Below the pieces are notes generated by a model. The model was not told the DNA's origin. It worked only from the letters and a program-made list of their open reading frames with translations, and did not search any database. A stretch of 64,000 nt of DNA, taken from NCBI RefSeq assembly GCF_028993575.1, contig NZ_CP118615.1:6663001-6727000 (forward strand), written 5' to 3'. Of the stretch, positions 1 through 64,000 are shown piece after piece. Origin of the DNA: Micromonospora cathayae (GTDB lineage Bacteria > Actinomycetota > Actinomycetes > Mycobacteriales > Micromonosporaceae). How positions within the stretch are numbered: position 1 is the stretch's first letter; every line of letters starts with the position of its first letter. The translations under genes were made by a program, and so were the position numbers.

Positions 1-1
1 G

Positions 2-493
2 GCCCGGGGCTGGCTCCGGCAGGCCGACATCGACCGCAACCCGCTGTTCTTCACCACCGTGCCGGGGGCCACCGGGACCGGGGTACGCCTCGACGCCGAC
101 AGCTACCGGAGCTGGCTGACCGAGAACGCGGTGCAGTACGTCGCCGTCCCGGAGACCGAGCTGTCCTGGGTCGGGCGCGCCGAGGCGACCCTGGTCGGCA
201 CCGGCCTGCCGTACCTGACCGAGGTCTGGTCGGACGCGCGCTGGCGGCTCTACCAGGTCCGTGACCCGGCACCGCTGGTCGGCGCACCGGCCGAACTGCT
301 GAGTCTCGACGCCACGACGGTCACGTTCCGGTCGGACGCGGCGGGAGACGTCCCCGTGCGGGTGCGGTACTCCCGCTGGCTCGGGGCGACCGGCGGCGCG
401 ACCGTCGCCCGGGACGGCGACTGGGCCAGGGTGACCGTCCCGGGACCGGGCCGCTACCAGCTCCGCAGCCGCGACCTGCCCCTGGTCCCGTAG
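2..493 (+). CDS. C-terminal part of an unidentified protein, cut by window start
   Basis: The frame is open from base 2 and stops at 493, so only the last 163 residues are present. The fragment has no recognisable catalytic motif. It reads as a soluble alpha/beta tail with a stretch resembling the extracytoplasmic end of actinobacterial multi-membrane proteins (YVAVPETELSW, then RWRLYQVRDP) and a beta-rich last 60 residues. An internal GTG at 59 could open a shorter frame, but the coding continues upstream of it, so the real start is outside the window. It converges on glnE with a 48-bp gap. The function is not assigned; a membrane protein is a guess. Confidence 0.7.
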   Translation, partial: ARGWLRQADIDRNPLFFTTVPGATGTGVRLDADSYRSWLTENAVQYVAVPETELSWVGRAEATLVGTGLPYLTEVWSDARWRLYQVRDPAPLVGAPAELLSLDATTVTFRSDAAGDVPVRVRYSRWLGATGGATVARDGDWARVTVPGPGRYQLRSRDLPLVP

Positions 494-541
494 TCGGAGC
501 TTTCGACCCGGCCGGGGCCAGGGTGGTCTGGCAGCGTCGGC

Positions 542-3523
542 TCACCCCTCCATGACGTGTTCCATCGCGGTCCGCGAGTGGCGGGTGACGTGCAGGTACT
601 CGTTGAGGAACTCGCCCGGGTCGTCCGCGCCGAGCAGCCGCACCACCCCGGCCAGCTCCACCCCGTGCCGGGGCAGCTGGTCCCCGGCGCGGCCCCGGAC
701 CAGCGTCAACGCGTTGCGGACCTGCGCGGTCAGCGTCCAGCCGGCGGCCATCGCGGCGGCGTCGGCCGGGTCGACCAGCCCGGCGTCGCGGGCCGCCGCC
801 AGCGCGCCGAGGGTCCGGGTACCGCGCAGTTCCGGCAGGTCACCGGCGTGCCGGAGCTGGAGGAGCTGGACCGCCCACTCCACGTCGGCGAGCCCGCCCC
901 GACCGAGTTTGGTGTGGGTGGCCGGGTCCGCGCCCCGGGGCAGCCGTTCGGTCTCCACCCGGGCCTTGATCCGCCGGATCTCGACGACCTGTTCCCGGGT
1001 CAGCCCGCCGGCCGGGTAGCGCACCGGCTCGATCATCGCCTCGAACTCGGTGCCCAGGTCGGCGTCGCCGCAGACGAACCGGGCACGCAGCAGCGCCTGC
1101 GCCTCCCACACCTTGGACCAGCGGGCGTAGTACTGGGCGTAGGCGGCGAGGCTGCGCACCAGCGGCCCCTGCCGGCCCTCCGGGCGCAGGTCGGCGTCCA
1201 CCCCGAGCGCCGGGTCGGGGGCCGGCATGCCGAGCAGCCGACGGAGCTCCTCGGCGATGCCGTGCGCGGCGGCACTGGCGGTGCTCTCGTCCGTCCCCGG
1301 TGGCGGGTCGTAGACGAACAGCACGTCCGCGTCGGACAGGTAGTTCGACTCGTACCCGCCGAGCCGGCCCATGCCGATCACCGCGAACCGCAGTCCGGGC
1401 AGCTCGGGTCGGCTGGCGCGGGCGATGCGCAGCGCGGCGGTGAGGGTGGCGTCGGTGACCCCGGCGAGGGCCGCGCCGACGGTGGCGACGTCCAGCGGGG
1501 TGTCCCGGGCGGCCCGTGGGGCGAGCGAGCCGGCCCGGCTGAGCACGTCGGCGCAGGCGATCCGGACCAGTTCCCGGCGGCGCAGCGCCCGGACCGCGTG
1601 GGTGGCCTGCACCGGGTCGGTGTGCCGGGCGGCGGCGGCGGTGAAGCCCTCGCAGAGCACGTCCCGTGGCCGGGGGGCCAGCGCGCTCTCCTCGGCGAGC
1701 ATCCGCAGCGCCTCCGGCTCCCGGGCCAGCAGGTCGGTGGCGTACCGGGACAGCGACAGCACCCGGGCCAGCCGGCGGGCCACCGGCCCCTCGTCCCGCA
1801 GCACCCGCAGATACCACGGGGTGCTGCCCAGCTTGTCGGAGACCTGCCGGTAGTTGAGCAGCCCCCGGTCCGGTTCCGGGGCGTCGGCGAACTCGCTGAG
1901 CAGCACCGGCAGCAGGGTGCGCTGGATGGCGGCGGTGCGGCTGACCCCGCCGGTGAGGGCCTGGAGGTGCCGCAGCGCCCCGGCCGGGTCGGCGAACCCG
2001 AGGATCTCCAGCCGGTTGCGGGCCGCCTCCGGGGTCAGCCGCAGCCCGTCGGCGGGTACCCGGGCGACCGACTCCAGCAGCGGCCGGTACAGGAGTTTGG
2101 CGTGCAGCCGGCGTACCTCGGTGGCGTGGGTGACCCACTCGGCGCGGAACGCCTCGACGGCGCTGCGGCCCGGCGTGGCGGTGTAGCCGAGCGCGGCGGC
2201 CAGCCAGCGCAGCGCGGCCGGCTCGGTCGGCACGGTGTGGGTGCGGCGCAGGCCCTGAAGCTGGAGGCGGTGCTCGACGCCGCGCAGGAAGCGGTACCCG
2301 CGCAGCAGCCCCTCGCCGTCGGCCCGGCCGACGTAGCCGCCGGCGACCAGGGCCCGCAGCGCCGGGATGGTGCCCGGTTCGCGGAGCGTCTCGTCGCCCC
2401 GGCCGTGCACCAGTTGCAGCAGCTGCACCGCGAACTCGATGTCGCGCAGCCCGCCGGGACCGCGCTTGATCTCGCGTTCCAGCTCCTTCGGCGGGATGTT
2501 CTCGATGATCTTCCGGCGCATCGAGCGGACGTCGTCGACCGCCTCCGGCCGCTCGGCGGCCCGCCACACCAGCGGGGCGAGCTGGTCGATCCACTCCTGC
2601 GCCAGCGGCAGGTCCCCGGCGGCCGGACGGGCCTTCAGCAGGGCCTGGAACTCCCAGGTACGGGCCCAGCGGCGGTAGTAGGCGAGGTGACTGGACAGGG
2701 TCCGCACCAGCGGCCCCCGGTTGCCCTCGGGGCGCAGCGCGGCGTCCACCGGCCAGGCGACCAGCCCGCAGACGTGGATCAGCCGGGTGGCGATGGTGGT
2801 GGCGACCGGCAGGTCGGCCTCGTCGTCGGCCACGAAGATCACGTCCACGTCGGAGACGTAGTTCAGCTCGCCGCCGCCGCACTTGCCCATCGCCACCACG
2901 GCCAGCCGGGGCGTCGGGGTGCCCTCGGGCAGCTCACCGACCGCGATGTCGTACGCGGCGGACAGGGTGGCGTCGGCCAGCGCGGACAGCGCGGCCATGG
3001 TCTGCTCCAGGCCGCGTCCGCCGGTCAGGTCGGCCGCCGCGATCCCCAGCAGGGCCAGCCGGTACGCGGTGCGCAGCGCCGGGATCGGCTTGCCCGGCCC
3101 GAGCGGGCCGAGCCGGCCGTCCGCGGTGGGGGCCAGCCCGTCGGGCGCGGTGGCGAGCACCCGCCAGTGGCCGGGGTTGGCGACCAGGTGGTCGCCGAGC
3201 GCCGACGACGCGCCCAGCACCGCCACCACCCGCCGCCGCAGCCCCGGGTCGGCGTGCAGGGCGGGCAGCAGGACCGGCTGCTCGGCGGTACGTCGCTCGG
3301 CCTCCACGATGCGGTGCAGTTGCCGCAGCGCCAGGTCCGGGTCGGCGGCCCGGGACAGCGCGGTCAGCAGGTCGGCGGCCGGCTCGTCGGCCGCTTCCTG
3401 GGTGTCGGTGCGCCACAGCCCGAGGCCGTCCGGGCCGAGCAGGTCGGCGGCGCGGACCCCGCCGTCGTCGGCGACGCCGAAACCGTACCGGGCCAGCCGG
3501 GGTGCCCTCGTCGATCTGGTCAT
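542..3523 (-). CDS. glnE: GlnE, bifunctional glutamine-synthetase adenylyltransferase/deadenylylase
   Basis: This enzyme adds AMP to, and removes it from, glutamine synthetase I in response to nitrogen status, in the cytoplasm. The 993-residue product has the family's duplicated layout. A first nucleotidyltransferase domain carries GKCGGGELNYVSDVDVIF near residues 212-228. A second carries GMGRLGGYESNYLSDADVLF near residues 715-733. Helical connector segments follow each one. Both active sites keep the GG...SDxD metal-binding pattern, so both activities should be intact. Length matches actinobacterial GlnE. The gene lies in the same orientation as a glutamine amidotransferase 5 bp upstream and near glnA2, a usual actinobacterial arrangement. 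A long antisense frame across it is only a shadow of its GC-rich codons. Confidence 0.97.
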   Translation of the reverse strand: MTRSTRAPRLARYGFGVADDGGVRAADLLGPDGLGLWRTDTQEAADEPAADLLTALSRAADPDLALRQLHRIVEAERRTAEQPVLLPALHADPGLRRRVVAVLGASSALGDHLVANPGHWRVLATAPDGLAPTADGRLGPLGPGKPIPALRTAYRLALLGIAAADLTGGRGLEQTMAALSALADATLSAAYDIAVGELPEGTPTPRLAVVAMGKCGGGELNYVSDVDVIFVADDEADLPVATTIATRLIHVCGLVAWPVDAALRPEGNRGPLVRTLSSHLAYYRRWARTWEFQALLKARPAAGDLPLAQEWIDQLAPLVWRAAERPEAVDDVRSMRRKIIENIPPKELEREIKRGPGGLRDIEFAVQLLQLVHGRGDETLREPGTIPALRALVAGGYVGRADGEGLLRGYRFLRGVEHRLQLQGLRRTHTVPTEPAALRWLAAALGYTATPGRSAVEAFRAEWVTHATEVRRLHAKLLYRPLLESVARVPADGLRLTPEAARNRLEILGFADPAGALRHLQALTGGVSRTAAIQRTLLPVLLSEFADAPEPDRGLLNYRQVSDKLGSTPWYLRVLRDEGPVARRLARVLSLSRYATDLLAREPEALRMLAEESALAPRPRDVLCEGFTAAAARHTDPVQATHAVRALRRRELVRIACADVLSRAGSLAPRAARDTPLDVATVGAALAGVTDATLTAALRIARASRPELPGLRFAVIGMGRLGGYESNYLSDADVLFVYDPPPGTDESTASAAAHGIAEELRRLLGMPAPDPALGVDADLRPEGRQGPLVRSLAAYAQYYARWSKVWEAQALLRARFVCGDADLGTEFEAMIEPVRYPAGGLTREQVVEIRRIKARVETERLPRGADPATHTKLGRGGLADVEWAVQLLQLRHAGDLPELRGTRTLGALAAARDAGLVDPADAAAMAAGWTLTAQVRNALTLVRGRAGDQLPRHGVELAGVVRLLGADDPGEFLNEYLHVTRHSRTAMEHVMEG

Positions 3524-3528
3524 GCCGG

Positions 3529-4299
3529 TCAGTGCCCGATCAGCGGGAGGGTCGGCCGGGTGGGGGTGGCGTCGTCCAGCTCACCGAGGGCCAGCGCGGC
3601 GAACCGGGCGGCGAACGGCTGCCAGACCTCCTCGACGTCGGCCAGTACCGCCGCGCAGGCGGCCACCACCAGCTCCGGGTCGTAGCCCAGCTCGGCCAGG
3701 AGCGTCGAGTCGGTGGCCCAGTCGGCGATCATCGCGGCGTCGCACTCGATGTGGAACTGGAGGCCCCAGGCCCGGTCGCCGAGCCGGAACGCCTGGTGCG
3801 GATAGCGGGTGGAGGCGGCCAGCAGGGTCGCCCCCCGGGGCAGCTCGGTGATCTCGTCGACGTGCCACTGGAGCACGTCCGGGATCAGCGGCACGTACCG
3901 GAACAGCGGGTCGGCGTCGGCGGCGTCCCGCTTGCCGACCACACCCGGGCCTACCTCCGGCCCGGCCGGGCTGCGCTGCACCTCACCGGCGTGCGCGGTG
4001 GCGAGGAGCTGACCGCCCAGGCAGACGCCGAGGGTCGGCACCCGGTGCCGGACCGCCTTGCGCAGCAGCCCCTCCAGCGCCGGGAACCAGGGTGCGCCGG
4101 GTGTGCCGTCCGGTGTCGGGTAGGCCCGCTGGTCGCCGCCCAGCACCACCAGGGCGGCGTACCCGTCCAGGTCGGCGGGGAGGTCGTCCCCGGCGTGCGG
4201 GCGGAGCACCCGCAGCTCCAGCCCGGCCTCGGTCAGCCACTCCCCCAGTCGGCGGGGGTCGTCGGTCGGGTCGTTCTCGATCACCAGCGCGGTTGCCAC
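3529..4299 (-). CDS. Type 1 glutamine amidotransferase-like protein
   Basis: The protein has a class I glutamine amidotransferase fold, which releases ammonia from glutamine or hydrolyses a gamma-glutamyl bond. The nucleophile motif GVCLGGQLLA and the catalytic histidine in LQFHIECD are both visible, with an oxyanion segment (VVLGGD) upstream. Starting at the GTG at 4299 gives 256 residues beginning VATALVIEND. An upstream start at 4377 is possible but adds 26 unrelated-looking residues. No synthetase domain is attached, so it belongs to the stand-alone GATase group (GuaA-like or gamma-glutamyl hydrolase-like). The substrate is not predictable. It ends 5 bp before the glnE start and is probably co-transcribed with it. 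Confidence 0.85.
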   Translation of the reverse strand: MATALVIENDPTDDPRRLGEWLTEAGLELRVLRPHAGDDLPADLDGYAALVVLGGDQRAYPTPDGTPGAPWFPALEGLLRKAVRHRVPTLGVCLGGQLLATAHAGEVQRSPAGPEVGPGVVGKRDAADADPLFRYVPLIPDVLQWHVDEITELPRGATLLAASTRYPHQAFRLGDRAWGLQFHIECDAAMIADWATDSTLLAELGYDPELVVAACAAVLADVEEVWQPFAARFAALALGELDDATPTRPTLPLIGH

Positions 4300-4390
4300 G
4301 GCATCGAGGCTATCGGGTGGCCCGACCGGCACCCGACAGGCTCCGCCCCGGGTGCGTCCCGGGTGCGTCTGCGCCACAGCGGCCCGGCGG

Positions 4391-4470
4391 CGGCCCGTGG
4401 CGGTCGGCAGCGGCCCGTGGCGGTCGGCAGCGGCCCGTGGCGGTCGGCAGCGGCCCGTGGCGGTCGGCAG
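4391..4470. repeat. Four perfect 20-bp tandem repeats
   Basis: The unit CGGCCCGTGGCGGTCGGCAG is repeated four times without a mismatch, followed by a partial fifth copy (CGGCCCG). It lies between the amidotransferase start (minus strand) and the LD-carboxypeptidase start (plus strand), so it sits in a divergent promoter region. Copy number could vary between strains by slippage. No protein-binding role is established. Confidence 0.95.
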
Positions 4471-4515
4471 CGGCCCGGCTCCGGGTGGCGGCCGTTCCGG
4501 CTAGGCTCTGCCGCT

Positions 4516-5451
4516 GTGAAGGTAGCCCCCGTCGACGTGGTCCGGCCGCCGGTGCTGCGCCCGGGTGACACGGTCATGCTGGTCTCGCCGTCCGGGCCGA
4601 CCCGGCCGGAACGGGTGGCCCGGGGCGTCGATCTGCTCACCGGGTGGGGGCTGCGCCCGGTGCCGGCCCCCAACGCGTACGCCCGGCACGGCTACCTGGC
4701 CGGCGCGGACGAGCTGCGGGCCGCCGACCTGAACACCGCGTTCGCCGACCCCGGGGTACGCGGGATCATCTGCACCCGGGGCGGGTACGGCGCGCAGCGG
4801 ATCGTGGACGCGATCGACCTGGCCGCCGTCCGCCGGGACCCGAAGGTGGTGGCCGGGTTCTCCGACATCACCGCTCTCCAGCTGGCGCTGTGGCGGGGTG
4901 CCCGGCTGGCCGGGGTACACGGGCCGGGCGCGGCCTGGCGGGACGACCGCACCCCGCTGCGGTCGGCGGAGTCGCTGCACGCCGCGCTGATGACCACCGA
5001 ACCGGTCACCGTGATCGCCGACGAGACCGAGGAGACCTTCCCGGTACGGGTACCCGGGCGGGCCACCGGGACGCTGCTCGGCGGGAACCTCTGCCTGCTC
5101 GCCGCTTCCGTCGGCACCCCGGACCAGCCCGACCTGACCGGGGCGGTCCTGCTGGTCGAGGACGTGCAGGAACCCCCGTACAAGGTCGACCGGATGCTCA
5201 CCCAGTTACGCCGGGCCGGGCTGCTCGACGGCGTGGCCGGGGTGGCCGTCGGTCAGTTCACCGACTGCGCCGACGGCTGGGACACCACGGTCGTCGACGT
5301 GCTGCTGGACCGCCTCGGTGACCTGGGCGTACCGGTGCTGGGCGGCCTGCCGGTCGGCCACGGACCGGGCCAGCTCACCGTCCCGGTCGGCACCCCCGCC
5401 ACCCTGGACGCGGACACCGGCACCCTGACCGTCGCCCCCGCCGTCCGCTGA
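4516..5451 (+). CDS. LD-carboxypeptidase, peptidase family S66
   Basis: Family S66 enzymes cleave the L,D bond that ends tetrapeptide stems during peptidoglycan recycling; the MccF branch instead destroys microcin-C-like nucleotide antibiotics. The 311-residue product has the expected Ser-Glu-His elements: the nucleophile in GFSDIT, the glutamate in LLVEDVQEPPYKVDRML and the histidine in LPVGHGPGQLTVPVG. Its N-terminal VRPPVLRPGDTVMLVSPSG is typical. The frame runs open far upstream, but homology-like sequence begins only at the GTG at 4516, so that start is chosen. There is no signal peptide, consistent with a cytoplasmic recycling enzyme. LdcA and MccF cannot be told apart from this sequence alone. 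Confidence 0.9.
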   Translation: MKVAPVDVVRPPVLRPGDTVMLVSPSGPTRPERVARGVDLLTGWGLRPVPAPNAYARHGYLAGADELRAADLNTAFADPGVRGIICTRGGYGAQRIVDAIDLAAVRRDPKVVAGFSDITALQLALWRGARLAGVHGPGAAWRDDRTPLRSAESLHAALMTTEPVTVIADETEETFPVRVPGRATGTLLGGNLCLLAASVGTPDQPDLTGAVLLVEDVQEPPYKVDRMLTQLRRAGLLDGVAGVAVGQFTDCADGWDTTVVDVLLDRLGDLGVPVLGGLPVGHGPGQLTVPVGTPATLDADTGTLTVAPAVR

Positions 5452-5520
5452 CCCGACCCCCCGGCCCCCGGCCGTCGGCCGACCCGACCCTCTGGCCCCC
5501 GACCGCCGACCGACCCGACC
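5450..5520. repeat. Degenerate 31-bp tandem repeat
   Basis: GACCCGACC recurs at 5450, 5481 and 5512, an exact 31-bp period, with C-rich variable sequence between. It starts at the stop codon of the LD-carboxypeptidase gene. It may be simple slippage sequence; no function can be read from it. Confidence 0.7.
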
Positions 5521-5659
5521 ATCTCTGTCGGCTTTTCGGCTAGTTGTCCGGTTCGGCACTGCGATTCCCAGCGGAATGACAGGCTCACCATGGGTAGCCT
5601 CCAGATTCTCCGGCCACCTTCGGTCGAGGCCACCCGCACACCGAGAAGCAGGAGGAACC

Positions 5660-6091
5660 ATGGCCAGGAAGCATCTGATCGCCGGGCTCGTGGCAGCCGG
5701 CGTACTCGGCCTGGGGGTCGCCGCGCCGGCGGTCGCCTTCGCCGAGAACAACGACCCCACGCCCAGCCCCAGCGCCAGCAGCAGCGAGGACAGGGGCACC
5801 GAGCGGAAGCAGGCGTTCGCCGAGGAACTCGCCAAGGAACTGGGCGTCCCCACCGAGAAGGTGACCGCCGCCCTGGAGAAGGTCCGTGAGCAGCACAAGG
5901 GCGACCGGCCGGAGCGGGGCGACTGGCGCGGCGGCGACGCCACCGACCGGCAGGCCGCGCTGAAGGAGCGGCTGGCCCAGGCCGTCGAGGACGGCAAGCT
6001 CACCCAGGAGCAGGCCGACGCGATCACCGCGGCGGTCGAGGCCGGGGTCTTCCCCGGCGGCGGCCACTGGGGCGGTCGCCCCGGCCGCTGA
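5660..6091 (+). CDS. Small secreted helical protein, function unknown
   Basis: The 143-residue product starts with a clear Sec signal peptide: MARK, then a hydrophobic stretch to about residue 28, with likely cleavage after AVAFA. The mature part has a short Pro/Ser linker. A helical segment follows with two similar blocks (EELAKELGVPTEKVTAALEK and KERLAQAVEDGKLTQEQADA), of the kind seen in small envelope proteins of actinobacteria. It ends in a Gly/Arg-rich tail. A perfect AGGAGG lies just before the ATG at 5660 and decides this start over an upstream in-frame ATG. No enzymatic motif is seen. It is followed by a strong hairpin that also ends the converging NACHT gene. Confidence 0.85.
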   Translation: MARKHLIAGLVAAGVLGLGVAAPAVAFAENNDPTPSPSASSSEDRGTERKQAFAEELAKELGVPTEKVTAALEKVREQHKGDRPERGDWRGGDATDRQAALKERLAQAVEDGKLTQEQADAITAAVEAGVFPGGGHWGGRPGR

Positions 6092-6113
6092 CCCGACGGT
6101 CACGCGCACCGCG

Positions 6114-6152
6114 CCGCCGTCCGCCCCGATGTCAACGTGGGGCGGACGGCGG
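6114..6152. terminator. Bidirectional hairpin terminator
   Basis: A perfect 14-bp inverted repeat (6114-6127 with 6139-6152) encloses an 11-base loop. It lies after the plus-strand secreted-protein gene, and the stop codon of the minus-strand NACHT gene falls in the loop. There is no U tract, as is common in actinobacteria. Confidence 0.75.
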
Positions 6153-9100
6153 TATCCGCCGCCATGGCCGACGATCGGCCAACTCGTCGTCCGGTACCGC
6201 CAGTCGCCGCAACCGCTCCACCATGTCGGGGCGGGCCGTGCCGAGCCACGCGGTGAGTCGGGCGATCTCCGAGGCCCGGTACCGGTACCGGGCGCTGTCC
6301 AGCTCGGTGAGCCGGACATGCGCCTCGGCCAGCAGAAGTTCGAACTGTGGGTTGGTGTCCACCGGCACCCGCATGGAGTGTGCGTCGAGCAGGTTGGCGA
6401 AGGTGGTGTCCACCTGCGGATCCCTGCCCAGGAAGGCGAGGCAGCAGCGGAGGAAAGCGCAAGCGCTCACCATGTCCCAGTGCTTCAGCTGGCCAAGCTC
6501 GCCGAGGACCAACGCGGCGCTCAGCGGACGGATCACCGAGTCCGTGGTGAGCCGGTCGAGCAGCAGGGTGACCAACTGGGTCCGCCTCCGGATGGTCACC
6601 GAGTCGGACATCGCGCTCTCCAGCACGGACAGATAGCGCCTGGCAACCGTCTCTCCGGCCAACGGGCCGATCCACATGCCGAGCAGGACGTGCAGTTCGG
6701 AACGCCAGCCCGCCCTTCCCACACTGATGAACCCAAGGGGCGACAGGACCGCAACTGGCTCCAGCGCGTGCAGGAGCAGGTCCTGTCCCCTTTCCCAACA
6801 CTCGAAGTTCGCCGACCGGCGGAGGGTCGAGAATCCCCAATCCACCCGCGCCACGCTCCGGGTACCGTACGTCCACCGTAGGTCGACCGCCGCCGGCGGC
6901 TGCCACTCGGGGGTGGCGAGATGGAGGCGGACATCGCGGCCGGTGTGGTCGTCCACCCGGTCGAGGGCGACCGCGTTGATCAGTCCCTGGTACTCGGCGG
7001 CGAGCTGCGACTGCCAGAGCAGGGTTTGTCCCCGCCAGGGCTGCCGCGGGTCCTCGGCGTCCGGGTAAAGGTCCCGGCCCCGAATCTCGCCGGCCGCGCA
7101 GAGCAGCAGCACGAGCAGGTTCGCGCTGTACACGGCGTGCCGGGCCGGCACCGACAGCGCCCGGGGGGCGTACGCCTCGAAGCGCCGGGGCGGCCGTGGG
7201 TCGTGCACCGTCCGGAACAGCCGGAGCAGCAGGTCGGTGGCGTCCGCCCGGCGGTCGTTCGCCCACGACCGACACATCTCGGTGAGGAAGGTGACGATCG
7301 GGGCGCGATCGGTCAGCGTGGCGAACGACAGCAGCGCGGTCAGCGGGTCGTCGTTGACATCCGGCAACAGGCTGCTGGCGGTGGCCACGGCGGTCAGGTC
7401 ACGTAGGACCAGGGCGGTGGTCCGGGCGATCAGGTACTCGCCGAACGTGGCGTGCAGGAATTCGTACGTGGCCAACCGCCGGTCGTCGCGGGTCGCCTGG
7501 GACCGGTACACGAAGAAGAACCGCCCGAGCACGATCTCGGCCGAACGCAGGGGATCCCGCCGGATGTCCGCACTGCCACGAGTCACCGCCGTCTCGTCGG
7601 CCAGGAAGGTCAGCCCGGCCAGGTCCGCCTCCAGATCGTCCTCCGTGATCCACTGGACACCACGGTTGAACATGCCGAACGCCACCACCGCGAGCCGACG
7701 CAGTTCGTACTCGGTGGCCCGGGTCCGCTCCCGTCCATCGATCCCCGGCCGGTGCTTCGTCACCTCGCGCTGGGCGAAGCTGAGCAGCAGTCGCTCGTAC
7801 AGCTCGCTGCGGCCCAGTTCCCCGGCGGCGCGCAGGTCGTGGCCGGCGGCGGCGTAGAGCGCCAGCATCAGCAGCAGCAGTGGCTGCTCGGCCAACTCCG
7901 GGTGGGCGAGCACCGCGTCCGGATCCAGCGGGGGTACGCCGGGCCGGCTGAACGGCCCGGTGTTGGCTCGGTTCCAGGTCGCCACCCAGCGGCGTATCCG
8001 GGGCTCGTCGAACGGTTCCAGCCGCAGCGCGACCGTCTCCGGCGGCGGGGTGGCCCGGTCGGCGACGCTGGTCCGGCTGGTGACCAGCACCGCCACCGGC
8101 CGGTCCTGCTCGGCCTCACGACGCTGGAACCGGGCGACCCGTTGCAGGTAGTCGGTCTGGGTGACGCCGGTGGCCTGGAGCAACTCGTCGAAGCCGTCGA
8201 GGAGCACCACCGGCAGCGCGTCCCCGGCGGCGCGGACCAGCGCCGGCCAGTCCAGCCGTTCCCCGGTGTCGTGGCGAACCGCCTGCTCGATCTGGTCCTG
8301 GAGGTCCGCCTCGACGCTCACCTCACGCAGCGGCACCCGGACCACCAGGAAGTCAGCGGCGGGGAGCTGGGCGGCGAGCACCCGGGTCAGCACCGACTTA
8401 CCCGAGCCGGGCTGGCCGAGCACCAGCAGCGGGGCCCGGGTGGCCGTCGGCGCGGTCAGAAGGCCGGCCAGCAGGTCCGCCAGGTCGTCCCGGACCTCCT
8501 GGTCGGCCCACCACTGTTCGTCGCTGGGCCGGGCACCCTGTCCGAGGACCGCCACCCGGCACCGGGACGGTACGTACGCCTCGCCGAGCAGGGGGACGAG
8601 CAGCCCGTCCGGGGCCTCGGCCGACTCGACGATCGGCCGGTCGAGCTTTATCGCGTGCGCCCGGGCCAGGGCGGCCCGCTGCCGGTCCGGTCCTCGCCCG
8701 GTGGACAGGTCGGCGAGGATCCGGTGCAGGTCACTGAGGCCGGCGGCGAGGTGGCGTACCTCGTCCCGGGTGGCCTCATGCTCGTGCAGGCCGGACCAGT
8801 AGGCCACCTCGGGGAAGTCCACGGCGAGCGCGGTGAGCAGGTCCCGATGCCGCTCGACCGCCGTGCTCGGCAGGTTGCCCACGAGGTCGCGGAACGCCTG
8901 CTGGGCCGTGCCGGGCAGCCGTTCCCAGGCCGCGAGGCCGGTCACGTGCCTGGCCAGTCTCGACCCGATTTCCCGGTAGTAGTCGGCCAGCGATGCGCGG
9001 AGCCGGGGGTAGGGCAGGTGCGCGCCGGGTGTCCGGGCGGGCAGCCGGAACATCTGCTCGACGGCCGTCCGCAGCGGGGCGGCCCCGCCGCCGGCCAGGG

Positions 9101-9449
9101 CGAGTTGCTCGTTCCGGCCGATCTCCAGGTCGGCGAGGGCGAACGGCAGGTCGGCCTCGGCGAGCACTTCGAAGAAGGCGGTCACCGCGATGACCGCTTG
9201 GGCCGCCTCCAACCGTTGGGTGCGGCCGTACCGGGACAGGCCGGACCGCTGCTCGGTGAGCTGGCGCAGCAGGTCCCGGCCGAGCCGGACGAACTCGGCC
9301 TTGGCGTCGAAGAGGCCGAGCAGCGCCGGTACCGGCACCGAGCCGGCGACCAGCGCCCAGCCGGCAAGCTTGTCGAACGCCTCGACGTACCGGCTGCGTT
9401 CGCCGCCGAGCAGCCGTACCGCGTCCGCGTAGCTGACCACGTCCCCCAC
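6132..9449 (-). CDS. NACHT-domain NTPase, possible NLR-like defence protein
   Basis: The 1105-residue protein has a helical N-terminal region (about 1-330). A NACHT-type STAND NTPase core follows: Walker A GQPGSGKS near residues 344-352, and a Walker B-like VVLLDGFDELL near 411-421 with the doubled acidic residues typical of NACHT. The C-terminal half is long, helical and repeat-like. STAND NTPases are switch proteins that oligomerise when a C-terminal sensor is triggered, and several bacterial NACHT proteins are antiphage. That role here is inferred from architecture; no effector domain is recognisable in the N-terminus. The start is a GTG at 9449. The gene is alone, with no partner gene, and lies behind a 16-bp palindrome. 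Base composition matches its neighbours, so recent transfer is not indicated. Confidence 0.88.
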   Translation of the reverse strand: MGDVVSYADAVRLLGGERSRYVEAFDKLAGWALVAGSVPVPALLGLFDAKAEFVRLGRDLLRQLTEQRSGLSRYGRTQRLEAAQAVIAVTAFFEVLAEADLPFALADLEIGRNEQLALAGGGAAPLRTAVEQMFRLPARTPGAHLPYPRLRASLADYYREIGSRLARHVTGLAAWERLPGTAQQAFRDLVGNLPSTAVERHRDLLTALAVDFPEVAYWSGLHEHEATRDEVRHLAAGLSDLHRILADLSTGRGPDRQRAALARAHAIKLDRPIVESAEAPDGLLVPLLGEAYVPSRCRVAVLGQGARPSDEQWWADQEVRDDLADLLAGLLTAPTATRAPLLVLGQPGSGKSVLTRVLAAQLPAADFLVVRVPLREVSVEADLQDQIEQAVRHDTGERLDWPALVRAAGDALPVVLLDGFDELLQATGVTQTDYLQRVARFQRREAEQDRPVAVLVTSRTSVADRATPPPETVALRLEPFDEPRIRRWVATWNRANTGPFSRPGVPPLDPDAVLAHPELAEQPLLLLMLALYAAAGHDLRAAGELGRSELYERLLLSFAQREVTKHRPGIDGRERTRATEYELRRLAVVAFGMFNRGVQWITEDDLEADLAGLTFLADETAVTRGSADIRRDPLRSAEIVLGRFFFVYRSQATRDDRRLATYEFLHATFGEYLIARTTALVLRDLTAVATASSLLPDVNDDPLTALLSFATLTDRAPIVTFLTEMCRSWANDRRADATDLLLRLFRTVHDPRPPRRFEAYAPRALSVPARHAVYSANLLVLLLCAAGEIRGRDLYPDAEDPRQPWRGQTLLWQSQLAAEYQGLINAVALDRVDDHTGRDVRLHLATPEWQPPAAVDLRWTYGTRSVARVDWGFSTLRRSANFECWERGQDLLLHALEPVAVLSPLGFISVGRAGWRSELHVLLGMWIGPLAGETVARRYLSVLESAMSDSVTIRRRTQLVTLLLDRLTTDSVIRPLSAALVLGELGQLKHWDMVSACAFLRCCLAFLGRDPQVDTTFANLLDAHSMRVPVDTNPQFELLLAEAHVRLTELDSARYRYRASEIARLTAWLGTARPDMVERLRRLAVPDDELADRRPWRRIPPSAPR

Positions 9450-9472
9450 GCCCGATCACCCCCACGCGCAAT

Positions 9473-9513
9473 CTTGGACAGTTACCGTCCACACACGACG
9501 GTAACTGTCCAAG
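9473..9513. promoter_or_regulatory. Perfect 16-bp palindrome upstream of the NACHT gene
   Basis: CTTGGACAGTTACCGT (9473-9488) and its exact reverse complement (9498-9513) flank a 9-base spacer. It begins 24 bp before the NACHT start codon, within the likely promoter. Arm length and symmetry fit an operator for a dimeric repressor. It could also be a hairpin ending the upstream DUF350 transcript, although no U tract follows. Confidence 0.7.
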
Positions 9514-9601
9514 ACTTGCCGGCGCGCGGCGCGGCGCGGTGCCGGACCGGCGCGGTGCCGGACCGGCGGGCCGGGGCAGAGCGGCGCAGGCCGGGCCGGG
9601 G

Positions 9602-10027
9602 TCAGGCGATGCAGGCGCAGACGATCAGCGCGGCCCCGAAGTGGGTGGCGGCGCTGACCTTGCCGGCCGGGTGCGGCTCGTCGGCGCAGATGATCTCGCC
9701 GAGCTTGCCCGGGGTGAGCAGGTCGAGCACAAGGAACGCCAAGCCCATGATCAACAGGCCGACCAGCCCGAAGACCACCGTCGAGGCGAGTCCCTTGCCG
9801 AAGTCGTCGTAGCTGGTGAAGATCGCGGTGAACACGATCCCGGCGATGCCGAGCTGGTTGGCGGCCAGCAGCAGCGCCGCGTTGCCGTTGCGGCGTACCC
9901 AGATCAGGTCACGCAGCCGGCCCGGTGTCAGCAGGTCGACCAGCACGAAACCGGCCGCCATCAACCCGACCCCGACGATCCCGAACACGACGCTCTGCCA
10001 TGCTCCGGCGAACAGGTCCTCCAGCAC
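9602..10027 (-). CDS. DUF350-family integral membrane protein
   Basis: The 141-residue protein is built of four hydrophobic segments arranged as two similar pairs: ...GFVLVDLLTPGRLRDLIW and ...AFLVLDLLTPGKLGEIIC. This internal duplication with an L(V/L)DLLTPG(R/K)L motif in each half is characteristic of DUF350 membrane proteins. The start is a GTG giving MLEDLFAG. No biochemical function is established for the family. It has its own transcription unit between glnA2 and the NACHT gene, all on the minus strand. Confidence 0.85.
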   Translation of the reverse strand: MLEDLFAGAWQSVVFGIVGVGLMAAGFVLVDLLTPGRLRDLIWVRRNGNAALLLAANQLGIAGIVFTAIFTSYDDFGKGLASTVVFGLVGLLIMGLAFLVLDLLTPGKLGEIICADEPHPAGKVSAATHFGAALIVCACIA

Positions 10028-10108
10028 CGACTACCTCCCACACAGGCTGTGCCGGTCAGGGGACGCCGGCAGCGTGGTCGAGACGATAGCCGCCGGCCGC
10101 AACCGGAC

Positions 10109-11458
10109 CTACAGGGAGAGGTACCGCTGCCGCTCGTACGGGGTGACCTCGCGGCGGTACTGCTCCCACTCGGCGCGCTTGTTGCGCAGGAAGAAGTCGA
10201 AGACGTGCTCGCCGAGCACCTCGGCGACCAGCTCCGAGCCGGCCATCACGTCGATCGCCTCGGCCAGGTTCTCCGGCAGGGCTTCGTACCCCATCGCCTT
10301 GCGCTCGGCGTTGGACAGCGCCCAGACGTCGTCCTCGGCGCCCGGGGGCAGCTCGTAGCCCTCCTCGATGCCCTTCAGGCCCGCCCCGAGCATCACCGCG
10401 AAGGCGAGGTACGGGTTGGTCGCCGAGTCCAGCGAGCGGACCTCCACCCGGGCCGAGTTCGGCTTGCCGTACGCCGGGACGCGGACCAGGGCGGAACGGT
10501 TCAGGTGACCCCAGCAGACGTACGCCGGGCTCTCGGTGATCCGGTCCGGCAGCGCCTGCGGGAAGAGCCGCTTGTACGAGTTGACCCACTGGTTGGTGAC
10601 CGCGGTGTACTCGCGGGCGTGCACGAGCAGCCCGGCGATGAACGACTTGGCGACCTTGGACAGCTTCATCGGGTCGTCGGAGTCGTGGAACGCGTTGCGC
10701 TCCCCCTCGAACAGCGACAGGTGGGTGTGCATGCCGCTGCCCGGCTGGTCGGTGAACGGCTTCGGCATGAAGCTGGCCTGCACGCCGGTGGAGAGCGCGA
10801 CCTCCTTGACCACGTGCCGGAAGGTCATGATGTTGTCGGCGGTGGTCAGCGCGTCCGCGTACCGCAGGTCGATCTCCTGCTGGCCGGGGGCGACCTCGTG
10901 GTGGCTGAACTCCACCGAGATGCCGATCCGCTCCAGCGACAGCACCGCCTGCCGGCGGAAGTCCCGGGCGACCGCGTGGGTGGTGTGCTCGAAGTACCCG
11001 CCGGTGTCGACCGGGACGGGCACCGAGCCGTCCTGCGGGCCGTTCTCCAGCAGGAAGAACTCGATCTCCGGGTGGGTGTAGAAGGTGAAGCCCTTGTCGG
11101 CGGCCCGGGACAGCATCCGGCGCAGCACGTGCCGCGGATCGGCCCAGGACGGGGTGCCGTCGGGGAGCAGGATGTCGCAGAACATCCGGGCGCTCTCGCC
11201 GCTGACCCCACCCTCGAACGGGAAGACCTGGAAGGTGGTCGGGTCGGGCATGGCCACCATGTCGGACTCGAAGACCCGGGCGAAGCCCTCGATCGCCGAG
11301 CCGTCGAACCCGATGCCCTCCTCGAAGGCGGCCTCCAGCTCGGCCGGGGCCACCGACACGCTCTTGAGCGTGCCGAGCACGTCGGTGAACCACAGCCGGA
11401 CGAAACGGATGTCCCGCTCTTCCAGCGTACGGAGGACGAACTCCTGCTGACGGTCCAC
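10109..11458 (-). CDS. glnA2: GlnA2-type glutamine synthetase (GSI-alpha)
   Basis: This family makes glutamine from glutamate, ammonia and ATP; the exact substrate of GlnA2 proteins is less settled. The 449-residue product opens DRQQEFVLRTLEERDIRFVR and ends FFLRNKRAEWEQYRREVTPYE, closely matching what I recall of mycobacterial GlnA2. Active-site blocks HPEIEFFLL, SHHEVAPGQQEIDLRYADA and the MPKPF...GSGMHTH loop are present. The stretch that holds the adenylylated tyrosine in GSI-beta enzymes reads DDVWALSNAE here, with no tyrosine. It is therefore unlikely to be the GlnE target despite lying near glnE. GAGGGG five bases before the GTG at 11458 sets the start, rather than the in-frame codons upstream. 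Confidence 0.93.
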   Translation of the reverse strand: MDRQQEFVLRTLEERDIRFVRLWFTDVLGTLKSVSVAPAELEAAFEEGIGFDGSAIEGFARVFESDMVAMPDPTTFQVFPFEGGVSGESARMFCDILLPDGTPSWADPRHVLRRMLSRAADKGFTFYTHPEIEFFLLENGPQDGSVPVPVDTGGYFEHTTHAVARDFRRQAVLSLERIGISVEFSHHEVAPGQQEIDLRYADALTTADNIMTFRHVVKEVALSTGVQASFMPKPFTDQPGSGMHTHLSLFEGERNAFHDSDDPMKLSKVAKSFIAGLLVHAREYTAVTNQWVNSYKRLFPQALPDRITESPAYVCWGHLNRSALVRVPAYGKPNSARVEVRSLDSATNPYLAFAVMLGAGLKGIEEGYELPPGAEDDVWALSNAERKAMGYEALPENLAEAIDVMAGSELVAEVLGEHVFDFFLRNKRAEWEQYRREVTPYERQRYLSL

Positions 11459-11805
11459 TGCCACCCCTCGCACCATCTCCGCCGGTCGTCGGATTGACAC
11501 CGACCCGGCCTGACCGACCAGTGTTCCCCGGCCTCGTTACGCAGACGTTACGCGACCGGTGACCCGGCCCGCCCAGGTGTCCCACTGTCGGTCCCCTGGT
11601 AGCACCGGCTCCTCCCGCAGTGTCGCGCAGCCGGTGCCCACCCCGCCCACCGGGGACCGAAACCGACCGGAACCGGCCGACCGCAACCGGCGCGCCCGGA
11701 ACCGACCGACCGACCGGAACCGGCGCGCCCGGAACCGGGCCGGCGCGGGCCAGCCGGTACGCCGCCCGCCGCGCCCGCCCGCGCCGACTGCGGCAAGATG
11801 AGGAC
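11459..11805. other. Divergent intergenic region, glnA2/nadE
   Basis: About 347 bp separate the divergent glnA2 and nadE genes. The left part should hold the glnA2 promoter; no clear hexamers stand out. The right part is low-complexity ACCGG-rich sequence with a 20-bp direct repeat, annotated separately. No further gene is supported. Confidence 0.6.
11685..11737. repeat. 20-bp direct repeat, ACCGG-rich
   Basis: AACCGGCGCGCCCGGAACCG occurs at 11685-11704 and again at 11718-11737, exactly 33 bp apart, joined by GACC-type repeats. It lies 70-120 bp upstream of nadE. It may be slippage sequence or a binding array; nothing distinguishes these. Confidence 0.75.
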
Positions 11806-13566
11806 ATGCCCACCCTGCGCCTCGCTCTCGCCCAGGTCAACCCGACGGTCGGCGACCTCGCCGGCAACGCCGAGCTGGTCCGCCGCTGGACCCGGCAGGC
11901 GGCCGACGCCGGGGCCCAGCTCGTCGCCTTCCCGGAGATGGTGCTGACCGGCTACCCGGTCGAGGACCTGGTCTTCCGGCGGTCCTTCGTGGCCGCGTCG
12001 CGGGCCGCCCTGGAGCGGCTCGCCGCCGACCTGGCCGCCGACGGCCTCGGTGACCTGCCGGTGGTGGTCGGCTACCTGGACGCCGACGGGCCGCCGCAGG
12101 TCAGCGCGGACGCCGAGCCGGGGCGCGGGGCCCGCAACGCCGCCGCGGTGCTGCACGGCGGGACGGTGGCGGCCCGCTACTTCAAGCACCACCTGCCCAA
12201 CTACGGGGTCTTCGACGAGGACCGCTACTTCGTGCCCGGTGACACGCTGACCGTGGTGCGGATCGGCGGGGTGGACGTGGCGCTGACCATCTGCGAGGAC
12301 CTCTGGCAGGCCGGTGGCCCGTTCGCGGTGGCCCGGCAGGCCGGGGTGGGCCTGGTGGTCAACATCAACGGCTCGCCGTACGAGCTGAACAAGGACGACA
12401 TCCGGAGCCCGCTGGTCAGCCGGCGGGCCGTCGAGGCCGGGGCGGCCATCGCGTACGTGAACATGATCGGCGGCCAGGACGAGCTGGTCTTCGAGGGTGA
12501 CTCGATGGTGGTGGCCGCCGACGGCACGCTGCTCGCCCGCGCCCCGCAGTTCGTCGAGCACCTGCTGCTGCACGACCTGGACCTGCCGGCCGCGCCGGAG
12601 CACGGGCCGGGGTCCGGTGACCTGGCCGACGGCATGCGGGTCACCCGGACCCGGGTCAGCGGCACCGGGCCGGCTCCGGACGGCGCGCCGGCGTCCGGCG
12701 GGATCATCGAGCCGGTCGCCGACGAGGCCGAGGTGTGGCAGGCGCTGGTGCTGGGGCTGCGCGACTACGTCGACAAGAACCGGTTCCCGTCGGTGGTGCT
12801 GGGGCTGTCCGGTGGCATCGACTCGGCGGTGGTGGCGGCGATCGCGGTCGACGCGCTCGGCCCGCAGCGGGTCGTCGGCGTCTCCCTGCCCAGCCAGCAC
12901 TCCTCCGAGCACTCCCGGGAGGACGCCGCCGACCTGGCCAAGCGGACCGGCCTGGACTACCGGATCGAGCCGATCCAGCCGATGGTGGACACCTTCCTGG
13001 CGAACATGTCGCTGTCCGGGGTGACCGTGGAGAACCTCCAGGCCCGGGTCCGGGGCGTGATCCTGATGGCGTTGTCGAACCAGGAGGGGCACCTGGTCCT
13101 CACCACCGGCAACAAGAGCGAACTGGCGGTCGGCTACTCCACCCTCTACGGCGACTCGGTGGGCGGCTACAACCCGATCAAGGACGTGTGGAAGACGCTG
13201 GTCTGGCGGCTGGCGCGGTGGCGCAACGCCGACGCGGCCCGGCGGGGCGAGACGCCGCCGATCCCGGAGAACTCGATCGGCAAGCCGCCCAGCGCGGAGC
13301 TGAGCCCGGGGCAGCTCGACAGCGACACGCTGCCCGACTACGCGGTGCTCGACCCGGTGCTGATCGGCTACGTCGACGGTGACCTGGGGCGGGACGGTCT
13401 GGTCGAGGCGGGCCACGACGCGGCGGTCGTGGACCGGGTCCTGCGGATGGTGGACACCGCCGAGTACAAGCGCCGGCAGTCCGCCCCGGGCACGAAGATC
13501 TCCATGAAGGCGTTCGGCCGGGATCGGCGGCTGCCGATCACCAACCGGTGGCGGGAGGACTCCTGA
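11806..13566 (+). CDS. nadE: NAD+ synthase, glutamine-hydrolysing
   Basis: It catalyses the last step of NAD synthesis, amidating deamido-NAD with ammonia released from glutamine. The 586-residue protein is a fusion. An N-terminal carbon-nitrogen hydrolase domain has the catalytic triad Glu44 (FPEMVLTGYP), Lys127 (FKHHLPNYG) and Cys163 (ICEDLW). A C-terminal synthetase domain has the PP-loop SGGIDS at 335-340. Further motifs GNKSELAVGYSTLYGD and KPPSAEL are present. The ATG at 11806 begins MPTLRLALAQVNPTVGDL, the usual nitrilase-fold opening, so the long upstream extension of the frame is not coding. All key residues are intact. Confidence 0.97.
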   Translation: MPTLRLALAQVNPTVGDLAGNAELVRRWTRQAADAGAQLVAFPEMVLTGYPVEDLVFRRSFVAASRAALERLAADLAADGLGDLPVVVGYLDADGPPQVSADAEPGRGARNAAAVLHGGTVAARYFKHHLPNYGVFDEDRYFVPGDTLTVVRIGGVDVALTICEDLWQAGGPFAVARQAGVGLVVNINGSPYELNKDDIRSPLVSRRAVEAGAAIAYVNMIGGQDELVFEGDSMVVAADGTLLARAPQFVEHLLLHDLDLPAAPEHGPGSGDLADGMRVTRTRVSGTGPAPDGAPASGGIIEPVADEAEVWQALVLGLRDYVDKNRFPSVVLGLSGGIDSAVVAAIAVDALGPQRVVGVSLPSQHSSEHSREDAADLAKRTGLDYRIEPIQPMVDTFLANMSLSGVTVENLQARVRGVILMALSNQEGHLVLTTGNKSELAVGYSTLYGDSVGGYNPIKDVWKTLVWRLARWRNADAARRGETPPIPENSIGKPPSAELSPGQLDSDTLPDYAVLDPVLIGYVDGDLGRDGLVEAGHDAAVVDRVLRMVDTAEYKRRQSAPGTKISMKAFGRDRRLPITNRWREDS

Positions 13567-13687
13567 CCCACCGCGCCCACGGGCTGTGACATCCTGCACT
13601 GCGCCCTGCCCGCTCGACCCACGGCGGTGGGACGATCGCAGGTGACCCGGGGACCGCGTGGGCGGCCTCGAGGTGGAAGGAGCGGAC

Positions 13688-14581
13688 ATGTCCGATGCAG
13701 CGAGCGGCAGCGTGCCCACCGGTGGCCGCGCCACCGGGGAGACCACAGCCCAGACCGAGGTGACCGCGCTCTACGGTGGTCCGGCCACCCGCCGGGTCCG
13801 GGCCCGGGACCTGCTGGCCGCCAAGGAGCGCGGCGAGCGGTGGCCGATGCTGACCGCGTACGACCAGTACACCGCGGGGATCTTCGACCAGGCGGGCATC
13901 CCGGTGCTGCTGGTCGGCGACTCGGCGGCGAACAACGTCTTCGGGCACGAGACCACCCTGCCGATCACCGTCGACGAGCTGCTGCCGCTGGTCCGGGCGG
14001 TGGTCCGGGCCACCCGGCACGCGCTGGTCGTCGGCGACCTGCCGTTCGGCTCGTACGAGGAGGGGCCGACCCAGGCGCTGCGTACGGCGGTGCGGTTCAT
14101 GAAGGAGGGCGGCTGCCACGCGGTGAAGCTGGAGGGCGGCCGGCGCTGCGCCGCCCAGATCCGGGCCATCACCGACGCGGGCATCCCGGTGATGGCGCAC
14201 ATCGGGTTCACCCCGCAGTCCGAGCACACCATCGGCGGGTACCGGGTGCAGGGGCGCGGCGGTGCCGCCGAGGACGTCCTCGCCGACGCGCGGGCGGTGG
14301 CCGAGGCGGGCGCGTTCGCGGTGGTGCTGGAGATGGTGCCCGGCGAGGTCGCCAAGCGGGTCACCGGTGAGCTGACCATCCCGACCGTGGGCATCGGGGC
14401 CGGCCCGGACACCGACGCGCAGGTGCTGGTCTGGCAGGACATGTCCGGCCTGCGGACCGGGAAGGCCCCCCGGTTCGTCAAGCGCTACGCCGACCTGGCC
14501 GGGGTGCTGACCGACGCGACCCGCCGGTTCGCCGACGAGGTCCGCGCCGGGGAGTTCCCGGCCGCCGAACACACCTTCTGA
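13688..14581 (+). CDS. panB: PanB, ketopantoate hydroxymethyltransferase
   Basis: PanB transfers a hydroxymethyl group from methylene-tetrahydrofolate to alpha-ketoisovalerate, the first committed step of pantothenate and CoA synthesis. The 297-residue protein has the family motifs in order: [29 protein letters not shown] (metal-binding Asp), [31 protein letters not shown] and the catalytic glutamate region VLEMVP. A 40-residue variable N-terminus precedes the barrel. AAGGAG lies upstream of the ATG at 13688. It follows nadE in the same orientation with a 121-bp gap, so both make cofactors but may have separate promoters. Confidence 0.97.
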
Positions 14582-14592
14582 CCGGTACGCCG

Positions 14593-14619
14593 GGCGGCGC
14601 GGCCCGGGGTCGCGCCGCC
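14593..14619 (+). terminator. GC hairpin after panB
   Basis: GGCGGCGCG (14593-14601) pairs with CGCGCCGCC (14611-14619) around a 9-base loop, starting 11 bp after the panB stop. It is a likely U-tract-free terminator, although the next gene starts directly downstream on the same strand. Confidence 0.55.
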
Positions 14620-14623
14620 GGCC

Positions 14624-15034
14624 GTGGCGGGCCACACCCATCGGGTGGGTGACTTCGGGATCCCGGGCTACCGGGCCCGGGGGCTGACCGGCCGGACCGC
14701 CCTCGCCGGAACCCACGGGGCACGGCTGGCCGGGCTGACCGGCCGGCCGTTGACCCGGGTCTGGCTGGCCTGGGACCTGACCGACGACTCCTGGTGGTCC
14801 GACTGTCCGGTGCTGCTGGACTTCGCCGGTGAGCAGGTCGAGGTCAACCACTGGAAGTGCGACGAGGTGGCCGTCTCCTGGAACACCGTCGACCCGTCCC
14901 GTGGCGTCCGGTGGCCGGGCCTGGACGACGTCCCGATCGGCTGGCGGGCGGAGCCGCTGCCCGGACTGGCCGGCCTGGTCGGCCTGGTCGGTGACCGGGG
15001 TCGACCTGCTGGAGTGGCACGGCGACCCGGGTGA
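14624..15034 (+). CDS. Small conserved-looking protein, probably frameshifted at its end
   Basis: The GTG at 14624 gives 136 residues with a Trp-rich central block (TRVWLAWDLTDDSWWSDCPV, then NHWKCDEVAVSWNTVDPS) that looks genuinely coding. No domain is recognised. After about 14988 the frame becomes low in sense (GDRGRPAGVARRPG). In another frame the sequence continues TGVDLLEWHGDPGDLANGTV, which fits the preceding part better. I read this as a one- or two-base indel near 14985-14995, either real or a sequencing error. The alternative frame would run into the end of the converging F420 reductase gene, so the true C-terminus is unclear. Confidence 0.55.
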   Translation: MAGHTHRVGDFGIPGYRARGLTGRTALAGTHGARLAGLTGRPLTRVWLAWDLTDDSWWSDCPVLLDFAGEQVEVNHWKCDEVAVSWNTVDPSRGVRWPGLDDVPIGWRAEPLPGLAGLVGLVGDRGRPAGVARRPG

Positions 15035-15070
15035 CCTGGCCAACGGGACCGTGGCGCCTGCCGGCGACGG

Positions 15071-15769
15071 TCAGAGGTCGGTGACCCGGATGCCGGCGTG
15101 TGCCTTGTACCGCTTGTTGATGGCGATCAGGTTCGCGGTGAACGCCTCGATCTGGTGGGCGTTGCGCAGCCGGCCGGCGTAGATGCCGCGCATGCCGGGG
15201 ATCCGGGCGGCCAGCGCGGCGACCACCCCGGCGACCTCGCGGTCCTCGGTGCAGATCAGCACGTCCAGGTCGATCCGGTCGATCTCCGGGTCGGCCAGCA
15301 GCGGCGCGCTGACGTGGTTGAACGCGGCGCACACCCGGGAGTCGGGCAGCAGCGCGGCGGCCTGCTGGACGGCGCTGCCCTCCTCGACCGGCAGCGCGTA
15401 CGGGCCCTGCTTGTCGAAACCGAGCGGGTTCACGCAGTCCACGACGATCTTGCCGGCGAGGGGTTCGGCCAGCGCGGCGACGGTGGCGGCGTGTCCGGCC
15501 CACGGCACCGCGACGACCACCACGTCGCTGCCCCGGGCCGCTTCCTCGTTGCCGGTACCGGTGACCGTGGCCCCGGCCGCCACGCCGGGCAGGGCGGCGA
15601 TCTCCCGGGCCGCCTCGTCGGCCCGTTCGGCGGACCGGGACCCGATCAGTACGGTGTGTCCGGCCCGCGCGAACCGGTAGGCGAGCCCCCGTCCCTGGTC
15701 GCCGGTGCCCCCGATGATGCCGATGGTCAGCCCGGACACGTCGGGCAGTGCGCTCGCGTCATATCCCAT
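15071..15769 (-). CDS. npdG: F420-dependent NADP+ oxidoreductase
   Basis: This enzyme moves hydride between coenzyme F420 and NADP, supplying reduced F420 or NADPH. The 232-residue protein has a Rossmann opening GIIGGTGDQGRGLAYRFARAG with SRSAERADEAA for NADP phosphate binding. VVVAVPWAGH and CVNPLGFD follow, and then the conserved AAFNHVSA block typical of the F420:NADP family. GAGG eight bases before the ATG at 15769 fixes the start; the longer open frame continuing upstream is read-through of the neighbouring region. It lies 44 bp downstream of the RNB nuclease gene and may be co-transcribed. Confidence 0.9.
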   Translation of the reverse strand: MGYDASALPDVSGLTIGIIGGTGDQGRGLAYRFARAGHTVLIGSRSAERADEAAREIAALPGVAAGATVTGTGNEEAARGSDVVVVAVPWAGHAATVAALAEPLAGKIVVDCVNPLGFDKQGPYALPVEEGSAVQQAAALLPDSRVCAAFNHVSAPLLADPEIDRIDLDVLICTEDREVAGVVAALAARIPGMRGIYAGRLRNAHQIEAFTANLIAINKRYKAHAGIRVTDL

Positions 15770-15813
15770 GGAAGCATCCTCGCAAATCCGCTGGCCGCTG
15801 CGGCAGGTGCAGG

Positions 15814-17238
15814 TCAGGCGCGGGTGAAGGCGACCTTCCGGGTGGCCGGGTCGGCGGTGACCAGCCGGACCCGGACCCGCTCGCCCAGCGGCAGCTCGCC
15901 GGTGCAGCGGGCCCGTACCGGTGGCTCGTCCAACGCGACGGTGCCGGCGGGTTCGCGTCCGGGACGGGTCGGCGGCGGGTCCACGTCGACCACCGCGGCC
16001 TCGAACGTCTCCCCCACCCGGTGCTCCAGCAGCACCGCCTCGGCCAGCTCGATGGCGCCCCGGGTGGCCGCCCCGGCGGTACGGTCGGTGCCCGCCATCG
16101 TCTCCGGCAGCCTCGGCAGCGCCGCGCGGGCCCACTCCGGCACCGGCCGGTCCTCGTGCAGGGCGAGGCAGACCTCGGTGGCGTACCGGTCGGCGAGCCG
16201 CCGCAGCGGCGCGGTGACGTGCGCGTACGCGGCGGCCACCCCGCCGTGGCCGGGTTCGGCCGGCACCTCGCCGTCGAAGGCGGTGTACGCGGCCCCGCGC
16301 ATCAGCTCGGCGGCGGCGTCGACGAACGCCGCCGCCCGGGGCTGGGCCGGGTCGAGCCGGGCGATCACCTCGCCGACGCCCGTGCCGTCCGGCCAGTCGA
16401 CGCCCAGCGGGGCGGCGGCGGCGCGGAGCCGGGCCACCGCCTCCGGCTTCGGGGCGGGCATGGTGCGCAGCAGACCGACCCGTCCGGCCAGCATCAGGTC
16501 GGCCGCCGCCATGCCGGTCAGCAGGGAGATCTGCGCGTTGTGGTCCTCCATCGGCACCGGGCCGCGCAGCACCAGCCGCCAGCCGTCGCCGTCGGGTTCG
16601 ACGTCCTGCTCGGGCAGTGGCAGGTTGACCGCGCCCCGACGCAGCCCGCGCGCGGCCAGCAGGGCGCCCAGTTCGGGCAGCAGCGCGATCGGCTCGGCGA
16701 GCCGGCCGGCGTCCGCGTCGGCCTGCACGCCGACGTAGTCGAGCTTGGCGCGGCTGCGCACCACGGCCCGTTCGAGGTGGACGCCGACGGTGGCCGCGTC
16801 GGCGTCCAGGTCGATGGTCCAGAGCACGGCCGCCCGGTCGACGTCGGGCAGCAGGCTGGCCGCGCCCTCGCTGAGCGTCTCCGGGTGCAGCGGCACGTTG
16901 CCGTCGGGCAGGTAGACGGTCTGCCCGCGCCGCCAGGTCTCCGCCTCCAGCGCACCGCCGGGACGGACGTGGGTGGCGACGTCGGCGATGGCGTACCGCA
17001 CCCGGTAGCCACCTCCCGCGCGCCGGGTCAGGCACATCGCCTGGTCCAGGTCGCGGGAGGTGGCCGGGTCGAGGGTGACCAGCGGGACGTCGGTACGGTC
17101 GGCGAACGCCGGCAGCGGGGTCACCGCCGCCTCGTCCGCCTCCCGCTGCGCGTCGGGCGGGAACCGGTCGGGCAGGCCCAGCTCCGTGCGGAGCGCGCCG
17201 AAGTCGATGCGGGGTGCCAGTACGCGTCGGATGACCAC
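15814..17238 (-). CDS. RNB-domain (RNase II/R-like) exoribonuclease
   Basis: RNB enzymes degrade RNA processively from the 3' end with two metal ions. The 474-residue protein shows the catalytic block DPATSRDLDQAM near residues 54-65, YAIADVATHVRPGG just after it, and GNVPLHPETLSEGAASLLP. The late HVTAPLRRLADRY motif of the RNB domain is also present. It lacks the N-terminal cold-shock domains and a C-terminal S1 domain of typical RNase R and RNase II. It is therefore the short stand-alone form common in actinobacteria. The start is a GTG at 17238. All the aspartates expected for metal binding are present. Confidence 0.92.
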   Translation of the reverse strand: MVIRRVLAPRIDFGALRTELGLPDRFPPDAQREADEAAVTPLPAFADRTDVPLVTLDPATSRDLDQAMCLTRRAGGGYRVRYAIADVATHVRPGGALEAETWRRGQTVYLPDGNVPLHPETLSEGAASLLPDVDRAAVLWTIDLDADAATVGVHLERAVVRSRAKLDYVGVQADADAGRLAEPIALLPELGALLAARGLRRGAVNLPLPEQDVEPDGDGWRLVLRGPVPMEDHNAQISLLTGMAAADLMLAGRVGLLRTMPAPKPEAVARLRAAAAPLGVDWPDGTGVGEVIARLDPAQPRAAAFVDAAAELMRGAAYTAFDGEVPAEPGHGGVAAAYAHVTAPLRRLADRYATEVCLALHEDRPVPEWARAALPRLPETMAGTDRTAGAATRGAIELAEAVLLEHRVGETFEAAVVDVDPPPTRPGREPAGTVALDEPPVRARCTGELPLGERVRVRLVTADPATRKVAFTRA

Positions 17239-17330
17239 GCGGTCAATCTTGGCAGCGCCCCGCCCGTTCCGCCCGCTGCCGGGTGGCCGGGGGCGTCGGC
17301 GGCCCGCTCCGGCTCCCCGGACCCGGCTGA

Positions 17331-17440
17331 CCTCGGCGGAGCACCCGGGTTCCCGGACTCGGTCGGCACCGGCGGAGCACCCGCATTCCCGGACCGGGCC
17401 GGCGTCAGCAGAGCATCCGGGTTCCGGGGCGCGGCAGGCG
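17331..17440. repeat. Three degenerate 36-bp tandem repeats
   Basis: The core CGGAGCACCCGGGTTCCCGG recurs with a few changes at about 17337, 17373 and 17409, an exact 36-bp period. It lies between the RNB gene start and the end of the H1-like gene. Because 36 is a multiple of three, one minus-strand frame encodes 12-residue repeats, but no start or ribosome-binding site supports translation. Confidence 0.75.
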
Positions 17441-17466
17441 TCGACCTGACCGGACCGGGTGCGGAC

Positions 17467-18645
17467 TCAGTCCCGTACCCCCGGTTTCGTGCCGGTGGCC
17501 GCGCGGCTCCGGACGGCCGGTGGGGTGACCGTCGACCGGCCGGCGGCCACCTTCCGGCCGGCGGTCTTGCGGGCCGCGGTGGTCCGTTTGGTGGTGGCGG
17601 TCGACGCGCTGGTCCGGGTCTCCCGCCGGGCACCGCCGGCCCGCGCCGACGTCGACGTGCCGGCGGACCTGGCGGTCGCCGGCCGGGTCGAGGCGGTCTT
17701 CCGGGCGGCCGGGGCCGGCTTGGCCGCGGTCGACTTCCGGGCGGTGGTCGCCTTCCGGGCGGCGGCCCGCTTCGTCGGTGCCGCCTTCTTCGCGGTCGTG
17801 GTCTTCTTCGCGGCCGTGGCCCGCTTGGCCGTCGCCGACTTCCCCGTGGTGGTCGCCGTCTTCTTCGCGGTCGTGCCCCGGGCGGTCGCCGGAGCCGTCT
17901 TCGTCGTGGTGGCCCGGCGGGTGGTGACGGTGCTCCTCGGCGTGGTGGCCGTGGTCCGCTCCGCCGCCGTGGTCCGCTTCGCGGCCGTGCCGGTCTTCCG
18001 GGCCGGGGCCCGCTTCGCCGTGCCGGCCGCCGTCGTCCGCTTCGCGGCGGTCGCCGTGCGGGTGCCGGCTGTCGCGGTCCGCTTCGCGGCGGTCGCCGTC
18101 CGGGTGGCACCGGCGGCGGCCCGGCCCGCCGTCCCCGTCGTCGCCTTCCGGGCCGTGCCGGCCTTCGCCGCCACGGTCCTCTTCGCCGCAGCGGTCTTCT
18201 TCGCCGCGGTGGTCTTCGTCGCGGTCGTCTTCTTCGCTGTCGTGGCCTTCTTCGCCGGGGCCGTCGTGGTGCGGGTCCCGGCTGCGGTGGCCTTCCGGGC
18301 GGCGGGGGCCGCCTTCGCCGTCCCGGTCGCCGCTCGGCGCGCCGCCGTCGTACCGGTCCCGCTGGTGCGGGCGGTGGTGGTGCCGGCCCGGGACGCGCCC
18401 GTGGCCGGAGCCTGGCGGGCGACCGCGCCGGTCCGACGGGCGGTGGTCGCCCTGGTCGCCGTCACCCCGCCGGCCGTGCCCGTGCGGGCCGGGCTCCGAC
18501 CGGCCGGTGCGGTGGACCTGCGGGCCGGGCTGGTCCGGCTGGTGCCCGTGTTCCGCTCCGCCGCCGCGGTCTTCTTCGCGGTGCCACGGGTCGTGGCGGT
18601 ACGGGCGGGGGCCGGGCGGGTGGTGGCCTGGCGTGCTTCGGCCAT
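17467..18645 (-). CDS. Histone-H1-like Ala/Lys/Thr/Arg-rich protein
   Basis: The 392-residue product is almost entirely Ala, Thr, Lys and Arg, in short degenerate repeats such as AKKTT, AAKRT and ARKATT, with no globular domain. This is the composition of histone-H1/Hc1-like nucleoid proteins, whose basic tails bind DNA. A chromosome-compaction role is inferred from composition only. AAGGAGGG sits 8 bases before the ATG at 18645 (MAEARQATTRP), and this start is chosen over an in-frame extension. The N-terminal third is Thr/Gly/Arg-rich; the lysine-rich part lies between about residues 130 and 350. Repeat number probably varies between strains. Confidence 0.8.
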   Translation of the reverse strand: MAEARQATTRPAPARTATTRGTAKKTAAAERNTGTSRTSPARRSTAPAGRSPARTGTAGGVTATRATTARRTGAVARQAPATGASRAGTTTARTSGTGTTAARRAATGTAKAAPAARKATAAGTRTTTAPAKKATTAKKTTATKTTAAKKTAAAKRTVAAKAGTARKATTGTAGRAAAGATRTATAAKRTATAGTRTATAAKRTTAAGTAKRAPARKTGTAAKRTTAAERTTATTPRSTVTTRRATTTKTAPATARGTTAKKTATTTGKSATAKRATAAKKTTTAKKAAPTKRAAARKATTARKSTAAKPAPAARKTASTRPATARSAGTSTSARAGGARRETRTSASTATTKRTTAARKTAGRKVAAGRSTVTPPAVRSRAATGTKPGVRD

Positions 18646-18728
18646 CTCGTTTCCCTCCTTGGGGACATGCGCTCGCGGGACTCCTCGGGGGAGCCCGGAG
18701 TTCCTCGGCGCGGGCCGTCCCGCGCCGC

Positions 18729-18932
18729 CTATCTGCCCTCCCCGGCCCAGCGGGCGTCCTCGGCCTCCCACGCCTCGTTCCGCTCCTGCACGGTCTGCAG
18801 GGCGTTGGCGGCGTCGGCGGCTGAGGGATAGGGACCGAGCACGAACTTGGCCGGACAGACGTCGGCCTCCGACTCGACCCGGTGGTGTCGGGTGCACCAG
18901 TAGTGGTTCGCACCACGTCCGCTGTCGCTCAT
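18729..18932 (-). CDS. Short conserved-looking protein, unknown function
   Basis: The ATG at 18932 gives 67 residues beginning MSDSGRGANHYWCTRHHRVE. The protein has two cysteines and a WCTRHHRVESEADVC segment that could hold a metal, then PYPSAADAANALQTVQERNEAWEAED, which is helical. Codon use is typical of the host. A longer in-frame extension upstream is basic and lacks the same character. It lies 83 bp before the H1-like gene on the same strand. No domain is recognised. Confidence 0.7.
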   Translation of the reverse strand: MSDSGRGANHYWCTRHHRVESEADVCPAKFVLGPYPSAADAANALQTVQERNEAWEAEDARWAGEGR

Positions 18933-19329
18933 GGGATCACTGTGCACCGTGTCGGGGCCGGCCGCCACCGGATCACGCAAAGCCGCCGATGCCATCCACA
19001 GTAGACGTGCTCCGGCGGGCGCGGGCCGAAACGACCAACCCCGTCGGCGGGCGTCCCGACCGGGGGTACGGGCCGAGGTCACGGGAGTCGACAACCGTCG
19101 CTTTACCTAACAGACCGGTCAGCGGGGGGTCCATCCACCGGACGGTACTTTTTTGCTGATCAGCGGTCATCTGCGGACGCTGGTCAGGCACTTGGGCAGC
19201 TTCCTGAATGCGCGCCCGCCAGCGGTGTGCAAGCCTCTTCGCAATGTTTCGCGGGTGTTGCCCAGATCGTGACGACCTACGCGCACACCGTGTCGGAGCA
19301 GGGTTGTTTCTCTGACTGGGGAGATGTTC
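18933..19329. other. Intergenic region before the roadblock genes
   Basis: About 390 bp between divergent genes. It includes a short T6 run at 19149-19154 and AT-richer sequence around 19230-19320, the likely promoter zone of the roadblock genes. No gene, RNA motif or clear hexamer pair is seen. Confidence 0.5.
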
Positions 19330-19701
19330 GTGGCGAACCTGGACATCGCGCTGAAGAACGCGATGCAGATCGAGGGCACGATCGGGGTGGCGCTGGTGGA
19401 CTACACCAGCGGCATGACGCTCGGGGTGGCCGGCGGCACCGCCGAGCTGGACCTGACCGTCGCCGCCGCCGGCAACACCGACGTGGTGCGCGCCAAGATG
19501 CGCACCATCGAGATGCTCAACCTGAACGACGAGATCGAGGACATGCTCATCACGCTCGGTACGCAGTACCACGTGATCCGACCGCTCACCGGCCGCAACG
19601 GCAAGGGCCTCTTCCTCTACCTGATGCTCAGCAAGAACCGGGCGAACCTGGCGCTCGCCCGGCACCAGCTGCGCGGCGTAGAGGAGACCCTGGAGTTGTG
19701 A
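19330..19701 (+). CDS. Roadblock/LC7-domain protein
   Basis: Roadblock/LC7 proteins are small dimers. In actinobacteria they act with MglA-like small GTPases in conservon-type signalling. The protein is about 123 residues, a single LC7 fold: IEGTIGVALVDYTSGMTLGVAG, a helix, then NDEIEDMLITLGTQYHVIRPL and the final strand LFLYLMLSKNRANLALARHQL. GGGGAG six bases ahead favours the GTG at 19330; an ATG at 19324 abuts that site. It overlaps the next gene by four bases (GTGA), and both are roadblock proteins, so they probably form a heteromeric pair. No GTPase gene is adjacent. Confidence 0.85.
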   Translation: MANLDIALKNAMQIEGTIGVALVDYTSGMTLGVAGGTAELDLTVAAAGNTDVVRAKMRTIEMLNLNDEIEDMLITLGTQYHVIRPLTGRNGKGLFLYLMLSKNRANLALARHQLRGVEETLEL

Positions 19702-20180
19702 GCGGCGGTGTCCCGAGCGAGATGATCCTGCCGCGGCGTACCCGGCAGACCGGAGCCATGCCTCCGCTGGAGCGTCTCCCGCCGTCGCTGGCCGGGAACC
19801 GTTCGTTGCCGTACCGGGCGATCGGCACCGCCCTGGCCGAGCTGCGGTTGCAGATCCCGGGCGTGACCGGCTGCGTCCTGGGCGGGGTGGACGGCCTGCT
19901 CATCACCCACACCATGCCGGAGGGGTCGCGCCCCGACGACCTGGCCGCGCTCGCCGCGAGCACCTTCGGCCTGGGCCGGCAGGTCGGCCTCAGCCTCGGC
20001 CAGGGGGCGTTCCGGCAGTCCACCGTCCGCAACGCCGACGGCTACCTGAGCGTGTACGCCGTGAACAGTCAGGCCCTGCTCGCCGTGATCGGCCAGGACA
20101 CCGTCAACGTGGCCCGGCTCCACCTGCACGCCCCCGGCGTGGCCGAACGGCTCGCCGACCTGCTGGCCGGCAGCGGCTGA
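19698..20180 (+). CDS. Second roadblock/LC7-domain protein
   Basis: The 160-residue product begins at a GTG that overlaps the preceding stop (GTGA). After about 35 variable residues comes an LC7 fold: ALAELRLQIPGVTGCVLGGVDGLLITHTMPEG, then LAALAASTFGLGRQVG, STVRNADGYLSVYAVN and QALLAVIGQDTVNVARLHLHAPG. This is the longer, MglB-like or conservon CvnB-like type. Overlap with the first roadblock gene indicates translational coupling and likely complex formation. A strong hairpin follows it. Confidence 0.85.
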   Translation: MSGGVPSEMILPRRTRQTGAMPPLERLPPSLAGNRSLPYRAIGTALAELRLQIPGVTGCVLGGVDGLLITHTMPEGSRPDDLAALAASTFGLGRQVGLSLGQGAFRQSTVRNADGYLSVYAVNSQALLAVIGQDTVNVARLHLHAPGVAERLADLLAGSG

Positions 20181-20212
20181 CCCGCCCGGCTTCCCTCGCC
20201 ACACCACCACCC

Positions 20213-20257
20213 GGCCGGCCGTCGCGGGCGACCCACCCCCGCCCGCGACGGCCGGCC
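20213..20257 (+). terminator. Perfect 18-bp GC hairpin after the roadblock pair
   Basis: The arm at 20213-20230 pairs perfectly with 20240-20257 around a 9-base loop. It starts 33 bp after the stop of the second roadblock gene and lacks a U tract. It should end that transcript before the dioxygenase gene. Confidence 0.8.
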
Positions 20258-20382
20258 ACCACTGCCCGGAGACGTTCCGTTACGCCCTCGGCAGACCGGG
20301 CCCGCGTCCAGGCCAACCGCACGCCGATGATGGGTCCGGGCCCGGTACCCCCGCCGGGTCCGGACCCGGAGGTACGGCGACG

Positions 20383-21333
20383 ATGGCGATCATCACCGAG
20401 GTACGGCATCCGGCCGACTGGCGTGGCGACGAACTGGTCCACGACGACGGATGGCGGCTGCCGCTGACCGACGTCCACCGGATGGAACTGCTCGCCGCGG
20501 TGGACGCCCTCGACGCGGCCGGTGTGCCGCCGGGAGACGTCTCCGCCGAGGTCTTCCCGCTGCCGACGCTCGGCCCGGCGTTGCGTCGGTTGTCCGCCGA
20601 GGTGGCCGACGGGCGCGGCTTCGCACTGGTCACCGGGCTACCGGTCGCCGGGCTGACCGAACGCCGGACCGAACTGTTGGCGCTCGGCGTCGCCGGTCAC
20701 GTCGGCCGGACCGTGCCGCAGGGACCTGACCGGGTGCCCGTGCTGCACGTACGGGACGAGGGCGCCGATCCGGCCCGCCCGACGACCCGCAGCTACCAGC
20801 ACCGGCAGGGGTTGGGCTTCCACGCCGACCCGACCGACGTGGTGGCGCTGCTCTGCGTCCGGCCGGCCCGCTCGGGTGGGCTCAGCACCATCGTCAGCGC
20901 GGTCGCGGTGCACAACGAGATCGTCCGTACCCGGCCCGACCTGGCCGAGGTGCTCTACCGGCCCTGGTGGTTCGACCGCCGTACCGGTGACGGCCCGGAG
21001 AGCTTCCACCAGCGGCCGGTGTACGCGCGTGACGAGGCGGGCGGGCTGGTCGCCCACTACGGACCGGACTACATCCGGTCGGCTCAGCGTGGCCCGCAGG
21101 TGCCGCCGCTGCGACCGGACCAGGTGGCGGCCATGGCGGCCCTCGACCGGCTCACCGGGGATCCCCGCTTCACGCTCGGCATGGACCTGCGCCCCGGGGA
21201 CATGCAGTTCCTGAACAACCGGGTGGTGCTGCACAGCCGCACCGCGTACGAGGACCACGCCGACCCGGCGCTGCGCCGGGATCTGCTCCGGGTCTGGTTG
21301 GAGACCGGCCGGGCGGGCAGGATCGCGGCATGA
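20383..21333 (+). CDS. TauD/TfdA-family Fe(II)/2-oxoglutarate dioxygenase
   Basis: These oxygenases hydroxylate a substrate while oxidising 2-oxoglutarate to succinate. The 316-residue protein has the 2-His-1-Asp iron site: His147 and Asp149 in GLGFHADPTD, and distal His284 in VVLHSRTAYEDH. An arginine further on (RVWLETGR) is placed to bind 2-oxoglutarate. GGFALVTGLP near residue 80 (here RGFALVTGLP) is the usual fold landmark. The substrate is unknown. The last four bases overlap the OsmC gene (ATGA), so the two are translationally coupled. Confidence 0.9.
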   Translation: MAIITEVRHPADWRGDELVHDDGWRLPLTDVHRMELLAAVDALDAAGVPPGDVSAEVFPLPTLGPALRRLSAEVADGRGFALVTGLPVAGLTERRTELLALGVAGHVGRTVPQGPDRVPVLHVRDEGADPARPTTRSYQHRQGLGFHADPTDVVALLCVRPARSGGLSTIVSAVAVHNEIVRTRPDLAEVLYRPWWFDRRTGDGPESFHQRPVYARDEAGGLVAHYGPDYIRSAQRGPQVPPLRPDQVAAMAALDRLTGDPRFTLGMDLRPGDMQFLNNRVVLHSRTAYEDHADPALRRDLLRVWLETGRAGRIAA

Positions 21334-21824
21334 CGCGTCTGCACTCGTACGAGACCGTGGTCACCTGGACCGGCGACCGGGGCACCGGCACCAGCGGCTA
21401 CCGGGAGTACGGCCGGGACCACACGGTGACCGCCGACGGCCCGGCGCCGCTCGCCGGCAGCGCCGACCCGACGTTCCGTGGCGACCCGGACCGGTGGAAT
21501 CCGGAACAGTTGCTGCTCGCCGCGCTGGCCCAGTGCCACATGCTGTCGTACCTGGCGCTCTGTGCCCGGCACGGGGTGGTGGTCACCGGGTACGTCGACC
21601 GGGCCCAGGGCACCATGGCGACGCAGGGCACCGGCGGCCGGTTCACGTCGGCGGTGCTGCGGCCGGTGGTCCGGGTCGCGTCGGCCGCCATGGTGGAGAA
21701 GGCCACCGCCCTGCACCGGGATGCGCACGCGGGCTGCTTCATCGCCAGCTCGGTGAACTTCCCGGTCGAGCACGAGCCGACCGTCACCGCCGACGACCGG
21801 GCGGGGACGCCGGTGCCCGACTGA
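21330..21824 (+). CDS. OsmC-family protein
   Basis: OsmC/Ohr proteins reduce organic hydroperoxides with a pair of reactive cysteines. Both are visible: Cys69 in LAALAQCHMLSYL and Cys136 in AHAGCFIASSVNFPV. At 164 residues the length is normal. It starts inside the end of the dioxygenase gene (ATGA overlap), so peroxide protection may be linked with the oxygenase. The neighbouring gene after it is convergent. Confidence 0.9.
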   Translation: MTRLHSYETVVTWTGDRGTGTSGYREYGRDHTVTADGPAPLAGSADPTFRGDPDRWNPEQLLLAALAQCHMLSYLALCARHGVVVTGYVDRAQGTMATQGTGGRFTSAVLRPVVRVASAAMVEKATALHRDAHAGCFIASSVNFPVEHEPTVTADDRAGTPVPD

Positions 21825-21859
21825 TCCCCGCCCCGCCACCGAGGCCACGTCCTTTCGGA

Positions 21860-22420
21860 TCAGGCCGGCTTGATGGTGCCCCGGGTGGTGTACCAGCAGT
21901 TCGGCTGGTACGCCTGCGCGGAGGCGAGGTACCAGCCCGGCGGGATGCCCCATTCGACGCAGACGGACATCCCGCTGTAGAGGCTGCTGGTGATGAGCAG
22001 CCGGTTCTTGCCCCCGCAGCTCGGGACCTCCTGCGCGTTGGTGGCCACCCAGCCGGTGGGCAGCGGCGCGGTGGAGCAGACCGCCATTCCGTTGGAGAGT
22101 CTGCTGGTGATGGTGTTGCGGTTGGCGTTGGCGCAGTTCGCCATGCTCTGCGCGTGGGTGACCACCCAGCCGGCCGGCACCAGGCTCTGCGCGCAGATGC
22201 TCATGCCGTCGTAGAGGTCGGTGGTGACGGTGTACTTGGCGAAGTACCCGCAGCCGGCCGGGGCCTGCTCGATGTTGGTGATGTAGAAGCCGGCGGGTAC
22301 GCCCAGGTTGGCGCAGACGGTGGTGGTGGCCGCCTGGGCGGGCACGCCCACGCCGACCACCGTGCCGATCGTGGCGAGGACGACCGCCAGGAGCATGGTG
22401 CGAATCTGCCGGAAGCGCAT
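21860..22420 (-). CDS. Secreted protein with four cysteine-containing tandem repeats
   Basis: The 186-residue product has a Sec signal peptide with cleavage near AQA-ATT (about residue 31). The mature chain is four repeats of roughly 40 residues. Each has the plan xxCxxxxxPxGWxxTxAQxxxxC, then a turn and (T/L)xxxLYxGM; compare CAQSLVPAGWVVTHAQ and CSTAPLPTGWVATNAQ. Each unit carries two cysteines, suggesting one disulfide per repeat. GGGAGG eight bases before the ATG at 22420 sets the start. I do not recognise the family. An extracellular binding or structural role is likely, and nothing enzymatic is visible. Confidence 0.82.
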   Translation of the reverse strand: MRFRQIRTMLLAVVLATIGTVVGVGVPAQAATTTVCANLGVPAGFYITNIEQAPAGCGYFAKYTVTTDLYDGMSICAQSLVPAGWVVTHAQSMANCANANRNTITSRLSNGMAVCSTAPLPTGWVATNAQEVPSCGGKNRLLITSSLYSGMSVCVEWGIPPGWYLASAQAYQPNCWYTTRGTIKPA

Positions 22421-22593
22421 GTACCGGACCTCCCTGCTTCGACCCACTCGTCCGCAGCGTCGGCCGCGAGCCCGGTGGACATCCGGGGTCACCGGACCGA
22501 CACGGTAACAGTAAATCGATAATCACGGATACATTGGCGCCCCGGATCCGCCGCGTCGACCCGTCGGCGCCCCGGCGTCGCCGGGCCCCGGGG

Positions 22594-23658
22594 TCAGGCG
22601 GCCGGCGGCGGGGCGGTGCTGTCCCGGACGACCAGTTCGGTGGGGAGCAGGACGTGCTCGGCGGTGACCGGCCGCCCGGCGCGACTGTCCGCGATGGCCC
22701 GGGTCAGGGCAGCCGCCGCCACCCGACCCTTGGCCTGGACGTCCTGCCGGACCGTGGTCAGGGCGGGGCGGATCTGCGCGGCCAGCGGGTTGTCGTCGAA
22801 GCCGACCAGCGACAGTTCGTCGGGGACCCGGATGCCGAGGTCCTCGGCGGCCTGCCGGGCACCGTTGGCGACCGCGTCGGAGAAGCACAGCATCGCGGTG
22901 GGCCGGTCCGGCCGGTCCAGCAGCAGCCGGGCACCGTCCCGGGCCTGCTCCAGGGTGGCACCGGCCTGGCGGGCCAGCATCGGGGTGACGCCGGCCGCGT
23001 CGAGCGCGTCGCGCCAGCCGAGCAGGCGCTGCCGGGAGGCGTGCCCGTCGACGGTGAGGTCCTCCGGCGTGATCAGGCCGTAGCTGCCGTGCGGGCCGGA
23101 CAGCAGCAGCCCGATCCGCCGGTGTCCGAGGTCGAGGAGGTGCTGGGCGGCGGCGCGCGCGCCGGACCGGTCGTCCACGTTGACCGCGGGGATCCCCGCC
23201 ACCGGGTCCTGGTCGATGTAGACCAGGGGCAGCCGGCGACGGGTGAGGTACTCGACGGCGGTGGACGTCGGATCGCACGAGTAGACCAGCGCGCCGTCCA
23301 TGGCGACGTCCCGGGCGGGGATGACCGCGCCGTCGTCGGACGAGGTCAGCAGGGTGAGCGCCAGCCCGGTGGGGCCGAGTTCCTCGGCGATCGCGCCGAG
23401 GAGACTGGTGGCGACCAGGTCGGTGAAGGCGAAGCGGAGCGAGGAGGTCAGCACGATCCCTACGGCACCGGTGGTGCCCTTGGCCAGGGCCCGCGCGGCG
23501 GGGTCGGGACCGACGTAGCCGACCTCCCGGGCGGCGGCGAGGATCCGTTCGCGCAGCGCCGCGGAGAGCTGGTCGGGCTTGGAGAACGCGTTCGACACCG
23601 TCATCCGACTGACGCCGACCCGGTCGGCGATCGTCTGGAGGGTCACCCGTGGTGCCAC
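22594..23658 (-). CDS. LacI-family transcriptional regulator
   Basis: The protein has the LacI helix-turn-helix VTLQTIADRVGVSRMTVSNAFS at its N-terminus, with the hinge helix AARALAKGTTG. A periplasmic-binding-protein-like effector domain follows (GIVLTSS..., GALVYSC, RLPLVYIDQD, GHRRIGLLLSG, LSLVGFDDNPLA). The GTG at 23658 (MAPRVTLQ) gives 354 residues, the normal length. A 59-residue upstream extension is Pro/Ala-rich and probably not translated. The effector should be a sugar or nucleoside-like small molecule. No sugar operon adjoins it directly; it follows a 62-residue ORF on the same strand with a 136-bp gap. Confidence 0.9.
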   Translation of the reverse strand: MAPRVTLQTIADRVGVSRMTVSNAFSKPDQLSAALRERILAAAREVGYVGPDPAARALAKGTTGAVGIVLTSSLRFAFTDLVATSLLGAIAEELGPTGLALTLLTSSDDGAVIPARDVAMDGALVYSCDPTSTAVEYLTRRRLPLVYIDQDPVAGIPAVNVDDRSGARAAAQHLLDLGHRRIGLLLSGPHGSYGLITPEDLTVDGHASRQRLLGWRDALDAAGVTPMLARQAGATLEQARDGARLLLDRPDRPTAMLCFSDAVANGARQAAEDLGIRVPDELSLVGFDDNPLAAQIRPALTTVRQDVQAKGRVAAAALTRAIADSRAGRPVTAEHVLLPTELVVRDSTAPPPAA

Positions 23659-23794
23659 GTCACCACCAGCCGTTGGATCCGCGTCCGCCGCCGGTGACCG
23701 GGGAACGGTCGCCGACGGCGGAATGGTCTGGGCCCGGTGCGGCGTGGGCCCCGGGAACGCGGGGTCGGACGCCGCACCCGCTGATCGCAGGCTA

Positions 23795-23983
23795 TCAAAC
23801 GGCGGGTCGGGCCGGCCGGACCACGTCGGCCGCACGGACCAGGCCCCGGGCGAGCGCCTCGCGGACGACCCGGGTGCGCTGCGGCTTCGCCACGTACGGG
23901 ACGACCGGGGCGTTCGGTCGGGCGCTGTTGAACTCGAAATCGACGTCGTTGACGGCGGTGACGAAGGCGGCGGGCATTTCCAT
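23795..23983 (-). CDS. 62-residue protein of unknown function behind a multi-site operator
   Basis: The ORF starts at an ATG preceded by a perfect AGGAGG with ideal spacing. The product (MEMPAAFVTAVNDVDFEFNS, then RPNAPVVPYVAKPQRTRVV) has a short acidic N-terminus and a basic helical second half, with no cysteine and no signal peptide. I do not recognise it. What marks it as real is the promoter: a TTGACC/TACTGT pair covered by three related palindromic sites upstream. It lies in line with the LacI gene. It could be a regulatory peptide, a small toxin or a modified-peptide precursor; none can be preferred. Confidence 0.65.
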   Translation of the reverse strand: MEMPAAFVTAVNDVDFEFNSARPNAPVVPYVAKPQRTRVVREALARGLVRAADVVRPARPAV

Positions 23984-24014
23984 GACGACCTCCTGGCGGT
24001 CCCGGTGCTGTCTT

Positions 24015-24077
24015 CTGTACCGATACAGTAGACCGGCCCTCTGTACCGGTCAAGAGAGTTTCTTGACCGGTACAGAG
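24015..24077 (-). promoter_or_regulatory. Three palindromic operator sites over a promoter
   Basis: Site 1 is CTGTACCGATACAG (24015-24028), site 2 CTGTACCGGTCAAG (24041-24054) and site 3 CTTGACCGGTACAG (24062-24075). Sites 2 and 3 together form a perfect 16-bp inverted repeat (24039-24054 with 24062-24077). On the minus strand TTGACC (24053-24048) and TACTGT (24030-24025) are 17 bp apart and lie inside sites 2 and 1, so a bound repressor would block RNA polymerase. The layout suggests a TetR- or GntR-type regulator encoded elsewhere. Confidence 0.75.
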
Positions 24078-24140
24078 ATTCCGCGAAGGTGGGCGGCCGG
24101 ACCGTGGCGGCGGTGCCGTCAGCGCCCGCACCGACGGGGG

Positions 24141-24779
24141 TCAGCCCTGGTCCGGGACGTAGAACTTCGTGGTGGCCTCGACCGCGGCGGCGACCTGCGC
24201 CGGGTCACCGCCCGCGGCGAGGTGCGCCTCGCCCCAGGCGGCGGCGCTGCGCCGGCTGGCCTCGCGGGCCTCGGGTGACGACTCGAAGCCGCTCGGGTCA
24301 CCGAGTTCGCCGCCGGCCAGGTGCACGGCCAGGCTGAACAGGCCCAGGTCCCAGCCGACGCCGGTGGCGCCCGGCCCGTACGTACCGAAGAAGACCTCGT
24401 CGACGACCGCCGCGTGGACCAGCTCGAACTCGGTGTCGCCGGCCGGACCCGGGGTCAGCCGCACCCGGACCTCGCTGGTGCCGTCCCGGGCGTCCGGGCC
24501 GAAGAGCCAGGACACCCGCAGCAGCCGGGGCGGCTCGCACTGGAGGATCTCGCCGCCCGCGTTGCCCTGCAGCTGGTACCGCCCGCCCAGCCGCAGGTCG
24601 CCGCTGACCGGCAGGAACCAGCGGCTCAGCCGCTCGGCGCTGGTGACGGCGTCCCAGACATCCTCGATCTCCGCGTCGTAGCGGCGGCGGAGCACCACCG
24701 TGTACGCCTCACCGGCCGGCAGGTCGCCCCGACCCAGTTCGCGGTGCGCGGCCGCCAGCTCCTCCAGTACGTCCTTCAT
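24141..24779 (-). CDS. SRPBCC (AHSA1-like) domain protein
   Basis: The 212-residue protein has a START/SRPBCC fold: VVLRRRYDAEIEDVWDAVTSAERLSRWFLPVSGDLRLGG, then EVRVRLTPGPAGDTEFELVHAA and a C-terminal helix. In actinobacteria such proteins are often encoded next to an ArsR-type repressor, and that is so here: the ArsR gene ends 3 bp upstream, on the same strand. The two form an operon. The ligand is unknown; the family binds hydrophobic molecules or serves in polyketide or lipid handling. Confidence 0.88.
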   Translation of the reverse strand: MKDVLEELAAAHRELGRGDLPAGEAYTVVLRRRYDAEIEDVWDAVTSAERLSRWFLPVSGDLRLGGRYQLQGNAGGEILQCEPPRLLRVSWLFGPDARDGTSEVRVRLTPGPAGDTEFELVHAAVVDEVFFGTYGPGATGVGWDLGLFSLAVHLAGGELGDPSGFESSPEAREASRRSAAAWGEAHLAAGGDPAQVAAAVEATTKFYVPDQG

Positions 24780-24782
24780 GTC

Positions 24783-25190
24783 TCAGCCCTTCTCTGGTGG
24801 TACGGATGGTTCGTCGTCGGCCGGGCCGTCGCGGTCCGCCGGGTTCGTCGGCCGGCGGGCGGCGGCCCGGCGCGCCCGCCGGCCCCGGGCCAGCTCGGTG
24901 GCGAGGGCGTCGAGGCGCTGGGTCCAGAACCGACGGAACGGGTCCAGCCAGGCGTCGACCTCGCGCAGCGGCGCGGCCTCGATCGCGTAGAGCCGGCGGG
25001 TGCCCTCGGCCCGCACCGAGGCGAACCCGCTGTCCCGCAACACCCGCAGGTGCTGCGAGACGGCGGGCTGGGAGATCCCGAACTCGGCCCGGATGGCCTC
25101 GGTGACCGCCCCGGAGGTCTGTTCACCATCGGCGAGCAGCTCCAGGATGCGCCGCCGCACCGGGTCGCCGAGGACATCGAACGCGTGCAC
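24783..25190 (-). CDS. ArsR-family transcriptional repressor
   Basis: The winged helix-turn-helix is plain: FDVLGDPVRRRILELL, then ISQPAVSQHLRVLRDSGFASVRAEGTRRLYAI. There is no cysteine metal site in the recognition helix, so it is the non-metal type that usually controls an adjacent SRPBCC gene. The start is a GTG at 25190, and the product has 135 residues with a charged disordered tail. A 14-bp AT-rich palindrome 22 bp upstream is the likely autoregulatory operator. Confidence 0.9.
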   Translation of the reverse strand: MHAFDVLGDPVRRRILELLADGEQTSGAVTEAIRAEFGISQPAVSQHLRVLRDSGFASVRAEGTRRLYAIEAAPLREVDAWLDPFRRFWTQRLDALATELARGRRARRAAARRPTNPADRDGPADDEPSVPPEKG

Positions 25191-25211
25191 GGCGACGACT
25201 GTGCCACCCTC

Positions 25212-25225
25212 GACTTATATAAGTC
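25212..25225 (-). promoter_or_regulatory. ArsR operator, perfect palindrome
   Basis: GACTTATATAAGTC is a perfect 14-bp palindrome in otherwise GC-rich sequence. It lies 22 bp upstream of the ArsR start and includes a TATA-type -10 element on the minus strand. It fits autorepression of the ArsR-SRPBCC operon. Confidence 0.75.
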
Positions 25226-25368
25226 AAGCCTACTACTAAGGGAACGCGCCGCCCCGTTCCCGAGGCTCACCGGAGGGCCGCCGGAACAGGCTCCGGCCAC
25301 ATCGACCAGCGCGTACGTCCGTCGATCTCCCGCCGTCGACGCCACTACGAAACAACGTCACGACTCCG

Positions 25369-25421
25369 TAACAAGCCGAGCCCGACTCTTGTTCGTGGGT
25401 TTGTTAGCCCCCTGTACTAAC
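25369..25421 (+). promoter_or_regulatory. Inverted repeats upstream of the ROK regulator gene
   Basis: GTTAG (25403-25407) and CTAAC (25417-25421) form an inverted repeat with a 9-bp spacer. TAACAA (25369) and TTGTTA (25401) form another. They lie in an AT-richer patch just before the ROK frame and may be its autoregulatory operator or promoter. The arms are short, so this is tentative. Confidence 0.4.
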
Positions 25422-25520
25422 CGGGTGACGTGCACTGATGAGGCGGGAACCAGCCCAGTCGAGCCGCCGGCGAACCCCGATCGTGGCGGTGCTCCCGGCC
25501 GGGTCCGGTCCGGCGAGAAG

Positions 25521-26612
25521 GTGCGCCCGGAACAGGTCCGGGTGCACAACCGGGAACTGCTGCTGCGGACCCTGTACCGGGAGGGCCCGCACAGCCGGGC
25601 GGACCTGGCGCGCCGCACCGGGCTGACCCGGGTCTCGGTCTCCGACGTGGTCGGTGAACTCCTCGCCGACGACCTCGTGGTCGAGGTCGGCACCCGCACC
25701 GGGACCCGGCCCGGGAAACCGGCCATCATGCTCGAGTTCAACGAGCGGGCCCGGCAGACCATCGCGGTGGACCTCAGCCACTCCACCCTCTACCGCGGGG
25801 CCGTGCTCGACCTCGCCGGCACGGTGGTGGCCCGGCAGGACGTCGAGATCGACGGCAGCACCGGCACCGAGGCCCTGACGAAGGTCGTCGGCCTGGTCGC
25901 CGCGCTCCGCGACAAGGTGACCGCACCGCTGCTCGGGATCGGCATCGGCACCCCCGGCATCGTGGACGTCACCGGCGTGGTGCTCAGCGCCCCCAACCTG
26001 GGCTGGCAGGACCTCGGCCTCCAGTCGACGCTGGTGCAACGCTTCTCCTGCCCGGTGGTCGTCTCCAACGACGCCAACGCCACCGTGCTCGCCGAACGCA
26101 GCTACGGACGGAGCGCGGCCGACACCCTGCTCATCCGGGTCGGCGTCGGCGTGGGGGCCGGGCTGCTGCTCGACGGCACACCCGTACTGGGCAGCCGGTT
26201 CGCCGCCGGCGAGATCGGCCACGTGGTGGTCGACGTCGCCAGCGACCGCAAGTGCGTCTGCGGCAAGCTCGGGTGCCTGGAGACCTGGCTGTCGACCCGC
26301 CGCATCCAGGACGACCTCTCGTACGCCCACACCGACGCGGAGCGGAGCCGGGTGCTGGCCGTGGCCGGCGAGGCGCTCGGAGCCGTCCTCGCGCCGATCG
26401 TGGCCGCGCTCAACGTCTCGGAGATCGTGCTCAGCGGACCCCACCGGGTGCTGGAGGGGCCGCTGGCCGCAGCCGTGATGGAGACCATCCGGCAGCGCGC
26501 GCTGACCGAGGTGCACGGCGACATCGTCCTGCGGTTGTCCGAACTCGGCGACGACATCGTGCTGCGCGGCGCCGCCGCCATGGTGACGAGCCGGCAACTG
26601 GGACTCACCTGA
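25521..26612 (+). CDS. ROK-family transcriptional repressor
   Basis: ROK repressors (NagC/XylR type) sense sugars or sugar phosphates. The protein has an N-terminal winged helix (VRVHNRELLLRTLYREG, SRADLARRTGLTRVSVSDVV). A ROK fold follows, with VVSNDANATVLAERSYG, GEIGHVVVD and the zinc motif CVCGKLGCLETW. The GTG at 25521 (VRPEQVRVHN) gives 363 residues; a GTG at 25425 would give 395, and the choice is uncertain. The gene heads the ABC importer and oxidoreductase cluster 82 bp downstream, so it very probably controls that cluster. Confidence 0.88.
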   Translation: MRPEQVRVHNRELLLRTLYREGPHSRADLARRTGLTRVSVSDVVGELLADDLVVEVGTRTGTRPGKPAIMLEFNERARQTIAVDLSHSTLYRGAVLDLAGTVVARQDVEIDGSTGTEALTKVVGLVAALRDKVTAPLLGIGIGTPGIVDVTGVVLSAPNLGWQDLGLQSTLVQRFSCPVVVSNDANATVLAERSYGRSAADTLLIRVGVGVGAGLLLDGTPVLGSRFAAGEIGHVVVDVASDRKCVCGKLGCLETWLSTRRIQDDLSYAHTDAERSRVLAVAGEALGAVLAPIVAALNVSEIVLSGPHRVLEGPLAAAVMETIRQRALTEVHGDIVLRLSELGDDIVLRGAAAMVTSRQLGLT

Positions 26613-26623
26613 CCGATCGAACA

Positions 26624-26642
26624 GTTCTCGCTGGTTCTCGCT
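26624..26642 (+). promoter_or_regulatory. Direct repeat in the ROK-importer gap
   Basis: GTTCTCGCT occurs twice, ten bases apart (26624 and 26634), in the 82-bp gap between the ROK gene and the binding-protein gene. One-helical-turn spacing suits a regulator site, but the repeat is short and could be chance. Confidence 0.35.
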
Positions 26643-26694
26643 ACCAGAGCAGCGCCGACCGGCGGTGGCTTTGCCGTAACAAGAAGGGAAAACG

Positions 26695-28215
26695 GTGAAA
26701 CTCACCCGTACGCTGACCGCAGCGTTCGCCGCGGTCGCTCTCGCCCTCGCCGGTTGTAGCGGTGGTGGACAGACGACCGAGGCCAGTTCCTCCCAGCTCG
26801 TGCTGGGCAACAACGGTGACGTACTGACCTGGGACCCCGCCGAGATGAAGGAAGGCGCGGTCATCCACTACGCGGAGGCGGTCTACGACCCGCTGCTCCG
26901 CAAGACACCCGACTCCACGATCGAACCCAACCTGGCCACCGAGTACGAGTACAACGCCGACCTCACCGAACTCACCCTCAAACTGCGCGACGGCGTGACC
27001 TTCAGCGACGACACCGCCTTCGACGCCGACGCGGTGAGGGTCAACCTGGAGGCGCGGAAGAAGGGCGCGGGCAGCGCGTCCGAGGCGGCCCGGGTCATCG
27101 AACGCGTCGAGGTGGTGGACAAGTCCACCGTCAAGCTGCACCTCAGCGAGCCGAGCCCCGGCCTGCTCGCCGGCCTGGCCACCTACCTGGGGTACATGGC
27201 CAGCCCCAAGGCGCTCGCCGCCGGCGGGATCGCCACCACCCCGGTCGGCTCCGGCCCGTACCTGCTGGACGCCGGCAACTCGGAGAAGGGCGTGCGCTAC
27301 ACGTTCACCTCCCGGGAGGGCTACTGGAACCGGGACGCGTTCCCGTTCGAGACCGTGGTGATCCGGCCGTACGAGGAGTTCACCGCCCGGTACAACGCGC
27401 TCACCACCGGCCAGATCCAGTTCATGTACGGCACGCCGGACATGGTGCCGAAGGCGAAGACCGACGGGCTCACCGTCGCGACCGTGCCCGGCGAGTGGCA
27501 GGGCATCATCCTCCAGGACCGGGCCGGCAAGGTCTCCCCCGCCCTCGGTGACGTCCGGGTCCGGCAGGCGATCAACCACGCGCTGGACCGCAAGGCCATC
27601 CTGGACACCCACTACGGCGGCCTCGGTCAGGTCTCCACGCAGACCTTCAACCCGGCCAGCGAGGCGTGGGTGCCGAGCCTCAACGAGCGGTACCCGTACG
27701 ACCCGGCCAAGGCGAAGGAACTGCTGACCGCGGCGGGCTACCCGGACGGCTTCACGATCAAGGTGTCGTTCAGCGAGGGCTTCATGTCCCCGCTGGTCCC
27801 GATCGTCGCGCAGTACCTCGGCGACGTCGGCATCACCGTCGAGCAGGTGCCGGTCAACGGCTTCGCCAACGGCGGCCTGGAGACCCTGAAGGGCCAGCCG
27901 GCGTTCATGCTCTCGTTCTCCACGAACATCCCCGCCTGGACGGACGTGCTGAACAAGCTCACCCCGACGTCGCTGTGGAACAACTTCCAGTACACCGACG
28001 CCACCGTCACCCGGCTGCTGAAGGAGATCCCGGCGGCCCAGGGCGACCAGCAGGCCGCGCTCTACAAGGAGCTCAACACCCACCTGGTCGAGCAGGCCTG
28101 GTTCGCGCCGATCGTCACGCAGGAGAACGTCTACCTCTCCAAGCCGGAGATCGACGTGACCATGCAGCAGGCGCAGCTCATGCCGAGCCTGCGGTTCTTC
28201 GCCCCGGCCAAGTAG
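26695..28215 (+). CDS. ABC importer substrate-binding lipoprotein, family 5
   Basis: This is the extracellular receptor of a peptide/nickel-type (SBP_bac_5) importer. The 506-residue precursor has a lipoprotein signal with lipobox LAGC (Cys about residue 19), so it is membrane-anchored. Family features include LTWDPAEMKEGAVIHYAEAV, PNLATEYEYNADLTELTLKL, a DVRVRQAINHALDRKAIL helix and DPAKAKELLTAAGYPDGF. AAGGGAAAACG before the GTG at 26695 is the ribosome site. Family-5 receptors bind peptides but also oligosaccharides and other solutes. The downstream sugar-type enzymes argue for a carbohydrate-like ligand here. Confidence 0.92.
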   Translation: MKLTRTLTAAFAAVALALAGCSGGGQTTEASSSQLVLGNNGDVLTWDPAEMKEGAVIHYAEAVYDPLLRKTPDSTIEPNLATEYEYNADLTELTLKLRDGVTFSDDTAFDADAVRVNLEARKKGAGSASEAARVIERVEVVDKSTVKLHLSEPSPGLLAGLATYLGYMASPKALAAGGIATTPVGSGPYLLDAGNSEKGVRYTFTSREGYWNRDAFPFETVVIRPYEEFTARYNALTTGQIQFMYGTPDMVPKAKTDGLTVATVPGEWQGIILQDRAGKVSPALGDVRVRQAINHALDRKAILDTHYGGLGQVSTQTFNPASEAWVPSLNERYPYDPAKAKELLTAAGYPDGFTIKVSFSEGFMSPLVPIVAQYLGDVGITVEQVPVNGFANGGLETLKGQPAFMLSFSTNIPAWTDVLNKLTPTSLWNNFQYTDATVTRLLKEIPAAQGDQQAALYKELNTHLVEQAWFAPIVTQENVYLSKPEIDVTMQQAQLMPSLRFFAPAK

Positions 28216-28225
28216 CCGGCCCACC

Positions 28226-28258
28226 CCGGGCGGGTCGGACGCCGACCGACCCGCCCGG
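28226..28258 (+). terminator. 13-bp hairpin between receptor and permease genes
   Basis: CCGGGCGGGTCGG (28226-28238) pairs perfectly with 28246-28258 around a 7-base loop, 11 bp after the receptor stop. Such hairpins in importer operons often stabilise the receptor mRNA or partly terminate, giving more receptor than permease. A partial role is more likely than full termination, because the operon continues. Confidence 0.7.
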
Positions 28259-28290
28259 TGGTCAACCAGCTCATCTAGGAGGTAGCCGGC

Positions 28291-29232
28291 ATGCTGAGCT
28301 TCGTCACTCGGCGACTGGCCATGGGCCTGCTGTTGGCGTTCACCGTCGTGACCGGGATGTTCTTCTTCCTCATGCTCACCGGGTCCGACCCCGCCCGGGG
28401 CGCGCTCGGCCTCTACGCCACCGAGGAACAGGTCGCGGTCAAGCGGGAACAGCTCGGCCTGGACCGGCCGGTCGTCGAGCAGTACCTGGACTGGCTGGGC
28501 AGCGCGCTCCGGGGTGACCTGGGCCTGTCCTCCGCGCAGAACACCCAGGTGATGGACCTGATCGTGACGCGGCTGCCGGTCACCGTCTCGCTCGCGCTGG
28601 GCGCCGTCGTGGTGGCCGCCGTGCTGGGCATCGCCCTCGGCCTGCTCGCGGCGACCCGCCCGGGGACCTTCGACCGGGTGCTCCAGGTGGTCATGGTGCT
28701 CGGGTTCAGCCTGCCGAACTTCTGGGTCGCGATCATCCTGGCCCTGGTCTTCGCGGTGAACCTGCGGTGGTTCCCGGCCACCGGGTACGTGCACCTGCAG
28801 GACTCGCCCGGCGGCTGGCTGCTCTCCATCACCCTGCCGATCGTCGCGCTGTCCATCGGGTCGATCGCCGCCATCGCCCAGCAGCTACGCAACTCCGTGA
28901 TCACCGTGACCAACCAGGACTACGTCCGTACGCTGCGCAGCCGCGGCCTGTCGGGGCGGAACATCCTGCTCACCCACGTGCTGCGCAACGCGTCCCCGCC
29001 CGCGCTGACCATGTTGTCGTTGCAGTTCATCGCGGCGATGAGCGGCGCGGCCATCGTGGAACGGGTGTTCGGCCTCCAGGGTATCGGCGCGGTCGCCATC
29101 AACGCCTCGGGCAACAGCGACATCCCGGTGATCATGGGCGTGCTGCTGTTCACGGTGCTCGTCGTCGTCCTGGTCAACCTCGCGGTCGACATCCTGTACG
29201 CCGCCCTCAACCCGAAGGTTCGGAACTCATGA
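28291..29232 (+). CDS. ABC importer permease, DppB/OppB type
   Basis: The 313-residue inner-membrane protein has six hydrophobic segments. It carries the DppB signature: long first periplasmic loop (GLDRPVVEQYLDWLGSALRG), NFWVAIILAL, and the EAA-like coupling loop RTLRSRGLSGRNILLTHVLRN. A perfect AGGAGG lies upstream of the ATG. Its stop overlaps the start of the next gene (ATGA). It pairs with the permease half of that fused gene to form the channel. Confidence 0.93.
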   Translation: MLSFVTRRLAMGLLLAFTVVTGMFFFLMLTGSDPARGALGLYATEEQVAVKREQLGLDRPVVEQYLDWLGSALRGDLGLSSAQNTQVMDLIVTRLPVTVSLALGAVVVAAVLGIALGLLAATRPGTFDRVLQVVMVLGFSLPNFWVAIILALVFAVNLRWFPATGYVHLQDSPGGWLLSITLPIVALSIGSIAAIAQQLRNSVITVTNQDYVRTLRSRGLSGRNILLTHVLRNASPPALTMLSLQFIAAMSGAAIVERVFGLQGIGAVAINASGNSDIPVIMGVLLFTVLVVVLVNLAVDILYAALNPKVRNS

Positions 29233-31115
29233 GCGCCGACGTGACCGCCGGGGCGGGCCTGACATTCCGGAGAGCCCGCGCCTTCCTCAGCAACCCGATG
29301 GGCGTGGTGGCCGGCGGCGTACTGCTGTCCATCGTCGTCGCGAGCGTCCTCGCGCCTCTTCTCGCTCCCCAGGACCCGAACCTGGTGGTGCTGTCGGAGG
29401 CGCTCCGGCCGCCGAGCGCCGACCATCCGCTGGGTACCGACGGCAACGGCCGCGACATCCTGAGCAGGCTGCTGTGGGGTGGCCGGGTCAGCCTCCAGGC
29501 CGGCACGATCATGGTCGTCACCGCCCTGCTGTGCGGGGTGCCGGCCGGCCTGCTCGCCGGCTACCACGGCCGGTGGTTCGACGGCCTGTCCAGCTGGTTC
29601 TCCAACATGCTGATGTCGCTGCCGGAGATCCTGATCATCATCGTGGTGATCGCCTCGCTCGGTAGCGGCCTCGCCCCGACGATGATCACCCTCGGGGTGC
29701 TGGCCTCGCCGGACATCTTCCGGCTGACCCGCAGCGCGGTGATCGGCGTACGCGAGGAGCTCTACTTCGACGCGGCCCGGGTGGCCGGGCTGTCCGACGT
29801 CCGGATCATCTTCCGGCACGTGCTGTCGGTCGTGCTGGGGCCGGTCCTGGTGCGGTCCTCGTTCATCTTCGGGATGGCCATCATCGTCCAGTCCGGCCTG
29901 GAGTTCCTCGGTTTCGGCGACCCGCAGCGGCCGAGCTGGGGCGGCGAACTCAGCAACGCCTTCCAGAACTTCCAACGCGCGCCCGAGCTGGTCGTCGCCC
30001 CCGGTGTCGCCATCGGCCTCACCGTGATGGCGCTGGTGCTCTTCGGGGCGGCGCTGGCCGACTCGCTCGGCACCGGCCGTCGGACGAAGGCCCGGCGACG
30101 GGCCGGGCTCTCCCCGGCGAAGGACGACGCCACGGTCACCCCCACCGTCAGCCCCACGGTCACCCCGCACCCCGACCCCGCCACCCCGGCGACCACCGCA
30201 CCGGCCACCGCGGTCCCGGCCGCCGACCCATCGGCCGCCGACACCTACGGAACCGACGCTCCGGCGGTCGTCCCCGCCCCGCCCGACGCGCTGCTGCGCG
30301 TCGAGAACCTCGCCGTGCGGTACGTCGCCGAGGACGGCAACCCCAAGACCGTGGTCCGGGACGTCTCCCTGCACGTCGCCCGGGGCGAGGTGCTCGGCCT
30401 GGTCGGCGAGTCCGGGTCGGGCAAGTCCCAGACGTCCTTCGCGGTCCTCGGGCTCCTCCCGCCCGACGCCCACGTCTCCGCGCGGCACCTCTCCCTGGAC
30501 GGTCGCTCCCTGGTCGGACTCTCCGAGCGGGAGATGCAGAAACTGCGCGGGCAGAAGATGGCCTACGTCCCGCAGGAACCGATGTCGAACCTGGACCCGT
30601 CGTTCACGGTCGGCGCGCAACTGACCAAACCGATCCGCCGCAAGCTCGGGCTGTCCCGCCGGGCGGCCACCGACCGGGCGCTGCACCTGCTCGAACGCGT
30701 CGGCATCCCCGACCCGGCCCGGACCCTCGCCGCCTACCCGCACCAGCTCAGCGGGGGCATGGCCCAGCGGGTCCTGATCGCCGGCGCGGTCTCCTGCGAC
30801 CCGGAGCTGCTCATCGCGGACGAACCCACCACCGCGCTCGACGTCACCGTGCAGGCGGAGGTGCTGGAGCTGCTGCGGGACCTGCAACGGGAACGGAACA
30901 TGGGGCTCGTCCTCGTCACCCACAACCTGGGCGTGGTCGCCGACATCTGCGACCGGGTGGCGGTGATGCGCGACGGCCTGGTGGTGGAACAGCGGCCCGT
31001 CGCCGACCTCTTCGCCGACCCCCGGCACGAGTACACCCGCATGCTGCTCGACTCGACCCTGGACGACGCCCCGCCCCGGCGGGCCCGCGACCACCGCCAG
31101 GAGGTGTCCTCGTGA
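29229..31115 (+). CDS. Fused ABC importer permease and ATPase (DppC-DppD)
   Basis: The 628-residue protein joins a DppC-type permease (residues 1-290; [20 protein letters not shown], then [19 protein letters not shown] coupling loop) to a DppD-type ATPase (about 353-628) through a Thr/Pro/Ala-rich linker near residues 305-352. The ATPase is complete: Walker A GESGSGKS near 393, signature LSGGMAQRV near 507, Walker [10 protein letters not shown] near 527, and H-loop VTHN. Such permease-ATPase fusions occur in actinobacteria. The start ATGA overlaps the preceding gene and the end overlaps the next (GTGA), so the operon is tightly coupled. Confidence 0.92.
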
Positions 31116-32005
31116 CCGACGCCGACAACCACCCCGACAGCGGCAACCGCCCCGACACCGACCGCACCGAGACCGGTGACCGCCCCGGCGCCGCGCTGCT
31201 CGACGTCCGGGACCTCAACGTCGTCTACCGCGGCTCCGGCTGGCGCAGGCCGTCGTTCCACGCGTTGCACGACGTCTCGATCCGGATCGGGGCCGGCGAG
31301 ACCGTCGGCCTGGTCGGCGAGTCCGGGTCGGGCAAGACCACCCTGGGCCGGGCGCTGCTGGGCCTCGCCCCGGTCAGCAGCGGCAGCGTCACCTTCGACG
31401 GCACCGACATCACCCGGGCCGGCCGGCGCGCCCGGCGCGCGCTGAGCCGCGACATCCAGGTCGTCTTCCAGGACCCGTACTCGTCGCTGAACCCGGCGAT
31501 GTCCGTCGAGAGCATTCTCGCCGAGCCGCTGCGGGCCCAGGGCACCTCCCGCGCCGAGGCGTCCGTACGCATCGGCGAGCTGCTCCGGCAGATCGGCCTG
31601 ACCGCCGACGCGGGACGCCGGTACCCGCGGGAGTTCTCCGGCGGTCAACGCCAGCGCATCGCCATCGCGCGGGCGTTGGCCCTGGAGCCCCGGCTGATCG
31701 TCTGCGACGAGCCGGTCAGCGCCCTCGACCTGTCCACCCAGGCCCGCATCCTCGACCTGCTCATCGACATCCAGCAGCAGACCGGCGTGGCGTACCTGTT
31801 CATCTCGCACGACCTGTCGGTGGTCCGCTACATCTGCCACCGGGTCGCGGTCATGTTCAAGGGCCGGATCGTCGAGACCGGTGACGGCGCCGCCGTCACC
31901 TCCGACCCGCACCACCCGTACACGCGGCGGCTGCTCATGGCCTCACCCCTGCCCGATCCGGTACGCCAGGCGGAACGACGCCGCCGCTACGCCGCCCTCG
32001 CGTGA
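31112..32005 (+). CDS. ABC importer second ATPase, DppF/OppF type
   Basis: The 297-residue cytoplasmic ATPase energises import together with the fused ATPase. Visible motifs are Walker [11 protein letters not shown]-loop [11 protein letters not shown], signature [15 protein letters not shown], Walker [13 protein letters not shown] and H-loop ISHDLSVV. The C-terminal [17 protein letters not shown] is the usual oligopeptide-ATPase tail. It starts within the preceding gene (GTGA). An acidic, low-complexity first 30 residues precede the domain. Confidence 0.93.
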
Positions 32006-32034
32006 CGATTCCAACCAGAGAAAAGGACGTATCC

Positions 32035-33000
32035 GTGCAGTTTGGCTTCAGCTCCTACTCCTTCTACCAGCACCTGCGTACCGGCAGGATGAGCCTGTTC
32101 GACGTGATCGACTGGATCGGCGCCAGCGACGCCACGCACATGGAGATCGCGACGGTGTCGCTGTCCCCGGAGATCTCCAACGACACCTCCACGCTCGACC
32201 AGGACCCGGCGTTCGTGCAGCAGGTGAAGACCCGCGCCGCCGACCAGGGGGTCACCCTGTCCAACCTGGTCGTCCCGGCCGATCTGCTCGGCGAGGACGC
32301 GCCGCGGCACCTGGCCCGGGTCAAGCGGCACCTCGACGTGGCCGCCGAACTGGGCATCACCCTGTTCCGGCACGACGTCACCCGGTGGGCGCACCGGGCG
32401 AAGGACATCGCCGAGTTCGAGGCGCTGATGCCCCGCATGGTGGAGGTCTGCCGGGACATCGCCCGGTACGCGGCCCAGTACGGCATCACCACCAGCGTGG
32501 AGAACCACGGGCTGCTGATGAACGGCGGTGAGCGGGTACGCCGGCTCATCCACCTGGTCGACGAACCGAACTTCAGGACGACCCTGGACGTCGGCAACTT
32601 CATGTCGGTCGACGACAACCCGGTGGTGGCCGTCGCCGAGAACGCCCCGTACGCGAGCATCGTGCACCTGAAGGACTTCTACGTCCGTCGGCAGTACCCG
32701 GGTGAGGGCTGGCACCACACGCCCGGCGGGGTGTACCTGCTCGGTTCCATCGTCGGCTACGGCGACCTGGACATGCGGCGGATCGTGCAGGGCATCGTCG
32801 CGGCGGATTACGACGGTTTCATCTCCATCGAGTTCGAGGGCATCGAGGAGTGCCTGATGGCGAACCCGATCGGCCTGGCCAACGCCAAGCGCCTGTTCGC
32901 CGAGGCCCAGGCCGAAGCCGCCGCCACCGCCGGAGCCGCTGCCGGGACCGGAGTCGCTGCCAGCGCCGGGGCTGTTGCCGGAGCCGGGGCCGCCAAGTGA
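32035..33000 (+). CDS. Sugar phosphate isomerase/epimerase family TIM barrel
   Basis: The protein belongs to the xylose-isomerase-like AP_endonuc_2 barrel family (IolE, IolI, tagatose epimerases), which isomerise or dehydrate sugars or inositols with a metal. Metal-site segments are SVENHGLLMN, TTLDVGNFM, IVHLKDFY and ISIEFEGIEE. A 30-residue Ala/Gly-rich tail is unusual and probably disordered. The GTG at 32035 follows an AAAGGA site; an earlier GTG at 32002 overlaps the ATPase stop and is an alternative. It sits between the importer and two oxidoreductases, so it acts on the imported compound or its oxidised product. Confidence 0.88.
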   Translation: MQFGFSSYSFYQHLRTGRMSLFDVIDWIGASDATHMEIATVSLSPEISNDTSTLDQDPAFVQQVKTRAADQGVTLSNLVVPADLLGEDAPRHLARVKRHLDVAAELGITLFRHDVTRWAHRAKDIAEFEALMPRMVEVCRDIARYAAQYGITTSVENHGLLMNGGERVRRLIHLVDEPNFRTTLDVGNFMSVDDNPVVAVAENAPYASIVHLKDFYVRRQYPGEGWHHTPGGVYLLGSIVGYGDLDMRRIVQGIVAADYDGFISIEFEGIEECLMANPIGLANAKRLFAEAQAEAAATAGAAAGTGVAASAGAVAGAGAAK

Positions 33001-34058
33001 GCCGGCTCGGCGTCGGCGTGATCGGGGTCGGCAGCATCGCCGACATGCACCTCGGCGCGTACGCCGCGAACCCCCGGGTCCAGCTCGTCGGGGTGTACGA
33101 CCTCAACCAGGAGCGCAGCGCGCAGAAGGCGGAGACCTTCGGGGTGGAGCGCGTCCACCCGACCCTGGACGGTCTGCTCGCCGATCCCCAGATCGACGCG
33201 GTGAGCATCTGCACCTGGAACGACAGCCACGCCGAGATCGCCACGGCGGCCCTGGACGCGGGCAAGCACGTGCTGGTGGAGAAGCCGCTGAGCCGTACCG
33301 TCGACGAGGCCGAGGCGCTGGAGGCGGCGGTCGCCCGCAACGACCGGTACCTCCAGGTCGGCTTCGTCCGGCGGTTCGGCGCGAACGCCCGGGTGCTGAA
33401 GTCCTTCGTGGACGACGGCATGCTGGGCCACGTCTACCACGCGCGGGCCACGAACATCCGACGCCTCGGCAACCCGGGCGGCTGGTTCGCCGACAGCCGG
33501 CGCTCCGGCGGCGGGCCGCTCATCGACATCGGCGTGCACGTGCTCGACCTGTGCTGGTACTTCATGGGCACCCCGAAGGCGGTCACGGTCAGCGCGGTCA
33601 CCCACTCGCCGCTGGGCAACCGGGCGAACGTGACGTCGCTGTCCCGGTACAAGGTCGCCGACTACGACCCGTCCCGCAGCGACGTCGAGGACTTCGCCGC
33701 CGCACTGATCCGGTTCGACAACGGGGCCTCGCTGTCCCTGGAGACCAGCTACTCCCTGCACGCCCTCCAGGACCGGCTCGAGGTGGCGGTGTTCGGGGAG
33801 CGGGGCGGGGCGGAACTCGAACCGGAGCTGCGGATCGCCACCGAACTGGCCGACACCGTCCTGAACCTGGCCCCGCAGATCGACCACCTGTCGTTCGACT
33901 TCGCCGAGGGGTTCGCCGCCGAGGTCGCCCACTTCGTCGCGCTCTGCCTGGGTGAGGCCGAGGAGGTGGCCCCGGTCTCGCACGGTGCGGAGGTCATGCG
34001 GATGCTCGGCGGCGTCTACGAGTCGGCCCGTACCGGCCGAGAGATCAGGCTCGGCTGA
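32997..34058 (+). CDS. Gfo/Idh/MocA-family oxidoreductase (first of two)
   Basis: The 353-residue enzyme has an N-terminal NAD(P) Rossmann domain (GVGVIGVGSIADMHLGAYAAN) and the family's EKP motif in HVLVEKPLSRTVDEAEAL. The catalytic region is GGGPLIDIGVHVLDLCWYFMG, with Asp and His placed as in inositol and glucose-fructose dehydrogenases. It starts at a GTG overlapping the isomerase stop (GTGA). The substrate is unknown; together with the TIM barrel it suggests reversible oxidation of a sugar or cyclitol. Confidence 0.9.
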   Translation: MSRLGVGVIGVGSIADMHLGAYAANPRVQLVGVYDLNQERSAQKAETFGVERVHPTLDGLLADPQIDAVSICTWNDSHAEIATAALDAGKHVLVEKPLSRTVDEAEALEAAVARNDRYLQVGFVRRFGANARVLKSFVDDGMLGHVYHARATNIRRLGNPGGWFADSRRSGGGPLIDIGVHVLDLCWYFMGTPKAVTVSAVTHSPLGNRANVTSLSRYKVADYDPSRSDVEDFAAALIRFDNGASLSLETSYSLHALQDRLEVAVFGERGGAELEPELRIATELADTVLNLAPQIDHLSFDFAEGFAAEVAHFVALCLGEAEEVAPVSHGAEVMRMLGGVYESARTGREIRLG

Positions 34059-34059
34059 C

Positions 34060-35199
34060 ATGGGTGACGGCAGTGCCGGGTCCCGGGGTGGGTACGCCGG
34101 CCGGGGACCGGTCCGGGTAGGAGTGTTGGGCTGCGGGAACGTGAGTTCCCGGTACGTGGCGAACCTGGCCGGCCAGCCGGAGGTCGACGTCGTCGCGTGC
34201 GCCGACGCCGACCCGGTACGGGCGCGGGCGTTGGCCGCCGCCCACGCGCTGCCGGAGATACCGTCGGTGGACGACCTGCTGGCGCATCCGGGGCTCGACC
34301 TGGTGCTCAACCTGACCCCGCCGAGGGTGCACGCCGAGCTGACCCTGCGGGCGTTGGCGTACGACAAGCACGTCTACACGGAGAAGCCGCTCGCCACCTC
34401 GCTGGCCGACGCCCGGCGCATCCTCGACACCGCGCGGGCCCGGAAGCTGCGGGTGGGCACCGCGCCGGACACGTTCCTGGGGACCGGGCCGCGCACCTGC
34501 GCGGACCTGGTCACCCGGGGCGCGATCGGCACCCCGGTCTCGGTGAACGCGGCCATGATGAACGCCGGCCCGGAACGCTTCCACCCCGAACCGGAGTTCC
34601 TGTACCAGGAGGGCGCCGGCCCGCTGTTCGACATCGGGCCGTACTACCTGACGGTGCTGACCGCGCTGATGGGGTCGGTCGTCCGGGTGGGTGCCCTCGG
34701 GGCGACGGCCCGGCCGGAACGGGTGGTGCTGACCGGCCCCCGCGCCGGCTCGACCTTCCCGGTCCAGACCCCGACGCACGTCAACACCGTGCTGGAGTTC
34801 GCCACCGGCGCGCTGGGCATGCTGGTGACCAGCTTCGACGTCACCGCCACCCGCACCCCGCACCTGGAGATCCACGGCACCGGGGGCACGATCGTCGCCG
34901 CGCAGGCCAACTCGTGGGGCGGGCCGGTGCTGCTGCGGGGGGCCGGGGACACCGACTTCACCGAGGTGGTGTCCGGTCCGCAGGCGTCCGACGGTTTCAT
35001 GGGGATGGGCCTGGTCGACCTGGCGCGGGCCATCCTGGCCGACCGGCCCGCGCTGGCCACGGCGGAACGCGGCTTCCACGTGCTGGAGGTGCTCACCGCG
35101 ATCGCCGACTCGGCCCGGGACGGTGGCCGGTTCGTACCGATGACCTCGACGCTGGAGGATCCCGGCGGTCGACAGCCGGCGGCCCCGGCCGGCCGGTGA
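34060..35199 (+). CDS. Gfo/Idh/MocA-family oxidoreductase (second of two)
   Basis: The 379-residue protein has the same fold (VGVLGCGNVSSRYVANLAGQP; EKPLATSLADARRIL; GPLFDIGPYYLTVLTALMG). Here the catalytic motif reads DIGPYY where the first enzyme has DIGVHV, so the usual active-site histidine is replaced by tyrosine. This could mean a different substrate or altered chemistry. It begins one base after the previous stop and ends the cluster before a convergent MFS gene. The first 18 residues are Gly-rich, and a later start is possible. Confidence 0.88.
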   Translation: MGDGSAGSRGGYAGRGPVRVGVLGCGNVSSRYVANLAGQPEVDVVACADADPVRARALAAAHALPEIPSVDDLLAHPGLDLVLNLTPPRVHAELTLRALAYDKHVYTEKPLATSLADARRILDTARARKLRVGTAPDTFLGTGPRTCADLVTRGAIGTPVSVNAAMMNAGPERFHPEPEFLYQEGAGPLFDIGPYYLTVLTALMGSVVRVGALGATARPERVVLTGPRAGSTFPVQTPTHVNTVLEFATGALGMLVTSFDVTATRTPHLEIHGTGGTIVAAQANSWGGPVLLRGAGDTDFTEVVSGPQASDGFMGMGLVDLARAILADRPALATAERGFHVLEVLTAIADSARDGGRFVPMTSTLEDPGGRQPAAPAGR

Positions 35200-35249
35200 C
35201 GACAGGGGCAGGTCACCGCGCCGGCCCGCCCCTTTTCCCGTCGAGGGGC

Positions 35250-36617
35250 TCAGTCGCGGCTGTCCGGGACCTCGGCCAGGGCGGCGGGCGTGACCGTACG
35301 CAGGAACGGCACGACCAGGGCCAGGGTCGCCACCGCGAACACGGCGAACGCGGCCCGGACACCGAACCACTCGGCGAGCAGGCCCATCAGGCCGGCGCCC
35401 ACCGGCAGCGCACCCCAGCTGAACAGCCGGGCGGCGGCGTTGTAGCGACCCAGCATGTCCCCGGAGACCAGCCGTTGGCTGATGGTCCGCGAGTTCACCG
35501 TCCACAGGGTGCCGCCCATGCCGCCGAGGAACGCGGCCACGGCGACCACCCACATGCTGGTGCTGACCGCCGGTGCCGCCACCATCGCGGCCGTACCGAG
35601 GATGTCGGCGAACATGGCCCAGCGGCGGCCGAGCCACCGGTTGATCGGCCCGACGGTCAGCGCGCCGACCAGGCCGCCGACCCCGAGCGCGCTGAGCAGG
35701 ATCCCGTAGCCCCGCGCGTCCAGATTCATGACCTTGGTCGCGACCAGCGGGATCAGCGCCAGCCAGGCACCCCAGCAGGCGGCCAGCACCGACACCACCA
35801 TGGTCATCACCCGGAGCAGGCGGTGCCGCCAGAGGGTGCGCAGCCCGGCGGCGATCTGCTGGTTGACGCTGCCGGTCGGACGCTGGTCCTCGGACCGGGG
35901 CCGGAACCGGCCGACCAGCAACGCGAGAACCAGCATCGAGATGACGAACGTGACGCCGGTGGCACCGAGCGCCACGCTGACGCCGGCCGCCACCAGCAGA
36001 CCGCCGACGAACGGGCCGCAGAACTCGTTGCAGACGGTTTCGGCACCGGCCACCCAGGAGTTCGTCCGTTCCCGGTCCCGGGCCGGTACCACCGCCGGCA
36101 CGATCGCCGCCCCGGCGGTGAGCGCCACCACCGAGGCCACGCCCAGGGTCAGCCCGGACGCGTACAGCAGCGGCAGGCTGACCGCGTCCAGCGCGACGAC
36201 GACGAACAGCCCGGCGATGGTGGCCAGCCGGACCAGTTCCGCCGCCCACAGCAGTCGACGGCGATCGAACCGGTCGACCAGCACACCGACGTGCAACGCC
36301 ACCAGCAGCCAGGGCAGGGTGAGCGTGAGCGCCACGCCGGAGATCTGCGCCGGTGATTCGGTGAGCCGGGTGGCCAGCAACGGCAGGATCACCTTGGTGA
36401 CACCGTCGGCCAGGTTCGTCATCGCGGTGAAGAGCACCAGCACCACCGTGTTCCGGCTGCCGGCGACGGCCGTGCCGGTGACCGGTGGGGACGCCGTCAC
36501 GCTGGTGCCCCGATCGGTCACCACGCACTCCAAGTCCTCGGCCCCGGGCGGTGTGTCCACATCGTACGGCAGCGTGCGGCTCACCCCGCCCCGCTTATCC
36601 GGCGCACTGTGCGGCAT
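35250..36617 (-). CDS. MFS transporter, 12-segment
   Basis: The 455-residue inner-membrane protein has about twelve hydrophobic segments and the MFS loop motif VGVLVDRFDRRRLLWAAELVR after segment 2. It resembles drug-efflux MFS proteins (MFS_3/EntS-like). The ATG at 36617 is preceded by GGAAAGG; a GTG near 36521, also with a ribosome-like site, would remove a 32-residue hydrophilic N-terminus. It is a single gene, convergent with the sugar cluster. The substrate cannot be predicted. Confidence 0.88.
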   Translation of the reverse strand: MPHSAPDKRGGVSRTLPYDVDTPPGAEDLECVVTDRGTSVTASPPVTGTAVAGSRNTVVLVLFTAMTNLADGVTKVILPLLATRLTESPAQISGVALTLTLPWLLVALHVGVLVDRFDRRRLLWAAELVRLATIAGLFVVVALDAVSLPLLYASGLTLGVASVVALTAGAAIVPAVVPARDRERTNSWVAGAETVCNEFCGPFVGGLLVAAGVSVALGATGVTFVISMLVLALLVGRFRPRSEDQRPTGSVNQQIAAGLRTLWRHRLLRVMTMVVSVLAACWGAWLALIPLVATKVMNLDARGYGILLSALGVGGLVGALTVGPINRWLGRRWAMFADILGTAAMVAAPAVSTSMWVVAVAAFLGGMGGTLWTVNSRTISQRLVSGDMLGRYNAAARLFSWGALPVGAGLMGLLAEWFGVRAAFAVFAVATLALVVPFLRTVTPAALAEVPDSRD

Positions 36618-36738
36618 GTTGGCCTTTCCGAACAGGAGGAAGCCCCGAGATGCCGCATCTTGTGTTGATCACTCCGCCGGGGCGGGTGCAGCGGCGGGCG
36701 GGTGCGGCGGCGGGCGGGTGCGACGGCGGAGGAAGCCG

Positions 36739-37365
36739 TCAGCGCTCCGGGCGGCGCGCCCAGAAGAGGGTGTGTCCGCTGGTGCCTTCCGGGACGAAGT
36801 CCTCGACGGTGACGGTCAGTCCCGCCCGGTGGAGCCACGACCGGTAGGTGGCGGCGTCGGCGTGGCTCCACCACATGGTGGCGGGGCCGCCGAGCCAGTT
36901 GTCGTCGGTGCCGGTCCAGGCGTCCCTGCCGACGGTGGTCAGCAGCCAGCCGCCGGGGCGCAGCCAGGTGGCGATGCGCTCGATGAGCTTCGGCTGGTCG
37001 GCCAGCGGCATGTGGATCAGGGCGTACAGGCAGACCACCGCGTCGAACGAGGCCGGCGGCAGGTCGAGCCGGGTGGCGTCGGCGCGGAGGAAGGTCGCGG
37101 TGGGCACCAGGCGGCGGGCCCGTGCGACCTGTACGTCGCTGATGTCCACGCCGGTGACCTGGTGCCCCGCGTCGGCGAGGAAACGGGCGGCCGGTACGCC
37201 ACAGCCGCAGCCGAGGTCGAGGACCGCCGCCGGGGCGGGCAGGCGCTGGTGGAGGTCGGCGAGCCAGGGGGCGTACCCGCCGTCGTCGGCGTCGTCGGCC
37301 CGGTAGTGGTACGAGAGTGCGTCGTACCCGCGTCGGACCAGGTCCCGCTCGTCGTAGCCGCCCAT
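36739..37365 (-). CDS. Class I SAM-dependent methyltransferase
   Basis: The SAM-binding motif I is clear (VLDLGCGCGVPAARFLADAG), followed by TGVDISDVQVARAR and motif IV-like FDAVVCLYALIHM. The C-terminal part is Trp-rich (DDNWLGGPATMWWSHADAATYRSWL). Starting at the ATG 37365 gives 208 residues; an upstream ATG at 37428 would add 21. No neighbouring pathway indicates the substrate. Confidence 0.88.
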   Translation of the reverse strand: MGGYDERDLVRRGYDALSYHYRADDADDGGYAPWLADLHQRLPAPAAVLDLGCGCGVPAARFLADAGHQVTGVDISDVQVARARRLVPTATFLRADATRLDLPPASFDAVVCLYALIHMPLADQPKLIERIATWLRPGGWLLTTVGRDAWTGTDDNWLGGPATMWWSHADAATYRSWLHRAGLTVTVEDFVPEGTSGHTLFWARRPER

Positions 37366-37417
37366 CCGGGAGACGCTACAAGCGTCGGCGTCCGCTGCCG
37401 ATCCGTTTACGACCCGG

Positions 37418-37966
37418 TCACGTCGCATCGCCCAGCACCGACCGGGTCAACGCGGTCAGTCCGGCGTCCCAGCGCTCATCGGACCAGTCGGCCAGATGCT
37501 CCACGAGGTCGCTACGGACGGCCGCCAGCAGGACGTGGGCGAGGTAGTCCGCCGACTCCGGGCCCCGCGCCTCGGCGACCAGACCGGCCAACAGGCTGTG
37601 CCACTGCCCGTACGACCCGGCGCGGTAGGGGCTGCCGTTGCCCGCGTTCTCCAGGGCCAGCGTCAGCACCCGGTTGTCCCGCTTGAACCGGACCAGTTCG
37701 CGGAGCAGGTGCCGGGCACGTTCCGCCGGCGGACCGGCCGGCTGGTCCGCCGCGAGTGCCGCCCGGAGGCGGTCGCCGCGTTCGGCGTGCAGGGCACGGA
37801 CGAGTCCCAGCCGATCGCCGAAGTGCCGGAACAGGGTGCCCTTGCCCACTCCGGCGGCGACCGCGACGTCGTCCATCGAGACCTGGTCAGGGTCGGTCGC
37901 GGCCGCGAACAGCCGGTCCGCCGCGGCCAGCACCGCCCCCCGATTGCGTACCGCGTCGGCGCGCAC
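37418..37966 (-). CDS. TetR-family transcriptional regulator
   Basis: The 182-residue protein has the TetR helix-turn-helix (SMDDVAVAAGVGKGTLFRHFGDRLGL) and a helical ligand domain. GGGAGG precedes the GTG at 37966, which is chosen over a much longer open frame. It is divergent from an NTF2-like/NmrA-like gene pair, and two matching palindromes lie between them. It therefore probably represses that pair and itself. Confidence 0.9.
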   Translation of the reverse strand: MRADAVRNRGAVLAAADRLFAAATDPDQVSMDDVAVAAGVGKGTLFRHFGDRLGLVRALHAERGDRLRAALAADQPAGPPAERARHLLRELVRFKRDNRVLTLALENAGNGSPYRAGSYGQWHSLLAGLVAEARGPESADYLAHVLLAAVRSDLVEHLADWSDERWDAGLTALTRSVLGDAT

Positions 37967-37985
37967 ATCACCCTCCCCTCGCAAA

Positions 37986-38027
37986 CGGACCGACAGTCCG
38001 TTAAGCTCTAACCGGACCGACCGTCCG
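37986..38027. promoter_or_regulatory. Two TetR operator palindromes
   Basis: CGGACCGACAGTCCG (37986-38000) and CGGACCGACCGTCCG (38013-38027) share CGGAC-N5-GTCCG and are 27 bp apart. They sit between the divergent TetR and NTF2-like genes, 20 bp from the TetR start. Position and symmetry support control of both promoters by the TetR protein. Confidence 0.8.
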
Positions 38028-38074
38028 CTTATCGTAGTCCGTGGCGGACGGCCACCGACCAAGAGGGGACGCCT

Positions 38075-38491
38075 GTGCCGAAGACCACCGTCGACCTGTT
38101 CCACCAGGCCATCGACCTGCTGCTCGCCAAGGACATGGCGGGCTTCGTCGCGCTGTTCGCCGACGACGGCGTGCTGGAGTTCCCGTTCGCGCCACCCGGT
38201 CAGCCGAGCCGGGTGGCCGGCCGGGCCGCGTTGCACGACTACCTGATCGGCTACCCGGAGATGCTCGACGTCCGTGAGATCACCGAGGTCACCGTGCACC
38301 AGACCGTCGACCCGGCGGTGGTCGTCACCGAGTTCACCGCCGGGGGCGTCGTCGTCGCCACCGGGAAGCCGTACCAGATGCGGTACATCGCCGTCCTGAC
38401 CGCCCGCGACGGGCACCTCGTGCACTACCGCGACTACTGGAATCCGCAGGCCGCGCAGGAACTGCTCGGCGGAGGGCTGGTCCGTTCATGA
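38075..38491 (+). CDS. NTF2-like/SnoaL-type small protein
   Basis: The 138-residue protein has the cone-shaped SnoaL/ketosteroid-isomerase-like fold, with DLFHQAIDLLLAKDMAGFVALFADDGVLEFPFAP at its start and a final strand GHLVHYRDYWNPQAAQELLGGG. Such proteins act as small cyclases, isomerases or ligand binders. It starts at a GTG with an AGGGGA site. Its stop overlaps the NmrA-like gene (ATGA), so the two are coupled. Confidence 0.85.
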   Translation: MPKTTVDLFHQAIDLLLAKDMAGFVALFADDGVLEFPFAPPGQPSRVAGRAALHDYLIGYPEMLDVREITEVTVHQTVDPAVVVTEFTAGGVVVATGKPYQMRYIAVLTARDGHLVHYRDYWNPQAAQELLGGGLVRS

Positions 38492-39357
38492 TCCTCGTCA
38501 TCGGGGGCACCGGCACGACCGGCCGCCTCGTCACCGCGAAACTCGCCGCCACCGCCCACCCGGTCCGCGTCACCAGCCGCCGGGCATCCGCCGGAGACGT
38601 CCGTTTCGACTGGTACGACCCCGGCACCCACACCGCCGCACTGGACGGCGTGACCGGCCTGTACCTGATCCCGCCCGTCGGCGACGTCGACCCGGCACCC
38701 GTCATGCTGCCCTTCCTGGACCTGGCCCGACGGGCCGGCGTACGGCGGGCCGTCCTGCTCAGCTCCTCGGCGATCGGGGCCGGCGATCCCGGGCTGGGCG
38801 AGGTGCAGGCCCGGCTCGGCGGGCTGCTCCCCGAATGGGCGGTGCTGCGACCGTCCTGGTTCATGGAGAACTTCGTGGGCGACCATCCGCACGCGGCGAG
38901 CGTCCGGGAGCGCGGCGAGATCGTCAGCGCCACCGGCGACGCAAGGGTGGCGTTCGTCGATCCGGCCGACATCGCCGAGGTGGCCGTCCGCGCCCTCACC
39001 GACCCGACGCCACACGACACCGAGCACATCGTCACCGGGCCGGAACGGTTGACTTACGCCGACGTCGCCGCGATCCTCACCGACCTCGGCGGACGCCCGG
39101 TCCGGCACCGTGCCGTCGACGAGGACGCGCTCGCGGCGTACCACGAACGGCACGGCCTTCCGCCCGACTTCGCCCGCCTCCTCGCGGGCCTGGACACGGC
39201 GGTCGCGGCCGGCGCGGAGGACCGGACCACCAGCACCGTCGCGGACGTGACCGGCCGACCGCCCCGGTCCTTCCGGGACTTCTGCCGCGACCGGCTGCCC
39301 GACGGGCTCCCGACCGGGGCCGGACAACCTGCCGCCCCGGACCGGGACCGGGCCTGA
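38488..39357 (+). CDS. NmrA-like/atypical SDR NAD(P)-binding protein
   Basis: The 289-residue protein has the glycine motif VIGGTGTTGRLV and the atypical-SDR (NmrA/HSCARG) layout: VRVTSRRAS, ALDGVTGLYLIPP, AVLLSSSAIG and an RPSWFMENFVGD block. There is no classical YxxxK active site, so it may be a redox sensor or quinone-oxidoreductase-like enzyme. It is coupled to the NTF2-like gene under TetR control, suggesting a stress- or ligand-inducible detoxification pair. Confidence 0.88.
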   Translation: MILVIGGTGTTGRLVTAKLAATAHPVRVTSRRASAGDVRFDWYDPGTHTAALDGVTGLYLIPPVGDVDPAPVMLPFLDLARRAGVRRAVLLSSSAIGAGDPGLGEVQARLGGLLPEWAVLRPSWFMENFVGDHPHAASVRERGEIVSATGDARVAFVDPADIAEVAVRALTDPTPHDTEHIVTGPERLTYADVAAILTDLGGRPVRHRAVDEDALAAYHERHGLPPDFARLLAGLDTAVAAGAEDRTTSTVADVTGRPPRSFRDFCRDRLPDGLPTGAGQPAAPDRDRA

Positions 39358-39438
39358 CCAGCCGGTTCACCCTCCTGCCGGGATGCGTCGCGGCACGTCC
39401 GGTGATGCGGATCGACCGACGGTGTCGACCGGTTCCGG

Positions 39439-40731
39439 TCAGGCCGGGCCGGTGACCAACGGGTCGTGGACCCGGCCGAGGAAGAGGGGCACACCGGTGG
39501 ACCGGTCGTGGATGACGTACAGGAACGGCCGGTTGACGAAGAACTGCGGCCCCTGCGGGATCGTCGGCGGCCGGACGATGACGGCCGACGCGGCGGCGGC
39601 CTCGGTACCCTTCTCGTCCACCGCGATGAACGTCTCGTGCGCCACGTTGTCGATACGCAGGGCCGGTTCGGTGCTCATCGCGGCGAAGTCGGCCCGGGTG
39701 GAGAACGCGGTGGGCATGCCGAGGCCGCTCAGCACCGCGCCCAGCTCGGCCGGCAGGCGGAACGTCCAGCGGGGCAGACGTAGCTGGACGTCGGTGGTCC
39801 GGAACCCGGTGAGCAGCTCCCCCAGCCACGTCGCGTCGACGCTCGCCTCGACCGTGGCGAGGTCGCCCCGGGTCGGCATGACGATGGCCATGGCGAGTCC
39901 GTCGCCCGCGTACGGCACGTCGACCGCACGCCACCCGTCCCCCTCCAGGTAGCCCATCCGGTCGAACGGCCCGCGCATGACCGGGACGCCGACGACGGTA
40001 CCGTCGTCCCGGGTGAACGGCTCCACCGCCGTGGCCGTCGGGGTGAACGGGTACTTCCAGGCGGCCTTGAGGTAGACCGTGTTGGTCAGCACCAGGCTGG
40101 TGTCGGCACCCACCGCGTCGGACGGCAACAACTCCGGGATCTTCGCGTTGGTCCGGTCGGACACCCAGGTGTTGATCTCCTGGCGGGCCGCCTCCGGCGC
40201 GCCGCGGAAGTCGACCGGGTGCGGCACGGCACCGTAGTAGCCGGCCAGGGTGTCCCGGAATCCGGGTCGCAGGCCCAGGTCGAGGCGGCTCCACAGGGCG
40301 TTGGCCGTGGTCAGGCGGGGCAGCCTGACTCCGTCGCCGTCCTGGTACCGGCCGGCGAGCAGCTGGTCGACGGCGTTGAGCCCACTGTCGAGCGCGCCGG
40401 GGCGCGGATACGGCGCGTGGAGCACCGCGTCCATCTCGTCCGCCGAGGTCGAGCCGGCGCCCGCCCTGGTCATCGCGAGCGCGAGCCCGACCGAGTACGG
40501 CGCGCACACCACGTTGCCGCCCGCGCGGGTCGACGCCAACGCGCGGTAGAGGTCGGCGGTGAAGCCGCGTACGGCGGTCGCGGCGGGCGGCACGGTGGCC
40601 GGGTCGGCGGGTACCCGGTCCGGGTCCGTCGACGTGGACGGCGTGCCCAGCCAACGGGGACGAGCCGGGGCGGCGGTGAGGGCAGCGGCAGCAAGGGGTA
40701 CCGCCCGCAGGACCGATCGACGCGAGACCAT
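39439..40731 (-). CDS. Secreted serpin-family protein
   Basis: Serpins trap target serine or cysteine proteases by a suicide loop. The 430-residue precursor starts with a Tat-like signal (MVSRRSVLRAVPLAAAALTAAPA). The serpin fold follows: VVCAPYSVGLALAMTRAGAG, LTNTVYLKAAWKYPF, MAIVMPTRG, and the hinge/loop region HETFIAVDEKGTEAAAASAV. The small-residue hinge (GTEAAAASA) indicates an inhibitory rather than non-inhibitory serpin. The C-terminal FLYVIHDRSTGVPLFLGRV is the family ending. The target protease cannot be inferred. Confidence 0.92.
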   Translation of the reverse strand: MVSRRSVLRAVPLAAAALTAAPARPRWLGTPSTSTDPDRVPADPATVPPAATAVRGFTADLYRALASTRAGGNVVCAPYSVGLALAMTRAGAGSTSADEMDAVLHAPYPRPGALDSGLNAVDQLLAGRYQDGDGVRLPRLTTANALWSRLDLGLRPGFRDTLAGYYGAVPHPVDFRGAPEAARQEINTWVSDRTNAKIPELLPSDAVGADTSLVLTNTVYLKAAWKYPFTPTATAVEPFTRDDGTVVGVPVMRGPFDRMGYLEGDGWRAVDVPYAGDGLAMAIVMPTRGDLATVEASVDATWLGELLTGFRTTDVQLRLPRWTFRLPAELGAVLSGLGMPTAFSTRADFAAMSTEPALRIDNVAHETFIAVDEKGTEAAAASAVIVRPPTIPQGPQFFVNRPFLYVIHDRSTGVPLFLGRVHDPLVTGPA

Positions 40732-40892
40732 GTGGCGACGGTAGGCCGGTCCGTTGTGGACGCGCCAGGCACCGGCCGCATTTTATCGAAGTCTGACGAT
40801 GTTTGCCCAGATGACCGGCACCCGCTGCGGTCGTGACGCCCCCTGGTCGACGCTTGCGATCATCAGGGCCTCGACCACTTACAGGAGCGTGG

Positions 40893-41636
40893 ATGAAGAC
40901 CGTCACACGTGAGATCGCAGGCCTCGTGATCGGCCTGATCGGCATCGTGCTGTTGGGCATCGGGCTGAACGGCGTACTCGACATCGGCAGTTGCGCCTCC
41001 GGTGGCCCGTATGCGATCACCCGGCCCTGCCCGGAGGGCTCGGATGCCCTGTTCTGGCTGTCGATGAGCGGTGCGCTCATGTGGGTACTGGGCTTCATCG
41101 TCAGCGGGCGGGGCTTCTCCGAACCGGGCACCGGGCAGGTCCTGTGGACGGCCGGCTTCGCCGGAGGCGGCACCGCCCTGCTGGTGAAGGTGCTCACCCA
41201 ACCGTCGATGCCGCCGGACGCACGGCTCGGCGCGTCCATCGTGGCCGCCGTGTGCATCCCGATGGGCCTGGCCGTCGGGATCGTCGGGATCGTGCAACTC
41301 GTCCGCCGACGGGGTCGACGCGGCAGCGGACCGGGACGGACGAAGGACGGTGCCCGGACCGCTGCCGCGCCACGCCGGAGCACCCCGTGGACGCGGCTGA
41401 AGGCCCTGCACGATCTGCGGAGTACCGGAGCGCTCACCCGCGAGGAGTTCGACGTCCTCAAGGCCGGTCTGGCCGACCCCGAGCCGGCCGACCGACGGAA
41501 GCCGGCGGTCGACCGTGTCGCCCTGATCCGGCAACTGGCCGACCAGCGGGCCTCGGGAGCGTTGAGCACGGAGCAGTTCGAGGCCAGGAAGCGCAAGGTC
41601 ATGCGCGGCGAGCGGGTCGACCCGGCCGGGCGGTGA
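40893..41636 (+). CDS. Membrane protein with two SHOCT-like segments
   Basis: The 247-residue protein has four hydrophobic segments in its first 150 residues, then a basic linker. Two SHOCT-like repeats follow: LKALHDLRSTGALTREEFDV and IRQLADQRASGALSTEQFEA. SHOCT modules are short helical hairpins found at protein ends and are thought to mediate oligomer contacts. ACAGGAG precedes the ATG at 40893. No enzymatic feature is seen. Confidence 0.82.
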   Translation: MKTVTREIAGLVIGLIGIVLLGIGLNGVLDIGSCASGGPYAITRPCPEGSDALFWLSMSGALMWVLGFIVSGRGFSEPGTGQVLWTAGFAGGGTALLVKVLTQPSMPPDARLGASIVAAVCIPMGLAVGIVGIVQLVRRRGRRGSGPGRTKDGARTAAAPRRSTPWTRLKALHDLRSTGALTREEFDVLKAGLADPEPADRRKPAVDRVALIRQLADQRASGALSTEQFEARKRKVMRGERVDPAGR

Positions 41637-41700
41637 CGTCGCCGCCGGCCCTCCGACGGTGCCCGCTGCCCGGGGCGGCGGTGGGCACTATCGTGCTGAC

Positions 41701-42198
41701 GTGCACATCCGTTTCGACGTCCCCGCCGATCCCGACTACCCGGGCCGGGTGGCCGCCGCGCTCAGCAGGGTCCGGCTGCGCAGGTACGGCCAGGTCGGCG
41801 CGGTGCTGGCGGCCCTCGGGGCGGTCGGGCTCGCCGCCGCGCGCGGACCCGGGTGGGGTGAACAGCTCACACCGCTGTGGATACCCATGCTCGTGGGTGG
41901 TCTGCTGGCGATGCTGTACGCGCCATGGGCGCGGTGGCGGGCCCGGCGGCGCTCCGGCCGCTACGCGGTCGAGGGCTCCTACGACATCACCGACGAGAAC
42001 ATCATGATGCGCAGCGGCTCGGAGTCCGGCGGGATCGCCTGGGAGGGCGTCGACCAGGTGCGGGACACCACCGAGTTCTGGATCGTGTACGTCCGCGGGA
42101 ACCCGGCGACCGTGATCCCCCGCGACCTGATGTCCGCCCAGGACGCCGAGACGTTGCGTGCCTTCCTGGCCGAACGGGGACTGCTCCAGGCTCGGTGA
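41701..42198 (+). CDS. YcxB-like small membrane protein
   Basis: The 165-residue protein has a short N-terminal beta segment (HIRFDVPADPDYPGRVAAAL), two transmembrane helices near residues 35-85, and a C-terminal PH-like YcxB segment (YDITDENIMMRSGSESGGIA, then PRDLMSAQDAETLRAFLA). The GTG at 41701 is used; a frame extension upstream looks non-coding. Function is unknown. It lies 64 bp after the SHOCT gene, perhaps in one operon. Confidence 0.75.
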   Translation: MHIRFDVPADPDYPGRVAAALSRVRLRRYGQVGAVLAALGAVGLAAARGPGWGEQLTPLWIPMLVGGLLAMLYAPWARWRARRRSGRYAVEGSYDITDENIMMRSGSESGGIAWEGVDQVRDTTEFWIVYVRGNPATVIPRDLMSAQDAETLRAFLAERGLLQAR

Positions 42199-42298
42199 AC
42201 GCGGCTGCCGCCGAGCGGACGGCGGGGCCATCGAAGCACTGCGCGCAGAACCCTCACTCGGACCGGCAGGGACCACCTCCGTACACCTGCCGCCGGAT

Positions 42299-42327
42299 TT
42301 GACAGCCCTATAGCTACCGGCTATCTA
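42299..42327 (+). promoter_or_regulatory. Consensus promoter with an embedded operator
   Basis: TTGACA (42299-42304) and TATCTA (42322-42327) are 17 bp apart, close to the sigma-70-type consensus and striking in this GC-rich genome. ATAGC-N5-GCTAT (42310-42324) lies in the spacer and touches the -10 element. A PadR protein encoded 32 bp downstream is the likely ligand. Confidence 0.82.
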
Positions 42328-42358
42328 TTAACGATCCGGAGCGAGGGAGTGTGCCGGG

Positions 42359-42898
42359 GTGCAGGACGTGGTTCTGGCCATGCTGGCGAAGGAGCCGGCG
42401 CACGGGTACGAGTTGCGCGGACGGATGCGGGCCGCGCTCGGTCCGCTGGGCGAGTCGATGAACGCCGGGCAGATCTACGTGGCGCTGGCCCGGCTGGGCA
42501 AGGCCGGACTGGTGACGTCGGAGCGGGCCGAGGGTCTGCCGGACCGGCCCGATCGCCGGGTCTACGCGCTGACGCCGGCCGGACAGCAGCGGGTCGCGGG
42601 GTGGTTGGCCGAGGTGAACTGGCCGAAGCCGGACCTTACGGAGTTCCACCTGAAGTTGGTGGCCGCCGCGGCCGGACGGCTGGCTGATCCGGTGGAACTG
42701 GTCGACGCGCAGCGGCGCGAGGTGCTGCGTCGACTGCGCGACACCCAGCGCGCGGCGCTGGACCGGTCGGTGGATCCGGTCGCCGGGCTGCTGCTGGAGG
42801 GCGTCGTGCTGCGGCTGCGGGCCGACCTGGAATGGCTGGAGGCATGCGAACGCATGTGGACCGGACGGGATCGGGCAGGGCGGAGGGCAAAGGCATGA
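42359..42898 (+). CDS. PadR-family transcriptional regulator
   Basis: The 179-residue repressor has the PadR winged helix (VVLAMLAKEPAHGYELRGRM, then GQIYVALARLGKAGLVTSER and VYALTPAGQQRV). A Vir-type helical C-terminal dimerisation domain follows. It starts at a GTG and ends inside the ATPase start (ATGA overlap). PadR-ABC-FtsX operons typically export antimicrobial peptides and respond to them. Autoregulation through the palindrome in its promoter is likely. Confidence 0.9.
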   Translation: MQDVVLAMLAKEPAHGYELRGRMRAALGPLGESMNAGQIYVALARLGKAGLVTSERAEGLPDRPDRRVYALTPAGQQRVAGWLAEVNWPKPDLTEFHLKLVAAAAGRLADPVELVDAQRREVLRRLRDTQRAALDRSVDPVAGLLLEGVVLRLRADLEWLEACERMWTGRDRAGRRAKA

Positions 42899-43623
42899 CC
42901 GGTTCGGTGGCGCTGCGGGCACGTGGGCTCACCAAGTGGTACGGCTCGCACAACGCGCTGGTACGCGCGGTCGACGAGGTCGACCTGGACGTGCCCGTCG
43001 GACAGACCTTGGCGATCATGGGCCCGAGCGGCTGCGGCAAGTCCACCCTGCTGCACATGCTCGGCGGGCTGCAACGCCCGACCGACGGGCAGGTGTGGCT
43101 GGCCGAGCACCGGATCGACACGATGAGCGAACGGGCCCTGGCCCGGCTGCGGCGCGACGGCGTCGGGTTCGTCTTCCAGTCGTTCCACCTCATGGAGGAA
43201 CTCACCGCCGTGGAGAACGTGGAACTGGCCGCGCTGCTGGCCGGCCGGCCTCCGGGGCGGGCACGCAAGCGGGCGATGTACCTGCTGGACCGGGTCGGGC
43301 TCGCCGACCGCGCCGCACACCTGCCCTCGGCGTTGTCCGGTGGGCAGCGCCAGCGGGTCGCCATCGCCCGCGCGTTGAGCAACGAGCCGCTGGTCGTACT
43401 GGCCGACGAACCCACCGGCAACCTGGACAGCGCCGCCACCCTGGAGGTGCTGCGGCTGTTCGAGGAGTTGCACGCCACAGGACAGACCCTCGTGGTGGTC
43501 ACCCATGACGCCCGCATCGCCGCGGTCGCCGACCGGGTGATCTCCATGCGCGACGGGGCGTTCGCCGACGACAGCCGGTTCGCCACCACCGCAACCGGCA
43601 CCGGCCTCGGCGGGTGGCGCTGA
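42895..43623 (+). CDS. ABC transporter ATPase, MacB/LolD type
   Basis: The 242-residue ATPase has Walker A GPSGCGKSTLLHML, Q-loop FVFQSFHLMEELTAVENVEL, signature LSGGQRQRVAIARAL, Walker B VVLADEPTGNLDS and H-loop VTHD. These fit the LolD/MacB/BceA branch that works with FtsX permeases. It is coupled to PadR upstream and to the FtsX-type permease one base downstream. Confidence 0.93.
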   Translation: MTGSVALRARGLTKWYGSHNALVRAVDEVDLDVPVGQTLAIMGPSGCGKSTLLHMLGGLQRPTDGQVWLAEHRIDTMSERALARLRRDGVGFVFQSFHLMEELTAVENVELAALLAGRPPGRARKRAMYLLDRVGLADRAAHLPSALSGGQRQRVAIARALSNEPLVVLADEPTGNLDSAATLEVLRLFEELHATGQTLVVVTHDARIAAVADRVISMRDGAFADDSRFATTATGTGLGGWR

Positions 43624-43624
43624 C

Positions 43625-45388
43625 ATGTCCGGCCGTCTCCTGCTGGTCTGCCGGTTGCTGGTGCGCGACCTGCGCCGCCGCCGGACCGAGACCGTCCTGC
43701 TTCTGGTCGCCATCACCGCCGCCACCGCCACGCTGACCCTCGGCCTCACCCTCAACGAGGTCGCCGACCGGCCGTACCAGCAGACCCGGACCGCCACCGC
43801 CGGCCCGGACGTGATCGTGACACCCCGGGCCACCGGCCAGGCCGCGTTGGACGAGCTCGCATCGTTGGCCACCGCGGCCGGCGTCACCGATCACAGTGGC
43901 CCCTTCCCGATCGCCTACCTGACCATGACGACCGGCGGCGTATCCGCGCACGCCGTCGTCGAGGGCAGGGAGACCACACCGGTATCGGTCGACCGGCCCG
44001 CCGTGACCGACGGCACCTGGGTACGTCCCGGCGGCGTGGTCGTCGAGCGGGCCTTCGCCGACGCCCTCGGCATCCGCGTGAACGACACGGTCGACCTCGA
44101 CGGTCATCCGTTACGCGTGGTCGGGACCGCGGTCACCGCCGCGAGAACCACATATCCGTACGCCGGGTGGCACTACCCGGGCAGCATCCTGGTCGAGCGC
44201 GGCGGCCTGGTCTGGGTCGACCGCAGCGACATCGCCACGCTGGCGGGCGGCCAGCCGCTGTCCTACACGCTGAACCTCAAGCTCGCCGACCCGGCGGCGA
44301 GCACCGCGTACCCGGTCAGCGACCAACTCACCACCTGGCAGGCCATCGACGACCTCAACGGTCGGCTGTACAGCGACGCGCAGATGACGCTGCTCGTCGG
44401 CAGCTGGCTGCTCAGCGGCCTCGCGCTGGCCGGCGTCGCCGGCATCGTCGCGGGCCGGATCATCGGCCACCGCCGCCGGGTCGGTCTCCTCAAGGCCGTC
44501 GGTGCCGGACCAGCCATGATCGCCGTCGTCCACTTCGCCGAGTACCTCGTGATCGGGCTCACCGCCGCCGCCACCGGCCTGGCCGGGGGCTGGTTCGCCG
44601 CCCCCGTACTGATCCGCCCCAGCGCCGGACTCATCGGCTCCGTCAACGCCCAGCCACCCGCGCTCCGCACGGTGGTCGCCGTCACGGTCCTCGCCCTCAC
44701 GATCGCCGTGGTGGCGACGCTGGTACCCGTGGTACGCGTCGCCACCACCAGCACCGTCCACGCGCTCGCCGACGCCGCGACGCCACCGCAGCGCCGGCGG
44801 TGGCGTATCCGGCTGTCACGGCGGCTGCCCACCGCCCTGCTGATCGGGGTACGCATCAACGCCCGCCGGCAGCGCCGCGCCCGGCTGGTCACCATGAACA
44901 CCCTGATCACCACGACCGCACTCGTTGCCGTACTCATGGTCAACACTCAGGTGGAGCACTTCGACCTCGGCTACACGGAACTCGCCAACCCCCGCCGGGA
45001 GCGAATGGAGCAGGCCCTGCTCGTGGTCGTCCTCGTGGTGTGCGTCCTCGCGCTCGTCAACGCCGTCGTGAGCACCTGGACCACAGTCCTCGACGCCCGC
45101 CAGCCACTGGCCGTCGCGCGGACACTCGGTGCCACCCCCGCGCAGGCTGCCGTGGGCCTGGCGGTAGCGCAACTGCTCCCCGCCGTTCCCGGCGTCGTGG
45201 CGGGGATCCCGGCCGGCATCGGGCTCCTCGCGTTCGTCAGCCGTGCCGAGGTCGAGTACCCACCCGTTCCCTGGCTGCTGGCCACCGCATTCGGAGTCCT
45301 GCTCGCCATCGCCGCGTTCACCGCCATCCCCGCCATGGTCGCCACGCGACGCCCGGTGGTGGACGCCCTCCGGTCCGCACCGGCCTGA
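43625..45388 (+). CDS. FtsX-family ABC permease
   Basis: The 587-residue membrane protein has one N-terminal transmembrane helix, a large extracellular domain (about residues 45-240) and two FtsX-like groups of three helices. These include LLSGLALAGVAGIVAGRIIGHRRRVGLLKAVGA and a second copy with ARQPLAVARTLGATPAQAAVGL. This is a fused double FtsX permease. With the ATPase upstream it should move peptides or lipids, or act by mechanotransmission. It is the last gene of the PadR operon. Confidence 0.9.
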   Translation: MSGRLLLVCRLLVRDLRRRRTETVLLLVAITAATATLTLGLTLNEVADRPYQQTRTATAGPDVIVTPRATGQAALDELASLATAAGVTDHSGPFPIAYLTMTTGGVSAHAVVEGRETTPVSVDRPAVTDGTWVRPGGVVVERAFADALGIRVNDTVDLDGHPLRVVGTAVTAARTTYPYAGWHYPGSILVERGGLVWVDRSDIATLAGGQPLSYTLNLKLADPAASTAYPVSDQLTTWQAIDDLNGRLYSDAQMTLLVGSWLLSGLALAGVAGIVAGRIIGHRRRVGLLKAVGAGPAMIAVVHFAEYLVIGLTAAATGLAGGWFAAPVLIRPSAGLIGSVNAQPPALRTVVAVTVLALTIAVVATLVPVVRVATTSTVHALADAATPPQRRRWRIRLSRRLPTALLIGVRINARRQRRARLVTMNTLITTTALVAVLMVNTQVEHFDLGYTELANPRRERMEQALLVVVLVVCVLALVNAVVSTWTTVLDARQPLAVARTLGATPAQAAVGLAVAQLLPAVPGVVAGIPAGIGLLAFVSRAEVEYPPVPWLLATAFGVLLAIAAFTAIPAMVATRRPVVDALRSAPA

Positions 45389-45462
45389 CCGGAGGGCATC
45401 CAGCAGCACACCGACAGCCGCCGGGACGCGTACGCCGGGCTGCTGGGGAACGGTCCCCACCC

Positions 45463-45900
45463 CTAATCCTCGTCGAGGAGACCCAAGCTCTCCGGCAACT
45501 CGTTTAGCCACTCGCGCACGACACCCGTCTCGCGAGCCGCCCGAGCCTTGACAAGTCCGATGAGCATCTCGCGCTCACCCGGCCCCAACGTGCCGAAGAG
45601 GCCGGCGACCCGGTCTTGGACGGATGCAGCTTCATTCGGATCAACGACGTCGTCATCGCTCAGCTCAAGGAACGTCAGACACTCAAGCAGGGCATCCAGA
45701 AGCACGCCGGTCAACATCTGACGATCGTAGGTGTCCGCTGCGGTACGGAAGCCCGGCGTGGCCGGCCGCCGGGCGAGGTAGGGGCTTCCGACGGGCGCGG
45801 CAGTCGGGTCGCCGGGTCGCTGCAGCAGGTCCACCGCCTGGACGTGCCCGGTTCTCTCCCCCACGTCGCCCAACACGGAGGAGGACCGGCGCGGCCCCAT
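45463..45900 (-). CDS. Small acidic protein, unknown function
   Basis: The frame gives 145 residues from a start at 45900. The second half (MLTGVLLDALLECLTFLELSDDDVVDPNEAA, then LGPGEREMLIGLVKARAARE) is helical and acidic and looks coding. The first 60 residues are less convincing, so a start near the internal ATG (MLTGV) is possible. No domain is recognised. It is divergent from another small acidic gene 24 bp away. The pairing may be an immunity-type or stress pair, but this is a guess. Confidence 0.6.
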   Translation of the reverse strand: MGPRRSSSVLGDVGERTGHVQAVDLLQRPGDPTAAPVGSPYLARRPATPGFRTAADTYDRQMLTGVLLDALLECLTFLELSDDDVVDPNEAASVQDRVAGLFGTLGPGEREMLIGLVKARAARETGVVREWLNELPESLGLLDED

Positions 45901-45924
45901 TGTCTCCCGCCTACCCTGACGCGC

Positions 45925-46269
45925 ATGAGCGACAGCGTCGAGACGAGTTCGCCTGGAAGCACCGGCAGGTGGATCCTCACCGCCAACGTCCGCGCATTGA
46001 TCGAGTCACTGGCAGCCCTGGTCGACTACGAGGCCGACGACTGGGACTGGGACGCCATCGAGGCAGGGCTCAGCGGTACCGACGCCGAAGACCCGCAAGG
46101 GTGGTACAGCTACCCACTCGTCGGAACCATGGCGCTCCGTCTGGAACTGGCGAACGATCCCGGCTCCATCGTCACGACGGTCCGAGTACATCATCCGCCC
46201 GACCGACTACTGGCGGCCCGCATCGAGACCGTCATGTCGATGCTCGCCCGCTACCAGGTCGTCGCTTAG
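45925..46269 (+). CDS. Small acidic protein, unknown function
   Basis: The ATG at 45925 gives 114 residues: a disordered Ser-rich start, a very acidic patch (VDYEADDWDWDAIEAGLSGTD) and a C-terminal alpha/beta part (MALRLELANDPGSIVTTVRV, LAARIETVMSMLARYQVV). The composition resembles immunity proteins, but no family is recognised. It is followed by 170 bp without a gene. Confidence 0.65.
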   Translation: MSDSVETSSPGSTGRWILTANVRALIESLAALVDYEADDWDWDAIEAGLSGTDAEDPQGWYSYPLVGTMALRLELANDPGSIVTTVRVHHPPDRLLAARIETVMSMLARYQVVA

Positions 46270-46442
46270 CGATCCGGACACCACAAGATCAAAGCGTCAA
46301 ACGCCGGCCAATGTGGACCATGAACGACCATCGACGTGATGCGCTGTATGACTGGGGCGAGCATCAGGTTTGCCGGCAGAGCGATCCCCACATGGATACA
46401 GACATGAGCAGGCGGCTCGGCGCCCAGCACACTATCGGCGCC

Positions 46443-46850
46443 TCAGCGCAGGTCAGGAGGAATCTGGATCGTGACCACTCCCAGCCCGGCGTAGGCCTTG
46501 GGTGACTCGGTCACCACCGGCCGCCCGGCGGGCCACTCCGGGTCGGGACGGGCAACGGTCACCGCGTGGGCAAGTTGCCAGTCCACGCCCTGCTCGACCA
46601 GGCGTCCAACCGACAGGGCACCCGCGTAGTCCAGTTCCACGGCCTCAAGGGCAGGCAACCTGCCGACATGTTCCCCGAGCGCGGGGCGGATCGAGGAGGC
46701 CGCCGCCAGGCAGACAGCGGGCACGAAGACGTGCCGGCCGGCCTCCCGGTGCGCCTGCACCACCAGGGCGGAGAGCACCGGATGCCCGACGCCGAGGGTC
46801 AGCAGGGCGCTGTGGTCGAACACGACACCGGCGGGCAGACCAGGGTTCAT
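46443..46850 (-). CDS. PIN-like protein, probable VapC-type toxin
   Basis: The 135-residue protein opens VVFDHSALLTLGVG, with the first PIN-domain aspartate placed as in VapC ribonucleases. A small hydrophobic helix follows (VFVPAVCLAAASSIR), then GALSVGRLVEQGVDWQLAHAVTVARPDPEWPAGRPVVTESPKAYAG in the position of the other acidic residues. The acidic quartet is not complete by eye, so activity is uncertain. Its ATG overlaps the stop of the preceding antitoxin-like gene, the usual antitoxin-first toxin-antitoxin order. Confidence 0.7.
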   Translation of the reverse strand: MNPGLPAGVVFDHSALLTLGVGHPVLSALVVQAHREAGRHVFVPAVCLAAASSIRPALGEHVGRLPALEAVELDYAGALSVGRLVEQGVDWQLAHAVTVARPDPEWPAGRPVVTESPKAYAGLGVVTIQIPPDLR

Positions 46851-47137
46851 GCCGCTCTCGGACGCCGGTCGGGATGCGGCAGGCCCTCGAGGGCCTCCCC
46901 TGTCTCGACGGCCCGCCAGACACTTTCCGCGTCGGCGAGATCCTGGTAACTGAGGTCCGGGGCGATCCTGGTTCGCACGTACTCTTCGGCCTGGTCGCCA
47001 CGGCGTTGCAGCTCGTCACGGGTCAACGTCTCCCAGGCGAGCCGGGTCACCAGCTCGCGCATGGTGATCCCCCGTTCCCGGGCCACCAGGCTGAGCCGGT
47101 CCCGGGTCGCGGCGTCCACCTTGATCGTCGTATCCAC
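46847..47137 (-). CDS. VapB-like antitoxin
   Basis: The GTG at 47137 gives 96 residues. VDTTIKVDAATRDRLSLVAR is a ribbon-helix-helix-like DNA-binding start, and an acidic helical tail (DLSYQDLADAESVWRAVETG) could wrap the toxin. It is coupled to the PIN-like gene by a four-base overlap. A perfect 7-bp inverted repeat overlaps its -10 element (TATACT), which lies only 7 bases before the GTG. The mRNA should therefore be leaderless and the operon self-repressed. Confidence 0.78.
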   Translation of the reverse strand: MDTTIKVDAATRDRLSLVARERGITMRELVTRLAWETLTRDELQRRGDQAEEYVRTRIAPDLSYQDLADAESVWRAVETGEALEGLPHPDRRPRAA

Positions 47138-47145
47138 GCGACGCA

Positions 47146-47162
47146 GTATACCGTCGGTATAC
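47146..47162 (-). promoter_or_regulatory. Toxin-antitoxin operator and promoter
   Basis: GTATACC-GTC-GGTATAC is a perfect 7-bp inverted repeat with a 3-bp spacer. On the minus strand it contains TATACT as the -10 box, 7 bases before the antitoxin GTG. This suits a leaderless transcript blocked by the ribbon-helix-helix antitoxin. Confidence 0.8.
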
Positions 47163-47220
47163 CTTAGCGCTGCGTGACGTGCCTGCGACAAGCCGCCGGA
47201 TCGACGCATTGCAGAGACAG

Positions 47221-47440
47221 TCAGCAGCGCTCCTCGTCCCGCATGTCGGCGAGCGTGGCAACCACCTCTACCGTCTCGTCGCCGAGCTTCGGCGGAAGCG
47301 GTACGGGACCGCTGCCCGTCGGGGCGGCGGCCCGCCCTGCGACCACCAGCCTGGTCAGCGTCGACCTGTCGTCACCCGCCGGGACGAGCCTGGCGATCGG
47401 GTACCCGTGATCGGTGATCTCGACGGTCTCACCGCCGCTG
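47221..47440 (-). pseudogene. Phd/YefM-type antitoxin remnant
   Basis: The segment reads SGGETVEITDHGYPIARLVP, then DRSTLTRLVVAGRAA, the second half of a Phd/YefM antitoxin (GETVEITDxGRPIARLVP is the family hallmark). Its N-terminal DNA-binding half is missing and replaced by transposase sequence in the same open frame. No toxin gene follows it directly. It is a relic of a second toxin-antitoxin locus, cut by an insertion. Confidence 0.75.
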
Positions 47441-47628
47441 ACCGCGCCAGCGTCGACGTCGGCCTTCTCCGGCGCAGCCACGTGAACAACGTCATCGGGT
47501 GCATCCTGAAATCCTTCGCGATCTGCTCGACCGGTCACGCCCGCCTCACGGTCACGGGCCACCCGCATGACGTCATCGCGGAACTCTCGGGGGTAAGGCT
47601 TGGGCACAACGACATCCTTCCAGCCCAT
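47441..47628 (-). mobile_element. IS3-family transposase orfA fragment, frameshifted
   Basis: The start PKPYPREFRDDVMRVARDRE is the typical opening of IS3-group orfA. After VT the frame is lost, but the next frame continues VEQIAKDFRMHPMTL and FTWLRR, the transposase helix-turn-helix. A one-base insertion near 47531-47534 and a five-base insertion near 47470 restore the original frame (ADVDAG). The whole remnant plus the Phd tail thus still forms one open frame of 135 codons. GGAAGGA precedes a GTG at 47607, the likely original start. There is no orfB, so the element is dead. Confidence 0.8.
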
Positions 47629-47977
47629 TACAAGCGCAAGCCATCTCAGATGTCACCTACACTTGCAGCAGACCCAGTCGAGGTGCCCGACCGTCGCTAG
47701 AACCAGGACACCGGACGGGGCAGCGACGACACCCAACTCGACGATTTCCACCCGAACGAGTCTGGCCTTCAGGTACAGCGCTGTCACGGGCGCGATTCCG
47801 GAACCTCAGTGGCAGGCCCAAACAGGCTATCGATGGCGTTGCGGGGCCACCGGTTCAAGACCGGGCAGCGTCGGAGCCGTCATCGGCCCGCCCCCGCACA
47901 GCGCCGAATTCAGTGGTGCCGCTGGTCAGCCCATCGGTAGCCTTCGGCCCCACCAGGATTCGGGGGGCGAGGTCGAC
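47629..47977. other. Non-coding scrap region
   Basis: About 350 bp lie between the transposase relic and the next gene. TGTAGGTGACATCTGAGATG (minus strand, just upstream of orfA) may be the old left end of the insertion sequence. The stretch also contains the 35-bp echo of the rep gene start, listed separately. No intact gene is supported. Confidence 0.55.
47852..47886 (-). repeat. 35-bp echo of the repSA 5' end
   Basis: This 35-base segment matches 54921-54955, the start of the element's rep gene, at 33 positions. On the minus strand it still reads ATG then TAPTLPGLEP, as in the real rep protein, but continues VAPQRHR and stops. It is best read as the last trace of an older, related integrative element at this locus. 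A shared attachment-type repeat is less likely, because the match is in coding sequence. Confidence 0.8.
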
Positions 47978-48331
47978 ATGAGCAGCGGTGACGGCACGAC
48001 GGTGTTGTGGCGTCCCACCGGGCCGGAAGAGTTGGCCCTCGTCCGGGATTCGGGGTGGCGTCGCTGGCCCCCACGCCTGCCGGACCAGCCGATCTTCTAC
48101 CCGGTCCTCAACGAGGACTACGCGGTCATGATCGCCCGGGACTGGAACGTACCGGCGTCCGGCGTTGGCTACGTCACCCGCTTCCGCGTGGCCTCGGAGT
48201 TCGTGAGCCGCTACCCGGTCCAACAGGTCGGCGGCAAGACGATCCTCGAGCTGTGGGTCCCGGCCGAGGAGCTGGACGAGTTCAACGAGCACATTGTGGG
48301 ACTGATCGAGGTCGTCCACGAGTTCCACTAG
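47978..48331 (+). CDS. Conserved actinobacterial protein of unknown function
   Basis: The ATG at 47978 gives 117 residues: TTVLWRPTGPEELALVRDSG, then WRRWPPRLPDQPIFYPVLNEDYAVMIAR, RFRVASEFVSRYPVQQVGG and LWVPAEELDEFNEHIVGLIEV. I recall very similar short proteins in many Streptomyces and relatives, sometimes labelled ADP-ribosylation/crystallin J1, a label not supported by any motif here. The complete, well-conserved pattern suggests it is functional. It stands alone. Confidence 0.75.
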   Translation: MSSGDGTTVLWRPTGPEELALVRDSGWRRWPPRLPDQPIFYPVLNEDYAVMIARDWNVPASGVGYVTRFRVASEFVSRYPVQQVGGKTILELWVPAEELDEFNEHIVGLIEVVHEFH

Positions 48332-48433
48332 CTAGTCCGTGGTCGGGGCTTCCGGCTGCGGCTACGCCTCCCTGGCCTGGGTACGCCGCCGCGCGTCGGC
48401 CGGCCGGCGGAGCGTTCCCCCGGCTGGGTCCGG

Positions 48434-49675
48434 TCAGCTCCGGGGCGGCCGGGTCAGGCCGATGGTGGCGGCGAGGCGGGTCAGGTCGGCGGGGGTACGG
48501 CCGGCGCGGACGAGGGTGGTGAGCAGGGCTCGGCCGACAGGTCGGAGGCGTACCTCGGCGGGGGCGGTCTGGTCGGCGGTGAGCAGGGCCCGGCCGGCGG
48601 CATGATGGTCGCCGGTGTCGAGGTGGGCGCGGGCCATGTCGATGAGGTGGGCGGCCCGGTGTTCGGCGGGCAGCCGGGGCCAGCCGGCGTCGCGGGTGGC
48701 CCGGTGGTGCAGGGCGACGGCGGTGGCGTGATCGCCGAGACGGGCGGCGGCCAGGGCGCGGGCCAGGTCGACGCTGACGGGGGCGAAGCCGTCGTCGTGG
48801 TGGTGGCCCCGGGCATCGTGGACGGCGGCGAGGTGGTGCGCGCGGTCGGCGTACTCCTTGCAGGTGGTGGTGTCGCCGCAGGTGGCGGCGGCGATGGCCG
48901 CTTCGGCGAGCAGGGTCCCGGTCAGGGCCAGGTCGTCGGCCGGCAGGTGCTCGGGCGGTGTCTGCTGGTACCGGCTCACGGCGAGTCGGCGTACGGCGGT
49001 GGTGGCGGCGAGCAGCGCGAGCCGGGGCCGGTCGAGGGCGCGTAGCGCCTGGGCGAGCGCGACGGCGGCGTGCCCGGCCCGGTCGGGGTCGTCGGCGGCG
49101 GCGGTCATGGCCCGGTCGGCGGCGAGCCAGGCCAGGTGCGGCTCACCGAGCTTGACCATGGTCTGCGCGGTGAGCCGGTGCACGCGCGCCAGGAGTGGGC
49201 CGGTGAGGGTCGGCGTGGTGTGGTGGGCGTGGCGGGTGGCGGTGAGCAGGCCGGGCAGCACCCGGAGCGTCTGCTGGTGGTGGGCGTACCGGTAGGCGGT
49301 CTCGGCGTACCGGAGCTGCCGGTCAAGCTCGGTGACGGTCGGCGGCCAGTCCCGGCCGGTGGGGGTGTCATGGTCGGCGAGGGCTTCCCGGACGGCTTCG
49401 ACGGCGGCGGCGGTGCCACCGGCGGCCGGGGCGCGGCGGGTGGTGCGGCCGAGCAGCACGGCCGGGGTGACGCCGAGCGCGGCGGCCACGGCTTCGATCA
49501 TCGGAAGCCGGTCGAGGCGGCGGACGCCGCGCTCGACCTTGTCGACCCAGCTCTTCGAGCGGCCGATCCGGTCGGCGAAGACCTGCTGGTTCATGCCCCG
49601 GCGGACGCGGAGCTGGGCGATCCGCCGGCCGATGGGCAGCTCGCGGCGGTTGTCACGGGGCGGCGGGACACTCAC
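48434..49675 (-). CDS. XRE-type regulator with helical repeat domain
   Basis: The 413-residue protein has an N-terminal helix-turn-helix of the XRE/lambda-repressor class (IGRRIAQLRVRRGMNQQVFA, RIGRSKSWVDKVERG, then LGVTPAVLLGR). About 330 residues of Ala/Leu-rich, TPR-like helices follow (LAWLAADRAMTAAADDPDRAG, and others). Such proteins are common in actinobacteria, often as pleiotropic or signal-dependent regulators. It starts at a GTG that overlaps the stop of a small membrane-protein gene, the last of three overlapping genes read toward it. Confidence 0.85.
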   Translation of the reverse strand: MSVPPPRDNRRELPIGRRIAQLRVRRGMNQQVFADRIGRSKSWVDKVERGVRRLDRLPMIEAVAAALGVTPAVLLGRTTRRAPAAGGTAAAVEAVREALADHDTPTGRDWPPTVTELDRQLRYAETAYRYAHHQQTLRVLPGLLTATRHAHHTTPTLTGPLLARVHRLTAQTMVKLGEPHLAWLAADRAMTAAADDPDRAGHAAVALAQALRALDRPRLALLAATTAVRRLAVSRYQQTPPEHLPADDLALTGTLLAEAAIAAATCGDTTTCKEYADRAHHLAAVHDARGHHHDDGFAPVSVDLARALAAARLGDHATAVALHHRATRDAGWPRLPAEHRAAHLIDMARAHLDTGDHHAAGRALLTADQTAPAEVRLRPVGRALLTTLVRAGRTPADLTRLAATIGLTRPPRS

Positions 49676-49830
49676 CGGCGTACCCCCCGGTGCAGGCTCT
49701 CGGTGGACTGCCCGCAACGCGGACACCACCGGGACTTGACCCGGAACGCGAGCAGCCCGAGCAGGAAGCCCGGCACCAGCCCACCGAACACGATCGACAC
49801 GAGCACCTCGGAAACCACGAGCACCCTCAC
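49672..49830 (-). CDS. 52-residue single-pass membrane protein with CxxC
   Basis: The protein has one hydrophobic stretch (VSEVLVSIVFGGLVPGFLLGLLAF) and then SRWCPRCGQSTESLH, a two-cysteine knuckle that could form half a zinc ribbon. A start at 49830 is inferred from its four-base overlap with the preceding gene (GTGA). Its end overlaps the XRE gene. Function is unknown; the coupling suggests it serves the XRE regulator, perhaps as membrane anchor or sensor. Confidence 0.6.
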   Translation of the reverse strand: MRVLVVSEVLVSIVFGGLVPGFLLGLLAFRVKSRWCPRCGQSTESLHRGVRR

Positions 49831-50114
49831 CTTCCGGCCGGGTCGGAGAAGTCGAGGGTGCAGATCTGCGGCGTCCGGGCCGGGGTGTGGACGAGCGTGC
49901 ACTTGTCGGCGTGAGTCGTTTTCAGCCTCGACGACAGGTAGACATCCGGGCGCAGTCGGTCAGCCGAGGACTCCATGACGGGGAAGAACCGAGCCAATGG
50001 GCAGGGCAAGTTGGTCAGACACATACGAGACCGCCAGATTCGACGGATCGGAACGTGCGAGCGGAAGTCCTTGGAGCGCCTGTCCAAGTACGAGCGTTCT
50101 CCGTTGTCTGCCAT
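49827..50114 (-). CDS. Small protein, unknown function, first gene of the XRE operon
   Basis: The ATG at 50114 gives 95 residues (MADNGERSYLDRRSKDFRSH, then SRMCLTNLPCPLARFFPVME and KTTHADKCTLVHTPARTPQ). Base composition is lower in GC than its neighbours. It has three cysteines and no known domain. A TTG at 50186 could extend it. It overlaps the next gene by four bases. Two GTTGAC copies 7 bp apart lie upstream, possibly part of its promoter. Confidence 0.55.
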   Translation of the reverse strand: MADNGERSYLDRRSKDFRSHVPIRRIWRSRMCLTNLPCPLARFFPVMESSADRLRPDVYLSSRLKTTHADKCTLVHTPARTPQICTLDFSDPAGR

Positions 50115-50218
50115 ACCGACATCTTGCCGGCCTCCGTAGTCAACCGTCAACGACGCTGGCCCATGTTTTTCGACATTGTCGCTCAACTAGCACACGCCCT
50201 CGCCTAGCGTCAAGGTTC

Positions 50219-50401
50219 ATGGACCTTGTCGGCGTGGCGGAGATCCGAGACATGCTCGGTGGCGTCTCCCGCCAGCGCGCCAACGTGATCACCAACGCGA
50301 AGGGCTTCCCGGACCCAGTCGCCACCCTTCGGATGGGCAAGGTCTGGCGCCGCCAAGACGTCGAGCAGTGGATAGCCGAGCACCGATCAGCGAAGGACTG
50401 A
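50219..50401 (+). CDS. AlpA-like helix-turn-helix protein
   Basis: The 60-residue protein (MDLVGVAEIRDMLGGVSRQR, then TLRMGKVWRRQDVEQWIAEH) is a MerR/AlpA-type excisionase-like DNA-binding fold: a short helix-turn-helix followed by a wing and the VWRRQDVEQWI helix. Such proteins direct excision or regulate mobile elements. It is divergent from the XRE operon. It may be a second excisionase left from an older element, matching the rep echo nearby, or a regulator of that operon. Confidence 0.75.
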   Translation: MDLVGVAEIRDMLGGVSRQRANVITNAKGFPDPVATLRMGKVWRRQDVEQWIAEHRSAKD

Positions 50402-50879
50402 CAGCCGCCGCAGGCCGGTCCGCTCAGTAGGTTGGCCAGCGGGTCCGCCGAAGGCAAGGCTGGCCGGCAAGCGCAGGCGAGTCGGTACAGCCAGGTCAAA
50501 GCACCTCCGGCGGGGGCCTCAGGCTCCGGGATAGCCGGGGCCGTCGGGCACGTCCGATAGGGCGGTTGGCCGCAGTCACCCACCAACCACGGGACGCCCA
50601 AGATCAGGCCGTCTCCAGGGCGTCAGGCCGTCGCGAGGCCGTCAACTGTCGACCAAAGTTGCCCAAAACACCCGTCGACACCCGAACATAGAACCGGCTC
50701 AGAGCCTTGATCGAGGCTCTGAGCTGGTGGGCGACGGACGAGTCGACCTGTACGCCGGATTATGAAGGTGAAACGCCCGCTGACCTGGGGCGGAGCCCGC
50801 CGACAACCGCTGTGGGCCGTCGTCGGGCCGTCAGGCAGTCGTAAACCCGTCTGCTCGGTGACGACACGGGCAACTGTGG
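50402..50879. other. Gene-poor stretch with a 10-bp stem-loop
   Basis: No supported gene lies here. The segment holds repeated AGGCCGTC words (50603-50650) and a stem-loop, CTCAGAGCCT (50698-50707) with its complement at 50714-50723 and a 6-base loop. The hairpin could end the 50880-51686 gene, whose stop is about 160 bp away, or be part of an attachment region. Neither is proved. Confidence 0.5.
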
Positions 50880-51686
50880 TCACCCGTAGCGCCGGACGTT
50901 CATATCCCTCCGATAGTCGATGTACCTCCGCGCAGCAGCCCGAGGAGTTCTCACCCACACGGGTGCACCGACGAGGATCCGATCTACGGGCTCGTCCAGG
51001 TCCCACCTCTCCTGATCAAGAACCACGTCACTGTAAATTTCTGCAAACCATTCCGAGTTGGAAGCGTCGCCGAACGTATAGCCACGCTTCCACGGCTGGT
51101 CGGGGCTCTCGCGGGACTCCTTCGTAAACCCCTGCTCGAATGCAATCTTCATGGCTTCGACCGAGATTGACTGCGGGTCATCCCACTGCGAGTTGTTCTC
51201 GGCACACCTAGTCTTAAGCCACTTGCTGATCGAGAACATGGCGGAAGAACTCCAACCTTCCGCCACAGGATCATTCGGTCCCATGAACCCTGCGACGTTG
51301 TCTTTGCTGCCGAAGAGGCAAACGAAGACGCGAGTGCCGTCCGATGCAACAGAGCGCACACCGAGGACGATCCGATCGTCCTCATAGGTTACAAAATGGG
51401 AGAACTCGACCCGCCCGACCCCTTTGGCATATTGAACCGGTGGGGGCGTGACGAAATCCTCAACAGCAAGACTCCCGATCGAGCGCTCAATCCTCTCCGC
51501 AATCTCGTTCTTGTAGAGCGAACGCGGTTCCCGTCCAAATTCCCACTCGACAGGCAGAAAGGGAAGACTAAGCACAAACTTCGAGCGCCACCGAGCGGCG
51601 ATACTGATCCCTTCTTCATCCGCAATAGAGCGAACTCGTCGATTAGACCAGTACGCATATCGAGTGGACTCTCCGCGCTCACCCAT
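50880..51686 (-). CDS. Orphan gene of lower GC, unknown function
   Basis: The 268-residue product begins MGERGESTRYAYWSNRRVRS. It is an ordinary soluble alpha/beta protein (VGRVEFSHFVTYEDDRIVLGVRS, SDGTRVFVCLFGSKDNVAGFMG, ESPDQPWKRGYTFGDASNSEW). A charged GREPRSLYKNEIAERIERSIG helix precedes the core. I recognise no catalytic motif. Codon use is visibly less GC-biased than that of the host genes, so it was probably acquired. It sits just beyond the integrase gene, at the presumed edge of the integrative element, and may be cargo. Confidence 0.7.
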   Translation of the reverse strand: MGERGESTRYAYWSNRRVRSIADEEGISIAARWRSKFVLSLPFLPVEWEFGREPRSLYKNEIAERIERSIGSLAVEDFVTPPPVQYAKGVGRVEFSHFVTYEDDRIVLGVRSVASDGTRVFVCLFGSKDNVAGFMGPNDPVAEGWSSSAMFSISKWLKTRCAENNSQWDDPQSISVEAMKIAFEQGFTKESRESPDQPWKRGYTFGDASNSEWFAEIYSDVVLDQERWDLDEPVDRILVGAPVWVRTPRAAARRYIDYRRDMNVRRYG

Positions 51687-51816
51687 TCATCAAACCTTCC
51701 CGAAGACCTCTGCGGGTAAGCCGTCTTCTGGCCGACGACGCCGCTTCAGTCGACTGTGTACCTCATGCGAGCCACACTCACGCCGCGCCACTCCGACCAT
51801 GGGAGCTAGGTGATTG

Positions 51817-53019
51817 TCACGGATTGCCTGTCTTGCGATAGAGATCGTCGATGGCGTTACGGGTGCGTTCCTCGCTGGCCGGCATCAAGTGCGTGTAGAC
51901 CCGGAGCGTGAAGCCGGGGTCAGCGTGGCCGAGGTACGACGCGAGGGCCTTGATGCTCTCCCCTGCGTCGAGCAGCGACGAGGCGTAGAAGTGGCGCAGC
52001 GCGTGCATCCCGGTCGCCCGGGTCGGCGTGATGCCGGCCGCCACGACAGCCGGTCGCCAGCTCTTGTCGTCGAAGGTACGCCGGTTGATCGCGCCGCGCC
52101 GGGTGGTGGTGAACAGCAGCGGCACTGTGACCCGTTCGTCGCTGGCCGGGTTCTCCCACGGCAGGGTGAGCGACACCGGGGCGAACTCGTCGACGTGCTG
52201 CCGCAGCACCAGGGCGACGGAGTCGGGCAAGGGCACCCGGCGGTCCCGGTCGTTCTTGGGCAGCCCGAAGACCAGCCGGGACCGGACAAGCTTGACCTGA
52301 CGCGAGACGTGCACCCAGCCCGCATCGAAGTCGATATCGTCGACGCCGAGCCCAAGGATCTCCCCCTGCCGCAGTCCGCACCCCGCGCCGAGGTCGACCA
52401 TCGGCCGGTACCGCTGGGCGAGGCCGCCGCGGATTGCCGAAACCTGTTCGTACCGCCACGGCACCACCCGACGCTGAACCGGTCGCGGAGGCTTGACCGA
52501 CTTTGCCGAACACGGGTTCTTCGCGATCCGTTCGTCGTCAACCGCCGCGCCGAGGATCGTTCGCAGGTGCGCGAAGACAACGGCTCTGGTCGCCGGAGCC
52601 AGCTTGTCGACCATGTCGGCGTCCCACTCCCGGATGTGGCCCGGCTTGATCGCCGCCAGTTGCCGAGAGCCGAAGAACGGCAGCAGGTGCTTCCGTACCC
52701 GGAATTCCGTGCTCTCCCGGGTCGACTCGTCGAACGAGCGCGTCCGGAGCCAGGTTTCGGCGTACTCCATGAAGGTCATCCGGCCGGCAAGCGGGTCGAC
52801 GTAGGAGCCCCGGAGCTTGTCCGTCTCGGTCGAGACAAGGAACGCCTCAGCGTCCCGCTTGGCTCGGTCGGGGAACGATCGGCTGCGCTCCCGTCCGTCC
52901 GGCCCGATGTAGCGGACCCGGTACCGCAGTCCCTTGCCGAACCGTTCAGACTTCACCCGCTCGGAACGGCCGCCAGGGTGCCGAACGACGTTGTACCAGC
53001 GATCTTCGACGTGGCCCAT
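51817..53019 (-). CDS. int: Tyrosine site-specific integrase
   Basis: The 400-residue recombinase integrates and excises the element. It has an N-terminal AP2-like arm-binding part (YRVRYIGPDGRERSRSFPDR), a core-binding SAM-like domain, and the catalytic domain. The active residues are visible: Arg in GCGLRQGEILGL (about 216), His/Arg in MHALRHFYASSLL (about 338), His in YLGHADP and the nucleophile Tyr in RVYTHLMP (about 374). Its ATG overlaps the excisionase stop by one base (TGATG), so the two are translationally coupled. It appears intact. Confidence 0.95.
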   Translation of the reverse strand: MGHVEDRWYNVVRHPGGRSERVKSERFGKGLRYRVRYIGPDGRERSRSFPDRAKRDAEAFLVSTETDKLRGSYVDPLAGRMTFMEYAETWLRTRSFDESTRESTEFRVRKHLLPFFGSRQLAAIKPGHIREWDADMVDKLAPATRAVVFAHLRTILGAAVDDERIAKNPCSAKSVKPPRPVQRRVVPWRYEQVSAIRGGLAQRYRPMVDLGAGCGLRQGEILGLGVDDIDFDAGWVHVSRQVKLVRSRLVFGLPKNDRDRRVPLPDSVALVLRQHVDEFAPVSLTLPWENPASDERVTVPLLFTTTRRGAINRRTFDDKSWRPAVVAAGITPTRATGMHALRHFYASSLLDAGESIKALASYLGHADPGFTLRVYTHLMPASEERTRNAIDDLYRKTGNP

Positions 53020-53201
53020 CAGGCTGCCGCCGCCTGCTCACGGAACCACTCTCGGACCGCTTCCGGCTCGTACCGCAGGTGTCGACCGACCCGAGCCGCC
53101 GGCGGACCGTACTTGACCTTGCGCCAGCGGTACAGCGTCTCCTGTGGCACCCGCAGGTACGCCGACACGTCCCGAACCGTCCAGAGCCCCTCGTTCGCCA
53201 T
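53019..53201 (-). CDS. xis: Excisionase-like helix-turn-helix protein
   Basis: The 60-residue protein (MANEGLWTVRDVSAYLRVPQ, then ETLYRWRKVKYGPPAARVGR) is a MerR-like Xis fold with a wing (HLRYEPEAVREWF). It should bend the attachment site so that int can excise the element. It lies between rep and int, with one-base overlaps on both sides (TGATG). The order rep-xis-int on one transcript is characteristic of pSAM2-like elements and links replication with excision. Confidence 0.92.
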   Translation of the reverse strand: MANEGLWTVRDVSAYLRVPQETLYRWRKVKYGPPAARVGRHLRYEPEAVREWFREQAAAA

Positions 53202-54952
53202 CACTGCCCCTCCCCCGTCGTACTTGCCGGCCCGTTCGTCGTCTCGTCCGCGTGTGGTTGTGCCGCCCGGTCCTTGGCGGCGAGGAGTTCGGAGCGCCAC
53301 CGGACGCGCTCGCTGATCGAGCGCAGGAGTCGGTGTGCCAGCGACGGCACGTCGGCGTCATCGGGGCGCGCCAACTCCCAGGCGTGACGGACCGGTTCGA
53401 CGGTGGCGCCCTGGTGGTCGACGCCGTCGAGGCCGACCGTGGTGCCGAGCAGTGCCTTCACCCAGGCGCGTACGTCGTGTTTGTGGTCGGAGAGGGTCTT
53501 GCCGGACCAGTCGCGGGAGATGAGGATGCGCCGGCCGCCGATGCCGAGGGTGTCGCGTTGGTGGACCTTGCCCTTGCAGCGGCCCGGCTTGAGCTTCGCG
53601 TGCGCCTTCTTCGGCTGGACGCCATAGAGCAGCCAGTTCGCACACCGGTCCGTGCACGGGGTCACCTGGAGCTGTTGCCAGAGCCGGTCGAGGTGCGCCC
53701 GCTGCCGACCGCTGGTCATCTTGTGGCAGTCGCCGGTCTGCTTGGTGATGTACTTCGTGACGTACCGGATGGTCCGCTCAGCGTCGGCGGTGCCGGGCAT
53801 GACGCCGCGTGCGTCGACCTGGACGCCGAAGCGAACCACGTGCACCGGTTCGGCGTCCGGGTCGTCGTCGATCTCGTCGAGCGCTTCGTTCCACGTCAAC
53901 AGCGGTAGGCCGGTGTCCGGGTCGACCCACGTCCCAGCCTGGTCGTCCCACACGGGCAGGCGGTCGAGGGTGTACCGCTGAACGTCGACGGACGGCCACC
54001 AGACCTGGTGATACGTGGCCGCCGCCACGGTCCGCAGCACGTCGCGGGGGATGGTTCCTCGGATGGCGAAGTGGGCGTGTGGGGCGAGGCGGCGTTGTGG
54101 CTCGACGCAGCCGGCGTACTGGACGTTCCAGCCCTCACAGCGGCGCAGGTTCTGCCAGAACCGGTCGAGGAGCCGGGGGAAGTGGACGGCGTCCCAGGCT
54201 GCTCGCCGGTAGTCGTAGCGGTCAGGGTTGACCGGGGTGCCGTCCGGGCGGACCGGCCCGTACGAGTCGAGGGTAAGCGTGAGCCACATCGACGGCCGGT
54301 AGGTCGACCCGTCCGGCGCGGTGTACGTCTTGCCGACCGTGCGCCGCTCGACCTTGCGCTGAGGCAGCTCCGGGGCGTCCTGACGCCGCTTGGTGGACCG
54401 CTTGCGCCGCCGTCCGGTGTCCTCGTCGCCCTGGTCGTCATCCACGCTGCCGTGAGGAGGAGCTACCCGACCGCGCAGACCTTCCGCCGTGATGGCGTCT
54501 TCCACTTCCCGGATCGCCTCGTCGATGTCTTCGACCTGGTCGTACTGGCAGGCACGGGAGGCTTCGTCGCGGGCGAACTCCAGATGCCCGCGCAGCAGGA
54601 TGAGCGCCTTCTGTTCCTCGGTGGCGGGTGCCGGTGGGGGTAGGGGTTCGTCGTCGCGGTGCCAGCCTTCCCGGATCTGGGCCTGCCGCAGGCGCCGGTT
54701 CTTCTTCGCACACGGCGCGCACTTGTCCTCCCGGGTCGCCCCGCACGGCAGGTCGATCACCTCGGTCAGCCCGGTTTCCAGATCGGTCCGCCGCATGGCG
54801 AGGGGACGCACGCAGACGCCGTACTCAGCGGCGATCTCCTTGAGCACGTCGACCGAACGAGGAAGCGCCATACGGGCCGCCCGCGACCCCGGCCGAGGAG
54901 CAGCAGCCGAGGCCGGGGCGGGTTCGAGACCGGGCAGGGTCGGAGCCGTCAT
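53201..54952 (-). CDS. repSA: RepSA-type rolling-circle replication initiator
   Basis: The 583-residue protein nicks the double-strand origin to start rolling-circle replication of the excised element. Features seen are a CGATREDKCAPC cysteine cluster near residues 74-85, a basic linker (RRRKRSTKRRQDAPEL), and the HUH-like motif PHAHFAIRG near residue 292. YVTKYITKQT near 398-407 contains the likely catalytic tyrosine. The start ATG overlaps the end of the DUF2637 gene. A 35-bp near-copy of its first codons occurs at 47.85 kb. It looks complete. Confidence 0.92.
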   Translation of the reverse strand: MTAPTLPGLEPAPASAAAPRPGSRAARMALPRSVDVLKEIAAEYGVCVRPLAMRRTDLETGLTEVIDLPCGATREDKCAPCAKKNRRLRQAQIREGWHRDDEPLPPPAPATEEQKALILLRGHLEFARDEASRACQYDQVEDIDEAIREVEDAITAEGLRGRVAPPHGSVDDDQGDEDTGRRRKRSTKRRQDAPELPQRKVERRTVGKTYTAPDGSTYRPSMWLTLTLDSYGPVRPDGTPVNPDRYDYRRAAWDAVHFPRLLDRFWQNLRRCEGWNVQYAGCVEPQRRLAPHAHFAIRGTIPRDVLRTVAAATYHQVWWPSVDVQRYTLDRLPVWDDQAGTWVDPDTGLPLLTWNEALDEIDDDPDAEPVHVVRFGVQVDARGVMPGTADAERTIRYVTKYITKQTGDCHKMTSGRQRAHLDRLWQQLQVTPCTDRCANWLLYGVQPKKAHAKLKPGRCKGKVHQRDTLGIGGRRILISRDWSGKTLSDHKHDVRAWVKALLGTTVGLDGVDHQGATVEPVRHAWELARPDDADVPSLAHRLLRSISERVRWRSELLAAKDRAAQPHADETTNGPASTTGEGQ

Positions 54953-55536
54953 CGGACGATCCCCACGACGGCCGGACGGGACGGGTGCACCACACGCGGC
55001 GGCAACACCACCGGAGCCACCGGTTCAGACACCGGAACCGGAGCGGGTACCGGAGCCGGCACAGGCAACGGCTCAGTCGGAGTCAAGACGGGTTCCGCGT
55101 CGGCCTGGTCGACGTGGACCGGTTCTGGTGCCGGTTCAGTCAAGGGCCGCTTGACGGCCGCCGGGGTGGCGGGAGCACCGGAGAGGACGACCTTGACCAG
55201 GGCGAGGAACGCCAACGACGGCACCGCCGCCACGATCCAGCCCCACACGGACGGCTCAGCCTCAGCGACTTGGGCAGCCAGCGACAGGAGCGCGAACGCC
55301 ACCAGGAGCGAGGCGACCAGGCCCACGGGGCGACCGGCCCGACGACGGGCACGGAGTTCCAGGCCGAGGTAGATGGCCATCAGCTCGACCGCCACCGCGT
55401 TGGCCCAGCCGATCCAGTGCGGCTGACCGTGCGCGACGCTCAGGTCATGGACGTGGGTGAAGGCAGCGGCCCCGGCCATCCCGCCGATGACGAGCAGGAT
55501 CACGACCCGTACCGCCGATTCGGTCCGGTGGTTCAC
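54949..55536 (-). CDS. DUF2637 membrane protein, SpdB-like spread protein
   Basis: The 195-residue protein has four transmembrane helices in its first 120 residues (VVILLVIGGMAGAAAF, AVAVELMAIYLGLELR, ASLLVAFALLSLAAQ, AAVPSLAFLALVKVVL). A Pro/Val/Glu-rich cytoplasmic tail follows. DUF2637 proteins are the spd-type genes of Streptomyces plasmids and AICEs, which spread the element through the recipient mycelium after transfer. Its stop overlaps the rep start by four bases (ATGA). Confidence 0.88.
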   Translation of the reverse strand: MNHRTESAVRVVILLVIGGMAGAAAFTHVHDLSVAHGQPHWIGWANAVAVELMAIYLGLELRARRRAGRPVGLVASLLVAFALLSLAAQVAEAEPSVWGWIVAAVPSLAFLALVKVVLSGAPATPAAVKRPLTEPAPEPVHVDQADAEPVLTPTEPLPVPAPVPAPVPVSEPVAPVVLPPRVVHPSRPAVVGIVR

Positions 55537-55721
55537 TGGTCGCCCTCCCGCTTCTCCCGGATGGTCAGGTCGATACGGATGCGCCGGCCGTGCATGTCCC
55601 GGCGACGGCGGATCAGCTCAGCGAGCCCGCGCAGCGCGGCGGCGGTCTGGTCGGCCGGGCCGACGAGCTGCACGCGCAGCGGGAACCGGAGCCGGTTGAT
55701 CAGGTACGTCATGGGGTTCAC
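55533..55721 (-). CDS. Small basic protein of the transfer operon
   Basis: A GTG at 55721 after GGAGGTGACC gives 62 residues, very basic (RGLAELIRRRRDMHGRRIRI), with no domain recognised. A later ATG at 55712 is possible. It is coupled to the DUF2637 gene by a four-base overlap (GTGA). Small unnamed genes at this place are common in AICEs and may belong to the spread functions. Confidence 0.65.
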   Translation of the reverse strand: MNPMTYLINRLRFPLRVQLVGPADQTAAALRGLAELIRRRRDMHGRRIRIDLTIREKREGDQ

Positions 55722-55725
55722 GGGG

Positions 55726-55980
55726 TCACCTCCGGACCGGTCGGATGTCGATGCGGATGTGGTCGGGCGGAGCGCCGAGGGAGGCGACCGCTTCGGAGAG
55801 GCAGCGCCACAGCGCCCACGCCTCGTCGGGGGTCAGGGACATCCGTCGACGACCGCTCCCGACCGCGAGATAAACCGGGTACGGGTCGGGCCGTTCGGCG
55901 TCGACGCGGACGGATACGGCCGTGACCGGTTCAGGGGTACGGAGCCGGTAGAACCGGCGACCGTTCGGGGTGTTGGTCAT
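55726..55980 (-). CDS. Small protein of the transfer operon
   Basis: The ATG at 55980 gives 84 residues. The chain alternates beta strands and a helix (VTAVSVRVDAERPDPYPVYL, then SLTPDEAWALWRCLSEAVAS). No family is recognised. It overlaps the translocase stop by four bases (ATGA), so it is translated with it. The position suggests a helper of transfer or spread. Confidence 0.68.
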   Translation of the reverse strand: MTNTPNGRRFYRLRTPEPVTAVSVRVDAERPDPYPVYLAVGSGRRRMSLTPDEAWALWRCLSEAVASLGAPPDHIRIDIRPVRR

Positions 55981-57569
55981 CGGGCCGCACCCCCGCCGTC
56001 CCCGTCGAGCAGGTTGCGCAGCGAGTCGGGCAGCAACGGCCCGAGCGGCTTGCGCGGCAGCGGAGGCCGGACCGGTTCGTCGGCGGTTTCCCGGCCGACC
56101 TGGGCGAGGATGTCGGCCGCGTCGGCCGGAGCCGGGTACTGCGCGGCCATGTCCCGGATGTCGCTGTCGCTGACGAAGGAGAACCGGACCCGAACCGGGT
56201 CGGGGGTGCCGTCGAGGATCACGTACCCGACGCCCTTCGCCCATCGGGGCATCTGGTCGGCCAGCGCGCCCCGGTTACGGGCACCGTCGCCAAGGACCAT
56301 GTCCACCTGGGCCGCTTCGGTCAGCCCGAGCGCGATGCGGGTCGGGAACAGGTCCCGGAACGGCAGGACTTCCTTGCGCGGGTCCTGCAACGCCGCCACC
56401 ACCAGGACGCCGACCCCGGCACCCTGCGACAGCAGCAGCCCCAGCGACGAGGCGATCCGCTTCCGGAGGTCACCGTCTTGCAGGTACGCGGTCAGCGCCG
56501 CCATCTCGTCGACGACGACCACGACCAGGGGGTCACCCTCGGTCGGCGTGTGGACGCGAACCGTGCCGGCGAGCCGAGCCTGACGCTCCCGCAACACGTC
56601 GACCGCCTCATCGAGCAGGTCAGCCATCGCCTCGAAGGACTTGCAGGCGAACCGCGCGAACATCGGCCGCCCGAGCGCGAACTCCATCCCGCCCTTGGGA
56701 TCGATCACCCAGAGCCGGACCAGCCCGGAGGCGACGCCACCACTGAGCGCACGGACCAGCGACCAGAGGACGGAGCCCTTGCCGCGCCGGGTGGCCCCGC
56801 CCACCAGGACGTGAGTGGCGAGCAGGTGCAGCGACCAGGTACGCAGGTCTTCCCGCCGAGCCAACGGCAGGGCGGTGAAGTCCGGCACCGCCGGCACCGG
56901 GAACGGTGGCACGACCGTCCGCAGCGCGTCGGTACGCACCAGCGCCAGGTAGACGACGGTAGGCCGGTCCCGGAAGCGCACCCGATCGACCGCCCGGAGC
57001 AGCCAGGCAGCCCAGCCGGTACGGGTCGGCGGATCGTCGGGGCGCTCGGAGTAGACCCGGGCGTGCCGCCGGCCGAAGGCGTAGGCCAGGTTGGCGCTCA
57101 CCTTCTGGAACTGTTCGGGGGTCTGGCCCCGGACCATCCGGATCGTCAACACGTCGAGCGCCTGATCCGAGCGGACCCGGAGGAGTTCCGGCAGGACCCG
57201 CCGATGGTCGTACGTCTCGGCGAGCCCGCAGAGCGTCATGGCCTCACGCCAGACCCGCCGGTACACGAACACGCGACGGACGAAGCCGAGCAGTGGACCC
57301 GCCAACCAGGCCCACCAGGACGACTCGTGCCGCCACCACCAGGCCAGCGACACCGCCGCCAGCAGCGCCAGCGGCACCACCAGGCCGGGCCAATCGAACT
57401 CGACGTACAGGGTCACCGCCAACGCCGCCGAGGCGGTGGCAACCGGGTGACGCAGGCACCACCACCCCGCCCGCCAGGACCAGCGGAGCAGCAGCCCGAG
57501 TACGACCAGCCAGGCCGGCAGCTCGAACCGCTTGGGCCGGATCACCAGGAGGTCACCGGCCGAGGTCAT
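55977..57569 (-). CDS. traSA: FtsK-like DNA translocase (TraSA/TraB type)
   Basis: This motor pumps double-stranded DNA into the recipient, the single protein that suffices for Streptomyces conjugation. The 530-residue protein has two or three N-terminal membrane helices (LPAWLVVLGLLLRW; PVATASAALAVTLYVEF) and a FtsK/SpoIIIE ATPase. Walker A is GGATRRGKGS near residues 258-267, and Walker B is VVVVVDEMAAL near 350-360. The WVIDPKGGMEFA box and QDPRKEVLPFRDLFPTRIAL follow. The ATG at 57569 is chosen because upstream codons have no hydrophobic or basic character. No wing-helix clt-binding domain is obvious at the C-terminus. Confidence 0.92.
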   Translation of the reverse strand: MTSAGDLLVIRPKRFELPAWLVVLGLLLRWSWRAGWWCLRHPVATASAALAVTLYVEFDWPGLVVPLALLAAVSLAWWWRHESSWWAWLAGPLLGFVRRVFVYRRVWREAMTLCGLAETYDHRRVLPELLRVRSDQALDVLTIRMVRGQTPEQFQKVSANLAYAFGRRHARVYSERPDDPPTRTGWAAWLLRAVDRVRFRDRPTVVYLALVRTDALRTVVPPFPVPAVPDFTALPLARREDLRTWSLHLLATHVLVGGATRRGKGSVLWSLVRALSGGVASGLVRLWVIDPKGGMEFALGRPMFARFACKSFEAMADLLDEAVDVLRERQARLAGTVRVHTPTEGDPLVVVVVDEMAALTAYLQDGDLRKRIASSLGLLLSQGAGVGVLVVAALQDPRKEVLPFRDLFPTRIALGLTEAAQVDMVLGDGARNRGALADQMPRWAKGVGYVILDGTPDPVRVRFSFVSDSDIRDMAAQYPAPADAADILAQVGRETADEPVRPPLPRKPLGPLLPDSLRNLLDGDGGGAAR

Positions 57570-57595
57570 CACCACTTCACCGCGAGGCCGCCGGA

Positions 57596-57778
57596 TCACT
57601 TGGCACCTCGCAGCGACACGAACCGCCCCGATGCGTCCCGCACCGGAGGGAACGGAAGGACGAGCTGACCGATGCAGCCGACGCACCGGCCGTCCTCACC
57701 GGTCGTGGAGTCGAACGGGTTGCGGCACACCGAGCACCGAGGCCGGCCACGGCCAGCCGGACGCCTACGCTTGGACAC
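57596..57778 (-). CDS. Small zinc-ribbon protein
   Basis: The 60-residue protein has two CxxC knuckles (RCSVCRNPF and GRCVGCIGQ) separated by 15 residues, a treble-clef zinc ribbon, flanked by a basic N-terminus. It lies 26 bp before the translocase start. Similar short ribbons are frequent in AICE transfer operons. A nucleic-acid binding role is inferred from composition. Confidence 0.78.
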   Translation of the reverse strand: MSKRRRPAGRGRPRCSVCRNPFDSTTGEDGRCVGCIGQLVLPFPPVRDASGRFVSLRGAK

Positions 57779-57818
57779 GTCACTACCTCTCTCGCCAGAG
57801 CAGGGGGAAGACAGAGAG

Positions 57819-57858
57819 GGGCGGGGCTGCCGTCCGCCAAGACCAGACAGCCCCGCCC
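57819..57858 (-). terminator. Hairpin downstream of pra
   Basis: GGGCGGGGCTG (57819-57829) pairs with CAGCCCCGCCC (57848-57858), an 11-bp perfect stem with an 18-base loop. It begins 12 bp after the pra stop on the minus strand. It may separate the pra transcript from the transfer operon that starts with the zinc-ribbon gene. Confidence 0.6.
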
Positions 57859-57870
57859 TACCTGATGTGG

Positions 57871-58272
57871 CTACGCCGCCGCCTTCTGCTTGCCGGCCAT
57901 GCCCGCCGGGGTCCGCAGCCCGGTCGCCCGCAGCGAGTACGCCATCCGGCCGTTGTTCGCCACGTACGGCGTGACGGTCATGCCGTCGAACTCCACCGCC
58001 TCGAAGGGCGTGCCCGTCGGCGGAACCGGCTGGTAGTCCGCCGAGATCTTCACCGTCGTCTCACGCGAGCGCTTGCCCAACTCCGGGTCGAGATCCATCA
58101 CCCGGACCTGCCACACGCGCTGGCCCGTCACCTTGTCCTTGGCCGGCGAACGCCGACCGGTCTTTTCGTCGTAGTCCTCGACCTCACCCAGCGACTCGGG
58201 CACCAACGCGCACCCCGCCGGGAACACGTCCTCGAATCGCACGGCGAACCTCGTACCGCCACGCAGAGCCAT
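57871..58272 (-). CDS. pra: Pra-type activator of replication, integration and excision
   Basis: In pSAM2, Pra turns on the rep-xis-int operon and so starts excision. The 133-residue protein has the family pattern VRFEDVFPAGCALVPESLGE, then RSPAKDKVTGQRVWQVRVMD, KISADYQPVPPTG and VEFDGMTVTPYVANNGRMAYSLRATG. These fit what I recall of proteins annotated as plasmid replication, integration and excision activators. CAGGAGG upstream of the ATG at 58272 is excellent. It is divergent from the GntR repressor, with repeated operator sites between them, as in pSAM2. Confidence 0.9.
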   Translation of the reverse strand: MALRGGTRFAVRFEDVFPAGCALVPESLGEVEDYDEKTGRRSPAKDKVTGQRVWQVRVMDLDPELGKRSRETTVKISADYQPVPPTGTPFEAVEFDGMTVTPYVANNGRMAYSLRATGLRTPAGMAGKQKAAA

Positions 58273-58292
58273 TGCTCAACCTCCTGACTTCA

Positions 58293-58402
58293 CCTGACTA
58301 ACCTGACTAGCCAGGTGGTGTGGATCAAAGGTAGGCCGGCTTGGCTAGTCATGTCAACGACAGTGGCGGAACTTTCCTAGCTTGGCTAGTCAGCGGTACT
58401 CT
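58293..58402. promoter_or_regulatory. korSA/pra intergenic operators and leaderless korSA promoter
   Basis: CTTGGCTAGTCA occurs at 58340-58351 and 58381-58392, 41 bp apart. The inverted form CCTGACTAGCCAGG is at 58302-58315, with a second CCTGACTA half at 58293-58300. TACTCT (58397-58402) is a likely -10 box only 6 bp before the GntR ATG, so that mRNA should be leaderless. One operator covers this promoter and another lies near the pra side. KorSA is known to repress both genes in pSAM2. Confidence 0.82.
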
Positions 58403-58408
58403 CCGCGC

Positions 58409-59251
58409 ATGGCTCTTGACCCAGATGACCCCCGCACCCCGTCGCAGCAGATCGCGGCCACACTGCGCGCCGAGATCAAGACGGGGAAGTTCTCCCCCGG
58501 CGAGAAGCTGCCGTCGCAACACGACCTCGTCGAGCGGTTCAGCGTCGCGCGGGAGACGATCAAGGCAGCGTTGCGGAAGCTGCAAGAGGAACGGCTGATC
58601 GTCACCCGGCAGGGCAGCGGCACGTTCGTCCGCGCCAACACGGAGCGCCCGGTCGGGCTACGGCCCCACGTAGAGCGCGCTTTCGAGGCCACGAACGTCA
58701 CGATCGACTTCGCCGGCTTCTCCGGAGAGACGCTGTACAACGCGATCCAGGAGACGTTGGACAAGGTCCGCATCGGCCGACTCACCCCGGAGTCGATCCG
58801 GGTACGGGTCCTGATCTCCGACATGACCGCCCCGATGGCGATCCCCTGCCGCGCCGAGGACCAGGCCGACGACCCCGATGTGCGAGCCCGAGCCCGCCGC
58901 ATCACCGACCGGTCGATCCACGCCGTCACCGACGCCGTACAGGAGCTTGCAGACCTGGGGTTGGTCAAGACCGCGACCACCGAGGTACGGGTTCACAAGG
59001 CCGCGCCGCTGTTCAAGCTGTTCATCATCAACGAGCAGGAAGCTTTCTTCGGCTTCTACCCGGTCGTCGAGCACACCGTGAACATCGACGGCAAGCCGGT
59101 GGCGATCTACGACGCGATGGGCAAGGACGCGATCCTGTTCCCGTTCACGCCCAGCGACGAGGACACCAGCAATGACGCCCTCTACGTCGAGCAGGCCCGC
59201 GCCTGGTTCGACAGCATGTGGGGCACCATCTCGCGGGAGTACACCTCGTGA
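58409..59251 (+). CDS. korSA: GntR-family repressor, KorSA-type, with PLD-like sensor domain
   Basis: The 280-residue protein has an N-terminal GntR winged helix (SQQIAATLRAEIKTGKFSPG, then LPSQHDLVERFSVARETIKA, RQGSGTFV). The C-terminal 190 residues (VRVLISD, ARRITDRSIHAVTDAVQELA, FKLFIINEQEAFFGFYPVVE) match, in order and spacing, the C-terminal domain of the regulator at 60466-61221. That domain resembles a phospholipase-D-like nucleotide or ligand fold. pSAM2 KorSA has about 259 residues. It should hold the element in the integrated state by repressing pra. Its stop overlaps the HAD gene (GTGA). Confidence 0.88.
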   Translation: MALDPDDPRTPSQQIAATLRAEIKTGKFSPGEKLPSQHDLVERFSVARETIKAALRKLQEERLIVTRQGSGTFVRANTERPVGLRPHVERAFEATNVTIDFAGFSGETLYNAIQETLDKVRIGRLTPESIRVRVLISDMTAPMAIPCRAEDQADDPDVRARARRITDRSIHAVTDAVQELADLGLVKTATTEVRVHKAAPLFKLFIINEQEAFFGFYPVVEHTVNIDGKPVAIYDAMGKDAILFPFTPSDEDTSNDALYVEQARAWFDSMWGTISREYTS

Positions 59252-59937
59252 CCGCCGCTGATCTGGCCGCCGTCGTCGACCGCGCCCGCGTGATCCTGCT
59301 CGACTTCGACGGCCCGGTGTGCAGCATCTTCGCCCAGCACCCCGCGTCGGTCGTCGCCCACCGGTTACGCAAACTCCTCGTCGACCAGGCCGTGACCCTG
59401 CCGACCGAGATCCTGAACGAGCCCGACCCGCTCGCCGTGCTGCGCTTCACCGCCACGCTTGGCCGCCCGGCCGTCGTCCGACTGGTCGACGAGGCCATGA
59501 CCCGCGAGGAGGTCACCGCGGCCCGCACCGCCGAGCCGACCCCGTACGGGCGGGAAGTCATCGTCGCTGCCCAGCAGACCGGCCGCTTGGTCGCCGTCGT
59601 CTCGAACAACTCAGCCCAGTCGGTCCACGCCTACCTGAACGCCCGCCGGCTCACGTCGTACGTTCACCCGGTCATCGGTCGGCCCGAGGCCGCGCCCGAG
59701 CGGATGAAGCCGGACCCGTTCCCGGTGCTGGCCGCCGTGCGGGAGCTGGGCGCCGAGCCGAAGGATTGCGTCCTGGTCGGAGACTCGGTCAGCGACATCG
59801 AGGCCGCCCAGGCCGCCGGAGTCGCCGCCATCGGGTACGCCAACAAGCCCGGCAAGCACGAACGGTTCGCCGCCGCAGAAGCCGTCATCGACAGCATGGC
59901 TGAACTGGTGGCCGCTTTCGCCGTCGACGAGCTATAG
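59248..59937 (+). CDS. HAD-superfamily hydrolase
   Basis: The 229-residue protein has all four HAD motifs: motif I LLDFDGPVCS, motif II VVSNNSAQ, motif III KPDPFP and motif IV VLVGDSVSDIEAA. It has a helical cap of phosphoglycolate-phosphatase type. A phosphatase acting on a small phosphorylated molecule is expected. It is coupled to the korSA-like gene by a four-base overlap, so the repressor and hydrolase are made together. The hydrolase could destroy or form the ligand sensed by the repressor, which is an inference. Confidence 0.9.
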   Translation: MTAADLAAVVDRARVILLDFDGPVCSIFAQHPASVVAHRLRKLLVDQAVTLPTEILNEPDPLAVLRFTATLGRPAVVRLVDEAMTREEVTAARTAEPTPYGREVIVAAQQTGRLVAVVSNNSAQSVHAYLNARRLTSYVHPVIGRPEAAPERMKPDPFPVLAAVRELGAEPKDCVLVGDSVSDIEAAQAAGVAAIGYANKPGKHERFAAAEAVIDSMAELVAAFAVDEL

Positions 59938-59995
59938 CACCACACTCCGCACACGAGCGCCCCGGGAATTCGGCACCGGGGCGTTTCTCGTGTCG

Positions 59996-60463
59996 TCAGT
60001 CGACGTGCGGCATACGGCCCGCAAGGTAGTCCGCGATCTGGCGCCGCATCGTCGGATGGATGTCGAGCCCCGCCAGCTCATCGGGACGGAACCAGCCGAC
60101 GTGACTCGCCTCGTCGTTCGGAGCACAGGCCCCGCCCACCGGCCGCGCCAGCAACGTGACCTCGTACTCCTGACGAACCTCGCCGTCCGAGTACGCGATG
60201 ATGTGGCCCGGGTCGGAGTAGACGCCGAGGAGGCCGGTCACCTCGACCTCGACCCCGGTCTCTTCCAGGGTTTCCCGAATGGCGCACTCGGTCGGAGTCT
60301 CCCCGATCTCCATCTTCCCCATCGGCAACGCCCACTGACCGGTGTCCCGCCGACGCTGGAGCAGGATCGCGCCCTGGTCGTCGACGGCCAGCACGCCGCA
60401 GGCCGGAACCAGGGTGTTCGCCTTGGGCGCATCCGGGACGTTCCAGTACTCCACACGTCCCAC
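59996..60463 (-). CDS. Nudix hydrolase, possible Pif-type transfer-immunity protein
   Basis: The 155-residue protein has a full Nudix box (GKMEIGETP, then RETLEETGVEV) and flanking strands (GVLAVDDQGAILLQRRRDTG, EYEVTLLARPVGG). Nudix proteins hydrolyse nucleoside diphosphate-linked substrates. In pSAM2 the immunity gene pif encodes a Nudix-motif protein that blocks redundant transfer, so that role is a good candidate here. GGAGG before the GTG at 60463 decides the start over a longer frame. It lies two bases after the stop of the next regulator gene, in one operon with it. Confidence 0.88.
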   Translation of the reverse strand: MGRVEYWNVPDAPKANTLVPACGVLAVDDQGAILLQRRRDTGQWALPMGKMEIGETPTECAIRETLEETGVEVEVTGLLGVYSDPGHIIAYSDGEVRQEYEVTLLARPVGGACAPNDEASHVGWFRPDELAGLDIHPTMRRQIADYLAGRMPHVD

Positions 60464-60465
60464 CG

Positions 60466-61221
60466 TCAGACCTCCGCTCCCTGCCACGGCACCGCCGTAG
60501 CCCACACCCGGTCGAAGCTGTTCACGTAGTGCTCGAAGAGACCGCCACCGTCGAGCCTACGGAAGTGAAACGTCGGGTTGGCGCTGGCCGCCTCGCCGTA
60601 TGCGTGAGGGTTCACCAACACCTCGTCGTCGTACCGGAAGAGACTGTTGTAGAGCGTCGTCGGGTGTAGCCGGATCTCGCAGCCGTCGACGCCGGCCAAC
60701 TCCCGGTAGTACGTCAACGCCGCCCGGATCTTCGCGCCCAGCGTGCCGCCGAGCTGTTCCTCCCGGTCGCGCACCGCCACGGCATCACTCGCCGGATCAC
60801 CGAAGCAGAGCCGGACCTGAACGCCCACCGACAGTCGGTCGGCCAGCATCCGAGCCACCCGAGGCTGTGTCTGCGCGAAGAAGGTCCCCGAGTACACGAG
60901 CACGTCTATCCGTTCCTGCGCCTCAGACAGCAGCCGCAACCACAGCTCACGCGGCACCGACGCCCGATCCGGGTAAACCTCGATCAGCTCAGCCCGACTT
61001 GCCTCACCACGCCGGCCGTTGGCAGCCGCCACCACTTCCGGCCACAGGTACGCCTCTTCTGCCCCGAGCCGACGCGCCGCCGACCAACGATGCCGCCGAT
61101 GCGGAACCCGCCCGAGGTTGATCCACCGTTCCACCGTTTTCGGGTCGACGCCGCATTCATCGGCCAGGTCCTCAACCCTAATACCGCGACGCACCATGAC
61201 AGTCCGAAGACGTTCATTCAT
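60466..61221 (-). CDS. Helix-turn-helix regulator with PLD-like sensor domain
   Basis: The 251-residue protein starts MNERLRTVMVRRGIRVEDLA with an XRE-like helix-turn-helix (ECGVDPKTVERWINLGRVPH). A long domain follows: QERIDVLVYSGTFF, VQVRLCFGDPASDAVAVRDR, LTYYRELAGVDGCEIRLHPT, YNSLFRYDDEVLVNPHAYGE. This parallels the C-terminal domain of the GntR protein. Such domains are known from actinobacterial DUF5919-type regulators. Its stop lies 2 bp before the Nudix gene. Two copies of GGACGTTTC lie upstream and may be its operator. Confidence 0.82.
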   Translation of the reverse strand: MNERLRTVMVRRGIRVEDLADECGVDPKTVERWINLGRVPHRRHRWSAARRLGAEEAYLWPEVVAAANGRRGEASRAELIEVYPDRASVPRELWLRLLSEAQERIDVLVYSGTFFAQTQPRVARMLADRLSVGVQVRLCFGDPASDAVAVRDREEQLGGTLGAKIRAALTYYRELAGVDGCEIRLHPTTLYNSLFRYDDEVLVNPHAYGEAASANPTFHFRRLDGGGLFEHYVNSFDRVWATAVPWQGAEV

Positions 61222-61246
61222 TCTTCTATTGGACCTTTTCGAGGCG

Positions 61247-61276
61247 GGACGTTTCAACCCCGTCCCAGGACGTTTC
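61247..61276 (-). promoter_or_regulatory. Two GGACGTTTC direct repeats upstream of the second regulator
   Basis: GGACGTTTC occurs at 61247-61255 and 61268-61276, 21 bp apart, two helical turns. They lie 26-55 bp upstream of the regulator's start on the minus strand. They suit binding of the helix-turn-helix protein as a dimer in tandem. Confidence 0.6.
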
Positions 61277-61423
61277 GCAAAAGGCGAAGGCGTCTGGCGA
61301 CAGTCCGACCAGGCGGATGAATCGTGCGGGCAAAACCGGTTGACTCAACATAGCCGCAACCCGAACTCCCTGGTTTCGTGCTCGCCGCAATGGCCGCGAG
61401 ACGAGGCGAGAAAGCGGCTCGGG

Positions 61424-61460
61424 CGGGGTGCGGGGAGCAAGCGGTCTACCCCGCACCCCG
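61424..61460 (+). other. Perfect 12-bp hairpin upstream of a small ORF
   Basis: CGGGGTGCGGGG (61424-61435) pairs perfectly with 61449-61460 across a 13-base loop. It ends 20 bp before the ATG at 61481, next to the GGAGG ribosome site. It may limit translation or terminate upstream transcription. Confidence 0.6.
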
Positions 61461-61480
61461 ATCCGGAGAATGGAGGCCAG

Positions 61481-61774
61481 ATGACAGAGGCATCTCTCAG
61501 CAAAGGAGTCACTCCCGGAACGCTGCCCCGATACGACCAAGGTAGGAGGTTCGTCGTCCATATTCCGTTCGAGGCTCCGGGCCTCGACGCAGCCCTAGCC
61601 TTTGCGGAGCGGCTCGCCGATGCCCTAGCCTTCCTGCCCGCCATCGACCCCGGAGGCACCACAGTAAGTTATGAAGACGACCAGAACGCGCGCCACTTCG
61701 TGAAGTGTGATCGGAAAATCCCTGGGAGAAAGCGGTGCCAGCAGCGATCCAACCACGCCGACGATTGCCGATAA
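61481..61774 (+). CDS. Small protein, unknown, with C-terminal Cys/His cluster
   Basis: The ATG at 61481 follows GGAGG and gives 97 residues. The core (RFVVHIPFEAPGLDAALAFA, then ERLADALAFLPAIDPGG) looks like a beta-alpha fold. The tail (NARHFVKCDRKIPGRKRCQQ, then RSNHADDCR) places three cysteines and two histidines as a possible small metal knuckle. No family is recognised. It ends 22 bp from the end of the convergent OLD-like ATPase gene. Confidence 0.68.
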   Translation: MTEASLSKGVTPGTLPRYDQGRRFVVHIPFEAPGLDAALAFAERLADALAFLPAIDPGGTTVSYEDDQNARHFVKCDRKIPGRKRCQQRSNHADDCR

Positions 61775-61796
61775 TTGTCCGCCGAGAAGAGCTAAA

Positions 61797-63569
61797 CTAC
61801 TGGTCCTCCTGCAGGAACTTATGCACGCGGTCACGAACCCACTGAAGCTGATCACAGTCATCGGGGACAGGCGCGAGCGCCCTTTCCTGCTCACTCAGCA
61901 CATCCGAGGATGTTACAATTTCCCAATCCTCGCGCCCGAGTGCTTGGCGGGTTCGCTCTAACCACTCGCTTTTCGGGTCCGCCGCCTGAGCTAGACCCTC
62001 CATGTCCATAAGAAGCGCCTCGGGCGTACTTCCCGGCATAAAGTCAAGGTTACTGTCACACCACGACAACACCTGCCGCAACTGGCTTTCTTTCTGACCT
62101 GGGACAGATGTTCCCGAGGAACCATCCAGAGGAAGCGTAACCTTGCACTGCAGCAGCTCAAATACCGCTTTCTCGAGATCTACGTCTGGAACAGCCGAGG
62201 GCGACCCAGGAGCGGTGGCCGGCCGCTGATCGCCGTCCAGAAGAAGGAGACAACGCTTGCGCTCCGTCAAGGCAAAATTCGGAAGAAATTGGGCCTTGAT
62301 CGAACCTGCGCCCCCGGGAAGAACCCTAACCTCAAGCCGCGAGTTTGCAGCCTGACCCAGCTTCCTCGCCGCTTTCCGGACGATGGCAGCAGCAAGCACG
62401 TCCTCGACATACACCGTCCATTTCTCTTTACTGTCAACGCCTAAACGAAAAAATGCTTCAGACTGCTCCGACTCCTGTGCGACCAGATCAACCTTCCCAT
62501 CCGTCTCGCCCCGTTGGAAAACTTTGATGGCACAGGCAGGAAGGCCCCGAATGATCTGAGGCGAGTGAGTCGAAATGACTACTTGGAGTTTTCTCCGTTT
62601 AGCCTGATCCGAGATAAAAGCCATCAGCTTTTGCTGCGCACCCGGATGCAGCGACACCTCCGGCTCATCAAGAAGGATCAGAGAGCTAGGAGGCGCTGCG
62701 GCAATGGACTTCACCAGCATCACCACAGCGAACTCTCCGCTACCGGCAAATGCCTCCGAGTACCTCAGGTCAAGCGACCTCATGATAACTGTGGCGCCCT
62801 GCACGTCGAAATAGCTGTGCATCAGAATTTGGATCGAGTCGTATTCCCGGCCAAGGATCTCGGATATGGCAGCCGTAAGCTCGCTGTCCAGCGTAACGGC
62901 TGGCTGCACGATCCTCTCCGACTGATAAAACGTGTGGCTCTTTCGTCGGGTTAGAAGCGATCTTGCCACGTGGGATGAGCGCTTCCGAATCAATGCCTTC
63001 TTTGCTCCAAGCACTGCCGATTTTCTCCGGCTCGGGACATGGAAGAAGTACTTGTCATAGGCAGACAACTCCGACCGGAAATCGAGGTAGACCACACTTT
63101 TTGCAATGGCCTTCCATCGAGTAGCGGTTCTCTCCGGCGGCATCGGGTCACCAGGCTTCGAAGGAGGCATCCTCTGCATCCCATCCTGGAGAATCGGCCT
63201 TGCAGGTTCCCAGTAGTCCGGATCACCTTCACGGGTTATCCGGGATTTGACCACTTCTACAACCTCACCAACAGACTTCGCCAGATAACCGTAGATAAAC
63301 CGATGCCTGTCAGCCGTCCGGATAGGGTCAAGATTCGTAGAGAACCAATACTGGCCAAGGTTTGCGTTCTCAGGACTACCCTGTAGCGCCCTCAAAATAG
63401 CCGTCTTGTTCGTGCCGTTGGGACCGACCAGAACCGTGACTGGATGCATGAACTCGATGCGCGTTCCATCCCTCAGTCCGCGGAAACGTGGAAATCGGAT
63501 GTAACGGATGAAAGGTTCAAAGAGGCCAGCAGCGAGCATTTTGGCTAGGTCGGTGTGCACCTTGTCCAT
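61797..63569 (-). CDS. OLD-like ATPase with Toprim-type C-terminus
   Basis: The 590-residue protein has an N-terminal RecF/OLD-type ABC ATPase: Walker A VGPNGTNKTAIL near residues 47-58, an ABC-like signature (AFAGSGEFAVVML) near 273-286, Walker B SLILLDEPEVSLHPG near 290-305 and ISTHSPQII. The last 200 residues carry Toprim-type elements: an acidic VYVEDVLAA, then LLLLDGDQRP. Walker A is GPNGTNKT, where most family members have GxGK(S/T), so the glycine before the lysine is replaced by asparagine. OLD-family nucleases include phage defence proteins (P2 Old, Gabija GajA). GGAGGG before the ATG at 63569 sets the start. Base composition is below the host average. Defence is an inference. Confidence 0.85.
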   Translation of the reverse strand: MDKVHTDLAKMLAAGLFEPFIRYIRFPRFRGLRDGTRIEFMHPVTVLVGPNGTNKTAILRALQGSPENANLGQYWFSTNLDPIRTADRHRFIYGYLAKSVGEVVEVVKSRITREGDPDYWEPARPILQDGMQRMPPSKPGDPMPPERTATRWKAIAKSVVYLDFRSELSAYDKYFFHVPSRRKSAVLGAKKALIRKRSSHVARSLLTRRKSHTFYQSERIVQPAVTLDSELTAAISEILGREYDSIQILMHSYFDVQGATVIMRSLDLRYSEAFAGSGEFAVVMLVKSIAAAPPSSLILLDEPEVSLHPGAQQKLMAFISDQAKRRKLQVVISTHSPQIIRGLPACAIKVFQRGETDGKVDLVAQESEQSEAFFRLGVDSKEKWTVYVEDVLAAAIVRKAARKLGQAANSRLEVRVLPGGAGSIKAQFLPNFALTERKRCLLLLDGDQRPATAPGSPSAVPDVDLEKAVFELLQCKVTLPLDGSSGTSVPGQKESQLRQVLSWCDSNLDFMPGSTPEALLMDMEGLAQAADPKSEWLERTRQALGREDWEIVTSSDVLSEQERALAPVPDDCDQLQWVRDRVHKFLQEDQ

Positions 63570-63752
63570 GAGCCCTCCACCTTCACCTTCCCCGCACCAG
63601 CGGGAAGCCGAGTCAGCGCCGAGCCATCGTACTGGCAGCCGGAGCCACAACCACGACAGTCCTCGGTGGACTCGCCGGCCAGTTCAACGACCGGCACTGG
63701 AGCCGATGTCCCTGGGCTCGCTACAACTCACTGTCAAGTACTATCCCCACCC

Positions 63753-64000
63753 ATGCACCGAGCCAACGCATCTACAGCACCACAGCAAGACGTGATCAAC
63801 GGCCTTAAAACGCTTACCGAGAATCAACACCGAATGGTTGCGTCAGTTGTCCGCGCACTGAGGACACCAACGGAATTTATCGCGAATTCAAGTAGCGACC
63901 TTGTCGATGATCCGTTCATCGAAACTATGGCAAATTTCCTTGTCCTGCACCATGCCCTCCATGAAGAGCCACTGAGCAAGAAGCCATTCGAGTACGTTTT
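63753..64000 (+). CDS. N-terminal part of an unknown gene, cut by window end
   Basis: An ATG at 63753 opens a frame that runs without stop to the window end, 82 codons (MHRANASTAPQQDVINGLKT, then LRTPTEFIANSSSDLVDDPF, MANFLVLHHALHEEPLSKKP). It is helical and has lower GC than the host, like the divergent ATPase. Because the two share an intergenic region of about 180 bp, it may be the partner of the ATPase in a two-gene system. No family can be assigned from the fragment. Confidence 0.6.
   Translation, partial: MHRANASTAPQQDVINGLKTLTENQHRMVASVVRALRTPTEFIANSSSDLVDDPFIETMANFLVLHHALHEEPLSKKPFEYV

What the first reader, a model, noticed from the sequence alone, without database searches (positions are those of the whole stretch)
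58409..61221. Two different DNA-binding proteins sharing one sensor domain, bracketing a HAD and a Nudix enzyme
The GntR (korSA-type) and helix-turn-helix proteins differ in their N-terminal domains but have parallel C-terminal halves: a V(R/Q)VxLxxD strand, a long helix, then LYNSLFRYDDEVLVNP-like versus FKLFIINEQEAFFGFYPV. Between them lie two phosphate-ester enzymes, a HAD and a Nudix. I propose a small-nucleotide circuit in which the enzymes make or remove a ligand read by both regulators, tuning excision and transfer immunity.
Basis: inference. Interest (0 to 1): 0.72.

Follow-up and report, generated by a model that had tools for sequence, protein, structure and literature searches.

The report
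Paired repressor-and-hydrolase cassettes controlling mobile element
A self-transferring DNA element of a soil bacterium carries two small control units, each pairing a DNA-binding switch with a phosphate-cutting enzyme, and the two unrelated-looking switches share a distantly related sensor-like domain, which suggests that such elements may decide when to transfer by reading a small molecule that their own enzymes process.

Summary
The four genes are real, and the shared C-terminal domain holds up as remote homology. Profile comparison of the two C-domains gives P 5e-5, and P 6e-9 once DUF5919 relatives are added; shuffled and unrelated controls stay much weaker. Both C-domain types also occur fused to the same third N-terminal domain, each keeping its own enzyme next door.

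The four genes are not one conserved circuit but two separable pairs. GntR-HAD is adjacent in 80 of 80 loci, with a 4-base stop/start overlap in 74. HTH-Nudix is adjacent for 38 of 44 HTH genes. The full set was seen in 5 of 299 other family genomes; three more have GntR-HAD-HTH without room for Nudix.

Either pair often lies divergent to AICE transfer genes. Upstream of GntR are three palindromic operator-like sites; HTH has different ones. Both enzymes keep their catalytic residues.

My reading: alternative modules of repressor plus ligand-processing enzyme. Ligand, repression and immunity are inferred. 'korSA-type' fails for the C-domain: no UTRA match.

The parts
58409..59251 (+). GntR-type regulator P0001: winged-helix N-domain plus C-domain of the DUF5919 superfamily (about residues 85-280)
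   Evidence: Pfam GntR 4e-20, no UTRA; C-domain profile match to HTH/DUF5919 C-domains
59248..59937 (+). HAD-IA-type hydrolase P0002; start overlaps the GntR stop by four bases (GTGA)
   Evidence: Pfam HAD_2 1.5e-16; next to GntR in 80 of 80 loci, 4-base overlap in 74 of 80; D19, D21, S119, D179, D183 in 81 of 81 and K154 in 80 of 81
59996..60463 (-). Nudix hydrolase P0003 (start at 60463 is my choice; longest frame begins at 60505)
   Evidence: Pfam NUDIX 4.7e-22; Nudix box in 41 of 41 relatives incl. this one; next to HTH in 38 of 44
60466..61221 (-). HTH regulator P0004: N-terminal helix-turn-helix plus DUF5919-superfamily C-domain (about residues 87-257)
   Evidence: Pfam DUF5919 sub-threshold here, 45 of 45 relatives at E up to 0.1, best 5.7e-6; profile match to DUF5919 proper P 6.4e-16
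58302..58315 (.). operator-like palindrome 1 (TTGGCTAGCCAA type) upstream of GntR
58340..58353 (.). operator-like palindrome 2
58381..58394 (.). operator-like palindrome 3
61247..61275 (.). two GGACGTTT operator-like repeats (61247 and 61268) upstream of HTH
57871..58272 (-). Pra-like gene P0005, divergent from GntR
   Evidence: relatives annotated 'plasmid replication, integration and excision activator' (39% identity) and 'transcriptional regulator' (62%, pMR2); no Pfam hit
51817..57686 (-). AICE core: tyrosine integrase, RepSA-type initiator, DUF2637 protein, FtsK-like transfer protein
   Evidence: Pfam

Best explanation
The stretch holds two alternative AICE control cassettes side by side. 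Each is a two-gene operon: a DNA-binding protein with a DUF5919-superfamily C-terminal domain, and a phosphate-ester hydrolase encoded directly after it. Shown: the pairing and its conservation, homology of the C-domains, conserved catalytic residues, and distinct operator-like sites upstream of each regulator. Inferred: the GntR protein stands in KorSA's place and represses itself and the divergent pra-tra-rep-int genes; its C-domain senses a small anionic, probably phosphorylated, molecule; the co-made hydrolase removes (or makes) that molecule, so that a resident element stays repressed until the signal exceeds the enzyme's capacity or the element enters a cell without the enzyme. HTH-Nudix is a second device of the same kind, with its own operators, which in other elements occupies this position alone.
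For: HAD next to GntR in 80 of 80 loci, 4-base overlap in 74; Nudix next to HTH in 38 of 44. C-domain homology with controls; 13 positions with the same residue in both window proteins and conserved in both families, several Arg/His/Asp. Domain exchange: the same third N-terminal domain carries the GntR-type C-domain followed by HAD (L076) and the HTH-type C-domain followed by Nudix (L115, L116, L117). Catalytic residues conserved. Operator-like sites: 2.41 per GntR upstream v 0.07 shuffled and 0.03 elsewhere in the same loci; GGACGT 1.81 v 0.11 for HTH. Divergent Pra-like or FtsK-like gene in 61 of 80 and 33 of 44. Gene order as in the KorSA region (PMC8584621, passages). Kinase-family gene after HAD in 11 of 80 (Pfam on one); kinases or glycosyltransferases beside regulators at this place in other elements.
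Against: No ligand, no repression and no enzyme activity was tested. Two Nocardia plasmids have the GntR-type regulator with a glycosyltransferase instead of HAD, and three family genomes seem to keep HTH without Nudix; six of 44 HTH genes have no Nudix next to them. DUF5919 proper alone does not match the GntR C-domain above shuffles. Only 26 of 80 GntR loci show a recognisable Pra-like gene. The GntR-type domain exchange rests on one gene in 397 genomes. Loci are the best 80 of 556 relatives, so partly closely related.
Confidence: 0.45

Rival explanations
1. The hydrolases act on their own, Nudix as a Pif-like exclusion factor and HAD as a clean-up or exclusion enzyme, and share an operon with the repressor only because both are needed in the integrated state. 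The C-domain does not sense their substrate or product.
For: Pif of pSAM2 is a Nudix protein that acts in the recipient to prevent redundant transfer (PMC3218068, passages). HTH appears to persist without Nudix in three genomes.
Against: C-domain type goes with enzyme type even when the N-terminal domain is exchanged; pairing 80 of 80 and 38 of 44.
Confidence: 0.25
2. The C-domain is only an oligomerisation or accessory DNA-contact domain without a ligand.
For: Phospholipase D motif absent in 165 of 165 and 117 of 117 sequences, so no catalytic role of that kind; palindromic, repeated sites fit oligomers.
Against: Conserved charged residues shared by both families are more than packing would need (inference); linkage to small-molecule enzymes.
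Confidence: 0.18
3. The pairs are toxin-antitoxin-like or defence modules, the enzyme being harmful unless repressed.
For: Overlapping two-gene operons on a mobile element; kil-kor systems exist in AICEs (PMC8584621, passages); weak PADLOC candidate match PDC-S07 for Nudix (8.5e-11).
Against: Large C-domain on the regulator, enzymes of common hydrolase families; no PADLOC system named for the pair.
Confidence: 0.07

Closest known systems
KorSA of pSAM2 / SCO3932 (GntR, HutC subfamily with UTRA domain)
   Same: GntR winged helix; divergent beside a pra-type gene in the order regulator, pra, tra, rep, int (PMC8584621 passages)
   Different: No UTRA match in P0001; the C-domain belongs with DUF5919-type domains; coupled to HAD
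Pif, the Nudix immunity factor of pSAM2
   Same: Nudix protein on an AICE (PMC3218068 passages)
   Different: Sequence of Pif was not fetched or compared; immunity untested here; this Nudix is tied to an HTH-DUF5919 regulator
mdp-nud-xre cluster of Frankia AICEs, Sco5349, pMEA100 and pSE211
   Same: XRE regulator with Nudix in AICEs (PMC3218068 section 13); a Streptomyces plasmid relative of P0004 lies with NUDIX and HD-domain genes
   Different: No HD gene in this window stretch; whether that xre is of the P0004 family was not compared
DUF5919 (PF19319)
   Same: Profile-profile match of the HTH C-domain P 6.4e-16
   Different: P0004 itself is below the Pfam cut-off; the GntR C-domain matches only through the merged profile
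HTH-plus-Nudix gene of Streptomyces ICE01, likened by its authors to the cI repressor family
   Same: HTH and Nudix combined on a conjugative element (PMC9513070 passages)
   Different: There one gene carries both domains; here two genes; not compared by sequence

Membership tests
KorSA (GntR/HutC-UTRA) | GntR winged-helix N-domain | tested here: met
   PF00392 4e-20
KorSA (GntR/HutC-UTRA) | UTRA C-domain | tested here: not met
   no PF07702 among matches at E up to 1 for P0001; a UTRA regulator at the same place in another element does match (L276, 5.3e-20)
KorSA (GntR/HutC-UTRA) | represses pra | not testable with these tools
   only operator-like sites in the divergent intergenic region
Pif-type immunity Nudix | intact Nudix box | tested here: met
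   41 of 41
Pif-type immunity Nudix | relation to Pif by sequence | not tested
   Pif sequence not fetched
Pif-type immunity Nudix | blocks redundant transfer in the recipient | not testable with these tools
   needs matings
DUF5919, HTH protein | match to the domain model | tested here: met
   by profile-profile comparison P 6.4e-16; single-sequence Pfam score 21.3 is below the cut-off 23.5; 45 of 45 relatives at E up to 0.1
DUF5919, GntR protein | match to the domain model | tested here: inconclusive
   no Pfam match; DUF5919 proper alone 22.3 v shuffles up to 26.7; merged with HTH type 60.6, P 5.7e-9: superfamily relation, not membership
Phospholipase D superfamily | HxKx4D motif | tested here: not met
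   0 of 165 and 0 of 117
Phospholipase D superfamily | fold | tested here: inconclusive
   weak PLDc_2 hits in 28 of 45 HTH relatives, best 1.1e-4; hhalign to four PLD halves prob 22 for HTH type and 0.4 for GntR type; structure prediction unavailable
AICE | integrase, RepSA-type initiator, FtsK-like transfer protein together | tested here: met
HAD phosphatases | motifs I-IV | tested here: met
   D19, D21, S119, D179, D183 in 81 of 81, K154 in 80 of 81

The most novel reading that the evidence does not exclude
AICEs carry exchangeable mate-sensing cassettes. A repressor with a DUF5919-superfamily domain reads a small phosphorylated signal, and the co-made HAD or Nudix enzyme (in other elements perhaps a kinase or glycosyltransferase) destroys or makes it. 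A cell that holds the element erases its own signal; a cell without the element does not. Repression, induction on meeting an element-free partner, and conjugal immunity would then be one circuit, and different sensor/enzyme pairs would define different immunity groups.
Probability: 0.25. Interest if true: 0.87.

Novelty: new variant of a known kind. Interest (0 to 1): 0.6.

Why it matters
How the Nudix protein Pif causes conjugal immunity was stated in 2011 to be unknown (PMC3218068, passages), and in 2021 the effector of KorSA was stated not to have been identified (PMC8584621, passages). If AICE regulators and hydrolases form sensor/enzyme pairs, both questions become testable with purified proteins and simple matings. 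It would also give DUF5919, named in no paper of the held library, a role in control of mobile DNA.

Tried and rejected
Direct comparison of the two regulators by BLASTP found nothing useful, and full-length profiles were weak. Only C-domain profiles with diverse members worked. DUF5919 proper alone against the GntR C-domain failed to beat shuffles. Phospholipase D fold: inconclusive; of 11 loci fetched for it, only 4 gave a usable sequence with the motif as I searched it. Slips mended: one search used a too strict motif and dropped many HTH relatives (replaced); the shuffle control printed the wrong column (repeated); lost 21 HTH loci through name padding (one search is the count used).

Four-gene circuit rejected as the general rule. 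Sixty loci anchored on high-scoring RepSA matches (roughly every second row of the first 120 listed) hold the HTH-Nudix pair in 8 (HTH without Nudix in 2 more), full GntR-type regulator in 0, both in 0. Twenty loci anchored on initiators like the window's own hold neither pair (contigs of L275, L281, L289 and L292 end within about 8 kb). Defence reading: PADLOC names no system for the pair. Promoter and terminator scans of 58200-61450 found none. Phages: for P0001 20 records, none covering 80% of the query, the 10 listed only in its N-terminal part; for P0004 one record.

Literature: searches (listings). The three papers listed hold 'haloacid dehalogenase' 0 times. I found no description of a GntR-HAD pair; this covers open-licence papers only. 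PMC7690428 was seen only as a reference-list passage; Possoz et al. 2003 on Pif was not seen at all.
Full report
What is there. The window carries an actinomycete integrative and conjugative element (AICE): tyrosine integrase, RepSA-type initiator, DUF2637 protein and FtsK-like transfer protein read leftward. A small gene (57871-58272) ends this block on the right. Its three plasmid relatives include one annotated 'plasmid replication, integration and excision activator' (39% identity) and one 'transcriptional regulator' (62%, pMR2), so I call it Pra-like. The four genes of the finding follow: GntR and HAD rightward, Nudix and HTH leftward, converging on them. The order regulator, pra, tra, rep, int is that described for the SCO3932 (KorSA-like) region (PMC8584621, passages).

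Two pairs, not one set. A HAD relative directly follows GntR in 80 of 80; stop and start share four bases in frame in 74 of 80. A relative of the HTH protein is in 1 of 80 (L121, Plantactinospora alkalitolerans), there with Nudix in the window's arrangement. For the HTH protein, 41 loci hold 44 HTH genes; Nudix is next to 38. Three of the six misses are second HTH copies in a locus with a complete pair, and no relative of HAD or of the full GntR protein was found in these loci. In 300 genomes of the family, the stretch matched as a whole in the window's own genome and in 5 of 299 others (G510, G505, G460, G451 as one alignment, G417 as two). In three more (G347, G506, G511) the listed coordinates leave no room for Nudix between HAD and HTH (my reading of coordinates, list cut at weak matches). 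So the composite recurs but is rare beside the separate pairs.

Similar position, other contents. A Pra-like or FtsK-like gene lies divergent beside GntR-HAD in 61 of 80 loci (Pra-like recognised in 26) and beside HTH-Nudix in 33 of 44. Other elements fill this place differently: a GntR protein fused to an AAA_33 P-loop kinase plus a second kinase-like gene (L288, Pfam; L287 alike by eye), or a UTRA-type GntR with a glycosyltransferase (pMR2 as annotated; L276 UTRA 5.3e-20; L273 and L280 alike by eye). In 11 of 80 GntR-HAD loci a gene of one family directly follows HAD; the member tested is an APH-family kinase (L132, APH_6_hur 2.7e-11). Distant GntR relatives on Streptomyces plasmids lie near genes annotated as HAD and aminoglycoside phosphotransferase family. 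Two Nocardia plasmids have a glycosyltransferase after the GntR-type regulator instead of HAD.

One sensor-like domain. Profiles of the C-terminal parts alone (165 GntR-type and 117 HTH-type sequences) align over 146 columns, score 36.8, P 5.4e-5, prob 67. Without hybrid and plasmid sequences the score is 39.5, P 1.9e-5. Unrelated families from the same loci reach at most 21.0 in 14 comparisons and 100 column shuffles at most 23.3. L218, a clear DUF5919 protein (4.6e-29), has 410 relatives, 120 listed. Their C-domain matches the HTH type strongly (P 6.4e-16). It matches the GntR type only weakly on its own (22.3; 60 shuffles reach 26.7). The merged DUF5919-plus-HTH profile matches the GntR type with score 60.6, P 5.7e-9, prob 96, where 100 shuffles reach 29.4 and 7 unrelated families 17.9. 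Thirteen aligned positions carry the same residue in both window proteins and are conserved in both families, among them R133/R149, D138/D154, R159/R163, R194/R196, H196/H198, F267/F248 and W271/W252; two further columns agree in consensus only.

Domain exchange. In G014 (L048 and L076 are the same gene) a third N-terminal domain, presumably DNA-binding and without a Pfam hit, is fused to the GntR-type C-domain (58% identity to P0001, E 2e-86), with HAD downstream. In L115, L116 and L117 the same N-terminal domain (L048 v L115: 54% over 114 residues, E 2e-40) is fused to the HTH-type C-domain (L115 v P0004: 43%, E 2e-48), with Nudix downstream. In these few cases the enzyme type goes with the C-domain type although the N-terminal domain is changed. 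The GntR-type hybrid was found in 1 of 397 genomes, so this is one event on that side.

Operators. In 81 GntR upstreams, sites within three changes of the palindrome TTGGCTAGCCAA average 2.41 (3 sites in 41, 2 in 23, 4 in 4, 1 in 10, none in 3), against 0.07 in shuffles and 0.03 in 738 windows elsewhere in the same loci; in the window they start at 58303, 58341 and 58382. In 52 distinct HTH upstreams, GGACGT averages 1.81 (two or more in 27), against 0.11 in shuffles; the window has two GGACGTTT sites. The sites differ, so the two regulators probably do not share one regulon.

Enzymes. HAD motif residues are kept in 80 to 81 of 81 sequences and the Nudix box in 41 of 41. Nearest solved structures by sequence include phosphoglycolate-phosphatase and CbbY-type HADs, and MutT, NudI and ADP-ribose-type Nudix proteins. 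No substrate can be named. The C-domains lack the phospholipase D motif throughout; relation to that fold is open.

How it probably works. Pif is reported to act in the recipient against redundant transfer (PMC3218068, passages) and KorSA to repress pra (PMC8584621, passages). With what is known of GntR repressors, the simplest reading is a repressor with a sensor domain whose ligand is processed by the co-made hydrolase. Pairing, overlap, homology and operator-like sites are shown. Repression, ligand and immunity are inferred. The boldest form, a mate-sensing circuit in which element-bearing cells erase a signal, is not excluded.

Novelty. The sections and passages that I saw describe GntR, XRE and Nudix genes in AICEs and an mdp-nud-xre cluster (PMC3218068 sections 12 and 13 and passages; PMC11706625 passages), and one HTH-plus-Nudix gene likened to cI (PMC9513070 passages). 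None of what I saw describes the GntR-HAD pair or a common C-domain. DUF5919 is named in no paper of the held library.

Noticed in passing
window 61797-63650 (-): OLD-like AAA ATPase next to the HTH cassette (PADLOC candidate HEC-04 1e-36); a close relative (616 bits) lies just after GntR-HAD in L071. Possible defence cargo.
   Followed up: partly
L288:9919-11324 and L287: Beside the Pra-like gene: GntR fused to an AAA_33 P-loop kinase, followed by a second kinase-like gene.
   Followed up: partly
L307 (pMR2), L273, L276, L280: UTRA-type GntR with a glycosyltransferase near the Pra-like gene in AICE cores like the window's own.
   Followed up: partly
L270, L306 (Nocardia plasmids): GntR-type regulator of the P0001 family (47-49% identity) followed by a family 2 glycosyltransferase instead of HAD.
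   Followed up: partly
L304 (Streptomyces phage Alderaan): XRE regulator 31% identical to P0004 over 93%, next to a Cro-like regulator, the place of an immunity repressor.
   Followed up: no
L079 (own genome, about 1.77 Mb): The host carries a second HTH-Nudix pair near another RepSA-type initiator.
   Followed up: partly
L048, L115, L116, L117, L218 (N-terminal parts): A conserved N-terminal domain without a Pfam hit, fused to both C-domain types.
   Followed up: partly
L271 (Streptomyces plasmid, 18 kb): XRE, NUDIX and HD-domain genes together, with a protein annotated as GGDEF domain nearby.
   Followed up: no
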